Source of the DNA: Gammaproteobacteria bacterium
GTDB lineage: Bacteria; Pseudomonadota; Gammaproteobacteria; SZUA-229
Length of the DNA: 46,898 bases
Direction: 5' to 3'
NCBI GenBank assembly: GCA_024277705.1
Contig: JAJRUQ010000179.1
Coordinates: 1 to 46,898 of the forward strand
Below are positions 1-46,898 of this stretch, piece by piece. A model generated the notes under the pieces. That model ran no database searches. It had not been told where the DNA came from and saw only the letters and a program-made list of their open reading frames with translations. The stretch's first letter is position 1. Every line of letters starts with the position of its first letter. The position numbers and the translations under genes were made by a program.

Positions 1-156
1 CGTCGTTTGCACACGATTATGGAGCGATTGCTGGAGGATATTTCCTTTACTGCGCCGGATCGACCCGGTGAAAGTGTTGCCATCGATGCTGAGCATGTCA
101 ATAACAGTCTGGGCAAGCTGATCGAAAATGAAGATTTGAGTCGTTATATTCTGTAG
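1..156 (+). CDS. hslU: HslU C-terminal end (ATPase of HslUV protease), partial
   Basis: The window opens inside a reading frame whose last 51 codons read [16 protein letters not shown] and end with [10 protein letters not shown] before TAG. This is the C-terminal tail of HslU, the AAA+ unfoldase that feeds substrates to the HslV peptidase in the cytoplasm; the exposed tail with terminal YIL is the segment that docks into HslV to activate it. The ATPase core lies upstream of the window. The following DUF971 and ubi genes match the order seen in many gammaproteobacteria, which supports the call. No start can be assigned. Confidence 0.93.
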
Positions 157-194
157 CGGACAAAATGTTATACAAATAAACTATTGAGAATATT

Positions 195-554
195 ATGCAA
201 AAACCCACCAATATAAACTTACATCAGAAGACCCGAGTGTTAGAGATGGAATATGAAGATGGTACAGTACATAAATTACCATGTGAATATTTGCGTGTAT
301 ATTCACCTTCTGCAGAAGTGACCGGTCATGGCCCCGGCCAGGAAATCCTGCAGCTTAATAAAGAAGAGGTTACTATTGAGGCAATAGAACCACAGGGAAA
401 TTATGCACTGAAGTTTGTTTTTGATGATAAACATGATACCGGTATCTATACCTGGGAGTATTTATATGAACTGGGTGAAAAATACGAAGAAAAGTGGCAG
501 GATTATCTGGACAGGTTAAAACAGGCCGACCATGAACGTCGGAATATCACATAG
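195..554 (+). CDS. DUF971 (gamma-butyrobetaine hydroxylase-like N-terminal domain) protein
   Basis: A 119-residue protein made of a single DUF971 domain, recognisable by its opening LEMEYEDGTVHKLPCEYLRV and the later motif GNYALKFVFDDKHDTGIYTW. The fold is the small domain found at the N terminus of gamma-butyrobetaine hydroxylases; as a stand-alone protein its role is not established, and links to iron-sulfur proteins have been proposed for relatives. It begins 39 bases after hslU stops and precedes ubiE, a gene order common in gammaproteobacteria. The ATG at 195 gives the normal family length. No membrane segment or signal peptide is visible. Confidence 0.88.
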   Translation: MQKPTNINLHQKTRVLEMEYEDGTVHKLPCEYLRVYSPSAEVTGHGPGQEILQLNKEEVTIEAIEPQGNYALKFVFDDKHDTGIYTWEYLYELGEKYEEKWQDYLDRLKQADHERRNIT

Positions 555-626
555 CCATAGTTTGCCTTATTGACGAATGAAGAGTCTGTTGGTTTTAATT
601 TTTTTGTAGTTGCGGAAAAATATATC

Positions 627-1373
627 ATGACAAAAAAAGAAACACATTTTGGTTACAAAACAGTTGACGAAAATGCTAAAGAAGGGATGGTTGCCGGGGT
701 GTTTGATTCTGTAGCCAGCAAATACGATATCATGAACGATGTGATGTCATTTGGTATTCACCGTATCTGGAAAAAAATTGCCATGCAGCACACCGGGCTT
801 AAGGCCGGTGATACGGCACTGGATGTTGCCGGAGGAACCGGTGATCTCACCATGCAGATGTCCAGGCAGGTTGGCCCTTCAGGAAAAATTATTATTTCTG
901 ATATTAATGCAGCGATGCTGGAAGAAGGGCGTAAACGTTTACTGGATAAAGGTTTTGCCGGAAATATTGATTTTGTAGAAGCCAACGCTGAGGATTTACC
1001 GTTTGATGACAACAGTTTTAACTGTGTAACCATCGCCTTTGGTTTACGCAATGTTACCCATCAGGATAAAGCGCTGCAGTCGATGTACCGGGTGTTAAAA
1101 CCGGGTGGCCGCTTACTGGTACTGGAGTTTTCAAAACCGATGATGCCGGGTTTGAATAAACTGTATGATTTTTATTCATTCAATATTCTGCCGAAAATGG
1201 GAAAACTTATTGCCAATGATGAAGAAAGCTATCGCTATCTGGCAGAATCCATCCGTATGCACCCGGATCAGGAAACATTGAAAGAAATGATGATTGAAGC
1301 CGGTTTTGAACGTTGCAGTTATCATAATATGACGGGTGGTATTGTTGCTCTGCATAAAGGATTCAAGCTTTAA
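627..1373 (+). CDS. ubiE: Ubiquinone/menaquinone biosynthesis C-methyltransferase UbiE
   Basis: UbiE transfers a methyl group from S-adenosylmethionine to the ring carbon of the demethylated quinone precursors in ubiquinone and menaquinone synthesis. The protein has the family N terminus ([17 protein letters not shown]), the SAM-binding motif [14 protein letters not shown] at about residues 66-78, and the later [13 protein letters not shown] and [15 protein letters not shown] blocks. I place the start at ATG 627, giving 248 residues close to the 251 of E. coli; the open frame extends upstream to 570 but that extension has no family similarity. It is followed by ubiJ and ubiB, forming the usual ubiEJB cluster. 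Confidence 0.96.
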
Positions 1374-1421
1374 TATGGTGTTTATCTCAGCCACAGCGCG
1401 GGATGGCAGAACTACAGGTTC

Positions 1422-2024
1422 ATGTTAATTCTGGAAACAGTTATCAACCGTTATCTGGCATTGGATCCTGAAATGCTGGAAAAAATAGCGGTATTCAGCG
1501 GTAAAGTTATCAAGCTGGAAATAACCGGTCTTCATCGAGCGGGTTATGCCAATCTGTTCTTGTTTCCGGGAGACAGTGGCCTGCAGGTAAGTACAGAGTT
1601 TGCCGCTGAGCCCGACACGATTTTGCGGGGCTCCCCGGTGTCTATATTTAAAATGGGGCTGGGCTCAAAAGTTGCAGATTTGTTATTAAAAGGTGAGCTT
1701 GAAATTATCGGCGACAGCCGCCTTGGCCATCAGTTTAACAGTCTGTTTTCACAGATGGATATCGACTGGTCTGAGCCACTGGCCGCGGTTTTTGGTGATG
1801 CGATAGCATATCAACTACAGCAGTCAGGACTAAATGCCGGTTCATGGACTAAGCAGACGGTGCAGTCTGTCTCCATGACGGTTAGTGAATACCTGCAGGA
1901 AGAGAGTCGTGATGTGGTGCCAGAAGCGGAGTTGCAGGTATTTAATGACTCGGTTGATCAGTTAAGGGATGATGTTGATCGCCTGCAGGCTAAAATCAGA
2001 AATCTTCTTGCCGCCTCCTGTTAA
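1422..2024 (+). CDS. ubiJ: Ubiquinone biosynthesis accessory factor UbiJ (SCP2 domain)
   Basis: A 200-residue protein, matching the roughly 200-residue UbiJ. The first two thirds are an SCP2 lipid-binding domain (ETVINRYLALDPEMLEKI, then GSKVADLLLKGELEIIGDS), and the C terminus is a coiled coil (DSVDQLRDDVDRLQAKI). UbiJ binds the hydrophobic quinone intermediates and organises the soluble Ubi complex with UbiK, supporting the late hydroxylation and methylation steps. Its position between ubiE and ubiB is diagnostic, since the sequence family itself diverges quickly. There is no membrane segment. The start at ATG 1422 leaves 48 bases after ubiE. Confidence 0.92.
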   Translation: MLILETVINRYLALDPEMLEKIAVFSGKVIKLEITGLHRAGYANLFLFPGDSGLQVSTEFAAEPDTILRGSPVSIFKMGLGSKVADLLLKGELEIIGDSRLGHQFNSLFSQMDIDWSEPLAAVFGDAIAYQLQQSGLNAGSWTKQTVQSVSMTVSEYLQEESRDVVPEAELQVFNDSVDQLRDDVDRLQAKIRNLLAASC

Positions 2025-2053
2025 TAACCGTGTCCATAAAAAAGTAAAATAAC

Positions 2054-3715
2054 ATGCCAATACTAACACCGGGTCAATTTATAAGAATGCTGTATATTAA
2101 CTGGGTGTTAATGCGGCACGGCCTTGATGACATCATTTTTACTACCCATCTGTTTCGCCCGTTCCGCTTTATTATTTATCTCTTTCCCTGGAACTGGTTT
2201 CGGCGTAAGCGGAAACCGCGTGCGGTAAGGGTGCGTGAGGCACTGGAAGATCTGGGGCCGATATTTATTAAATTTGGCCAGATGTTATCTACCCGCCGGG
2301 ACTTGCTGGCCGATGATATCGCCGATGAGCTGCAGGGTCTGCAGGACAATGTGCCTGCATTTCCCGGAAAGCAGGCGGCAGCTATCATAGAAAAATCATT
2401 TGGTATTAATGTTGATGAGTTGTTTGAAACCTTTGAAGAGGAGCCGTTAGCGTCCGCATCAATAGCCCAGGTACATGCAGCTACGCTAAAAACCGGTGAA
2501 GATGTTGTGGTGAAAGTGTTGCGTCCGGATGTGATGCCGGTGATAAAAAGGGATATATCACTGCTGTATATCATTGCCGGGCTGGCAGCCCGGTATTCAT
2601 CGCAATTGCGTCGTTTGCGGCCGGTTGAGGTTATTCATGAGTATGAAAAAACCATTCTGGACGAGCTGGACCTTTTACGCGAAGCGGCCAATGCCAGCCA
2701 GTTACGCAGAAATTTTGAAGGTTCAAGAGATCTGTACGTCCCCGAGATTTACTGGGACTATGTACGTAAAAATGTCATGGTCATGGAAAGAATCTATGGC
2801 ATACCTATTCGCGATCTTGAGACATTACGGCAGAAGGATACGGATATGCAGCGTCTGGCCGCACTGGGTGTTGAAATATTTTTTACTCAGGTTTTTACCC
2901 ATAACTTCTTTCATGCGGATATGCATCCCGGCAATATTTTTGTTGATGCAGAAAATCCAAAGTTACCCAAATACATAGCTGTTGATTTTGGCATTGTGGG
3001 TACCTTGAGCCAGAGTGATAAACGTTATCTGGCAGAAAATTTTCTTGCCTTTTTTCAGCGTGATTATTATAAGGTGGCCAAGTTACATGTGGAATCGGGC
3101 TGGATACCGTCACATACGCGTATCGATGAATTTGAATCGGCCATTCGCAGTGTTTGTGAGCCTATTTTTGAAAGGCCGCTGAAAGAGATTTCCTTCGGCC
3201 AGTTATTAGTGCGTCTGTTTCAGACAGCGCGTCGGTTTAATATGGAAGTGCAGCCGCAACTGGTGCTGTTACAAAAAACCCTGTTAAATATCGAGGGCCT
3301 TGGCAGACAGTTATACCCTGATCTGGATTTGTGGAAAACGGCGAAGCCGTTTCTGGAAAAATGGATGCGGGAACAGGTTGGTGGTGCGGCCACCTGGCGA
3401 AACCTGAAAGATGACCTGCCTTATCTTATTGAAAAAATGCCGGAACTGCCCAGTCTGCTGTATAAGAGTATGAAGGCAAATGCCGATGGCAAGTATCATC
3501 TGAAACAGATACATGAAATTGAAAATATCCGTTATGAAATAAAACGCAATAATACACGAAGCCTGATTGTGCTAAGTGGCACCGGCATGATTATCAGTGC
3601 CTCCATTATTTATACCTCAGCGATTTCGGTACCGATGTTCTGGACAGTGCCAATTGCCAGCTGGGTACTTGCCGGTACCGGCACGCTGTTTGTTGCTCTT
3701 GGCTTAAGGCGCTGA
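2054..3715 (+). CDS. ubiB: UbiB atypical kinase/ATPase for ubiquinone biosynthesis
   Basis: A 553-residue member of the UbiB/ADCK family (E. coli 546). Family signatures are visible: the KxGQ motif in [16 protein letters not shown] near residue 73, the alanine-rich nucleotide loop [15 protein letters not shown], the catalytic-loop stretch [15 protein letters not shown] near residue 286, and AVDFGIVG with the metal-binding aspartate. The C terminus holds two hydrophobic segments that anchor the protein in the inner membrane. UbiB proteins act as ATPases that help extract or deliver lipid quinone precursors to the biosynthetic complex. It lies 29 bases after ubiJ, so cotranscription is likely. 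Confidence 0.97.
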
Positions 3716-3807
3716 CCCTCAGTTGTTAATCAAGTACAATAATGTCATATTTTATACGGGCATTGTTGCTGTCCGTCATTTAGAGAAAGCGATACGAACC
3801 TGTACAC

Positions 3808-6027
3808 ATGTCTGAAGTTAGTGAATTTTTACCGGATGCCGCAGAGCTCGCCGACGTTTCAAATCTGTTAAATGAGCTGAATGATGTTCAGCGCCAGGCA
3901 GTGACGGCAGCACCGGAGCATATGCTGGTGCTTGCCGGGGCCGGCAGTGGTAAAACCCGGGTGCTGGTGCACCGTATTGCCTGGTTAAATCAGGTAGAAG
4001 GTGTTTCGCCGTACAATATTTTTGCGGTAACGTTTACCAATAAAGCAGCGGCAGAAATGCGCCAGCGGGTCGAACATCTGCAGGCTGCGCCGGTAGCAGG
4101 CATGTGGATAGGTACTTTCCACTGCCTTGCCCATCGTTTGTTACGCAATCACTGGAAGGAAGCAAAACTGCCGCAGAGTTTTCAGATTCTGGATGCGGAT
4201 GATCAGTACCGGCTGGTGCGCCGCATCCTGAAAATGCTGGAGCTGGATGAGGCCAAATGGCCGCCTAAACAGGCGCAGGCGTTTATAAACGCACGCAAGG
4301 ATGAAGGCAAACGCCCGGCCCATATCGATACTTCGCGTAATCCCAACTATGAACAACAGGTGCGTATTTACACTGCTTATCAAACTGCCTGCGAGCGTGC
4401 CGGGGTTATTGATTTTGCCGAGATGCTGCTGCGTACTCTGGAGCTGATACGTGACAATGATTCCTTGCTGGTTCACTACCAGAAACGCTTTCAGCATATT
4501 CTTGTCGATGAGTTTCAGGATACCAATACCATACAGTATGCGCTGATACAGCTGCTTGCCGGAAACACGAATAAAGTTTTCATCGTGGGTGATGATGACC
4601 AGGCTATTTATGGCTGGCGTGGCGCTAAAGTGGAAAACCTCAACCGTTTCCAGAAAGATTTTGCCTTGTCAGAGGTGATCCGTCTGGAACAGAATTATCG
4701 CTCAACCACCACGATACTGTCAGCCGCCAATGCTCTGATCGACAATAATGCCGGTCGTATGGGGAAAAAATTATGGACCAGTGGCGAAGACGGTGAGCCG
4801 ATCATTTTTTATAATGCTTATGATGAACGTGATGAAGCCCGTTTTGTTATCGACAAAATAAAACAGTATGTCAGTGCCGGCAATGCACGGGCTGATGTCG
4901 CTATTTTATATCGATCCAATGCCCAGTCGCGAAATTTTGAGGAACGTTTTGTCAGTGAAGCGATGCCCTACAGAGTGTATGGTGGCATGCGATTTTTCGA
5001 GCGCGCTGAAATTAAAAATGCCCTGGCCTATCTGCGTTTAATGGATAACAATAATGACGATGCATCGTTTGAGCGGGTGGTAAATACGCCCACCCGGGGC
5101 ATTGGTGAGCGTAGCGTGGAAAAAGTCCGTGAAGTGGCAAAGCAGTTTGATTTGCCGATGTGGCTGGCAGCAAAACAGATTATCGAAGATAAAGGTTTGC
5201 CGACAAGAGCGGCCAATGCCCTGCAGGGATTTGTTGACCTGATTGGTGAACTGCAGGCAGCCACAAATGAATTGTCTCTGCACAAGCAGGTCGACCACGT
5301 TGTTCATAATGTCGGCTTGATTGAATACTACGAAAAAGAAAAAACAGAAAAAGCCCAGGCACGGGTTGAGAATATTGAAGAACTGATTACGGCCGCCAGA
5401 GGTTTTGATTATGATCCGGCGGAACTGGATGTACCGATGGATGAGTTAACCGCATTTTTAACCCATGCCGCACTGGAAGCCGGTGAGGGGCAGGCGGCTG
5501 AATGGGATGACTGTGTGCAGTTGATGACGCTGCACAGTGCCAAGGGTCTGGAGTTTCCACTGGTGTTTATGGTGGGTATGGAAGAAGGCCTGTTTCCCAG
5601 TCAGCGTTCACTGGAAGAGGAAGGCAAGCTCGAAGAAGAGCGCCGTTTGTGTTATGTCGGCATTACCCGTGCCCGTGAGCAACTGGTGTTGAGTTGTGCG
5701 GAACACCGGCGTTTGTACGGCCAGGACTTATATCCTTCAGCATCACGTTTTGTCAGTGAGATTCCCGAACATCTGGTGGATGAAGTCAGGGGTAAACATA
5801 ATGCCCGTCATAGTGTAAGTGCTTCGCAGTATAATGCTGCAGCTTGTCAATCGACAGAAGCGATTAATGGTATTTATATTGGCCAGCGGGTGAATCATAA
5901 AAAGTTAGGTGAAGGCATGGTGACGAACCTGGAAGGCAGCGGCAGTCATGCCCGTGTACAGGTTAATTTTGAATACCAGGGAAGCAAGTGGCTGGTGATG
6001 GCCTATGCTAATTTAACACCGGCCTGA
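3808..6027 (+). CDS. uvrD: DNA helicase II (UvrD)
   Basis: A 739-residue superfamily 1A helicase (E. coli UvrD 720). Visible motifs are Q motif NELNDVQRQAV, Walker A AGAGSGKTR near residue 46, TFHCLAHRLLR, Walker B LVDEFQDTN, GDDDQAIYGWRGA, RLEQNYRS, LMTLHSAKGLEF and VGITRAREQLVLS. The C terminus has the Tudor-like tail GQRVNHKKLGEGMVTNLE that separates UvrD and PcrA from Rep. UvrD unwinds DNA 3'-5' in nucleotide excision and mismatch repair and removes RecA filaments and stalled RNA polymerase. It stands 92 bases after ubiB and probably has its own promoter. Confidence 0.95.
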   Translation: MSEVSEFLPDAAELADVSNLLNELNDVQRQAVTAAPEHMLVLAGAGSGKTRVLVHRIAWLNQVEGVSPYNIFAVTFTNKAAAEMRQRVEHLQAAPVAGMWIGTFHCLAHRLLRNHWKEAKLPQSFQILDADDQYRLVRRILKMLELDEAKWPPKQAQAFINARKDEGKRPAHIDTSRNPNYEQQVRIYTAYQTACERAGVIDFAEMLLRTLELIRDNDSLLVHYQKRFQHILVDEFQDTNTIQYALIQLLAGNTNKVFIVGDDDQAIYGWRGAKVENLNRFQKDFALSEVIRLEQNYRSTTTILSAANALIDNNAGRMGKKLWTSGEDGEPIIFYNAYDERDEARFVIDKIKQYVSAGNARADVAILYRSNAQSRNFEERFVSEAMPYRVYGGMRFFERAEIKNALAYLRLMDNNNDDASFERVVNTPTRGIGERSVEKVREVAKQFDLPMWLAAKQIIEDKGLPTRAANALQGFVDLIGELQAATNELSLHKQVDHVVHNVGLIEYYEKEKTEKAQARVENIEELITAARGFDYDPAELDVPMDELTAFLTHAALEAGEGQAAEWDDCVQLMTLHSAKGLEFPLVFMVGMEEGLFPSQRSLEEEGKLEEERRLCYVGITRAREQLVLSCAEHRRLYGQDLYPSASRFVSEIPEHLVDEVRGKHNARHSVSASQYNAAACQSTEAINGIYIGQRVNHKKLGEGMVTNLEGSGSHARVQVNFEYQGSKWLVMAYANLTPA

Positions 6028-6141
6028 TAGATGATTCAGTTAAATTACAGGCAGGCGCTGAGCATGAACCATAGCAGTACCGGGTTTATTTATATCGGGT
6101 TGCATTTTTTTGCGGAAGATTTTTAATCATTAGGTATATGT

Positions 6142-7215
6142 ATGAAGCGTCGTGATTTTATTAAACAGGCAGGTATCGGGGCGGTGGCAACCACCAGTGT
6201 GGCAGCACCAGCTATTGTCAGTGCCGACACAAAAATAAAATGGAAAATGGTCACCACCTGGCCGAAGAATTTTCCGGTATTAGGCACCGGTGCCAACCAG
6301 CTGGCAAAGTTAATTACACAGCTGACTGATGGCCGCATAAAAGTAAAAGTTTATGGTGCGGGAGAACTCATTCCGGCATTTGAAGTATTTGATGCGGTTT
6401 CGCGCGGCACGGCACAAATGGGTCATGGTTCCGCATATTACTGGAAAGGAAAAATAGAAGAGGCGCAGTTTTTTTCTACCGTGCCTTTTGGTATGAATGC
6501 ACAGGAAATGAATGCATGGTTGTATTTTGGCGGTGGCATGGAATTGTGGAAAGAAAGCTATGAGCCCTTTGGTTTGATCCCGGCAGCAGCGGGCAATACC
6601 ACGGTACAGATGGCTGGCTGGTTTAATAAAGAAATAAACAGTGCCAATGATTTAAAAGGTCTGAAAATGCGCATTCCCGGCCTGGGTGGTGAGGTACTTA
6701 AGCGTGCCGGCGGAATCCCGGTGAACCTGCCCGGCGGTGAACTTTTTACGTCGTTAAAGACCGGTGCGATTGATGCAACGGAATGGGTGGGGCCGTATAA
6801 TGACCTTGCTTTTGGTTTATACAAAGCGGCAAAGTATTATTATTATCCGGGCTGGCATGAACCGGGTACGACATTGGAAGCCATCATCAATAAACAGGCG
6901 TTTGAGGCACTACCCGGGGATCTAAAGGCTATCGTAGAAAACGCCTGCAAAGTCGTCAATCAGGATATGTCGCTGGAGTTTGCTGCAAAGAATAACGCCG
7001 CGCTGGATACTCTGGTGAATAAACATAAAGTGGATGTGCGAAAACTACCTGATGATGTATTGGCAAAGTTAAAAGCCCTGTCTCATGAGGTGGTTAGTGA
7101 TCTGGCTGCAAAAAACGCTTCTGCTCAGAAAATCTACGATTCGTATAATAAATTCTACAAACAGATATCCGCCTGGCATGAAATTTCGGAAAAAATATAT
7201 TTTAATGTGCGCTAA
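6142..7215 (+). CDS. TRAP transporter solute-binding protein, 2-oxo acid/TakP-like (DctP family)
   Basis: A 357-residue periplasmic receptor of the TRAP family. The N terminus MKRRDFIKQAGIGAVA is a twin-arginine signal followed by an alanine-rich segment, so export folded through Tat is expected. The body shows GRIKVKVYGAGELIPAFEVF, GTAQMGHGSAYYWKGK and LKTGAIDATEWVGPYND, which resemble the TakP subgroup that binds 2-oxo acids or lactate. No dctQ or dctM permease gene is adjacent; the only TRAP permease genes in the window lie about 14 kb away on the other strand. Family assignment is firm, the ligand is inferred. ATG 6142 is supported by the position of the twin arginines. Confidence 0.9.
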   Translation: MKRRDFIKQAGIGAVATTSVAAPAIVSADTKIKWKMVTTWPKNFPVLGTGANQLAKLITQLTDGRIKVKVYGAGELIPAFEVFDAVSRGTAQMGHGSAYYWKGKIEEAQFFSTVPFGMNAQEMNAWLYFGGGMELWKESYEPFGLIPAAAGNTTVQMAGWFNKEINSANDLKGLKMRIPGLGGEVLKRAGGIPVNLPGGELFTSLKTGAIDATEWVGPYNDLAFGLYKAAKYYYYPGWHEPGTTLEAIINKQAFEALPGDLKAIVENACKVVNQDMSLEFAAKNNAALDTLVNKHKVDVRKLPDDVLAKLKALSHEVVSDLAAKNASAQKIYDSYNKFYKQISAWHEISEKIYFNVR

Positions 7216-7384
7216 CTTTTATAAATAAGGTTTGTCTGAAACTGGCAGTAGTGGATAATCTGCCTGTATCTAAAGCGACTGATATGGCATGTGTGTTTGA
7301 TGTGTTACACGGAAACAGGCAAGCATTACCGGTTATTTGTAAAGGCCGATGCGAAGCATTAAAATTGTCTTAAGTTCTAAGCTT

Positions 7385-8446
7385 ATGAAAAATATATTTA
7401 ATTTATTTATTTTGAGTTTTTTTCTGAATCTGTCCGGTATTGTGCAGGCTGCTGATATTGTTAAATGGTCATTGCCACAAGCACAGGGGGCTGATGAAGA
7501 ATTTTTACTGTATCGTTTATCCTATCGTGGCATATACACTGCCTTTGCCTGGAAAGACCTTGCTGATACGGTCATTATTGCTGACAATAAGCCTTATAAA
7601 TTTAACAAACAGAAGTCCTGTCAGCTTAGCCTGAAGATGAGCACTGAAAACTTTACCTTGTCTGAGCTTATTTTACCAATGCGTTTTCACTGGCGTACAA
7701 CCGTTAGTCCTGATTTGAAACAAATATATCTTATTGAGGAAATCAATAAAAATGAAAAGGATAGCCATCAGCTGGTGTGGCTGAATCAGAAAGGAAAGCA
7801 AATAGAGTTTTATCATAAACGTAAAAAAATAAGGACGCATGATGACGGTGACTTTTATGAAGAAGAGTATGCGCACATGGATGATGCGCCAGAGATGGTT
7901 TGGGAGGCGGAAGGCAAGAAGCAGCCGCCGGATTTTCTGCTTGATCAACTCGTAATTGATGGCGAGAGAAAGTCTCTGGTCTATGACAGGGCGGTTGACA
8001 TTATAAACAATGATACTATTTTTGATCCGTTGTCACTTATCTATTCTGTACGCTGGCACGATTACAGCAAGTTAAAAAAAGTTGATTTTGTTGTTGCCTA
8101 TAAAGATTCATTTAGAAAATATCACGCGCATTTTGAAGGCCATGAAAAACTGAACATTGGTGACAGGTCATATAACGCATTAAGAATAGTCATTACGCGT
8201 GAAAAAAAAGAAGCTGAAGATGACGATAAAAATGATGGAGCTTTTATGGTTATCTGGTTGTCTGACGATGAACGACGTATCCCTTTACGGTACATGGTTG
8301 AGGCCAGTCATGGTACGGTTAAGATGGATCTTAAATCGGATCTTGAGGATTATAAGAAAACGGCCGGTTGCATCATTCCTGGATCTTTACCAGCAGCAAG
8401 GTCAATGTCTATGGCCGATGGTAAAGTAAAAAAAGCTGACCCTTGA
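7385..8446 (+). CDS. DUF3108 domain secreted protein
   Basis: A protein of about 353 residues that begins with a clear signal peptide (MKNIFNLFILSFFLNLSG, cleavage probably after VQA). The C-terminal half matches the DUF3108 pattern: DPLSLIYSVRWHDYSK, a beta-rich core, VIWLSDDERRIPLRYM and VEASHGTVKMDL. DUF3108 proteins are periplasmic or outer-membrane associated and of unknown function. I chose ATG 7385 over the open frame from 7349 because the signal peptide starts there. Two inserts rich in charged residues, one acidic (EEEYAHMDD, EAEDDDKND), interrupt the domain. The gene is followed after 33 bases by a DUF1289 gene. Confidence 0.78.
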   Translation: MKNIFNLFILSFFLNLSGIVQAADIVKWSLPQAQGADEEFLLYRLSYRGIYTAFAWKDLADTVIIADNKPYKFNKQKSCQLSLKMSTENFTLSELILPMRFHWRTTVSPDLKQIYLIEEINKNEKDSHQLVWLNQKGKQIEFYHKRKKIRTHDDGDFYEEEYAHMDDAPEMVWEAEGKKQPPDFLLDQLVIDGERKSLVYDRAVDIINNDTIFDPLSLIYSVRWHDYSKLKKVDFVVAYKDSFRKYHAHFEGHEKLNIGDRSYNALRIVITREKKEAEDDDKNDGAFMVIWLSDDERRIPLRYMVEASHGTVKMDLKSDLEDYKKTAGCIIPGSLPAARSMSMADGKVKKADP

Positions 8447-8479
8447 TACTGTTTATTTTCTGCTTTTCTGTTGAATACA

Positions 8480-8671
8480 ATGTCTGAAATAAGTTCACCA
8501 TGTGTTAGAAACTGTTGCCTGGACAAACAGGATATATGTATGGGTTGTGGCAGAACGGTTACTGAAATTATTCGCTGGGGTGATGCCAGTAATAAAGAAA
8601 AGCTAGAGATATTAATCGCAGCAGAGTCCAGAAGAAAAACAAAGAATGGCGTGCAGCCGCAAAAGACATGA
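8480..8671 (+). CDS. DUF1289 small cysteine-rich protein
   Basis: A 63-residue protein with the whole DUF1289 signature: SPCVRNCCLDKQDICMGCGR followed by TVTEIIRWGDASNKEKLEIL. The four to five cysteines in CxxxCC-x6-CxxC form suggest a small metal-binding (zinc or iron-sulfur) site. The biochemical role is unknown; some members are fused to or neighbour oxidoreductases. ATG 8480 (MSEISSPC) is more likely than the in-frame TTG at 8471. The gene ends just before a remnant of a mobile element. Confidence 0.85.
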   Translation: MSEISSPCVRNCCLDKQDICMGCGRTVTEIIRWGDASNKEKLEILIAAESRRKTKNGVQPQKT

Positions 8672-8700
8672 CATGAGGACATGAGGTGGACATGAGGGGT
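8665..8700 (+). repeat. Short near-tandem acatgagg repeats
   Basis: Three closely spaced copies of acatga(gg) occur between the DUF1289 stop and the transposase remnant (acatgacatgaggacatgaggtggacatgagg). They look like replication slippage at the element boundary. No function is implied. Confidence 0.5.
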
Positions 8701-9015
8701 TAAATCTTGACTTAACATATTAAATGTATCGCTGACACTAATATCTTCATCCGTCAATATATTCAATCGCCGTATTGTTTGCGATACCGTAGAGTAATGC
8801 TCCACATTAAACACGTCTGTTATTTCTGCCCTGTCCACTTGCTCATAGCACGTTCCAAATAGCCGCGCGGCGTTTTTATTAAAAGATGATAGGGGTTCCC
8901 CATTAAGCAATATACATGAATTCTGATACCGAACGCTTGTGCGCCTTAGATAAGCACCTGGTATATTTCTCGTAATAATATTTGGCAGGGAATATCCGTT
9001 GTCTGCCTCTGCCAC
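8672..9015 (-). pseudogene. Remnant of REP-associated (IS200-like) transposase, C-terminal part
   Basis: On the minus strand an open frame begins at 9015 and reads through 8672 into the antisense of the two preceding genes. Its first part contains YSLPNIITRNIPGAYLR, then a helix-turn-helix-like EITDVFNVEHYSTVSQTIRR similar to the DnaA-type C-terminal domain found in REP-associated tyrosine transposases, and it ends in NMLSQDLTPH. The DNA encoding that end, ggggttaaatcttgac at 8696-8711, resembles the termini I recall for such elements. The catalytic HUH/tyrosine domain is missing, so this is a fragment. The assignment rests on pattern memory and is moderate. Confidence 0.45.
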
Positions 9016-9087
9016 GATTCATCATATGATTTGACCCATTTGTTCGTCCTTCATTTGCTCAAAGATCTTAAGTTTTTAAGGTTTTTT

Positions 9088-9115
9088 TTGAGAAATGTTC
9101 TATTATGTATGTAAT
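9088..9115 (+). promoter_or_regulatory. Putative sigma70 promoter of the GTPase cassette
   Basis: TTGAGA at 9088-9093 and TGTAAT at 9110-9115 are separated by 16 bases, each one mismatch from consensus. The first gene starts at 9136, so the leader would be only about 15 bases. The AT-rich sequence in front (weak cttaa/ttaag hairpin at 9068-9081 followed by a T run) could be an upstream element or a weak terminator. Confidence 0.45.
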
Positions 9116-9135
9116 CTAACAATAGATTGATTCTT

Positions 9136-9708
9136 ATGGATAAAAATAATATAACGACTAAAAAAAAGACTGTCGTGAAAAAAGCGTCAAATACATCGTA
9201 TGAAGAAAGTGATGTGGAGAGTGTCGATAAAATCAGAGATATTCTGTTTGGCAACCAGATGCGTGAACTCGATCGTAAATTTGCGCAACTTGAAGAAGGA
9301 CTTGCCAGTGATATCGAATCATTGCGTAAGGAAAACTCACTGCAAATGGAGTCGCTGCAAACTTTTATTGAAAGTGAGATTGCTATCCTGACAGGCAAAC
9401 TGGCAGGTGAGGAGAAAGTCAGGATTGAGGAGATGGGTAATCTTAATAGCGAGATGAATAAAAGCGCAAAACAGATTGATAGTAAAATTGCTGAAGTTAG
9501 TAAGTCACTTGATAGTCAATCTTCTAGTACCAACCAAAAAATTCTCAAACAAAGTCAGGACTTTAGCGCCGAAATGAAAAGCCAGTTTGATCAGGTGCGC
9601 AAACGTATGGATGGTTATAAGCAGGAGCTATCAACGGGTAAAGTCGACAAGTCTACATTGGCCGAAATGCTGAATTCACTGGCACTACAGATCCACGGGG
9701 ATGATTGA
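9136..9708 (+). CDS. Coiled-coil protein, first gene of the GTPase cassette
   Basis: A 190-residue protein I do not recognise. After a lysine-rich, probably disordered start (NNITTKKKTVVKKAS) it has the short motif VDKIRDILFGNQMRELDRKF at about residues 33-52 and then a long amphipathic helical region (LEEGLASDIESLRKENSLQM onwards) predicted to form coiled coil. There is no signal peptide or membrane segment, so it should be cytoplasmic. The motif is echoed at the N terminus of the next protein, suggesting a common docking surface. ATG 9136 is preferred over TTG 9127. It is 36 bases upstream of the OmpA-type gene and is probably cotranscribed with it. Confidence 0.72.
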   Translation: MDKNNITTKKKTVVKKASNTSYEESDVESVDKIRDILFGNQMRELDRKFAQLEEGLASDIESLRKENSLQMESLQTFIESEIAILTGKLAGEEKVRIEEMGNLNSEMNKSAKQIDSKIAEVSKSLDSQSSSTNQKILKQSQDFSAEMKSQFDQVRKRMDGYKQELSTGKVDKSTLAEMLNSLALQIHGDD

Positions 9709-9744
9709 ATACAGCGTTAACGCGACTTATATTTATCTCTACGT

Positions 9745-11460
9745 ATGGATAATAACTCACACGTTGAAACTCGTGATTTAGAAGAATTACGCCGTATATT
9801 GCTCGCTCCAGAAATTGCAAGACTGGATCAACTGGCAGATCGTCTGGATGACCCTGAACGTTTTTCCAGTGAAATCAGTGAAGTGCTCCCACAGGCTATG
9901 CAAAAAAGTGCGCAGCAAGGCGAGCAACTCTCGAATGCGATGGTGCCAACGGTTGAAGACATCGTCCGACTATCGATCAAACGAGACATTAACAAATTCG
10001 CCGATGCACTATTCCCTGTTATTGGACCCGCAATTCGTAAATCCATATCTGAAACTTTGAGGCAGATGCTGCAGACGCTGAATCAAAGTCTTGAGAACAG
10101 TTTTTCATTTCAGGGCGTTAAGTGGCGTGTCGAATCGATACGTACTGGAATACCCTTTTCAAGCATTGTTATGCTGCATAGCCTTGCTTATCGTGTTGAA
10201 CAGGTTTTCCTTATTCATAGGCAGACAGGCTTAATGTTAAACCATGTAAGTATGGAAGACAGTGACATTCAGGATGCAGATATGGTGTCCTCGATGTTAA
10301 CGGCAATACGGGATTTTGTCGGGGACTCATTTGATGTAGACAAACATCAGTCACTGAATAGTGTTCAGGTTGGTGATGTTTCGATATGGATTGAGCAGGC
10401 ACCGGATATTATTCTTGCATTTGCCATTCGTGGTGATGCACCTAATAAATTACGCATAGAAATGCATCAGGTATTAGAGGATATTCAGTCTCGGTATGGT
10501 AAAGCCCTGTCTGATTTCAGTGGTGATACTACAACATTTCTGCCGACACGTGAGTTGCTCCTGAAAAGTTTACAGTCGCAGTACAGGGAGCCGGTAGAAA
10601 AGAAATACTCACTGAAAACCCGATTGTTTATATTGTTGCTAATTATTATTTTCGCTTATTGGTTGGTTTCCGGCATGTATTTATCCAGGCAGCAGGATCG
10701 CTATGTTCAAACGCTGGAAAATGAACCTGGTTATGTTATTACCGGGGTGGTGAAAAATGGTAAAAAAATACGGATAAAAGGATTAAGGGATCCATTATCA
10801 CGGGAACCGGAAGTCCTGATTAAAACATCTGAACTAAAACAAAAAGATGTAAGTTATCAGTTTGAATATTTTCTTTCATTACAAAAAGAATTTGTTAATA
10901 AACGCATACTTGAATCGATAAAGCGTCCGGCAACTGTTTCTGTGGTATTTGAAGATGATGTCTTGAAATTAAGCGGTAGTGCTGACAATAACTGGATTCA
11001 TAATTTTGAAACGACAGTAAATAATAAAGGATCTATTGCTTTTGATTTAAGCCGGTTAGTTAATACAGATGAGGAAAGCTTGACAGCAGATATAAAGGCG
11101 CTGGAAGAGATCAATATATTTTTTGACATAGCAACCTCACATAATGAGGAAGCAAATAACCTGTTAAGGGAAATTGCCGGGCTGACTGAAAATATCATAA
11201 AAACCGCGCGTAGCCTATCACGGGAAGCAAAAATTGTTATTGAGGGGCACTCTGATTCAGACGGCAGTTACCAGGATAATATATTACTTAGTCAGGAACG
11301 TGCCAATTATGTTGCGCGTTATTGCGTAGACAATGGAATTAGCATCGAAAATCTGCTAATAAAAGGCTTAGGCGCACCTATAACCAAGGAATCTACTGAT
11401 GCCGATCGCCGATATAATCGACGGGTAACATTTAAAGTTATCATTAACAAAGCTGAGTAA
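9745..11460 (+). CDS. Inner-membrane protein with cytoplasmic N domain and OmpA-like peptidoglycan-binding C terminus
   Basis: A 571-residue protein in three parts. Residues 1 to about 290 carry no export signal and should be cytoplasmic; they start with LEELRRILLAPEIARLDQL, which echoes the preceding protein, and continue as DPERFSSEISEVLPQAMQ. A single membrane helix follows at about 293-313 (LFILLLIIIFAYWLVSGMYL). The periplasmic part has a BON-like stretch (TVSVVFEDDVLKLSGSADNN) and an OmpA C-terminal domain, IVIEGHSDSDGSYQDNILLS then DADRRYNRRVTF, with the aspartate and arginine used to bind diaminopimelate. The layout is that of a cell-wall-tethered transmembrane coupler, similar in principle to MotB but with a large cytoplasmic head. 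Partner and function are inferred from the adjacent GTPase gene. Confidence 0.85.
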   Translation: MDNNSHVETRDLEELRRILLAPEIARLDQLADRLDDPERFSSEISEVLPQAMQKSAQQGEQLSNAMVPTVEDIVRLSIKRDINKFADALFPVIGPAIRKSISETLRQMLQTLNQSLENSFSFQGVKWRVESIRTGIPFSSIVMLHSLAYRVEQVFLIHRQTGLMLNHVSMEDSDIQDADMVSSMLTAIRDFVGDSFDVDKHQSLNSVQVGDVSIWIEQAPDIILAFAIRGDAPNKLRIEMHQVLEDIQSRYGKALSDFSGDTTTFLPTRELLLKSLQSQYREPVEKKYSLKTRLFILLLIIIFAYWLVSGMYLSRQQDRYVQTLENEPGYVITGVVKNGKKIRIKGLRDPLSREPEVLIKTSELKQKDVSYQFEYFLSLQKEFVNKRILESIKRPATVSVVFEDDVLKLSGSADNNWIHNFETTVNNKGSIAFDLSRLVNTDEESLTADIKALEEINIFFDIATSHNEEANNLLREIAGLTENIIKTARSLSREAKIVIEGHSDSDGSYQDNILLSQERANYVARYCVDNGISIENLLIKGLGAPITKESTDADRRYNRRVTFKVIINKAE

Positions 11461-11475
11461 TTATGGATAAACCAT

Positions 11476-11976
11476 ATGATTAAGTTGAAAGTTTGTATGC
11501 TGGGCGCTTTCGCCGTTGGTAAGACTTCTCTGGTACAGAAGTATGTGAACAGTATTTTTAGTGATAAGTATCAGACCACACTGGGTGTTAAAATTGACAA
11601 AAAATCTCTGCACATCAATGGCAAGGCAGTGGAGTTTATTTTATGGGATCTGGCAGGTGAAGATGAGTTTATGAAAGTGCGCAGCTCCTATCTACGGGGG
11701 TCAGCGGGCATCATACTGACGGCTGACGGCACGCGAGCAGAAACACTTGATATTGCTGTACAGCTAAAACATAAAGTTGATACTGAAGTTGCAGATATCC
11801 CTTTTGTTCTGGTGATTAATAAACTGGATTTAAAACAAAATTGGTGTATCGACAAATCACAACTCGATGAATTGAGACAGTCTGGCTGGGAGATCATCGA
11901 GACCAGCGCAAAGAGTAGTGATAATGTCGAGTATGCCTTTACGCAGCTTGGCAGCCAATTGTTAAGCGCAGTTTGA
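11476..11976 (+). CDS. Rab/Ras-like small GTPase
   Basis: A 166-residue stand-alone small GTPase of the Ras superfamily type. All G motifs are present: G1 GAFAVGKTS at residues 10-18, G2 threonine in QTTLGVK (34-35), G3 WDLAGED (57-63), G4 NKLD (115-118) and G5 ETSAKS near 138. The residue equivalent to Ras Gln61 is Glu62, so intrinsic or GAP-stimulated hydrolysis may differ. There is no C-terminal cysteine for prenylation. It sits 15 bases after the OmpA-type gene and 7 bases before the HD-GYP gene, so it is translated with them. Bacterial relatives include MglA and the Rup proteins; no MglB/roadblock gene is next to it. Confidence 0.92.
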   Translation: MIKLKVCMLGAFAVGKTSLVQKYVNSIFSDKYQTTLGVKIDKKSLHINGKAVEFILWDLAGEDEFMKVRSSYLRGSAGIILTADGTRAETLDIAVQLKHKVDTEVADIPFVLVINKLDLKQNWCIDKSQLDELRQSGWEIIETSAKSSDNVEYAFTQLGSQLLSAV

Positions 11977-11983
11977 GAAAGTG

Positions 11984-13510
11984 ATGAATAAGCCTTATCC
12001 TCAAAATGTAACCAGTAAAATATTACAGATTACTCTGCAAACACAAACCTTTGCTTACCTTGCGATCGACAAACATGGCCTGCTGGTTAATCAGGGCGGA
12101 AAGTTATTAAACATAGGCTTACCTGAGTGGCACAAAGGCGACTGTATTCTTGATGAGGCGTTGTTCCTTACCGGCTTTTTTCCGATGACAACACAATATG
12201 AATGTATACCTTCATATCAGGTTGCTGACAATATCGTAGTAGACGTTCACCTGTTTAATGATGATGCATTAGACTGGATAATCCTGGTAGACAAGACACA
12301 GGAGCTTGAATGGGAAGGTCAGGCCAGACAAAAAGCCAATGAACTTCGTCTGTTGCAGGAAAAAGTAGAATCCAGCAAGCAGCAAACACATTTTGAGTTT
12401 TTCGAAGCGCTTAACCTGATGGCGCTACGTATGAATAATAACGGTTCATTTGAATTGCTCGAGCCAGTCGCCTCTCAATTTACCGGTATTTATCCAGAAA
12501 TTTTCGAATCTCCTGAATCTTTATTTCCTCAGGAGAAATTTATATTTATTGAAAATTTTCTGGTTGATGCCCGGCAAATTTGGAACAGTGAAAATGAAAG
12601 TAGTCACAAACGAATACGCTCGGGTCCGTGGATAGAGAGCACTGATGAAGGTGATATTGCACTTGAAGCTATTGCCCTGAACTGGGATGGTAACAAGTTA
12701 CTGTTTATAGAAATTCAGGACCAGGCATATCAGCAAAACCTGGAGTTCCTTCAAATTGGCCGTGACGGTGCATTGTTAAAGAATGCACTGGAAAAAGAAG
12801 TGCGCGAACGCACAGCAATGATCAGGGCGCGAGAAGAGGAAATTGCATTACGCCTTGTGAGTGCAGCAGATTCTAAAGATGATGGTGAAACCGGTAGTCA
12901 TATACGACGATTAGGACTTTACAGTCAATTGATGGCTAAACACCTTGGTTGGCAGCAAAACGAGATAGATGAGATCAGGATTGCTGCACCGATGCATGAT
13001 ATTGGCAAGATCGGTATACCCGATAGAATACTGACCAAGCCGGGAGCGCTTACAGAAGAAGAACTTGTTATTATGAAAACGCATCCGGAAATCGGCGGTA
13101 AGATTCTTTCAAACTCCAAGTCGCCACTTATACAGATGGCGCGAGATATTTCTCTGGGGCACCATGAAAAATGGGATGGCAGTGGTTACCCAAAAGGTCT
13201 TTCTGGTGAAGAGATTACTATCAGCGCCAGAATTGTAGCCATTGTGGATGTGTTCGATGCACTTATTCACAAGCGGGTATATAAAGATAAAATTCCGATA
13301 GAGGATGCCATGGAAATCCTGCGACAGGGCAGAGGTAAACATTTTGACCCGGAATTACTGGATTTATTTTTTGAGCTGAAAGATGCAATGGTTCAGATCG
13401 CCCGTGATTTTGTTGAGCCACTATTTGATCATGCTGAATCTGTATGGGGAGAACCTGAAGAAAACCCTATAACGGCGATATGGCAATCTGAAAAAAAATC
13501 AGGTAATTAA
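11984..13510 (+). CDS. HD-GYP domain cyclic-di-GMP phosphodiesterase
   Basis: A 508-residue protein. The N-terminal 280 residues have a PAS-like start (TFAYLAIDKHGLLVNQGGK) and a second possible sensor region, followed by a coiled-coil linker with KEVRERTAMIRAREEEIALR. The C-terminal HD-GYP domain is complete: GSHIRRLGLYSQLMAK, HDIGKIGIPDRIL with HD at 338-339, MKTHPEIGGKIL, GHHEKWDGSGYPKGLSG with GYP at 401-403, and IVDVFDALIHKRVYK. HD-GYP enzymes hydrolyse c-di-GMP to GMP through a two- or three-metal centre, and the metal ligands are intact. No membrane segment is visible. ATG 11984 follows a gagaaa ribosome site; GTG 11981 is less likely. It ends the cassette. Confidence 0.92.
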   Translation: MNKPYPQNVTSKILQITLQTQTFAYLAIDKHGLLVNQGGKLLNIGLPEWHKGDCILDEALFLTGFFPMTTQYECIPSYQVADNIVVDVHLFNDDALDWIILVDKTQELEWEGQARQKANELRLLQEKVESSKQQTHFEFFEALNLMALRMNNNGSFELLEPVASQFTGIYPEIFESPESLFPQEKFIFIENFLVDARQIWNSENESSHKRIRSGPWIESTDEGDIALEAIALNWDGNKLLFIEIQDQAYQQNLEFLQIGRDGALLKNALEKEVRERTAMIRAREEEIALRLVSAADSKDDGETGSHIRRLGLYSQLMAKHLGWQQNEIDEIRIAAPMHDIGKIGIPDRILTKPGALTEEELVIMKTHPEIGGKILSNSKSPLIQMARDISLGHHEKWDGSGYPKGLSGEEITISARIVAIVDVFDALIHKRVYKDKIPIEDAMEILRQGRGKHFDPELLDLFFELKDAMVQIARDFVEPLFDHAESVWGEPEENPITAIWQSEKKSGN

Positions 13511-13515
13511 ACAGG

Positions 13516-13555
13516 AAAACAGAAGAATAGCGTGTAGCCGCCGGTTCTGTTTTTT
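13516..13555 (+). terminator. Possible terminator after the HD-GYP gene
   Basis: An inverted repeat aaaacagaa/ttctgtttt (13516-13524 and 13545-13553) with a 20-base loop is followed by further T residues. It lies between the convergent HD-GYP and DUF748 genes and could end transcription from either side. The long loop makes it a weak call. Confidence 0.4.
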
Positions 13556-13596
13556 AAACATAGAAATACGGTATTTATTTCAGAACTACCCTTATC

Positions 13597-16299
13597 CTAG
13601 ATGTGAATCTCTACGCCGGCAATCGCATCAGCACCGGTTTTATGTTCAGGTGCGCATAAGATCAAGCGGTCATGTTTAATTTCATGCGCCGTAATCATAT
13701 AGTTTTTGGTGTTCATTTGCCGCTGCCTGGCAAGCTCCGCCAGCTTGCTATTCTGCTCACCATTTAGTGTAAGGGTGATTTCTGCCGGTTCATCATGGTC
13801 GTTTTTATTTTGTGTTGTGGTTTTTTTCCTGTTGAGTTCAGGAAACAGTTTAACAGCGTCAGACTGATTGGTGATGCCACACAAGGTTAGATGGACCTGT
13901 GGTTTTTCGCTCATCAGTTTGGCAAGGTTGTCCAGTTGCTGTTTATTCTGCTCGAGTAGCTCTGCTGATCCGGCGGTAAATGTTATCGGGTCAAAGTTCA
14001 GTGCAGTGGCAAGGTTATAGGCAAGATTACCTCCCGCATAGACCAGACCATAAGGCGTATAAAAGGTGATTAAGGTGACCGCAGCCGCTTTGGTAGTGGC
14101 AGTAATAATTGCGTCCATCGGATTAAATTGCGGGTTTTCTATGTCACCGGTAACCGGAATACTCAGGTGTATGCTGTCATCTTTGTCTCTTAGCAGTAGC
14201 AGTGTCTGGTTGAGAGGCATGCCGAGTTTCTTATCGAGCTTATCGGCCTCTTTTTTGCTGGTAGATTTTATTTTGAACTGGTAAAGCGACAGGTCTATAT
14301 TGCTGTCAAGAATACCATCACTGGCTTTAAGTGTTAAATCGGCATCCATCTGTCCGCTTTGTATAATATGGCCAATCGCTTTTTTAGTGGCTGGTGTAGC
14401 CGCTCTCAGGTCGAATCCTGTTAGTTTTCCGTTAGCGTCAAAGGATATTTTTTTCGCAAAAGGTTTAATTGTTCCGGCGATATCAATGGTGCCATGACGA
14501 ATAGTTCTGGCAAATAGTGAGAACAGGCTGTTGCTGTCAGGTTTTGCTGAATAAAGGTTTTTTATTGAAAAGTCCAGAGTTTGCAGGCCTATATTCATTG
14601 CCGGCGTTGTGCTGTTATCAGTAAACAGTAGTTTTTTGTCGGTATTGACTTCCAGACTGTTTAAAGAAAAGTTAAGTTGTGGTGATTTCTCTGCTGGTTT
14701 TTGTTCAGTAGCAGGCTTTGTTGTTGTGTTCCCGGTTTTGTTCTCATGCTGCCATTTATCATGTTCCCATTCACCATTTTTATTTTTCGAAAGCGCACTG
14801 TACAGGCCGCTCAGTTGTATCGTATTAATGGATAGGCTGTCTTTGGAGTGCTTGATGTCACTGATAACCAGGGCGTCAAATGTGGCAGTATTATCCCGGG
14901 TATCAGAGCCGCGTTGCAGGGCTCTTAGTTTTTCTATATCAAGTTGAGCTAATGAAATATTATCCAGGCCATCAAGTGCAAGTTCACTTAAAACAAGTTT
15001 GTTTATGTCAATAAGGTCACGAGACAGGCTGTGATTTTTAATATTGAATGACTGCAGTTCGAGTTCACCATTGAGCTGCAGGTTGTACTCCTTATCTGCT
15101 AATGGCCTGGTGCTATAACTTAGCGGGCCGCGCCAGTGCAGTGAAGCCAGCGTCAGGCAATAGTATAAGGCACTGTCGTGTTCCAGATAACACAGATCCG
15201 AAGCTGTAATATTGACCGTTTTGATATTGATGTCGAAACCTGACGTGTTTTCTGTGTCAGGTTTATGCGTTATGGTTTTGTCTGTTGGTTCATTATTGCC
15301 GGAAGTCAGCGTGGCCGGTAACCATTGCTGATATTCCCAGTTATCTGTATCAAGTTTTACTAAATATACCCCGGGATTTTGTAAAGCAATAGTATTGATT
15401 TTCAATGTGTTCAAACGGGTCAGTGTGATGTCATCAAGCATCAACTGTTTGAACCGTATGGCATCGATATGTTGTTTTTCATCACGTTGTAATAAAGACA
15501 GGCGTTCCATTTTTAGCTGCTTGATATGGATATTGTTCAAACCGCTGGTATGAACATCTTTTAATGAAGTGGTTTTTGAAGCCAGCAGACTTTTACCCAG
15601 CCGGTTATCCGTCACGGTGAGCCCGGATAAGGTGAAGTCACCGCTGGTTGATAATGGAATGTCTTCAACCTCTGTTTGCATGGTGTCGCTTGCATAAGCG
15701 ATATTTCCCTGCCATGACATGTTGTCCAGTGTCAGGCAGTAATCGAAAGCAAGTGTATTATCGGTTTTTTTTAGTTCAGTGGTATTGTGTTGCAGGTAGC
15801 AGATATTCAGATTACTGATAACGACTTCGCCAAGATTTGCTGCCCATAATAAAGCAGGTTGTTCGGCGTCTGTTTTTGCTGCAGAAGGCGGTTTGCTGTC
15901 TAAAGGAATGCTTACTCCGCCTATGGTGATATTGTCAGCATAATGCTTGATATTTATGCTTATTCTGTCAAGTGCAATACTGCTGATGTGTATGGTTTTA
16001 TTGGATAATGGCTGCCATTGCCAGTGTATTTCTATCCGGCCTATTTTAAAGAGCGGCGTATTGTTGCGCAGGCCTTCTGCATTAATAAGGGAAACACTGC
16101 CAGCAAATAGATCAATAGTAAAGTCTTCTATTGTGGAGTTGATGCCCTGTGATTTTAACCAGGTGTTTGTGCCGTAAATAATAGCGGGTGATAAGGCCAG
16201 GCGAACAACGATAACAAGGAGGCTGATAAAAAGCAGGGTAGTTAATATCCTGGCCTGCCATGGATTATTCCGGTAAAATTTTTTTAAAGGTGAGGTCAT
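13597..16299 (-). CDS. DUF748/AsmA-like large envelope protein
   Basis: A 900-residue protein with one N-terminal membrane helix at about residues 16-40 (ILTTLLFISLLVIVVRLALS) and the rest in the periplasm. The long body is made of repeated beta-strand units (SLINAEGLRNNTPLFKIGRI, ISSIALDRISINIKHYADN), and the C-terminal third has the DUF748 pattern HGTIDIAGTIKPFAKKISFD and SIHLSIPVTGDIENPQFNP, typical of AsmA-like bridge proteins. The last 130 residues have an OmpA-like feel (FTAGSAELLEQNKQQLDNLA). AsmA-type proteins such as YhdP and TamB are implicated in moving phospholipid between the membranes. The start is 16 bases after plsB, making an operon with a lipid synthesis enzyme. Confidence 0.85.
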   Translation of the reverse strand: MTSPLKKFYRNNPWQARILTTLLFISLLVIVVRLALSPAIIYGTNTWLKSQGINSTIEDFTIDLFAGSVSLINAEGLRNNTPLFKIGRIEIHWQWQPLSNKTIHISSIALDRISINIKHYADNITIGGVSIPLDSKPPSAAKTDAEQPALLWAANLGEVVISNLNICYLQHNTTELKKTDNTLAFDYCLTLDNMSWQGNIAYASDTMQTEVEDIPLSTSGDFTLSGLTVTDNRLGKSLLASKTTSLKDVHTSGLNNIHIKQLKMERLSLLQRDEKQHIDAIRFKQLMLDDITLTRLNTLKINTIALQNPGVYLVKLDTDNWEYQQWLPATLTSGNNEPTDKTITHKPDTENTSGFDINIKTVNITASDLCYLEHDSALYYCLTLASLHWRGPLSYSTRPLADKEYNLQLNGELELQSFNIKNHSLSRDLIDINKLVLSELALDGLDNISLAQLDIEKLRALQRGSDTRDNTATFDALVISDIKHSKDSLSINTIQLSGLYSALSKNKNGEWEHDKWQHENKTGNTTTKPATEQKPAEKSPQLNFSLNSLEVNTDKKLLFTDNSTTPAMNIGLQTLDFSIKNLYSAKPDSNSLFSLFARTIRHGTIDIAGTIKPFAKKISFDANGKLTGFDLRAATPATKKAIGHIIQSGQMDADLTLKASDGILDSNIDLSLYQFKIKSTSKKEADKLDKKLGMPLNQTLLLLRDKDDSIHLSIPVTGDIENPQFNPMDAIITATTKAAAVTLITFYTPYGLVYAGGNLAYNLATALNFDPITFTAGSAELLEQNKQQLDNLAKLMSEKPQVHLTLCGITNQSDAVKLFPELNRKKTTTQNKNDHDEPAEITLTLNGEQNSKLAELARQRQMNTKNYMITAHEIKHDRLILCAPEHKTGADAIAGVEIHI

Positions 16300-16314
16300 T
16301 GTATAGTGGCCAGC

Positions 16315-18777
16315 TTACTGATTAGTAGAAGTACGTAGCATTTGCAGAATATTATATTGCATGTTTTTATCAAGCAGGCGTCGTGTGCGCCGGCCTTCGC
16401 TTAGTGCGAAAGCGCTTAATTCCAGGTTTCCACTGGCATTGACGATGGCATAGTCATGTTTTATTAAACTATTAATAAAGTTGGCAATTAGCTTTTTGTC
16501 AAAAAAGTCCGGAGAGTTGATTTCATACATTAACGAAATTCTTTGAGCCATTAAATGGCATAGTTCTTCAAGGCGTTCTCTTGATAGCGTATCAGAACCA
16601 TATTCGGCAAGCAGGGCGAAGATCATATAATAAAGCTCCAGTAATGGCGAGATTGTCTGGGACATGGTCGCAAATTGCGCATTGGCTTCTGTGCTGATGC
16701 CGGGCCTGTAGTATAACTTGTTGTCTTCATTATAAACCAGTAGCTCAGAGGAGAGAAATACCTGAAGTATGCGGTCAGTGAGTGCCGGAATTTCTGCAGG
16801 AGACCAGTGCAGGAAAAATTCTGAATGTAAAAACGGGTAGGTGGTTTTAATATAGGGTAAAAGTTTTTCACGCGATAATGTTGCTGCATTATTAAAACAG
16901 CAGGCAATTAATGACGGCATGGCCAGTAGATGCAGGATGTTGTTCCGGTAGTAGGTTAATAGTACGGCATGCGCATTATCGAGATAAATAAAATCCCCCA
17001 TTTCATGGTTGCGGCGATGTATTAAGCCAAGCTTTTCTACGTGTTTAATCTGTTCGTCAGCAGGCTGACCGGTTACGTATATTTTATCTGAGTAATCCAG
17101 TTGTTTGATCAGCTTGACATATAAATCAAGGGTGCGAATTAACTCGCCTTCGTCCATGGTTTGATTGGGTGATGCCAGCAGGGCGGTGGCGATTAAATTA
17201 ACCGCATTTACGTTACAGCATGCGTTTATATTTTGCATGATGCTGTTGCCGGTTTGGGTAACCGTAGTGATTAACCAGTCGGGTCGCTGATTATTACTCA
17301 GCGGGTACTGTTTCCAGTTGGCATTTTTCTGTTCCAGTATTTCATCCAGTAACACGGCCTGTCCAAAGCTGATGCTGACGCGCCCGTAGGTTCCGCGTAT
17401 TTTAAAGAATGAACGAATGGAGCCGATCAGGGATTCGGATTTTTTGTCATCTCCTTTTAGTTCGGAGAGATAGGCTTTGCCTTCAATCATTTTTTCATAA
17501 CCGATATAAACCGGTATAAAGGCAATCGGGCGTTTCTGGTATTTTAAGTATGCGCGAATGGTCATCGCCAGCATGCCGGGTTTAGGTTGTAACAGGCGGC
17601 CGGTACGGCTGCGACCACCTTCGATAAAATATTCTATCGGCATTGCGGTAGAAACCTGGGAAGCAATATATTCGAACATCACAGTTGAATACAGTGCATT
17701 GCCTTTAAAGCTGCGGCGAATAAAAAAGGCACCGGCTTTTCTCAGTACAGATCCAATGACCGGCATGTTTAAATTTTTGCCGGCAGCGATGTATGGAATC
17801 GCCAGTCCTTCATTGTGTATCACATAGGAAAGCAGCAGGTAGTCGATATGGCTGCGATGGCAGGGTACATAAACCAGTTCATGGCTGAGCGCTAAACGTT
17901 TAAGCGGCTCACTGAAGTGTACATCAATGCCGGAATAAAATTTATTCCAGAAAGCGGTTAATACACGTTGCAGAATCTGGATGGTGATATAACTGCGATC
18001 AGCGACAATTTCATTGAGGTAGTTTTGTGCAATTTTTGTGGCTTTGTAAATAGAGATGTTGTCCTGTTCGCTGCGACTTTTTATGGCCGTGGCAATATCC
18101 TTGTTTTCCAGTAGTTGCCTTACCAGGGTGCGGCGGTGTGAAATATCCGGGCCCAGGGTTGCTGTTTTCATTTCTGTCAGCCGTTTGGTTAACAGGTTTT
18201 GCAGTTGCGTGACACAATCAGTCTGATCCTTGCACTTTGATAATAAGTCACGGTAGGAAATCGCCGGGGAGAACTCGATCAGGGTGTTTTTGCCATTGAA
18301 TAAAATAGTAAAAAAACGCCGAGTACGGCCGGCGAATCCCCAGGTATCGGAAAACAATATATGTAACCAGTGTTTTTGCTTAACTACCGGCCGCCCCCAG
18401 AAAACCACAACGGGAACAAAGATGACTTCCAGTTCAGGGTTTTTCTGCAAGGCCTGAAAAATGCCGCAAAGCATGCTGGATTGTTTGGTTTTCTGCTGTA
18501 ACCAGGCTTTAAGTGGCTGTGCCTGGGCGACGGTATATACATGGTGCCATTTATTGAGTGGTTTGTGTTTAATTCGTGACAGGGGGCGTTTGATATTGAG
18601 TGATTTGCATTCATGTTCAAGTACCAGCAGGTCTGACCATGCGCGCGATTGTAAGGTATAAATAATGACGGTGTTGTTATTGTTGCTGAGCGGGTCACTT
18701 ACCCGGGTGACGTCGGTCTTAATCCACAAATAGAGCAGTTTTTGTGCAATAAAGTTAAATGATGAAAGTGGATTCAT
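16315..18777 (-). CDS. plsB: Glycerol-3-phosphate acyltransferase PlsB
   Basis: An 820-residue enzyme (E. coli 807) that acylates glycerol-3-phosphate at sn-1, the first step of phospholipid synthesis, at the inner membrane. All four acyltransferase blocks are present: block I CHRSHIDYLLLSY (HX4D, about residues 307-319), block II GAFFIRRSFKG, block III YFIEGGRSRTGRLLQPKPG and block IV PIAFIPVYIGYEK. The rest aligns in character with PlsB, including LLENKDIATAIKSRSEQ and LLELYYMIFALLAEYG. It is first in a two-gene operon with the DUF748 gene. Confidence 0.96.
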   Translation of the reverse strand: MNPLSSFNFIAQKLLYLWIKTDVTRVSDPLSNNNNTVIIYTLQSRAWSDLLVLEHECKSLNIKRPLSRIKHKPLNKWHHVYTVAQAQPLKAWLQQKTKQSSMLCGIFQALQKNPELEVIFVPVVVFWGRPVVKQKHWLHILFSDTWGFAGRTRRFFTILFNGKNTLIEFSPAISYRDLLSKCKDQTDCVTQLQNLLTKRLTEMKTATLGPDISHRRTLVRQLLENKDIATAIKSRSEQDNISIYKATKIAQNYLNEIVADRSYITIQILQRVLTAFWNKFYSGIDVHFSEPLKRLALSHELVYVPCHRSHIDYLLLSYVIHNEGLAIPYIAAGKNLNMPVIGSVLRKAGAFFIRRSFKGNALYSTVMFEYIASQVSTAMPIEYFIEGGRSRTGRLLQPKPGMLAMTIRAYLKYQKRPIAFIPVYIGYEKMIEGKAYLSELKGDDKKSESLIGSIRSFFKIRGTYGRVSISFGQAVLLDEILEQKNANWKQYPLSNNQRPDWLITTVTQTGNSIMQNINACCNVNAVNLIATALLASPNQTMDEGELIRTLDLYVKLIKQLDYSDKIYVTGQPADEQIKHVEKLGLIHRRNHEMGDFIYLDNAHAVLLTYYRNNILHLLAMPSLIACCFNNAATLSREKLLPYIKTTYPFLHSEFFLHWSPAEIPALTDRILQVFLSSELLVYNEDNKLYYRPGISTEANAQFATMSQTISPLLELYYMIFALLAEYGSDTLSRERLEELCHLMAQRISLMYEINSPDFFDKKLIANFINSLIKHDYAIVNASGNLELSAFALSEGRRTRRLLDKNMQYNILQMLRTSTNQ

Positions 18778-18857
18778 GCTGTTATTTATAACGATCAGAG
18801 TGGTGTTCCATTATAGATAAATCTGTTGCGAAAGGTAGGGTATGTGATGACATAAAT

Positions 18858-18900
18858 CAGGCATAAAAAACCCTCATACTATGAGGGTTTTTTATGCCTG
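18858..18900 (-). terminator. Perfect 20-bp hairpin terminator
   Basis: A flawless 20-base inverted repeat (18858-18877 and 18881-18900) with a three-base loop contains a ccctcat/atgaggg core flanked by A and T tracts, so it can act as a rho-independent terminator on either strand. It lies immediately downstream of the PEP-CTERM gene, whose transcripts it should end before plsB. Confidence 0.85.
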
Positions 18901-18928
18901 AGACTAAACCGGCAATCCCGGTGCGGTT

Positions 18929-19552
18929 TCAGGAGCGTTGTGATCTTTTACCGATGAATCCGACAAGTAACAGACCAATGCTTAGCAGTGCCAGCAGGTT
19001 GGGCTCGGCAACGCTAATGGCAACATTGTTCTGACCTTTGATATTGCCATTAATCAGGCCTGAAAAATTATTATCAAACATGGTTGAGTTAAATGCGGTG
19101 CCGCCAAGATTAAACTGAAGAGCGACTACGTTGCCGATACCAAACTGGTCAGCCAGCAGGCCGCCGTTGGTAACAAATTCAGCAGTAATAAAGCCGATTC
19201 CGGCATTATCGTTGCCAGTCATTGTTAGTGACAGAAAGTTGCCACTTAACAGCAGGTTTGTGTCTGCGTCCGTTACCTTGACATCATCCTGACCGGCAAT
19301 AGACTGGAAGTAACCTATGTTCTTGCCACCACCAAAAAAGGTGTCGAAAAGCTCTACATCAAAGTTTACTCTGCCGCTAAGGTTCGGGGCGGGAAAGATA
19401 TCCTGCGTCTGGATCAGGTTCGATGATACTGATAATCGCTGAGCGTTGGCATCAAATCCGATACCGCCAAAAAAATATAAGGTTGGAACGGCTTGCGCCG
19501 ATGAGGCTGCCAGAGCAACGATAAGCCCCACTATTTTTGCAAAATGCTGCAT
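18929..19552 (-). CDS. PEP-CTERM sorting domain protein
   Basis: A 207-residue secreted protein. It has a signal peptide (MQHFAKIVGLIVALAASSAQ, cleaved after SAQA) and a C-terminal sorting signal: short motif EPNLLALL, a hydrophobic helix LLSIGLLLVGFIG and the basic tail KRSQRS. The usual VPEP is VAEP here. PEP-CTERM proteins are processed by an exosortase (EpsH family) and are associated with exopolysaccharide and biofilm. The mature region is beta-rich (GRVNFDVELFDTFFGGGKN, LFNLGG-type strands) with no recognised domain. A strong terminator follows. No exosortase gene is in the window. Confidence 0.85.
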   Translation of the reverse strand: MQHFAKIVGLIVALAASSAQAVPTLYFFGGIGFDANAQRLSVSSNLIQTQDIFPAPNLSGRVNFDVELFDTFFGGGKNIGYFQSIAGQDDVKVTDADTNLLLSGNFLSLTMTGNDNAGIGFITAEFVTNGGLLADQFGIGNVVALQFNLGGTAFNSTMFDNNFSGLINGNIKGQNNVAISVAEPNLLALLSIGLLLVGFIGKRSQRS

Positions 19553-19913
19553 TTTTTGTCCTTTGCTGTATGAATGCGCTGTTGCACTCAGTAATTGAAA
19601 TTCTCTTTAGTAATTATGTATTTGCAACTACCATGCCACTATTGTCATTGCTATTGAAATCATGGTGTTACCATGCATGTAAGCATTTATTGGCTATGGA
19701 TTAAAGGGCTACTGTAAACAAAGTCGACGTACTGATTTGTTAATGCTGTATGTCATATTGCGGGAAACCTTCCTATATTGTTGAATTATAAGGTGTTTGA
19801 ATAAAAAACAGATTGTTGCGAGCAGTTTGAATGAGCTGTAAAGTTTTGTGACGCTAAAGGTTTTTTCAATGTTTTTACTGTAAAAAACAATGGCCTGGTA
19901 TAGTTTGAGCTGG
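19553..19913. other. Intergenic region with a CATGGT palindrome
   Basis: No gene seen in 361 bases. It should contain the promoter of the PEP-CTERM gene on the minus strand. A perfect inverted repeat catggt-gtt-accatg at 19661-19675 is a possible regulator site. Near 19868-19895 an imperfect repeat of the form tgtttttac/gtaaaaaaca could be a weak terminator for the sixA-like gene. Confidence 0.4.
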
Positions 19914-20387
19914 TTACTGGCGGTTAATTATATCAGGAGTGAGATACCAGTTCAGCTGACACTGATCTGTTTCCAGAGTCAAAGCTATGACGCCACTGTT
20001 TTGAAATTGAAGCAGTCCGGTCGATTCATTACCACAGAGTAAATAGCTGCAGAGCTTATCCAGCTGTGGCAGGTGGCCGATATAGAGGGCGTTATTTTGC
20101 AGCTGCGGTATCAGCTGCTGGATATCATCATTGGGCGACAGGTGTGAGTGTTGTTTTACCGGCACCGGGACGGCAGACAGAGTGGCTGAAAAAATTTCAG
20201 CCGTTTGTAGCGCACGTTGTTTACCGCTGTGGAAAATAGATGAAGGTGAAAACAGTATTTCGTCAAGATGTCGGGCCACTGCTGTTGTTTGTGTAATGCC
20301 GTCTGCAGACAGCGGGCGTTCGGGGTCCTGGGTTTTGCTGAGTGCCAGACCGTGTTGGGCGAAATAGATTGTTTTTGTATTCATCAT
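19914..20387 (-). CDS. SixA-like phosphohistidine phosphatase, QHG variant
   Basis: A 157-residue histidine phosphatase superfamily protein. It starts IYFAQHGLALSKTQDPERPL, where the catalytic RHG motif reads QHG; the phosphoryl-accepting histidine is kept and the QHG form is one I recall from a SixA-like subgroup. Other conserved parts are LSADGITQTTAVARHL, SGKQRALQTAEIF and the second histidine in YIGHLPQLDKLCSYLL. SixA removes phosphate from phosphohistidine in phosphorelay or PTS proteins; whether this variant does so is uncertain. It starts 20 bases after dctM and is likely the last gene of the thrB-dctQ-dctM operon. Confidence 0.8.
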   Translation of the reverse strand: MMNTKTIYFAQHGLALSKTQDPERPLSADGITQTTAVARHLDEILFSPSSIFHSGKQRALQTAEIFSATLSAVPVPVKQHSHLSPNDDIQQLIPQLQNNALYIGHLPQLDKLCSYLLCGNESTGLLQFQNSGVIALTLETDQCQLNWYLTPDIINRQ

Positions 20388-20407
20388 GTATTTTTATAAT
20401 AACTTTT

Positions 20408-21781
20408 TTATGAAAGTTGTGCCGGTAGCCATGTTGCCAGTGCCGGCCAGTAGGCAATCATTGCCATCACTACAAGCTGTATCGCAATAAATGGTATGAC
20501 CCCCTGATAAATTTGTGTGGTTTTTATTTCCGGTGGTGCCACGCCGCGTAAATAAAACAGGGCGAAGCCAAAGGGAGGGGTGAGAAAGGAAGTTTGCAGA
20601 TTGATGGCGATCAGAATGCCCAGCCAGATCGGGTCGATGTCCATGGCCAGCAAAACCGGGCCGACGATGGGAATAATAACGAAGGTGATTTCGATAAAGT
20701 CGAGCACAAAACCCAGCAGGAACATTACCAGCATCACCACAAACAGGGCGCGATATTTATCGCCGCCTAAATCGCTGAGTAATTCCTGAATAAGCTCATC
20801 ACCTTCAAAGCCACGAAACACCAGGGAAAATAAAGCGGCACCAATGAGTATCATAAAGACCATGCAGCTGACACGTGTGGTACTGCGAACCACTGCCTGC
20901 AGCGTTTCCAGGGTAAAGCGTTTTTTAATCATGGCCAGTAACATGGCGCCAACCGCACCAATGGCTGCGGCTTCGGTCGGTGTGGCCAGGCCGGCGATAA
21001 TGGAGCCCAGCACCGACAGAATAAGAGCCAATGGCGGCAGCAAACTGTTGATCACGTCATAAAATAAATGTGCGTCATAATCGATTTCGCTGTGACGGCT
21101 TGCTGGCATCGCGTCTTTTTTGAAAAGCGCAATGCTGCCGATATACAGAATATACATGACGACCAGTAACAGGCCGGGGATTAATGCACCAACAAACAGA
21201 TCGCCAACCGATATGGTCTCCGGTGCAAAAATACCCATTTCCAGTTGCGCCTGCTGATAGGCGTTGGACAACACGTCGCCCAGCAGTACCAGTACGATAG
21301 ACGGTGGAATGATCTGCCCCAGGGTGCCTGACGCACAGATAAGACCGGTGGATATTTTTGGGTCGTAACCCTGTTTTAACATGCTGGGCAATGACAGCAG
21401 ACCCATGGTAACAACAGTGGCACCGACAATACCGGTACTGGCCGCCAGCAGCATGCCCACCAGTACCACCGAAATACCCATGCCGCCACGCATGTTGCCA
21501 AACAGCCGGGTCATGGTGGTTAGCAGTTCATCTGCTATTCGGGAGCGTTCCAGCATCACGCCCATGAACACAAACAGCGGTACGGCGATTAATATTTGAT
21601 TGCTGATGATGCCATATAAACGATTGGGCAGGGCCTGCAGAAAGGCCGAATCAAAGCTGCCGGTGGCCTCGCCGATAACACTGAAAATCAGAGCAGTGCC
21701 GGCCAGAGTGAAGGCTACCGGGTAACCGCTGAGTAACAGTATAAATACCACGGCAAAAAGATACAGCGCCATGTATTCCAT
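20408..21781 (-). CDS. dctM: TRAP transporter large permease DctM
   Basis: A 457-residue integral membrane protein with about 12 predicted helices, the ion-coupled translocating subunit of a TRAP uptake system. Family signatures include LFLLSGYPVAFTLAG-like opening, PLFVFMGVMLERSRIADELL, GMLLAASTGIVGATVVTMGL, GTLGQIIPPSIVLVLLGD and GLATPTEAAAIGAVGAMLL. The ATG overlaps the dctQ stop by one base (taatg), so translation is coupled. No dctP receptor gene is adjacent; the receptor at 6142 is the candidate partner. Longer-type DctM of the 2-oxo acid/mannitol class. Confidence 0.95.
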   Translation of the reverse strand: MEYMALYLFAVVFILLLSGYPVAFTLAGTALIFSVIGEATGSFDSAFLQALPNRLYGIISNQILIAVPLFVFMGVMLERSRIADELLTTMTRLFGNMRGGMGISVVLVGMLLAASTGIVGATVVTMGLLSLPSMLKQGYDPKISTGLICASGTLGQIIPPSIVLVLLGDVLSNAYQQAQLEMGIFAPETISVGDLFVGALIPGLLLVVMYILYIGSIALFKKDAMPASRHSEIDYDAHLFYDVINSLLPPLALILSVLGSIIAGLATPTEAAAIGAVGAMLLAMIKKRFTLETLQAVVRSTTRVSCMVFMILIGAALFSLVFRGFEGDELIQELLSDLGGDKYRALFVVMLVMFLLGFVLDFIEITFVIIPIVGPVLLAMDIDPIWLGILIAINLQTSFLTPPFGFALFYLRGVAPPEIKTTQIYQGVIPFIAIQLVVMAMIAYWPALATWLPAQLS

Positions 21782-22296
21782 TAGTCTGTGCTCGTTTTGT
21801 GTTTGATGATTAATTGCATATGGCGGGCGACCTGGCAGAGTGCCTGCAGACTGAGCAGTGTTGTCATTACCAGGATCAAACTTTTTAACAGGAATACTGC
21901 CGGCAGGCCACCGGCTTCACGGGAGCCTTCCAGCACTGACCAGCTGTCAAGAATATATTGCCAGCTGCTCCAGCTGATAAATAACATAAAGGGTAATAAT
22001 AAAAACAGTGTGCCGCACAGGTCTATCCAGGCTTTGCTCAGGCGGCTGCATCGTGAGTAGAAAATATCGACACGGACATGGGCGTCCTGTTGCAGGGTAT
22101 AGGCCATGCCGACAAGAAAGACAGTGGCATGTAGATAGGTACTGGTTTCCTGCAGTGCAATCATGCCATAGTCAAAAGCATAACGCAGTACCACCACGGT
22201 GAAAGTAACCAGTACCAGCAGCAGGCTTAGCCAGGAAACGGTGCGCCCGCTCCAGTCGATAAAGGCATCGATCCGTGATAGCGTTTTATTTAACAT
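21781..22296 (-). CDS. dctQ: TRAP transporter small permease DctQ
   Basis: A 171-residue protein with four hydrophobic helices (for example TVSWLSLLLVLVTFTVVVLR and LCGTLFLLLPFMLFISWSSW) and the DctQ motif LQETSTYLHATVFLVGMAYT followed by DAHVRVDIFYSR. It is the small subunit that stabilises DctM in the inner membrane. ATG 22296 follows a taaggtg ribosome site that overlaps the end of thrB; the GTG at 22299 is part of that site. It is sandwiched between thrB and dctM in one operon. Confidence 0.93.
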   Translation of the reverse strand: MLNKTLSRIDAFIDWSGRTVSWLSLLLVLVTFTVVVLRYAFDYGMIALQETSTYLHATVFLVGMAYTLQQDAHVRVDIFYSRCSRLSKAWIDLCGTLFLLLPFMLFISWSSWQYILDSWSVLEGSREAGGLPAVFLLKSLILVMTTLLSLQALCQVARHMQLIIKHKTSTD

Positions 22297-22300
22297 CACC

Positions 22301-23281
22301 TTACTGACCGGGCCAGTAGTGAAAATAGTCTTCGCTGTGTTCTATGCAGTCAGCAAGGATGGTTTTGAATTCGTCCGGGTTTTTGGTATGAACCAGCTCA
22401 CCTTCGCGTGGAAAGTGTTTATCGTATAAACGTGATAACCAGAAGCGTAAAGCACCGGCACGTAACATCGCCGGCCAGTATTGCTGTTCATTGTTCTGTA
22501 GTGCGCGAAAGTCATGGTAGTGAGCAAGCAGAGCGGTTACTTTTTCTCTGTTTAATCGCAGATCAGCGTTGCGGCACCAGTCATTTGCAGCGACCGCCAA
22601 GTCGTACAGCAGGACGTCGTCACAGGAATAATAAAAATCAATGATACCGCTGAAACGGTCAGCCCCGGCAGGACCGTGATCAGCAATGTCCCACAGTGCA
22701 TTGTCACGAAACAGGTCGGCATGAATAACCCCGCGTGGCAGTTCGGCGTGTCTTTTTTCTTTCTGGAAATGGACTTCTGATTTTAGCATCTGCTGCTCGT
22801 CTGCAGACAGTTTGTCGATTACTTTTGTTGCCGTTTGCTGGCACCAGCGCGGTCCGCGTGGATTGTTCTGCTGCACCGTGAAACTCAGCCCCGCGCTGTG
22901 CATTTTTCCCATGGCCGCGCCCAGTTGCGCGCAATGATTAACCGTGGTGGTGGTGATACTGCTGCCGCTTAAACGTTCGACCAGGGCAATGGGCTTGTTT
23001 TTAAAGAGGCTTAAGTAATGCCCCTGACGGTCAGCTACCGGATTGGCGCTGGGTACCTGATGGTCGGCAAGGTGGTGCATGAGGCTGAGGTAATACTGCA
23101 TTTCCTCAAAACTGTGTTGCTCGAAAATGGTTAATACAAATCGCCCGCTATCGGTATTTACAAAATAGTTGGTGTTTTCAATGCCGTCACTGATGCCCTG
23201 GTAATCAAGCAGTTGTCCTGCATTGTAGTGGCTGAGAAACGATTTGAGTTCGTCTTCATCGATAGTTGTATATACAGACAT
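22301..23281 (-). CDS. thrB: Homoserine kinase (ThrB, protein-kinase-like fold)
   Basis: A 326-residue kinase of the aminoglycoside phosphotransferase fold, the homoserine kinase type used by pseudomonads and relatives rather than the GHMP type of E. coli. It shows GISDGIENTNYFVNTDSGRF at the nucleotide loop, the catalytic loop GVIHADLFRDNALW near residues 185-198 and the metal-binding IIDFYYSCDDVLLYDLA. It phosphorylates homoserine with ATP for threonine synthesis. The operon partners are TRAP permease genes and a SixA-like gene, an arrangement without obvious metabolic logic. Related fructosamine kinase-like functions cannot be fully excluded. Confidence 0.92.
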   Translation of the reverse strand: MSVYTTIDEDELKSFLSHYNAGQLLDYQGISDGIENTNYFVNTDSGRFVLTIFEQHSFEEMQYYLSLMHHLADHQVPSANPVADRQGHYLSLFKNKPIALVERLSGSSITTTTVNHCAQLGAAMGKMHSAGLSFTVQQNNPRGPRWCQQTATKVIDKLSADEQQMLKSEVHFQKEKRHAELPRGVIHADLFRDNALWDIADHGPAGADRFSGIIDFYYSCDDVLLYDLAVAANDWCRNADLRLNREKVTALLAHYHDFRALQNNEQQYWPAMLRAGALRFWLSRLYDKHFPREGELVHTKNPDEFKTILADCIEHSEDYFHYWPGQ

Positions 23282-23697
23282 ATTAAATTCAGAAGGTGAA
23301 TAAAATGAGTAGCGCTTAAAATTGTTCGTGATTTTAGCGTATAACGGCGAGATAAAAAAATTTTAGCCGAAAAATCCATGTAAAACCCCGGGAGATCTCC
23401 GGAATAATAAAAATCTGCCTGTAATTGTTCGCTCCTGTTACTCCCGGATGGAGTAGTTATAGTGCGATGAGGCCAGCGACCGTCATTGAGTCTTAAGAGA
23501 AGTTGTAAGTAGCAAGCTAAAAGCTGAATAACCTTCTGTTTAACAATCTTCTTTTGATTTAACGTTGTAAAACTTAAAACTTCTCTTTACAGTTGTTTTG
23601 TGTCATTTTTTTGTTCGGCAGCAACGAATTGTTAATATCGCTATTAAAGACCGCTACTGTTTGCGATAATCAGCAGGCATAAAAATAACCTTCCATA
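23282..23697. other. thrB-polA divergent intergenic region
   Basis: No gene seen in 416 bases. It holds the divergent promoters of thrB and polA, a near-perfect palindrome around agatct at 23386-23402 that may be an operator, and the first copy of the palindromic repeat listed separately. Confidence 0.5.
23478..23587 (+). repeat. Palindromic intergenic repeat, copy A
   Basis: About 110 bases with imperfect inverted ends: gagaagttgtaagt on the left and acttaaaacttctctt on the right, and a central block taaccttctgtttaacaa followed by cttcttttgattt. The same block, in the same orientation, is found in copy B at 26881-27015. The left flank cattgagtcttaagagaag of copy A matches the reverse complement of the right flank of copy B. 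It resembles a small non-coding MITE-like element. Confidence 0.75.
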
Positions 23698-23712
23698 GTG
23701 GATATTCACTCA

Positions 23713-26418
23713 ATGTCAGAAAAAAAACCACCGCTAGTTCTTGTTGACGGCTCATCTTATTTATTCCGCGCGTTTCACGCTCTACCGCCGTTAACCAACA
23801 GTAAAGGTCAGCCGACCGGTGCTGTGTACGGGGTCATTAATATGCTCAACAAGCTGGTAGAGGAATACCGACCCGAGCATATTGCGGTGGTATTTGATGC
23901 CAAGGGAAAAACCTTTCGTAACGACTTGTATGAAGCATATAAGGCCAATCGGCCGCCAATGCCCGATGATCTGCGCTGCCAGATTGAGCCCCTGTATGAA
24001 CTGGTTGAGGCACTGGGATATCCCATGATTATTATTCCCGGTGTCGAGGCCGATGATGTGATCGGCAGCTATGCGACAAAAGCCAGTGAGCAGAAAATAG
24101 ATACGATTATTTCAACCGGTGATAAAGATCTGGCGCAGCTGGTGAACCCGCATGTAACTTTGATCAATACCATGAATAATATGCTGCTGGATGAGGCTGG
24201 TGTTATGGAAAAATTTGCCGTGCCACCAACTGCCATTATTGATTATCTGGCACTGATGGGCGACACCTCGGACAATATTCCGGGGGTGCCGAAGGTTGGA
24301 CCGAAAACGGCCGCAAAGTGGTTGCAGCAGTATGAAACACTGGATAATCTGATTGCTCATGCAGATGAGATTAAAGGTAAGGTCGGCGACAGCTTGCGGG
24401 CAAACCTGCAGCAGCTGCCCCTGTCGAAGGCTCTGACCACCATTAAGCGTGATGTGGATCTTGATCTTGATATTGCTGACCTGCAAATGCGGGAACCGGA
24501 CAAAAGCAGATTGCGGCAGATTTACCGTGATATGGAGTTTAAGCGCTGGCTGGCGGACATGGAGGCAGCAGCGGATGACGCGGTGTCCGGTGTGGCGGTA
24601 ACTGCGCCGGTGGCCAGCGAGTATGACACCGTGCTTGATGAAAAAACATTTGAACACTGGTTGCAGAAGCTGACATCGGCCGGGCAGTTTGCGTTTGACA
24701 CCGAAACCACCAGTCTTGATTATATGAAGGCCAGAGTGGTGGGTGTGTCCTTTGCCATAGAGGCTGGCAGGGCTGCTTATGTACCTTTCGGGCATGATTA
24801 TCCGGGGGCACCGGAGCAGCTGTCCGAGGCACTGGTTCTGGGGGCTTTGAAGCCGTTACTGGAAAACGAGTCTGTCGGTAAAATTGGCCAGAATCTTAAA
24901 TATGATGCCCATGTTCTGGAAAATCACGGTATATTTTTAACAGGTATCGCTCATGATTCAATGCTGGAGTCATACGTGCTGGACTCGACTAAGCGGCATA
25001 ATATGGATGCCCTGGCTTTGCGTTTTCTGGATCATCAGACCATTCATTTTGAAGATATTGCGGGCAAAGGGGCTAAACAGTTAACTTTCAATGAAATCGA
25101 TTTGGCGCAGGCCGGTCCCTATGCGGCGGAAGATGCCAACATTACCCTGCAGCTTCATCAGAAACTGAGTACCGAACTGGATAAAGAGCAGGCATTAATG
25201 CGTGTGTATCAGGAGATAGAGCTGCCGTTATTATCAGTCTTGTTGGGTATCGAGCGTAATGGGGTAAAAATCGATGTGCCTATGCTGGAACAGCAGAGCC
25301 AGCAGCTGGCCGAGCGCATGAAAGCGGTCGAATTGCTGGCTTATGAAGAAGCTGGGGAAAGTTTTAACCTGGCTTCACCGAAGCAGATTCAAAGCATCTT
25401 TTTTGAAAAGCTCAAATTGCCGGTAATCCGTAAAACCCCCAAAGGTGCACCATCAACCGCCGAAGATGTGCTGCAGGAACTGGCTGCTGATTATGCTCTG
25501 CCAAAACTTATTCTGGAACACCGCAGCCTGAGTAAACTGAAGTCTACCTATACCGACAAGCTGCCGTTACAGGTCAATGAAAAAACCGGGCGTGTACATA
25601 CGTCATACAACCAGACGGTTGCTGCGACCGGGCGTTTATCGTCAACAGACCCGAATTTGCAGAATATTCCGGTGCGCAGTGAAGAAGGCCGGCGTATTCG
25701 TCAGGCCTTTATTGCCGAGCCCGGGTATAAAATGCTGGCAGCAGACTATTCGCAGGTAGAATTACGCATTATGGCGCATTTGTCAGAAGATGAGAGCCTG
25801 TTGCAGGCGTTTTCTGAAGGTGTCGATGTCCATCGTGCAACCGCTGCCGAGGTTTTCGGTGTGGCACTGGATGCAGTGGAAAATGAGCAGCGCCGTGCGG
25901 CAAAAGCCATTAACTTTGGCCTGATTTATGGTATGTCGGCATTCGGTCTGGCAAAACAGCTTAATATCGGTCGTTATGAAGCACAGGATTACATCGACAC
26001 TTATTTTGCACGTTATCCGGGAGTGAAAGCCTATATGGATGCGACCCGTGCACTGGCGCATGATAAAGGGTATGTTGAGACCGTGTTTGGCCGGCGTTTA
26101 TATCTGCCGGAAATTAATTCACGAAATGGTCAGCGCCGGCAATATGCCGAGCGTACTGCAATCAATGCACCGATGCAGGGAACAGCGGCCGACATAATCA
26201 AACGTGCCATGATTACGGTGGATAAAGCGCTGCTCGGTAGTCAGCTTGATGCGCGTGTGGTTATGCAGGTTCACGATGAGCTGGTGGTTGAGGTTTTGGC
26301 AAAAGATGTGGATGCGGTGGCTGGTTTATTAACAACGGAAATGCAGCAGGCGGCATCATTAAAGGTGCCGCTGGTGGTCGATATCGGGGTGGGGGCCAAC
26401 TGGGATGAAGCGCATTGA
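23713..26418 (+). CDS. polA: DNA polymerase I
   Basis: A 901-residue polymerase with all three domains. The N-terminal 5'-3' exonuclease has LVDGSSYLFRAFHALPPL, VFDAKGKTFRNDLY and GDTSDNIPGVPKVGPKTA. The proofreading domain keeps its catalytic residues in FAFDTETTSLD. The polymerase domain has motif A AADYSQVELRIMAHLSED, motif B RRAAKAINFGLIYGMSAFG and motif C MQVHDELVVEV. The enzyme fills gaps in excision repair and matures Okazaki fragments. ATG 23713 is preferred to GTG 23698 because the family begins a few residues before the PLVLVDGSSYLFRAFHAL block. Confidence 0.97.
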   Translation: MSEKKPPLVLVDGSSYLFRAFHALPPLTNSKGQPTGAVYGVINMLNKLVEEYRPEHIAVVFDAKGKTFRNDLYEAYKANRPPMPDDLRCQIEPLYELVEALGYPMIIIPGVEADDVIGSYATKASEQKIDTIISTGDKDLAQLVNPHVTLINTMNNMLLDEAGVMEKFAVPPTAIIDYLALMGDTSDNIPGVPKVGPKTAAKWLQQYETLDNLIAHADEIKGKVGDSLRANLQQLPLSKALTTIKRDVDLDLDIADLQMREPDKSRLRQIYRDMEFKRWLADMEAAADDAVSGVAVTAPVASEYDTVLDEKTFEHWLQKLTSAGQFAFDTETTSLDYMKARVVGVSFAIEAGRAAYVPFGHDYPGAPEQLSEALVLGALKPLLENESVGKIGQNLKYDAHVLENHGIFLTGIAHDSMLESYVLDSTKRHNMDALALRFLDHQTIHFEDIAGKGAKQLTFNEIDLAQAGPYAAEDANITLQLHQKLSTELDKEQALMRVYQEIELPLLSVLLGIERNGVKIDVPMLEQQSQQLAERMKAVELLAYEEAGESFNLASPKQIQSIFFEKLKLPVIRKTPKGAPSTAEDVLQELAADYALPKLILEHRSLSKLKSTYTDKLPLQVNEKTGRVHTSYNQTVAATGRLSSTDPNLQNIPVRSEEGRRIRQAFIAEPGYKMLAADYSQVELRIMAHLSEDESLLQAFSEGVDVHRATAAEVFGVALDAVENEQRRAAKAINFGLIYGMSAFGLAKQLNIGRYEAQDYIDTYFARYPGVKAYMDATRALAHDKGYVETVFGRRLYLPEINSRNGQRRQYAERTAINAPMQGTAADIIKRAMITVDKALLGSQLDARVVMQVHDELVVEVLAKDVDAVAGLLTTEMQQAASLKVPLVVDIGVGANWDEAH

Positions 26419-26617
26419 GCAGGCAGCAAAGGGTGGAGGGCAGGAAGTTTTCTGTCAGTATTTCCAGTAAACAGTACGTTGCGCAACAATACTATTTTTT
26501 AAATGAATCTAAATTTATAAGCATTTGATTTATATGTAGATAATACTTTTTTCTCTAAAAAAACTTGTACCGTTCGTCGTTTTTATCCGCAAAATAACAC
26601 CGTTTGTCCGCTGTCTT

Positions 26618-26651
26618 TTGACATCTCTTTTTTATGGTCTTTAATTATAGT
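26618..26651 (+). promoter_or_regulatory. Putative promoter of the polA-engB sRNA
   Basis: A perfect TTGACA occurs at 26618-26623, followed after 17-22 bases by AT-rich -10 candidates in ttaattatagtt (26641-26652). Transcription would begin near 26655 and run into the hairpins and terminator downstream. Confidence 0.45.
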
Positions 26652-26654
26652 TAA

Positions 26655-26803
26655 GAGATTGTTGTACTGATAGCAGGAAGCATTCTTGTGAATACGCTGT
26701 AGCCCGGCGTGGGCTCGCTCTCTCCCTTTTGCGAGCCAACGGAATCGGCAACCCCAATCCGGTTCCATTTTTATTGCCCGGCCGTTTGGCCGGGCTTTTT
26801 TTA
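26655..26803 (+). ncRNA. Candidate small RNA between polA and engB (Spot 42/ErsA position)
   Basis: A roughly 150-base region with three successive hairpins. The first stem ggctcgc/gcgagcc (26712-26718, 26731-26737) encloses the pyrimidine loop tctctccctttt. The second ggaatcgg/ccggttcc (26741-26748, 26759-26766), with one G-U pair, encloses a loop with cccc. The third is the terminator. C-rich loops like these can pair with Shine-Dalgarno sequences. The polA-engB gap holds Spot 42 in enteric bacteria and ErsA in Pseudomonas, so position and structure agree. I see no sequence identity to Spot 42; the 5' end is estimated. Confidence 0.65.
26776..26802 (+). terminator. Strong rho-independent terminator of the sRNA candidate
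   Basis: An 8-base GC-rich stem gcccggcc/ggccgggc with loop gttt is followed by seven T residues. It points in the + direction and is too far from polA (about 360 bases) to be its simple end. Confidence 0.9.
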
Positions 26804-26880
26804 TTGCGAATTAAAAAAGTTTGCTGCGGCAGGTATATTAATCTGTTTGTTACTGGAAGAATGACTCAAAACGGCCAGAA

Positions 26881-27015
26881 AGAGAAGCTGTAAGTTAAAA
26901 GTTTTAAGTTATAAGTAGAAAGTCAAAAACTGGATAACCTTATGTTTAACAAGCTTCTTTTGATTTATGTTTTTAAACTTACAACTTAAAACTTCTCTTA
27001 AGGCTCAATGCCGGT
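26881..27015 (+). repeat. Palindromic intergenic repeat, copy B
   Basis: Second copy of the repeat at 23478-23587, about 135 bases. It has agagaagctgtaagtt on the left, the shared core ggataaccttatgtttaaca and cttcttttgattt, and ends in acttaaaacttctcttaagg. It is longer than copy A in the left arm, which carries extra aagttttaagttataag. It lies between the sRNA terminator and the 3' end of engB. Confidence 0.75.
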
Positions 27016-27029
27016 CATTGGTTACGGTG

Positions 27030-27656
27030 TTATGTCTGCATCAGCCATTCATCAAGTTTACTCACCAGTTCATCCAGTCCGGTTTTTTTCAAGGCAGAAA
27101 AAGTCTGCACACTGACATCAATGCCTTCTTCTTTAAGCAGTTTGCGGGTTTTTAACAGGCTGTTTTGCTGTGCACCGCGTTTAATTTTGTCCGCTTTGGT
27201 TAATAAGACATGCGCCGGCAGTTGATAATGCTGACACCATTCCAGCATCTGCCAGTCATAATCATTCAGCGGGTGGCGGATATCCATGATGACAATCAGG
27301 CCGTTTAGTGCGGTTTGCTCGCTCAGGTACTGTGTCATCAGTTTTTCCCATTCTTTTTTAATGGCCACCGGCACTTTGGCAAAACCATAACCGGGAAGGT
27401 CGACCAGGCGTCGTTCCTGGTCCAGTTCAAAAAAGTTTACCAGGCGGGTTCTGCCGGGTGTTTTACTGGTGCGGGCAAGGCCTTTGTTATCGCATAAGGT
27501 GTTAAGTGCGCTGGATTTTCCTGCATTGGAGCGCCCGGCAAAGGCTACTTCACTGCCATGTTGCGGAAACTGTTTTGCATTGCCGGCGCTCAGTAGAAAA
27601 GTGGCCTGCCGGTAATGGCGGTTATCGGCTTTTGGTTTATTCACATGATTATTCAT
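27030..27656 (-). CDS. engB: Ribosome biogenesis GTPase EngB (YsxC/YihA)
   Basis: A 208-residue TRAFAC GTPase needed for assembly of the large ribosomal subunit. G1 is GRSNAGKSS, the switch region TSKTPGRTRLVNFFEL, G3 DLPGYGFAKV, G4 TKADKIKRG and G5 TFSALKK. The N-terminal extension FLLSAGNAKQFPQHGSEVAF is normal for the family. It faces polA and the sRNA candidate and is divergent from cytochrome c4, as in Pseudomonas and several other gammaproteobacteria. Confidence 0.96.
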   Translation of the reverse strand: MNNHVNKPKADNRHYRQATFLLSAGNAKQFPQHGSEVAFAGRSNAGKSSALNTLCDNKGLARTSKTPGRTRLVNFFELDQERRLVDLPGYGFAKVPVAIKKEWEKLMTQYLSEQTALNGLIVIMDIRHPLNDYDWQMLEWCQHYQLPAHVLLTKADKIKRGAQQNSLLKTRKLLKEEGIDVSVQTFSALKKTGLDELVSKLDEWLMQT

Positions 27657-27856
27657 TGGCAGGCATTATGCACGTTCAATGTTTAATAATAAACTCCCTT
27701 GTGTTCATGTGCCGGCGGGAGCGGGCAGAAGTTAAAAGCATTTAATATCTGAGCGTAAGTGTCTCACGGAGAAGTCAGTCTCTGTCGTAAATGCCGGGAT
27801 ATTACAGAGTTTAAAATGACAGCCACCGGTTTTGCATACTTTAGCAAAGATTAATA

Positions 27857-27885
27857 TTGATGAAATACCTGTTTTAGTGTAGAAT
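27857..27885 (+). promoter_or_regulatory. Putative sigma70 promoter of cytochrome c4
   Basis: TTGATG at 27857-27862 and TAGAAT at 27880-27885 are 17 bases apart. A start near 27892 would give a leader of about 45 bases ahead of ATG 27936, with ggag at 27923-27926 as ribosome site. Confidence 0.6.
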
Positions 27886-27935
27886 TTCGCCACTTTTTGT
27901 GCCCGTGTAGGGCTTGTCTGTTTGGAGTTCAAACA

Positions 27936-28559
27936 ATGAAAAAAATGATTCTAGCTGGTCTGTTATCTGTGTTCGCAGTTTCCAATGTGATGTTGACAGG
28001 GTCGGCCATCGCCGGTGATGCTGCTGCCGGTAAGACGAAATCAGCCGCATGTGGTGGTTGTCATGGGGTTGATGGCAATAGCCCTATCCCGGTGTATCCG
28101 AAGCTTGCTGGTCAGAATGAAGCTTATATTGTGAAACAGGTAAAAGATTTTAAAGCCAATACAACACGTCAGAATGCTATTATGATGGGTAGGGTTGCGG
28201 CTTTATCCGAGGCGGATGCGGCCGATATCGGTGCTTATTTTCAGTCGCAAAGCGTAAGCTCTGCGCCGGCATTTGATGCAGGTAAAGCGGCGGCCGGTCG
28301 TGAAATCTATAAGGGTGGCAATTTACAGGCAGGTGTTCCTGCGTGTCAGGCCTGTCATGGCCCTGGTGGTGCCGGTACTGCCGGTATTGGTTACCCGATG
28401 CTGGGTGGTCAGTATGTTGATTATACGCTGGCACAGTTAAAAGCTTTTAAAGATGGCAGTCGCAGTAATGATGATAAGAGTCTGATGCGTTCAATCGTTG
28501 AAAAAATGACTGATGATGAAATGGTCGCTGTTGCAAACTACATTGCCAGTTTGAAGTAG
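27936..28559 (+). CDS. Dihaem cytochrome c4
   Basis: A 207-residue periplasmic protein made of two similar class I cytochrome c halves. The signal peptide MKKMILAGLLSVFAVSNVML ends before AGDAAAGK. Haem sites are C39GGCH43 and C137QACH141, each with a downstream methionine (NAIMMGRVAALSEAD and DKSLMRSIVEKMTDDEM). Cytochrome c4 carries electrons from the bc1 complex to terminal oxidases. ATG 27936 is chosen for the signal peptide and the ggag site. It directly precedes the ccm operon whose products attach its haems. Confidence 0.93.
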   Translation: MKKMILAGLLSVFAVSNVMLTGSAIAGDAAAGKTKSAACGGCHGVDGNSPIPVYPKLAGQNEAYIVKQVKDFKANTTRQNAIMMGRVAALSEADAADIGAYFQSQSVSSAPAFDAGKAAAGREIYKGGNLQAGVPACQACHGPGGAGTAGIGYPMLGGQYVDYTLAQLKAFKDGSRSNDDKSLMRSIVEKMTDDEMVAVANYIASLK

Positions 28560-28603
28560 TTTTTTATAACCTTATACAGGGTATATCAGACAGGGGTTTA
28601 AAG

Positions 28604-28629
28604 AGGATGGCGATAGCCATCCTTTTTTT
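28604..28629 (+). terminator. Rho-independent terminator after cytochrome c4
   Basis: Stem aggatggc/gccatcct with loop gata, followed by a run of T. It separates cytochrome c4 from the ccm operon, which then needs its own promoter in the following 100 bases. Confidence 0.85.
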
Positions 28630-28729
28630 CGTAAGTATTCGTATCGCTTTAGTTAAAATGGCATACTGTGCATCAAAAAATTGATAGTAATGATTATTAT
28701 GTTTAATTTCTGTTATTTTGAAACCCGTT

Positions 28730-29374
28730 ATGTTTGAAGCTAAGGCACTGGAATGTGTTCGTGATGACCGCTTATTGTTCAGTGATCTGAGTTTTACTCT
28801 GGGTCAGGCTGAAGTGCTGCAAATAGAAGGTTCAAATGGCAGCGGCAAGACCAGTCTGTTACGCATCATCTGTGGTTTGCGCCTGCCTGAGGCCGGTCAG
28901 ATTTTGTGGCAGGGTGAGTCGGTTATTACCAATCGGGAAGACTATTATGCCAATATGGTCTATATCGGTCATTTGCCCTGTGTTAAAGCGGAATTGAATG
29001 TTATGGAAAATGTGCGTGCCCTGCTGGATACGCGCTCACTTTCGCTTGATAATGAGGAAATAGAAGCAGTACTGGCAAAAGTTGGTATTGCTACCTATGA
29101 AGACGTTGCCGCCAAGGCGCTGTCATCCGGTCAGCGACGCCGGATTCTGCTCGCTTTTGTATCACTGGCGCAGGCAGATATGTGGATACTTGATGAGCCA
29201 CTAACAGCGCTGGATGTTGACGGTGTGGCATTGATGGAATCAATGATTCTGGCGCATAAAGCCGCCGGTGGCAGTGTTATTTTCACCACGCATCACGGCA
29301 TGCAGCTGGACTGTGAAATGCGTTCGATACAACTGGGGCATGCTGCCCGGCAACAGGTTGAGGTGATGGCATAA
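28730..29374 (+). CDS. ccmA: Haem exporter ATPase CcmA
   Basis: A 214-residue ABC ATPase, first gene of the System I cytochrome c maturation operon. Walker A is GSNGSGKTSLLR, the signature LSSGQRRRILLA, Walker B ADMWILDEPLTALD and the switch histidine TTHHG. With CcmB it powers release of holo-CcmE from the CcmCD haem-handling complex. ATG 28730 gives MFEAKALECVRDDRLLFSDL, matching the E. coli start; TTG 28718 is an alternative. Five bases separate it from ccmB. Confidence 0.95.
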   Translation: MFEAKALECVRDDRLLFSDLSFTLGQAEVLQIEGSNGSGKTSLLRIICGLRLPEAGQILWQGESVITNREDYYANMVYIGHLPCVKAELNVMENVRALLDTRSLSLDNEEIEAVLAKVGIATYEDVAAKALSSGQRRRILLAFVSLAQADMWILDEPLTALDVDGVALMESMILAHKAAGGSVIFTTHHGMQLDCEMRSIQLGHAARQQVEVMA

Positions 29375-29378
29375 TCTC

Positions 29379-30050
29379 ATGTTAAAAGCCTATTATCACC
29401 TGTTGTATCGAGACCTTCGTCTTGCCTTGCGTAACCGGCATGAGCTGGCGAATCCGCTGATATTTTTTGTCCTGGTGGTGACCCTGTTTCCACTGGCGGT
29501 GACGCCGACCACGGAATCCTTGCGGGCCATGGCGCCCGGGGTTATCTGGGTTTCCGCATTGCTGGCGGTGTTGTTATCCCTGGACCGCCTGTTCAAACAG
29601 GATTATGAAGATGGTTCGCTTGATCAATTGATGTTAAGCCCTAACCCACTGGTGATACTGGTGTTTGCCAAAGTGACAGCGCACTGGTTATTGACCGGTT
29701 TGCCGCTGGTAATTATTGCGCCTCTGCTTGGTCTGTTTATGGCTCTGCCGGCAGAATCGGTTACTGTGCTGGTTTATAGTTTGTTGCTGGGCACACCGGT
29801 TTTAAGTTTAATTGGTGCAATCGGTGTATCTTTGACCGTTGCAGTGAACCGAGGCGGTGTTTTGTTGTCTCTGATCATTCTGCCACTTTATATACCCATT
29901 TTAATTTTTGGTGCAAATGCGGTAGATGTTGCGATGGATGGCTTACCTGTTAAAGGTCAATTAATGTTTTTAGCGGCTGTGTTAGCATTAGCGCTTTCGC
30001 TGGCCCCGTTGGCGACAGCCGTGGCGCTACGTATTACAGCATCACGGTAA
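29379..30050 (+). CDS. ccmB: Haem exporter permease CcmB
   Basis: A 223-residue protein with six hydrophobic helices, the membrane partner of CcmA. Typical stretches are RDLRLALRNRHELANPLIFF, FPLAVTPTTESLRAMAPGVI and DYEDGSLDQLMLSPNPLVIL. Length equals the family norm of about 220. It is in the tightly packed ccm operon. Confidence 0.95.
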   Translation: MLKAYYHLLYRDLRLALRNRHELANPLIFFVLVVTLFPLAVTPTTESLRAMAPGVIWVSALLAVLLSLDRLFKQDYEDGSLDQLMLSPNPLVILVFAKVTAHWLLTGLPLVIIAPLLGLFMALPAESVTVLVYSLLLGTPVLSLIGAIGVSLTVAVNRGGVLLSLIILPLYIPILIFGANAVDVAMDGLPVKGQLMFLAAVLALALSLAPLATAVALRITASR

Positions 30051-30092
30051 ACCAAGGGCCGTGCACTAAAGTAACTGAACAAGACTGAGATT

Positions 30093-30830
30093 ATGTGGAA
30101 CTGGATACAACGATTTTCTTCACCTAAATACTTTTACAGTATGTCTGCGGTATTGATACCGTGGTTCGCCATAAGTGCATTGCTTATTGGTGTCTACGCG
30201 CTTTATCTGGGCCTGTTTGTTGCGCCTACCGATTATCAGCAGGGTGAAAGCTATCGAATTATCTTTGTTCATGTGCCAGCCGCCTGGATGTCTCTGTTTA
30301 TTTATATGGTGATGGCTATCTCATCTGGTATTGGTAATATCTGGCAGATTCGTCTGGCCGATATGGTGGCCTCAGCGAGTGCACCCATCGGTGCTTCTTT
30401 TGCGTTTCTGGCGCTGGTCACCGGTTCTTTGTGGGGCAAGCCTATGTGGGGCGCTTACTGGGTATGGGATGCGCGTTTAACTTCTGAATTAATACTGTTA
30501 TTTTTGTATCTGGGCTATATGGCGCTGCAGTCAGCCATTGAAGATCAGCGCAGTGCTGACAAAGCCAGTGGCCTGCTGGCCATTGTGGGGGTAGTGAACA
30601 TTCCGATTATTCACTATTCTGTTGAGTGGTGGAATACCCTGCATCAGGGGGCGACGGTTGCCAAATTTGACAAGCCTTCCATGCATATTGATATGTTGAT
30701 TCCATTGCTGCTGATGGCGCTGGCATTTAAATTGTTTTATGCCGCAGTGGTGTTGATACGCGCACGCAACGAAGCATTGTATCGTGATCGTAATCGCCGC
30801 TGGGTTAGAGAGTTAATTGAAGAGCTGTAA
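30093..30830 (+). CDS. ccmC: Haem-handling protein CcmC
   Basis: A 245-residue inner-membrane protein with six helices and the tryptophan-rich WWD motif WGAYWVWDARLTSELILL on the periplasmic side, flanked by the axial histidines in IIFVHVPAAWMS and SVEWWNTLHQG. CcmC loads haem covalently onto CcmE. Length is the same as E. coli CcmC (245). Confidence 0.96.
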   Translation: MWNWIQRFSSPKYFYSMSAVLIPWFAISALLIGVYALYLGLFVAPTDYQQGESYRIIFVHVPAAWMSLFIYMVMAISSGIGNIWQIRLADMVASASAPIGASFAFLALVTGSLWGKPMWGAYWVWDARLTSELILLFLYLGYMALQSAIEDQRSADKASGLLAIVGVVNIPIIHYSVEWWNTLHQGATVAKFDKPSMHIDMLIPLLLMALAFKLFYAAVVLIRARNEALYRDRNRRWVRELIEEL

Positions 30831-30867
30831 TTGAATAGCTGTAAGGCACAACTGAGATTATAAAATT

Positions 30868-31050
30868 ATGAACTGGTCAGAATTTTTTCACATGGGGGGC
30901 TATGCTTTTTTTGTCTGGACCTCCTATGCGCTGACATTGCTTGTTATTGTCGCAAATATTATATCGCCGGTAATGCAGCGTAAGAAAATTATTAAACGGA
31001 TTAAACGGGCCATTAAACGTGAAAAACTGCAACAGGCTGCGAATGGCTAA
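30868..31050 (+). CDS. ccmD: Haem exporter small protein CcmD
   Basis: A 60-residue protein with one membrane helix (YAFFVWTSYALTLLVIVANI) and a strongly basic tail (RKKIIKRIKRAIKREKLQ) that stays in the cytoplasm. CcmD helps release holo-CcmE from CcmC. The start FHMGGYAFFVW is the family signature, and the gene sits between ccmC and ccmE. Confidence 0.93.
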   Translation: MNWSEFFHMGGYAFFVWTSYALTLLVIVANIISPVMQRKKIIKRIKRAIKREKLQQAANG

Positions 31051-31090
31051 TGGGTCATTGCAGATCAACAGAAGTTAAGTGTGGAAAGTT

Positions 31091-31561
31091 ATGAATAAAA
31101 GAAGTCGTCGAAAAGTACTGATTATGGCCGTGGTCTTCGGGGTTGCTATTGCAACTGTGCTGGGCTTGACTGCCTTTGAGGAAAACCTGCTGTATTTTTA
31201 TAGCCCAACACAGGTGAAAGCGGGTGAAGCGCCACAAACACATTCATTTCGTGTCGGTGGCCTGGTTGTTGCCGGTAGCGTAAACCGTAAACCGGACAGT
31301 CTGACGATTCAGTTTGATGTTACCGACAACACCGAAAGCATGACCATTGAATACACCGGAATATTACCGGATCTGTTCCGTGAGGGGCAGGGTATTGTGG
31401 CCATGGGTAAATTGCAGGCCAACGGTAAATTTGTTGCTCAGGAAGTACTGGCAAAACACGATGAAAATTATATGCCGCCAGAAGTTGCTGCGGCATTAGC
31501 TGCTTCAGAAAAAACGGAAGAAGAAAAAGTAAATTACACACATCAAACCGTACAGAATTAA
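31091..31561 (+). CDS. ccmE: Cytochrome c-type biogenesis haem chaperone CcmE
   Basis: A 156-residue periplasmic haem chaperone with one N-terminal anchor (KVLIMAVVFGVAIATVLGLT) and an OB-fold domain. The haem-binding motif is KHDENYMPPE with His123 as the covalent site and the tyrosine ligand four residues later. ATG 31091 (MNKRSRRKVLIM) is preferred to GTG 31079. The C-terminal tail is acidic and disordered (KTEEEKVN). Confidence 0.96.
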   Translation: MNKRSRRKVLIMAVVFGVAIATVLGLTAFEENLLYFYSPTQVKAGEAPQTHSFRVGGLVVAGSVNRKPDSLTIQFDVTDNTESMTIEYTGILPDLFREGQGIVAMGKLQANGKFVAQEVLAKHDENYMPPEVAAALAASEKTEEEKVNYTHQTVQN

Positions 31562-31645
31562 TCGGCGTATTGTTGCCGCTTTTCCGGCAGATAATGACCG
31601 ATACCTGTTTATATTATCAACAACTTAAATCAGTGATAACTGCTT

Positions 31646-33598
31646 ATGATTCCTGAACTTGGACATTTTGCCCTGATCATCGCTTTTGCAATTTCTATTG
31701 TACAAAGTATTGTACCGTTAATCGGTGCGGCAAGAAATGATGCCGCGCTCATTGCCATGGCACGACCGGCAGCGCTCACCCAGCTGTTTTTTGTCGGGCT
31801 GGCCTATGCTGCACTTACACAGGCATTCATCGTACACGACTTTTCGGTATTGTATGTTTCGCAGCACTCAAATCTAGTACAGCCACTGATGTATCGTATC
31901 TCGGGCGTCTGGGGTTCGCATGAAGGCTCCTTATTGTTGTGGACGCTGATCCTTTCTCTGTGGACGATTGCGGTGGCAGTATACAGCCGTAACCTGCCAG
32001 AAATTCTGATGGCACGGGTACTGGCGGTAATGGCAATGATCAGCACAGGCTTTCTGGCCTTTATGCTGTTTACCTCTAATCCGTTTGAGCGGATTTTTCC
32101 GGTGCCTGCGGATGGTAATGAATTAAATCCGTTATTGCAGGATCCGGGGCTGGCAATACATCCGCCCATGTTGTACATGGGTTATGTCGGTTTTTCTGTA
32201 GCTTTTGCTTTTGCGGTAGCCGCTTTGTTAGGCGGAAAACTGGATGCTACCTGGGCTCGTTGGTCGCGTCCATGGACAACCGTTGCCTGGAGTTTTTTAA
32301 CCATTGGTATCGCTCTTGGTAGCTGGTGGGCTTATAACGAACTTGGCTGGGGTGGCTGGTGGTTCTGGGATCCGGTGGAAAATGCTTCCTTTATGCCATG
32401 GCTGGTTGGTACAGCGCTGATTCATTCACTGGCCAGTACTGAGAAACGCGGTGTTTTTAAAAGCTGGACGGTGTTACTGGCAATTCTGGCTTTTTCATTA
32501 AGTTTGTTAGGTACCTTTATTGTACGTTCCGGGGTACTGGTATCGGTACATGCTTTTGCGACTGATCCGGCGCGGGGTGTTTTTATTCTGGCCTTCCTGG
32601 TAGTGGTGGTTGGCGGGTCGCTGGCTCTGTATACGTGGCGCTCTGCAACCGTAGTCAGCTACGGACGATTTAAGTGGTTTTCGCGTGAGTCCGCATTATT
32701 GTTGAATAATATTATTTTTCTTACGGCAGCGGCAGCGGTATTGGTAGGCACCATGTATCCGCTGGTGGTTGATGCTTTTGGTGTCGGTAAAATATCGGTG
32801 GGGCGACCTTATTTCGATACCATGTTTGCGCTGATATCAATTCCTCTGTTGTTGTTACTGGGCTTCGGTCCGGTCATTCGCTGGAAAGGCGACAACTGGT
32901 CGCGCATCGCAAAGATTTATAGCGTTATTTTTGTAATGTCGCTGGTACTTGGCCTGTTGCTACCCTTTATTTTCGAGTAGCAGCTGAATATTGTGACCGG
33001 CCTGGGTCTGGCCGGGGCGTTGTGGGTGGCACTGACGACATTGATGAGTTTGTTCTCACGGCTGGCTAAAAGCCGACAGTTGCCATTGGCATACAGCGGC
33101 ATGATTCTGGCACATCTCGGGGTTGCAGTGTTTGTTGCGGGCGTTACCGTAACCATGAGTTACAGTGAAGAAAAAGATCTGCGAATGGTGCCGGGTAACA
33201 GTTATAACATTGCCGGAAATGAATTTCATTTTATTGGTATGCGCAAAGTGCAGGGTGCTAACTATATAGCGGATGAAGCGCTTATTGAGATCTGGCGTGA
33301 TAATGAAAAAATCGGTGAGCTGTTGCCACAAAAAAGAACTTATAGCGGCAAAAGTAATCCGATGACGGATGCCTCGATCGACAAAACCCTGTTCCGCGAT
33401 TTATATGCCGCTCTAGGTGAAGAGCTGGAAGGTGGTGCCTGGAGTATGCGGGTATATTACAAACCGTTAATTCGCTGGATTTGGCTGGGTTGTATTCTGA
33501 TGACTATTGGCGGCGTACTGGCCATCAGTGACCGCCGGTATCGGCAGACGGTTAAAAGCAAAGCTGGTATTAGCGGTAGCGCGGCTGCCAGTGCGTAA
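31646..33598 (+). CDS. ccmF: Cytochrome c haem lyase CcmF, interrupted by in-frame amber codon
   Basis: Read as one frame this encodes 650 positions, the length of CcmF (E. coli 647). TAG at 32978-32980 (codon 445) divides it into a 444-residue N part and a C part that can restart at GTG 32993 (201 residues). The N part has the WWD motif WGGWWFWDPVENASFMPWL and most helices; the C part has the histidine of GMILAHLGVAVFVAGV, the periplasmic domain and last helix. The reading QLNIVTGLGLAGALW after the stop continues the family without gap, so a single base change such as CAG to TAG explains it. CcmF attaches haem to apocytochrome with CcmH/I. It may be made as two chains, be read through, or be an assembly error. 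Confidence 0.85.
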
Positions 33599-33646
33599 TA
33601 AATTAATTTTGATAGTTTCAGGACGTAACTTTGAATACAGGTTTTT

Positions 33647-34186
33647 ATGAAAAATAAACAACAGTCAGCATTACGACGGTTTATGCCACTGATTGCTTTT
33701 GGCATACTGGTCGCATTTTTGGCCATTGGCCTGACTTTGAACCCCCGGTTAATTCCGTCACCACTGATCGGCAAGCCTGCTCCTGTGTTTGAGTTGCCAT
33801 TGCTTAATCAGCAGGGCAGTTTTTCCAGTAAAGATTTTATTGGTCATGTCACACTGTTCAATGTCTGGGCCAGCTGGTGCTTTGCCTGCCGCCAGGAGCA
33901 TGAAGTGGTTAAGCGCTTAAGTCGCAGTGGTGTGCGGGTTATCGGTCTGAATTATAAAGATGAGCCTGCCGATGCAAAAAACTGGCTGGCAACGCTGGGT
34001 AACCCGTACCGGGCGATAGCAGTTGATTATGATGGTCGCGTTGCGATTGACTGGGGAGTTTATGGTGCACCGGAAACCTTTTTAATTGATCAGGATGGGA
34101 TTATTCGACACAAGGTTATCGGCCCGTTATCCGATCAGGAAAACTTCGATGATTTAATGGCAGCAATGAAGTTGCTCAAAAAATAA
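33647..34186 (+). CDS. ccmG: Thiol:disulfide interchange protein CcmG (DsbE)
   Basis: A 179-residue membrane-anchored thioredoxin. One N-terminal helix (FMPLIAFGILVAFLAIGLTL) is followed by the thioredoxin fold with active site WC78FAC81 in NVWASWCFACRQEH and the cis-proline in YGAPETFLID. It reduces the disulfide of apocytochrome CXXCH or CcmH before haem attachment. The conserved acidic-groove sequence GVYGAPE of the CcmG subgroup is present. Confidence 0.95.
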   Translation: MKNKQQSALRRFMPLIAFGILVAFLAIGLTLNPRLIPSPLIGKPAPVFELPLLNQQGSFSSKDFIGHVTLFNVWASWCFACRQEHEVVKRLSRSGVRVIGLNYKDEPADAKNWLATLGNPYRAIAVDYDGRVAIDWGVYGAPETFLIDQDGIIRHKVIGPLSDQENFDDLMAAMKLLKK

Positions 34187-34229
34187 CGAATATCGTTTGT
34201 CTTTAGATAACAGTAAAAAACATACTTCT

Positions 34230-34712
34230 ATGAAAAAAAATATTTTCTTCCTATTGCTGAGCGCGCTGCTGAGTTTTTCTCTGCAGCTTAGCGCAGCGCC
34301 GATTGAAACCTTCAAGTTTGATTCCCCGGAAACAGAAAAGATCTTTCACAAGTTAAGCGAAGAACTGCGTTGCCTGGTTTGTCAGAATCAGAATATTGCT
34401 GAATCCAATGCTTCACTGGCAAAAGACCTGCGCCTTGAAATTTATACCATGTTATCTGAGGGGAAATCGGAAGCAGAAATTGTTGATTTTATGGTGGCGC
34501 GTTATGGAGATTATGTGCTGTATCGACCACCATTTAAACCGATGACCTGGCTGTTATGGTTTGGCCCGATTATTGTCTTTATTTTTGGTCTGATATTTGT
34601 TGTCCGTTATATGAAATCACAGGCAGCAGAAGCTGAGCCGGAAGAGTTGACTGAAGCAGACGTAGCGCGAATCAAAAATCTGCACGCAGAACAGGGCGGT
34701 GCTGGTAAATGA
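34230..34712 (+). CDS. ccmH: Cytochrome c biogenesis thiol oxidoreductase CcmH
   Basis: A 160-residue periplasmic protein with a signal peptide (MKKNIFFLLLSALLSFSLQL), the redox motif LRC48LVC51QNQNIAESNA and a C-terminal anchor helix (WLLWFGPIIVFIFGLIFVVR). It holds reduced apocytochrome c for CcmF. The short CcmH type is paired with a separate CcmI, as seen here. ATG 34230 is chosen because the signal peptide begins there; the frame is open from TTG 34197. Confidence 0.95.
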   Translation: MKKNIFFLLLSALLSFSLQLSAAPIETFKFDSPETEKIFHKLSEELRCLVCQNQNIAESNASLAKDLRLEIYTMLSEGKSEAEIVDFMVARYGDYVLYRPPFKPMTWLLWFGPIIVFIFGLIFVVRYMKSQAAEAEPEELTEADVARIKNLHAEQGGAGK

Positions 34713-36031
34713 ATATTATGTTCTGGGTATTGACGATTTTAATGTGCCTGCTGGCGATTGCCGGGCTGGTCTATCCTTTATTAAAAATGCGTCAGGGTAC
34801 ATCATTGGCCTATAAGGAAAGTAATTTAAAAATTAATGATGACAAGATAAAGGAGCTGGACCTCGATCTGGAGGAAGGACGAATTGACCAGTTATATTAC
34901 AAAGCGGCCAGAGAAGAACTGGATCGTGAGCTGTTGCTCGATATTCCGGAGGAAAGCCTGGAAACAGCCGATCAGCATTATGCTTCAGCCACGAAGCGCC
35001 GCCCTGCACTGGCCTTGATGATTACCGTTTTTGTGCCAGCGGTAGCTTTATTGGTGTATTTGCAGCTGGGCATGCATGCAGCCAGTGATCCGTCTTTTGT
35101 TGCCAGTCAGCAGCAACAGCCGGAAAATCAGCAAATATCAATCGAAGAGATGGCAAGAGCACTTGAAGAGCGTATCAGAAAAAATGGCGGCAGTGTCAAA
35201 GAATGGACAATGCTGGGACGTTCACATAAATACCTGCAAGAATATGAGCAGGCTGCCAATGCCTTTGCTGTGGCCCTGGAACAGGATAAAAACAATGCGG
35301 AGTTGATGCTGGAGCAGGCGGAAATGCTGGCGTTGAACAACGAGCAGCGATTTACCCCGAAAGCGAGAATGCTGGCACTAAAAGCTTATGAGTTGCAGCC
35401 GTATAATCCTAATGCACTGTGGTTTGCCGGTGTTGCGGAATACCAGTTCGGACATTACCGTAATGCCATCGAGCATTTAACAACATTGCTGCCGCTGGTG
35501 ATTGATGATGAAACCGTGGTGAAATCGGTTGTCAGTTTTGTTTCCCAGTCACGCCAGCAGCTGGTGGATGCAGGTGAACAGATGCCGGAACTGGAAGAGA
35601 TGCTGGGCAGTAAAGTTATTGCTGCGAAAGCGTCACAGCAAACAGCACCGACACCAAAGCCGGCAGCAGCTGAGCCGGTATCCGGTAAGCGCCTGGAAGT
35701 GGCGGTATCGGTAAGTGATGCGGTGCGGGAAAAATTCGCTCCGGGTGATATCGTCTTTGTTTATGCAAAAGCAAAACAGGGGCCGCGTATGCCTCTTGCG
35801 GTACAGCGGATAACGGTGGCAGATTTGCCGGCAACCGTTGTGCTTGATGACTCCATGGCAATGGTTGAAGGTATGAGTATCAGCGCCTTTAGTCCTCTGG
35901 TGATATCAGCGCGGGTGTCAAAAAGCGGCTCTGCCATTGCGCAAAGCGGAGATTATATTGGTCAACTTGATGTTTCTGAAAACAGCATGGATGAAACCGT
36001 TAACATAAATATAGGCTCTCTGGTGCCATAG
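34709..36031 (+). CDS. ccmI: Cytochrome c biogenesis TPR protein CcmI
   Basis: A 440-residue protein with two membrane helices (MFWVLTILMCLLAIAGLVYP and LALMITVFVPAVALLVYLQL) around a short cytoplasmic loop, then periplasmic TPR repeats (VKEWTMLGRSHKYLQEYEQA, NAELMLEQAEMLALNNEQRF, NALWFAGVAEYQFGHYRNAI) and a beta-rich C-terminal domain (GDIVFVYAKAKQGPRMPLAV). CcmI binds the C-terminal helix of apocytochromes and hands them to CcmFH. The start overlaps the ccmH stop by four bases (atga). Confidence 0.93.
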   Translation: MNIMFWVLTILMCLLAIAGLVYPLLKMRQGTSLAYKESNLKINDDKIKELDLDLEEGRIDQLYYKAAREELDRELLLDIPEESLETADQHYASATKRRPALALMITVFVPAVALLVYLQLGMHAASDPSFVASQQQQPENQQISIEEMARALEERIRKNGGSVKEWTMLGRSHKYLQEYEQAANAFAVALEQDKNNAELMLEQAEMLALNNEQRFTPKARMLALKAYELQPYNPNALWFAGVAEYQFGHYRNAIEHLTTLLPLVIDDETVVKSVVSFVSQSRQQLVDAGEQMPELEEMLGSKVIAAKASQQTAPTPKPAAAEPVSGKRLEVAVSVSDAVREKFAPGDIVFVYAKAKQGPRMPLAVQRITVADLPATVVLDDSMAMVEGMSISAFSPLVISARVSKSGSAIAQSGDYIGQLDVSENSMDETVNINIGSLVP

Positions 36032-36105
36032 AAATACCGGTTTTGACCGGGCAGGTTGTTTTCAGTATAAAATAATATAATAATTAAAGAATCGTTGGAG
36101 GATTT

Positions 36106-36717
36106 ATGAAGAAGTTAGTGATTTTATTGATGTTGCTGGTTAATTCGCCGCTACTGTTTGCAGGCGGTTATGTTGACGGTAAAGACTATAAAACGGTTAC
36201 TCCGCAGGCCACGGAGACGGGTGATAAAATAGAGGTACTGGAGTTTTTCTGGTATGGCTGTCCGCACTGTTATAGTTTTGAGCCATATGTGCAGGCCTGG
36301 AAAAAAACCAAACCGGCGAATGTAGAATTTGTCCGTATTCCGGCAGTGTTCAGACCTGACTGGGAAATCCAGGCGCGCGCATATTATGCCTTGAGTAATA
36401 TGGGTGTCATAGAAAGCGTTCATGAAAAAATCTTCCGGGCTATTCACAAAGATAAAAAACGTTTAAACAAGATGGACGATATTGCCAGCTTTGTTGAAAA
36501 AAATGGTGTGGATCGGAAGAAATTTATGCAGGAAGTTAACTCGTTTGCTGTAGACGGTATGCTGCGCAAGGGAAAAAAGAAGCAGGCAGCCTATAAAATT
36601 CAGGGTGTTCCCACCGTTATTGTGAACGGAAAATACATGACCAGCGGTTCTATGTCAGGCTCATATGAGAATATGATCAAGATAATAAATTATCTGCTGG
36701 CAAAAGAATCAAAATAA
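36106..36717 (+). CDS. dsbA: Thiol:disulfide interchange protein DsbA
   Basis: A 203-residue periplasmic oxidase of the thioredoxin fold with helical insert. The signal peptide MKKLVILLMLLVNSPLLFAG is followed by the active site FFWYGC52PHC55YSFEP and cis-proline loop QGVPTVIVNGKYM. DsbA introduces disulfides into exported proteins. It follows ccmI by 74 bases with its own strong ribosome site (ttggaggattt), and placement beside ccm genes is common. Confidence 0.94.
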   Translation: MKKLVILLMLLVNSPLLFAGGYVDGKDYKTVTPQATETGDKIEVLEFFWYGCPHCYSFEPYVQAWKKTKPANVEFVRIPAVFRPDWEIQARAYYALSNMGVIESVHEKIFRAIHKDKKRLNKMDDIASFVEKNGVDRKKFMQEVNSFAVDGMLRKGKKKQAAYKIQGVPTVIVNGKYMTSGSMSGSYENMIKIINYLLAKESK

Positions 36718-36766
36718 GACTGAAATGCTGTCAGCCTTAATAATTAAAAATTATGTTTATTTTCAA

Positions 36767-36795
36767 TTGCAACCGATGTAAAACTCGGTTATGTT
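36767..36795 (+). promoter_or_regulatory. Putative promoter of the LPP20 lipoprotein gene
   Basis: TTGCAA at 36767-36772 and TATGTT at 36790-36795 with a 17-base spacer. The predicted start lies about 70 bases before ATG 36871, which has gggag at 36861-36865. Confidence 0.4.
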
Positions 36796-36870
36796 TAGGG
36801 AATGAATGCATAAGCTGAAAATAAGGTATTAGCATTACAAAAATAGTTAAGTACATATTTGGGAGATAAG

Positions 36871-37473
36871 ATGATGAAAAAGAATTTGTTTACAGGTAAT
36901 TTTGGAAAATTCGGCAGTATGCTGGCTGTGGCGATGATGCTAACTGCCTGTGGTTCGAGTGAAGTAAAAGAAGCTGCGCCGGACTGTGTGTTTCCTGATG
37001 CGCCAACGACTGCGGCGCCTGCATGGATATGTGATGAGCCGGTAGAAGGGGTTGAAGTTTCAGCAGTTGGTATCGCTGAGAAATCTCAGGCGGGCCACAG
37101 CTTTATGAAGAATATGGCGGCAACCGATGCGCGTGTACAGCTGGCACAATCAATGAAAGTGCATGTACAGAACATGGTTAAACAATATGCCGAAACAACC
37201 GGTGCAGCGGATGCAGAAACTGTTGATAAGGTAAATACCTCAGTGACCAAACAAATTACTGATGAAACACTGGTCGGTACCAAAATCTATAAAACCCGAA
37301 CCAGTCCGAACGGTGCCCTGTATGTACTGCTGGGAATGGATGCATCGGTTACCTCACAAGCCACACAAAATGCCATTAAAACGAGCATGAACAATGATCA
37401 GGCATTATGGCAGCAATTTAAAGCACAGAAAGGACAGGATGAGCTGGCAGCTGCAATTGCTAATCAAAAGTAG
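36871..37473 (+). CDS. LPP20-family lipoprotein
   Basis: A 200-residue protein with a lipoprotein signal (FGSMLAVAMMLTACGSSEV, lipobox LTAC) and the LPP20-type domain: PAWICDEPVEGVEVSAVGIA, then AGHSFMKNMAATDARVQLAQ and LYVLLGMDASVTSQA. LPP20 relatives include the Helicobacter antigen and the Vibrio/Campylobacter FlgP group; the role here is unknown. A serine or glycine at +2 (CGSS) does not signal inner-membrane retention, so outer-membrane location is likely. A terminator follows. Confidence 0.85.
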   Translation: MMKKNLFTGNFGKFGSMLAVAMMLTACGSSEVKEAAPDCVFPDAPTTAAPAWICDEPVEGVEVSAVGIAEKSQAGHSFMKNMAATDARVQLAQSMKVHVQNMVKQYAETTGAADAETVDKVNTSVTKQITDETLVGTKIYKTRTSPNGALYVLLGMDASVTSQATQNAIKTSMNNDQALWQQFKAQKGQDELAAAIANQK

Positions 37474-37540
37474 TTAAGTAAAACTAACTAGTTAGCATTA
37501 GTTCAGCAACACGACAATTTATATATTTCATGTTCGTGTA

Positions 37541-37577
37541 AAACCGGCTTCCATCACTATGGAGGCCGGTTTTTTTA
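37541..37577 (+). terminator. Rho-independent terminator after LPP20 gene
   Basis: Stem aaaccggcttcca/tggaggccggttt with one G-U pair and a six-base loop, followed by T residues. It should isolate the lipoprotein gene from the next gene, which begins 14 bases further on. Confidence 0.88.
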
Positions 37578-37590
37578 TGGGTGAAAGACG

Positions 37591-39057
37591 ATGGTAATTA
37601 AGATGAGAACGTGTATTTATAAGCTGGCATATTTAAGTTTCCTGTTTACCGTGACGTCTGTTGCTGCAAGCAGTGAGTTTGAGCAATGGAAACAGCAGCA
37701 GTCGCAAGGTATCCAGCAACAGAAAAAAGAGTTTCAGGAATATAAAGACAAGCGTGATAAGGAATTCACGGCTTTTTTAAAAGCAAACTGGAAACAGGTT
37801 GATATCGTGAAGGGAGATGTTCGTGATGAAGAGCCCAAGCCTGATGTGATACCGGTGGCACCGGTTAAACCGGTAACAGCTGCTCCGGCGGCCAAACCGG
37901 TGCTGGTTTCTGTACCGAAGCCGGTGGTTGAAGAGCCGGTTTCGGCGCCGGTGGCAAAGGTTAAAGGTGAACCGGTAATGGTTGATTTTTTTGGTCGCCA
38001 ATTACGTTTCTATTATGATGCCAGGTTAAAGAAAAGTTTAACAGCAAAAATAAACAAAGATGTTGTCAGCGACTACTGGTCGGCTTTGAGTAAGGCGGAT
38101 TATGAAGATTTGCTTGCTCAGCTTATGGCGCAGAAAGAATCATTACATCTGAATGACTGGGCCTACGCCTCCCTGGTCAACAAGCTTGCGCTAGCGGTAA
38201 ACCGGAATCGCAAGAATGAAAGCGTACTGTTAAGCTGGTTTTTACTGGTGAAATCCAGTTATAAGGCTCGTATTGCATATGATAGTAATTCGGTATTTCT
38301 ACTGATGCCATCAAAAGATGAAATGTTTGATGTTCCCTTTTTTACCTTTAATAAAAAACGTTATTATACCGTTTCATTCGATGGTAAAAAGCAGAAGCCA
38401 GGGCAAGTGTTTACCTACGATGGCGAATATCCACAGACCACAAAAATACTGGATATGCAGGTTAGCTCAGTTGTTGCTTCAAATGACAAGTCAGAAAGGC
38501 GGCACCTTTCCTTTAAATTTGAAGGCAAACCATACAATATAGATGTTACCTACGACCGTGGACGGGTTAAGTTTTTTAATACCTACCCGCAACTGAATCT
38601 GAATATATACTTTGGTTCCGGGGTTTATAAAGCCACTGCAACGCCATTGCAAAAGCAACTGGCGGCACACATGCAGGGGATGTCCGAGCAACAGGCGGTC
38701 AATTTCTTATTACGTTTTGTGCAAACATCCTTAAAGTATGAAACAGATGATGAACAGTTTGGCGAAGAAAACTATTTGTTTCCGGAAGAGTCTTTGTTTT
38801 ACCCGTACTCGGACTGTGAAGATCGTGCCATTCTTTTTGCCTGGCTGGTGAACAGTCTGTTAAAGCTTGATGTTATCGGACTTGATTATCCGGGACATGT
38901 AGCGACGGCAGTTAACTTTAATGAGAGCATCGCTGGCGACAGCGTTACCTATAAGGGTAAAAAATATATTGTGAGCGATCCTACTTATATTAATGCCAAT
39001 GCTGGTATGACTATGCCCGAACTTAAAAAATACAAACCTGAAATTATTGCATATTAA
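37591..39057 (+). CDS. Secreted transglutaminase-like cysteine protease-fold protein
   Basis: A 488-residue exported protein I do not know by name. A signal peptide (LAYLSFLFTVTSVAASSE) is followed by a charged helical segment (QWKQQQSQGIQQQKKEFQEY), a proline/valine/lysine-rich linker of about 50 residues (PVAPVKPVTAAPAAKPVLV) and a large C-terminal part. Near the end lies a transglutaminase-like triad: Cys409 in YSDCEDRAILFAWLV, His436 in DYPGHVATAVN and Asp463 in YIVSDPTYINA. Such folds act as proteases, amidases or transglutaminases in the periplasm. The start may be ATG 37591 or 37603. It follows the LPP20 terminator and could be read through from it. Confidence 0.75.
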   Translation: MVIKMRTCIYKLAYLSFLFTVTSVAASSEFEQWKQQQSQGIQQQKKEFQEYKDKRDKEFTAFLKANWKQVDIVKGDVRDEEPKPDVIPVAPVKPVTAAPAAKPVLVSVPKPVVEEPVSAPVAKVKGEPVMVDFFGRQLRFYYDARLKKSLTAKINKDVVSDYWSALSKADYEDLLAQLMAQKESLHLNDWAYASLVNKLALAVNRNRKNESVLLSWFLLVKSSYKARIAYDSNSVFLLMPSKDEMFDVPFFTFNKKRYYTVSFDGKKQKPGQVFTYDGEYPQTTKILDMQVSSVVASNDKSERRHLSFKFEGKPYNIDVTYDRGRVKFFNTYPQLNLNIYFGSGVYKATATPLQKQLAAHMQGMSEQQAVNFLLRFVQTSLKYETDDEQFGEENYLFPEESLFYPYSDCEDRAILFAWLVNSLLKLDVIGLDYPGHVATAVNFNESIAGDSVTYKGKKYIVSDPTYINANAGMTMPELKKYKPEIIAY

Positions 39058-39199
39058 TAAAACAAATCAGGGCGAGGGTATTTTTGAGCCGGTTAAACAT
39101 GGTTGTTTCAGAACTCTTCAAGCTTGTTTAACAGCCGGTCATGGAGCGGCCCTGTTGCTTATCGGCCGGCCAGATATCCGCTTAAGTATTTTGCGGCTA

Positions 39200-40594
39200 T
39201 CAACTATCTTTACCATCGCATGTCAGCCAGTTTATGACCTCTGCCTGTAATTGCTGATACGCAATACTGCTTGTCGAGTTGAATTGCCACTCAGGGTGCT
39301 GACGAAGAGTGGCTACAATTTTATGCCAGCGTTCAGGTAGTGCATGGTCTGCATTATCGGAGAGTTGTATATTGTTCTGCGCAGCATGTCCGCGTTGCGT
39401 CAGAGCGTGCAGTAATTTACGCTGCCGGAGGTATAGCAGACTTATTGTGTCATCATCCGCACACAACCATTTGTGTCCGTGCCACGCGGCCAGTAGTTCT
39501 CGCTGGTAGCGCCGCAACGTCGCCCAGCCTGCCCCTAATGCTGCCCCTATCATGGCGGCGGCACCGAGGCTGATACCGCCCACCATCAAATCAATACCCG
39601 CTCCCGTAGCGGCGCCTTTTAAAGCGGTCGCACCTGCGTTCAGTCCAAAATCTTTTAATGCACGTGGCGAGAATATATCCAGTTCCCACTCGCCATCACT
39701 GACAGCCAGCTGTTGCATATCAATATCCTTCTGTGTGAAAGCAAAGATTGTTAGTAAATCTCGCAATGCAGACTGTTCTGCCTTGCGTACGAAACGCTGC
39801 ATTGATGTAACGTCAGCATCTGAAATTCCGTGCTTGTCCGAGACTTCACGGCGATAGCAGGCAACTTCGGTGAGCAATTGAAAAATACGTTGTGCTGCGG
39901 CATGGACCAGTGTGTTCCATATTTCCTGTCGATAGGTGATCAGTGTCTGCAGTGTATCGTAACGTCGTTCAAGCAGGCTTTGAAGTTTTTGATACAGTCT
40001 TTTCTCGGCCTCAAAATCAAAAGCCACAGTATCAAATTCCAGTGCCGAATGCAGGTTGAAACGCGCCATCTGTTCGCGCCATCGGGTCAGGGCTGGCTGG
40101 TTACCAGCGATAAAATTAAACACCGGAAGAATCGGTTTACCAGCCTTGCTTAATATTTCAACTTCATCGCTATACTTACCGAGCAGGGGTTCACGCACGT
40201 CGATTAAATACAGCAGGACGTCACTGTTGAGGGATTGCCGCAGTACCTTGATTTCCTGTTCGAAATCAGGAAACTCTTGCGCCCGGGAGATGAAGGTGTG
40301 CAATAGGTCCGCTGGCAATCTGGCAGCAAACGTTGCAGACATTTCATCAAGAGTCTGCAGTAAAGCGCTAGAATCTTCAAATCCGGGGGTGTCATACAGG
40401 TTCAATATGGCATCATCACCGGCAAAAATCACCGATTTTTCTACAGCACGTGTGGTACCTGCCGAGTCATTGATGTTGCCAAACTGGTCATCCCGCAGCA
40501 GGGTACGGATCAGCGAAGTCTTGCCGGCATTGGTGTGGCCGACAACAGCAACATTTATCGCCGGGTAATCGGGCTGGTGTTTGATTTTTGTCAT
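39200..40594 (-). CDS. GTPase with DUF3482 domain
   Basis: A 464-residue protein. The N-terminal TRAFAC GTPase domain has G1 VVGHTNAGKTSLIRTLL near residues 17-33, G2/switch DSAGTTRAVEKS and G3 NLYDTPGFEDSS. The C-terminal DUF3482 region contains hydrophobic stretches rich in glycine and alanine (GGISLGAAAMIGAALGAGWA), which suggest membrane insertion. It starts four bases after the DUF2868 gene, its standard partner in gammaproteobacteria. The function of the pair is unknown; the arrangement resembles a membrane-associated GTPase and its receptor. Confidence 0.88.
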   Translation of the reverse strand: MTKIKHQPDYPAINVAVVGHTNAGKTSLIRTLLRDDQFGNINDSAGTTRAVEKSVIFAGDDAILNLYDTPGFEDSSALLQTLDEMSATFAARLPADLLHTFISRAQEFPDFEQEIKVLRQSLNSDVLLYLIDVREPLLGKYSDEVEILSKAGKPILPVFNFIAGNQPALTRWREQMARFNLHSALEFDTVAFDFEAEKRLYQKLQSLLERRYDTLQTLITYRQEIWNTLVHAAAQRIFQLLTEVACYRREVSDKHGISDADVTSMQRFVRKAEQSALRDLLTIFAFTQKDIDMQQLAVSDGEWELDIFSPRALKDFGLNAGATALKGAATGAGIDLMVGGISLGAAAMIGAALGAGWATLRRYQRELLAAWHGHKWLCADDDTISLLYLRQRKLLHALTQRGHAAQNNIQLSDNADHALPERWHKIVATLRQHPEWQFNSTSSIAYQQLQAEVINWLTCDGKDS

Positions 40595-40598
40595 AAGC

Positions 40599-42056
40599 CT
40601 ATACCGGGCTCATGGTGATGACATGATCGGCAGGAACCTTGCAATCTTCGGCTAAGCGGTACCAGGCCGCCAGTCGCGAGCTGGAGACCGGCTTGTCTTG
40701 GTTGTCGGTCAATAACACCAGCCAGCGTTGCGAACTGTTAGCCATCAAACTGTTAATGGTTCGTTGTATGCCGCGATCAGGGGCGCGAGCAGAAGATACT
40801 GCCACTGCGAGTGGCGCGTGTTTTCTGCCCTGAAGATGTTGCAGAATATGTTTTAGTGAATCACGATTAGTGACCTGTCCGAGGTCGTAAGTTATATTAA
40901 TTGATGTCAGGGGCCAGGACATGTTGTCGCTGAGCTCGACAGCTACCCATTGTGTTTCGGCGGGAAGTGCATGTGGCACAGGTGTTTTAAGCTGCGTTTC
41001 AGATGTGGCCGGTGGTGAGGTATCAGCATCGACTATCTCACTATGACTTGCCAGCGGCATCAGCCGTTGACGCAAGTTAATATAATAAGGCAGGTAATAA
41101 TCCAGAGTGAAAAGATTTCGGGCGCGACGAAGCATGATCGTTGACCAGCTCCAGAGCAGTAGTCGCGGCACGATGCCAAAACACAGCAGTGAACCCAGCA
41201 GGAACTGCGCCCAATGGTAGCGTTGCTCAACAGTAAAGGTTTTGACGGTAGCAGACTGTAGTGAGCCGGTTCGAGCATCCAGTACCAGCTCTGGTGAAGG
41301 TGTAGTGAAGCCTAACAGCTGCAGTGGCATACTTAAGATATCCGTCATTTTTATGAAGACATTGTCCGATAACAGTGTTGTACCCCAGACAAAGTCATAC
41401 TGACGAAACATTAACAATAATACTAAAAAGACCAGGCCGGTGAAGAGATAAACCAGCCATAGCTGATGGGTCATTTTACTTAAGTGCCATTTTCCGATAG
41501 CGCCGGAAAAGTTACCGTCCAGCCATGCCCGGTCAGCCTGTAAGCTGATGTTATTGTTGCCGGTATCGCTGATTCTGCTTTTATTTTTAAGACGCTCTGC
41601 CAGCCAGTTTGTTAATCGGGTAAGCATACCTGAAGTCAGACCTTCTATATGCAGGCCGATACCGGCTAACCATAACAACATAGAAATAAAATTAAAACCA
41701 AGAAGGACCAGTAATAACCAGTAGATATTAATAGTCTGACTGTCAGTGATTGCATATATGCTGCCTAGTGCACCGAGAAAAGCTGCCACTAAAGAAATAA
41801 ATGCCCCTGCATGACGTGACAGCCTTGCCGCGCGTGTGAGCAATAAACAGAGGTTATGCTGTTCAACCAGACATTTAGCCCGCAGCCATAGTAGCTCTTC
41901 AAAATTTTTGCGTAAGTTGTGACCGGAGAAATCATCCTCAGTATTGCAGACAAGAGGGTGATCCGATTCTATATAACGTAGCTGATGGATGAGTAGACGT
42001 TTGTCGAAATTTGAAGTTGCCACGGTCTGGATAAGCCTTTTTTTTGCACTATACAT
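40599..42056 (-). CDS. DUF2868 integral membrane protein
   Basis: A 485-residue membrane protein with several helices (for example LVAAFLGALGSIYAI, IYWLLLVLLGFNFISMLLWL, LWLVYLFTGLVFLVLLLMF and FLLGSLLCFGIVPRLLLW). The opening HQLRYIESDHPLV and the WLAGIGLHIEG block fit DUF2868. The C-terminal 120 residues are soluble with alternating strands (VAVELSDNMSWPLTSINITY, RWLVLLTDNQDKPVSSSRLA). It is always found next to DUF3482 GTPases and presumably works with them at the inner membrane. Confidence 0.85.
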   Translation of the reverse strand: MYSAKKRLIQTVATSNFDKRLLIHQLRYIESDHPLVCNTEDDFSGHNLRKNFEELLWLRAKCLVEQHNLCLLLTRAARLSRHAGAFISLVAAFLGALGSIYAITDSQTINIYWLLLVLLGFNFISMLLWLAGIGLHIEGLTSGMLTRLTNWLAERLKNKSRISDTGNNNISLQADRAWLDGNFSGAIGKWHLSKMTHQLWLVYLFTGLVFLVLLLMFRQYDFVWGTTLLSDNVFIKMTDILSMPLQLLGFTTPSPELVLDARTGSLQSATVKTFTVEQRYHWAQFLLGSLLCFGIVPRLLLWSWSTIMLRRARNLFTLDYYLPYYINLRQRLMPLASHSEIVDADTSPPATSETQLKTPVPHALPAETQWVAVELSDNMSWPLTSINITYDLGQVTNRDSLKHILQHLQGRKHAPLAVAVSSARAPDRGIQRTINSLMANSSQRWLVLLTDNQDKPVSSSRLAAWYRLAEDCKVPADHVITMSPV

Positions 42057-42238
42057 CGTAGCATTTTATCTAGCCTGAACTCGTTTGTAACTAAAAGCTT
42101 GCCAGCAGTGATAATATTTGTGTTGACAGGGGTTAAACAAGTACCGCCTGGCTGCACATCGCTGCCCGAGTACAGAGGTTGTTAGTGGCAAATAAAGGAA
42201 TGTTGCTTAAGGTATGTGTTTTTATGCTGAAAGTGAGT

Positions 42239-42787
42239 TTAGCTGGAATCGCCCTTAACGCGTGGAACCTCAATAACAGGTTTTTTTGCAGCATTAACAG
42301 GTAAATTCATTTTATTTCGCGATATGATCTCCTGACGGACACGCATGAGATAACCTCCTAGCGCACCACCACCAACGGCCAGCGTCAACAGGCCCAGTGT
42401 AAGAAACTGAGTAAATATCATTAGTGAGCCAGCGGCAACAATGCCAATAAAGCCAGCACCCAGTTTGAAACTGGATCTGGCGTGTGCACGATTGGTTTCT
42501 TTACGGATTTCCTCATGACTTTTCCGGATAAGCCTGGTTTTCTGGCGTTCAGCATTAACCCGCAATTTTTCCCGCTCCCGGTTGAACTCATCTTTGGCGT
42601 TCGCCAGGGCATCTTTTTTAGCGTGGTTGGCAATTGAACTAAACCAGAAGGCGGTAACCAGGCCTATAATAAAAGCAAGCAATAACACTGCCAGCCAAAG
42701 TTCCTGGTCATCAGATTTCATTGCTGCCAGGGTCATAGCGACAGTGGCGGTTTGTATGATCAGAATGCCCGATAGATATTTCAACAT
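42239..42787 (-). CDS. Unrecognised small membrane protein
   Basis: A 182-residue protein I cannot assign. Two hydrophobic helices at the N terminus (GILIIQTATVAMTLAAMKS and LAVLLLAFIIGLVTAFWFSS) are followed by a highly charged helix (DALANAKDEFNREREKLRVN to RKETNRAHARSS), then two more hydrophobic helices (AGFIGIVAAGSLMIFTQFLT and LGLLTLAVGGGALGGYLMRV) and a basic tail. This gives a four-helix protein with a cytoplasmic coiled-coil loop. It is on the same strand as, and 182 bases upstream of, the DUF2868/DUF3482 pair, so it may belong with them. Confidence 0.65.
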   Translation of the reverse strand: MLKYLSGILIIQTATVAMTLAAMKSDDQELWLAVLLLAFIIGLVTAFWFSSIANHAKKDALANAKDEFNREREKLRVNAERQKTRLIRKSHEEIRKETNRAHARSSFKLGAGFIGIVAAGSLMIFTQFLTLGLLTLAVGGGALGGYLMRVRQEIISRNKMNLPVNAAKKPVIEVPRVKGDSS

Positions 42788-42901
42788 GATTATATATTAG
42801 TCAGAATCTAGCTGATGAAGCAAGCACCTGAAATCACTGTCATTCTCTACTGGCCGGATAAAAAGAGACTTAATCAGAGGTGCTTTAATATGATTGGACT
42901 G

Positions 42902-43729
42902 TTAAGTATAGCCAAATGTTTTTAATGGCCCGGCACATACCTGTTCAAGCAAGGTGATTTCTTCGGGTTTTAATATGTTTTTATAGCTGCCTACTCTGGC
43001 ATTGGATAATTTCTTTCCCCAGAGTTCTGATAACCAGGCATTTTTATTATGTTTCAACTCATCATAATCGATATCATCATGTTTCCAGTCTTCAGAAGCA
43101 TTGAATTCGTTAAGTTTTAAGCCACTTGTTTGACGAATTTTTTCAATAACTGCCTGCGGATTATTGACCAGATCCTCGTATTTAATAATCGTTAAACTGT
43201 TTTTATATGGTGGATGCTGTGAAGCAAGTGCCGGCATATAACATTGCATATAGAGGTTGCCCAGTAAATTCATATTTCTGGGCAGCGTGTTTCCTTCTGA
43301 CTCCCCTTTATTCCGTAAACGTTCACCAACACGCACCAGCGATGCGGCGACATCTCTTGGGTCGCGGATAATGATAATAAATTTCGGATCTTCACCAATG
43401 CTGCTAAGTAAGTCAAATATAGCAGGAAAGCGTGGCGTTAAAGGCGGATGTTTCAGTACAAGGTGCTCTGCTTCAGGATATCGATTTCGTGTTTTATCAA
43501 GAAATGATTTTGCCCAGCCGGCAGTAAAATATCTCATGTCTTCAACAGATGAAAAATAATATTTATTATGTTCTTCAAATTTTTGCATGCCAAAAACATA
43601 AGCTTCAACAATATTTCTCAGGTAACTGGCTTCATGTATTAACGGGTTAGTCGTACTGTCAGAGCACAGGATGCTCTGTAGTAAAGTCGTGCCTGATCGA
43701 TTAACACCGCCTATAAAAAAAACGCTCAT
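42902..43729 (-). CDS. Sulfotransferase family protein
   Basis: A 275-residue PAPS-dependent sulfotransferase fold. The 5'-phosphosulfate loop is FFIGGVNRSGTTLLQSILC at the N terminus, and the 3'-phosphate site is IIIRDPRDVAASLVRVGE. Later KYEDLVNNPQAVIEKI and the C-terminal YKNILKPEEITLLEQVC match the family. Such bacterial enzymes sulfate cell-surface glycans, lipids or peptides; the substrate is unknown. It is cytoplasmic with no signal peptide. It neighbours an FkbM-type methyltransferase, which suggests joint tailoring of a surface molecule. Confidence 0.87.
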   Translation of the reverse strand: MSVFFIGGVNRSGTTLLQSILCSDSTTNPLIHEASYLRNIVEAYVFGMQKFEEHNKYYFSSVEDMRYFTAGWAKSFLDKTRNRYPEAEHLVLKHPPLTPRFPAIFDLLSSIGEDPKFIIIIRDPRDVAASLVRVGERLRNKGESEGNTLPRNMNLLGNLYMQCYMPALASQHPPYKNSLTIIKYEDLVNNPQAVIEKIRQTSGLKLNEFNASEDWKHDDIDYDELKHNKNAWLSELWGKKLSNARVGSYKNILKPEEITLLEQVCAGPLKTFGYT

Positions 43730-43839
43730 TAGTTAAAGGTCTCCAAATGTAAAATTATCTGTTTATGAAAGAAAGCTTAAGCGTTTCTACCGGTTGGAAA
43801 TCAGGAAAATATTGGCCCGTAGAATAGCCCCACAGGTTT

Positions 43840-44886
43840 TTAACGCTTTGCCATGATTTCAGTTGTTGCTTGATTAATAATGCTGAGCTTTTCATATGGC
43901 GCTTTCATGCTGTAAATGCCAAATCCAATGTTTGATAAATAATCACATATAGCGGGGACATCAACCCCCATGTGCGGATGTAAGTCCAGTAGCAATATTA
44001 AATCAGGGTTGTTTTTCAGGGTTTGTTCTGCACCAGCCAATACTTCTTTTTCAGCACCTTCAACATCTATTTTTATCATATCAACCTGATTAACTTCATT
44101 TTCATCAAGGATAGCGTCAAGTGTTCGTTTGTCTACTTCAATAGTTGAATTACTGGTTGTGCCTTGCGCCGAGACAAGACTGTGCCAGCCACTTTTTTCA
44201 CCAAGGTATAACTGTGCTTTTCCTTCTGTATCAGACAGCGCGAGTTCAAATAACCGGATAGAATCGTAATGATTTAACCGGGCACTTTTCTCAAACCAGT
44301 GACAGTTCTCCGGTTCAGGTTCAAACGTTAAAACTGTTCCCTTGTTTCCTGTTATTTTTGCAGCCAGTAATGAAAAATCACCTTTATTACCGCCAACATC
44401 AATAAATGTCTGACCGGGCTTAAGCAAATTACAGATAGTCAGTGTTTTATCATATTCATAGATGCCCAGGGCGCGCGCCAGCATCATCTGCGATTCTTTT
44501 ATGTTGAGGTATATTTTTCCACCAATAACGGGGTACGCTATATATTCCTCAGGAAAATAAGCCTGTAAACCGGGATAGTTACGTATAGCAGCCTGTTTCA
44601 TGTCTATGTTACGCGAATGGATATTCCCGCTTATAGCCAGACGCAGTATTTTCCATGCCTGAATGGCTGCCGCTTGAATGGTTCCTGCGATATATTTTTC
44701 TGAACAGACGGAACAAAGGGCAAGAAAATTATCAACGTGCTTAACATTTTCCTGAAAAACAGTACTGAAACGAACATTAGACGAATCCAGCGGGGTCTGG
44801 CATTCCGGGTTGGAACACAGGTTATCAGCTTCTGCTAATAATGCCTGCTGGAAATCACTGGAAATTGATATCGGGTTTTTATTCAT
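43840..44886 (-). CDS. FkbM-family methyltransferase with N-terminal zinc-binding HNH-like module
   Basis: A 348-residue protein with two parts. Residues 20-65 have paired cysteines C24-x4-C29 and C58-x2-C61 with HVDN at 50-53, the spacing of an HNH-type zinc finger whose catalytic final histidine is replaced (CSVCSEKY). Residues from about 130 are an FkbM SAM methyltransferase: TFIDVGGNKGDFSLLAAKI, VLTFEPEPENCHWFEKSAR, VDMIKIDVEGAEKEVLAGAE and LILLLDLHPHMG. FkbM enzymes methylate sugar hydroxyls. The zinc module is an unusual addition. No signal peptide. It is 110 bases upstream of the sulfotransferase gene on the same strand. Confidence 0.85.
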   Translation of the reverse strand: MNKNPISISSDFQQALLAEADNLCSNPECQTPLDSSNVRFSTVFQENVKHVDNFLALCSVCSEKYIAGTIQAAAIQAWKILRLAISGNIHSRNIDMKQAAIRNYPGLQAYFPEEYIAYPVIGGKIYLNIKESQMMLARALGIYEYDKTLTICNLLKPGQTFIDVGGNKGDFSLLAAKITGNKGTVLTFEPEPENCHWFEKSARLNHYDSIRLFELALSDTEGKAQLYLGEKSGWHSLVSAQGTTSNSTIEVDKRTLDAILDENEVNQVDMIKIDVEGAEKEVLAGAEQTLKNNPDLILLLDLHPHMGVDVPAICDYLSNIGFGIYSMKAPYEKLSIINQATTEIMAKR

Positions 44887-45182
44887 AGGAATACGATTTT
44901 ATCTTATTACTGTTATGTTAACCGGCGGTATTATCACCATCAACAGGCCTGCTGCTTTTATGAAAAATTTTCTCAGCAGTGTTTAATTATGGCCGCATTA
45001 TGCCGCTGAATTCTTGCATAAGTCAGCATTATGGCAAGGATTCATCAGAAAGCGTTGAAAATTAGTGATACGGTATTTATGTTACCACGCTATCATCATG
45101 AAATAAGGGGGGGCAGGTATCAGTATCAATGTCTATTATTACTGTAGCGTGTTGCGTTATATAATGTTTAGTGAGATTTCAT
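44887..45182. other. Intergenic region, no feature
   Basis: 296 AT-rich bases between the broken lgt and the FkbM gene. It must contain the FkbM promoter on the minus strand. I see no gene, repeat or convincing terminator. Confidence 0.5.
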
Positions 45183-45942
45183 CTATGCCACACCGGTGTC
45201 CCGGTGTATCCTGTATAGCAATAGCATACCGCCAGCGACCAGCGGCAGGGAGAGATACTGGCCCATGGTTAAGCCCGATGAACCGATAGCAAAGGCCTGA
45301 TATTCTTTAAAGAATTCAAGAAAAAATCTGCCGCCGAAATACACCACAAAGATGATGGCTACGTTTATTCCCAGCGGGCGCTGTTCACCATATCGTTGAT
45401 CAATGGTAAAAATAATTATTGCAGTCAGTATGCCGAGTAGTGCTTCATACAGTTGACTTGGGTGGCGAAGTGGAACCTCGGCAACAGCAAGTCCGCTATC
45501 GTAGCAGGGAAATTTTATGCCCCACGGCACATCGGTGACACGTCCGACAATCTCGCTGTTGAAAAAATTACCGACACGGATGCTGATAATGCCCAGCGTG
45601 ATCGAAAAGCTGAATCGGTCAAGTGTATCCAGATAAGGTCGCCGTTCACGTCTGGAAAAATAATACAGAGCGTAAGAGTAAGCCGATGGTGGTACCGTGG
45701 CTGGCCATGCCGCCATTCTTGAAATTAAGGATCTCGGCAGGGTTGCTCAGGTAGAACGCCGGTTGATAGAAGAGTATATGCCTCAGACGGGAGCCGATGA
45801 CCACGGCAAGGGTCAGAATGGTGATGTCCAGCCAGTGCCACAAGCTATAGCCGCCAAAGATGGTAACAGCAAAGCCGAGCAGGTAATAACGGATCTCAAA
45901 TTCACCAATCGTAAAAAAGACAGGGGATATATCCCAGATCAA
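45183..45942 (-). pseudogene. lgt: Broken prolipoprotein diacylglyceryl transferase (Lgt)
   Basis: Two overlapping minus-strand frames together make an Lgt. The first (45942 to about 45680) gives PVFFTIGEFEIRYYLLGF, then VVIGSRLRHILFYQPAFYLS and GGMASHGTTIGLLL; the second continues ALYYFSRRERRPYLDTL, ISIRVGNFFNSEIVGRVTD, PLRHPSQLYEALLG and TMGQYLSLPLVAGG. One extra base near 45678 in the run encoding GLLL accounts for the shift. About 15 residues expected between IFGGYSLWHW and LDITILTLAV also seem to be missing. The style (FYQPAFYLSNPAEIL) is closer, from memory, to Bacteroidetes Lgt than to E. coli Lgt. Lgt is essential, so an intact copy should exist elsewhere unless this is a sequence error. 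Confidence 0.8.
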
Positions 45943-46156
45943 AACAAAGCCTCATATATCAAGATAATCGTTAGCAACATTCCCCGCTAGCATGAAACAG
46001 GAAAGCTCTAACGTATTATTGTATATGTTTGTGTTTAAGCTGTTATGGCTAAATGGTGATAATGCTGGTTTTCCTGTGTTGTAGTGTACTCCCGATTCTT
46101 TATCTGATTATTTTACCGGCTGCTGGAATATATTATGTGCTGGAGTGCTGAGGTCT
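45943..46156. other. Spacer between activase stub and lgt remnant
   Basis: No open frame of note in either strand. If the activase gene were intact its body would run through here; translation in the three minus frames shows no recognisable continuation, in keeping with a deletion. Confidence 0.4.
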
Positions 46157-46432
46157 CTACGGCAGTAGCCGTCTGTGGCCTGGCATCCGGCATCCCGTTA
46201 CCGGCGGAACACTGATTGGATAAGCGGAAATAGATGAATGGGCCGTTTTCGGGATGTGCGTGAGTGCGTTTTCGAGTAGTGACAGCAAACATTCTGCCTG
46301 ATTAGAGTCGTGACGCTGGTAGTGGTGGTAGATGAGGTCGGAAGAAGAGCTCTCTGTAACAACGCATTTCACCGTTGTAGAGCCGACATCGATGCCCAGT
46401 TGAAATTCTGCAGTTGAGGTACTGTTAAGCAT
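46157..46432 (-). pseudogene. Truncated BadF/BcrA-type (HgdC-like) activase N terminus
   Basis: A 91-residue frame whose first 60 residues are the ATPase phosphate loop of the BadF/BadG/BcrA/BcrD activase family: QLGIDVGSTTVKCVVTESSS followed by LIYHHYQRHDSNQAECLLSL. Full proteins are several hundred to over a thousand residues long. After about residue 65 the sequence turns into unrelated residues (PPVTGCRMPGHRRLLP) and stops, and I find no continuation downstream. It is best read as the stub left after a deletion. Confidence 0.7.
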
Positions 46433-46601
46433 TTCTGTTAGTCATCACTTCTCTGTGTATGATTTCTAATAGTGACATAAGTCGCAGTGATTGTAGAACT
46501 TTTAGGTTTGAGTATCTACCGGTTGAACATGTGGGTGTATTGACATGGTAATGGATGGTATCGGCTCAGGTCCAGCCTGTTTTTTTTAATTAAAGACAAA
46601 T

Positions 46602-46629
46602 AAAAAAGGCAGGACCAAATGGTCCTGCC
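46602..46629 (-). terminator. Rho-independent terminator of the cold-shock gene
   Basis: Stem ggcaggacc/ggtcctgcc (46608-46616, 46621-46629) with loop aaat; on the minus strand it is followed by a run of six T. It lies about 25 bases after the cold-shock stop codon. Confidence 0.9.
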
Positions 46630-46654
46630 CTTTGTAATTAGCAAAAGTAATTAC

Positions 46655-46867
46655 TTATAGAGTAACAATGTTCTCTGCTTGCGGGCCTTTTGGGCCTTGA
46701 GTTACTGTGAACTCAACTTTCTGACCTTCAGACAGGGTTTTGAAACCTGATGAATCAGCAATTGCACTAAAATGAGCAAATACATCGGGTCCAGACTGCT
46801 GCTCGATAAAACCAAAACCTTTAGAATCGTTGAACCATTTAACGGTTCCATTAACTGTGTTAGACAT
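46655..46867 (-). CDS. CspA-family cold shock protein
   Basis: A complete 70-residue cold shock domain with RNP1 KGFGFIEQ and RNP2 DVFAHFSAI, opening [16 protein letters not shown] and ending [10 protein letters not shown]. It binds single-stranded RNA and DNA and relieves secondary structure. The window ends 31 bases upstream, so the long leader usual for such genes is mostly outside. Which paralogue it is (CspA, C, D or E type) cannot be told. Confidence 0.96.
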
Positions 46868-46898
46868 AATAATATCCTGTGTTATATAAATAATGTGC

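Follow-up and report, generated by a model that had tools for sequence, protein, structure and literature searches.

A conserved, structured small RNA gene between polA and engB in a gammaproteobacterium, a likely divergent relative of the ErsA/anti-hemB group

It is nearly certain from the comparisons presented here that the gap between polA and engB in the DNA under study contains a gene for a structured small RNA (sRNA), which we infer to be transcribed. The best explanation, and one that we consider probable, is an independently transcribed, trans-acting sRNA of about 150 nt, related to ErsA and anti-hemB, the C-rich loops of which would pair with mRNAs. The whole stretch of DNA analyzed, hereafter called the window, comprises 46,898 nucleotides and is one contig of an incomplete metagenome-assembled genome. 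In it, the open reading frames of polA (23698-26418, plus strand) and engB, also known as yihA (27030-27656, minus strand), converge on a gap of 611 bp; orthologues of both genes adjoin the RNA in related loci, and the same genes were retrieved regardless of whether the E. coli EngB/YihA or the EngB of the window was used as query. An earlier, sequence-only reading had proposed a structured sRNA gene in this gap, the locus of Spot 42 and ErsA, and this proposal is now strongly supported by conservation in the genus and by compensatory base changes.

The members in the genus were first found by plain BLAST, before any covariance modelling. Of the 17 other genomes in the genus, 15 yielded the element when positions 26600-26810 served as query, as did 7 of 19 genomes from other genera of the family. 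Across the genus, conservation begins near position 26683 and stops at the T-run, and the flanks are not conserved. When 23 sequences were compared, 99.1% of the cells in the consensus structure were standard pairs, and 16 of the 30 pairs had changed on both sides, against 7.3 ± 1.9 on shuffling (0/500 shuffles); the covariation signal was abolished by sliding the pair partners. Among 65 sequences from the whole class, 28 of 30 pairs had changed on both sides, a figure that leans towards the model because this alignment was fitted to it. The fold energy of positions 26653-26803 was also exceptionally low (z = -4.17), and none of 200 shuffled sequences scored as low. Coding content of the transcript was considered and rejected, since its open reading frames do not exceed 11 codons and the frame is not conserved; similarly, a 61-codon antisense reading frame (26583-26768) was dismissed as an open frame only.

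The conserved body of the RNA (26683-26803, plus strand) scored 136.4 bits with R1, the covariance model of the window RNA family. It is preceded by a predicted 5' leader of about 30 nt (26652-26682, plus strand), conserved neither in sequence nor in length; across f1, the family of the window, the distance from the -10 hexamer to the conserved block indeed varies from 18 to 74 nt. The body folds into three hairpins and a terminator, all on the plus strand. The first hairpin, H1 (26693-26711), has the loop UAGCC, and 94% of its cells are paired class-wide. H2 (26712-26737) carries the loop UCUCUCCCUUUU (26719-26730), with compensatory changes in all seven pairs, and H3 (26741-26766) carries the loop CAACCCCAAU (26749-26758), with compensatory changes in five of eight pairs; both loops are candidate seeds. 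The two hairpins previously noticed in this gap correspond to H2 and H3, to which H1 is now added. The strong terminator noticed there was likewise recovered as an intrinsic terminator (26776-26802), in which an 8-bp GC stem (26776-26795), with compensatory changes in three of eight pairs, is followed by U7. The C-runs in the loops of H2 and H3 are kept while the stems vary: class-wide, CTCCC occurred in 55 of 65 H2 loops against 1.7 expected, and CCCC in all 65 H3 loops against 4.5 expected, both excesses being inflated by model selection.

To assess the spread of the RNA, 369 genomes were drawn evenly from the GTDB class Gammaproteobacteria. The covariance search that the sequence-only reading had suggested did find relatives, R1 matching 112 of the 369 genomes at E <= 0.01, and at E <= 1e-5 a broadened model, R2, matched 181 genomes, which represent 136 of 272 genera. 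The window RNA itself scores far above background with R1 and R2 and lies in the polA-engB locus; both models were, however, trained on sequences that include it, so that its membership in the wider set rests on the relatives that R1 found and on the anti-hemB model, which is independent. Genes for polA and/or engB lie within about 1.5 kb at 27 of the 29 best-match R1 loci and adjoin 54 of 69 fetched loci when weak ones are included, which offers independent support for the R1 relatives, since synteny lies outside the model. One locus lacking both genes adjoins a cytochrome c4 gene, which, by its open reading frame, succeeds engB in the window. Overall, roughly half of the class, as sampled here, had an RNA in the polA-engB position. 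Good copies also occur away from polA and engB (L104, L116, L127, L136), some of them in tandem, and tandem copies are common, reaching four at one locus (L149). The two to four tandem copies in other genera have diverged (L068, L073, L084, L088, L107, L127, L135, L136, L149), which suggests that they are sibling sRNAs. Weak cut-offs let in false matches consisting of a terminator only, and several candidates were discarded: five weak class matches that look like terminators of ordinary genes (L129, L130, L133, L137, L139), the terminator-only R1 matches in Pseudomonas outside the polA locus, and pattern matches in Pseudomonas, Acetobacter and others, which were chance 19-mers of just 11-16 bits.

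The surroundings of the RNA yielded some observations of their own. A MITE-like inverted-repeat element of about 140 bp (26872-27012) lies between the sRNA terminator and engB; BLAST matched it 53 times in the genome, often at contig ends and in about 40 cases over nearly its full length, and a copy-like stretch of it is also found 3' of hfq. The sRNA recurs with 89% identity on another contig of the same assembly, where the engB that comes after it is 84% identical to that of the window (L024, C60:1-102; L189); this second copy most likely represents a mixed-in relative, the contamination of the assembly being 5%. A scan of the entire window at Rfam cut-offs returned a single match, a minus-strand cspA thermoregulator leader truncated by the window end (46602-46898), and none at the sRNA.

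Comparison with the individual Rfam models nonetheless placed the RNA close to two known families. With the anti-hemB model (RF02837) the window RNA scored 25.4 bits, below the cut-off of 49.5, with E = 0.00107 in the genome search; the match spans model positions 1-81 of 81 over 26710-26804 and preserves the anti-hemB order, in which a hairpin with a C-rich loop is followed by a GC terminator. The same model found 203 of the 369 genomes at E <= 0.01, only 20 of them above its cut-off; 42 of 54 strong R1 sites are anti-hemB sites as well, and 17 of 20 further loci found with RF02837 adjoin polA or engB. The ErsA model (RF01719, Pseudomon-1; cut-off 50 bits) found no match in the window's own genome even at E <= 0.01, and 14 of its 25 matches coincide with R1 or anti-hemB sites. 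In the reverse direction, R2, which was trained without any known Pseudomonas sequence or any cut-off match to RF01719 (G197, the sole such carrier, was left out), recognized the polA-engB gaps of Pseudomonas antarctica (E = 8.6e-7), P. costantinii (2.1e-6) and Halopseudomonas pelagia (1e-4), and also G197, a further ErsA-model locus (5.5e-4); the ErsA model itself scored above its cut-off at the gaps of P. antarctica and H. pelagia. However, two terminator-like sites, L137 and L133, reached 9.2e-7 and 1e-4 in the same R2 search; thus, the R2 scores at ErsA are not proof by themselves, and the weight of the ErsA kinship is carried by the common locus and the overlapping model matches. The cmscan output gave no clan for RF02837 or RF01719.

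It is unlikely, in our judgment, that the RNA is an independent sRNA that came to resemble its counterparts at the ErsA/anti-hemB locus by convergence of C-rich loops. Short GC-rich hairpins and terminators do yield weak cross-matches, the window RNA falls under the Rfam thresholds, and the hairpin layout of ErsA is different; yet the intermediates are graded, the same sites are matched by the R1, anti-hemB and ErsA models, the last two of which were built by others, and most relatives have the locus and the promoter type in common. The RNA is therefore likely akin to the ErsA/anti-hemB group; as it scores below both Rfam cut-offs, it is filed as a divergent relative and not as a catalogued ErsA or anti-hemB. 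The earlier statement that it occupies the same place as Spot 42 and ErsA holds, but falls short in that the RNA is more than co-located, being detectably related to anti-hemB and ErsA by model overlap.

How such an RNA might act is suggested by sX13 of Xanthomonas, which is encoded just downstream of polA, has three stem-loops with C-run loops, and, with no need for Hfq, represses mRNAs in which G-rich motifs lie close to the start codon, that of hfq among them (PMC3771888). By analogy, and considering the conservation of the loops, it is plausible that the C-rich loops pair with Shine-Dalgarno sites: the CUCCC of H2 and the CCCC of H3 would bind mRNAs at G-rich motifs, either Shine-Dalgarno sites or enhancers, and thereby repress their translation, as sX13 does, possibly with the assistance of Hfq at the U-tail. 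An RNA that instead binds a protein, as a sponge of the Hfq, ProQ or CsrA type, or that sequesters ribosome or 16S-like contacts, without defined mRNA pairing, appears quite improbable. Such a role would suit the strong conservation of the loops, and when the loops were matched against 253 sampled start regions (with crude gene starts), 8 of 100 and 10 of 100 shuffled loops did as well as the real ones, so that no significant pairing emerged; nevertheless, GGA loops of the CsrA-sponge type are absent, and the C-rich loops of the polA-adjacent sX13 act through mRNA pairing (PMC3771888).

For the mRNA-pairing sRNA that we favor, hfq stands out as the strongest individual candidate among possible targets. 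The gene is present in the window's own genome, and in 11 of the 14 readable genomes of the genus GGGG occupies the Shine-Dalgarno position of its leader, as compared to 10 of 235 sampled genes (4%); three members of the genus have GAGG in its place. In the window's genome, hfq and loop 3 could form four contiguous C-G pairs with a bulged extension (-9.0 kcal/mol), and the predicted pairing is longer in some relatives, reaching -16.4 kcal/mol. We regard this as a lead and not as evidence of regulation. Separately, in most genomes of the genus (L176, L199-L212), hfq is preceded by a sigmaE-type GAAC-N17-GTC about 61 nt before the start codon, at a conserved position.

The promoter of the window RNA is predicted to be of the sigma70 type, TTGACA-N16-TTTAAT on the plus strand. 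The perfect -35 box noticed in the initial reading is indeed present (TTGACA, 26618-26623), and the -10 hexamer TTTAAT (26640-26645) lies, after a 16-nt spacer, inside the conserved GTCTTTAAT; transcription is predicted to start near 26652. An automatic promoter scan had passed over this pair solely by requiring A at the second position of the -10 hexamer. Of 22 f1 upstream regions, 15 contained TTGAC-N17-TTTAMT against 0.005 expected on shuffling, and GTCTTTAAT was exact in 17 of 24; these regions are kin, so that motif counts in f1 do not represent independent events. Upstream of the promoter lies a box of the form ACC-N3-YRTC (ACCGTTTGTC, 26599-26608, plus strand), a candidate operator or activator site. 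It occurred in 15 of 24 f1 upstream regions against 0.4 expected on shuffling, and in 13 of the 15 carriers, from several genera, the distance from its start to the -35 hexamer is 19 nt (once 20); the position is kept even in species that have lost TTGAC. The RNA would be driven from this promoter of the sigma70 type, on which a regulator bound to the ACC box probably acts.

Outside f1 a different promoter prevails. GAAC-N15-19-GTC, which we take to be the sigmaE/AlgU promoter type, was found upstream of 38 of 68 relatives' copies outside f1, where shuffling would give 1.4. With few exceptions it lies 22-28 nt ahead of the start of the model and hence outside the modelled region; its form in most relatives is GAACTT-N15-GTC at a fixed distance. 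In contrast, none of 22 f1 upstream regions had a sigmaE promoter, and a GAACTT in a few species of the genus was dropped as a candidate sigmaE box since its spacing does not fit. The change of promoter in f1 is well supported as a sequence pattern, while its function is putative. Loss of the sigma factor does not account for this change, since rpoE is present in the window's own genome, where by eye a sigmaE-type sequence precedes it. Most likely, the family started out with a sigmaE-dependent promoter, comparable to that of ErsA, which depends on sigma22 (PMC7565897), and this promoter was replaced in f1. That the element is simply the terminator of polA or a structure in its 3'UTR, or else a barrier that separates polA from the convergent engB, with no separate sRNA, is very unlikely. 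It does end in a strong terminator with convergent genes on either side, but a terminator needs no conserved promoter 200 nt past polA, and three further hairpins that covary and keep their loops would be superfluous to it; relatives have their own fixed-spacing sigmaE promoter and as many as four copies in tandem, and not every copy is found near polA.

Overall, these results point to a single sRNA family at polA-engB that is old, has C-rich seed loops and is largely missing from catalogues, and to which two separately filed Rfam families are tied. The family probably belongs to the sigmaE regulon in most genera; the f1 lineage has retained the RNA, but there the type of promoter seems to have changed. 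A bolder proposal, offered tentatively, is that an ancestral sigmaE-dependent sRNA, present in about half of the gammaproteobacterial genera (as defined by GTDB), unites ErsA, anti-hemB and possibly sX13, and was rewired in f1 from the sigma factor of envelope stress to sigma70 and a new fixed-distance operator, with hfq as a target; if true, a stress RNA came under other control in f1. sX13 has been reported only in Xanthomonadaceae, and its authors asked whether polA loci elsewhere carry similar RNAs (PMC3771888), a question that the models and loci described here make directly testable.

Among known systems, anti-hemB (RF02837) of Burkholderia, called ncS04 in B. cenocepacia, resembles the window RNA in its CUCCC-loop hairpin, second hairpin and GC terminator, and tandem copies occur in both groups; the window RNA adds the 5' hairpin H1 and a leader. 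ErsA shares the C-rich loops and the terminator, is recognized weakly by R2, and corresponds in position, as ersA sits in the polA-engB gap (PMC8575079); it differs in hairpin layout and in being transcribed by sigma22/AlgU, whereas the window has no sigmaE/sigma22 promoter of the form GAACTT-N15-16-TC/GTC. Spot 42 (RF00021) occupies the same polA-engB (yihA) locus in E. coli with a different structure. The initial reading had seen no match to it, and in agreement RF00021 (cut-off 80 bits) found nothing in the window's own genome and R2 had no match on E. coli spf; homology to Spot 42 was thus rejected in either direction. Finally, sX13 is, by its published description, similar in being polA-adjacent with three stem-loops; in the window RNA, the loops of H2 and H3 carry CCC and CCCC, while the UAGCC loop of H1 has no C-run.
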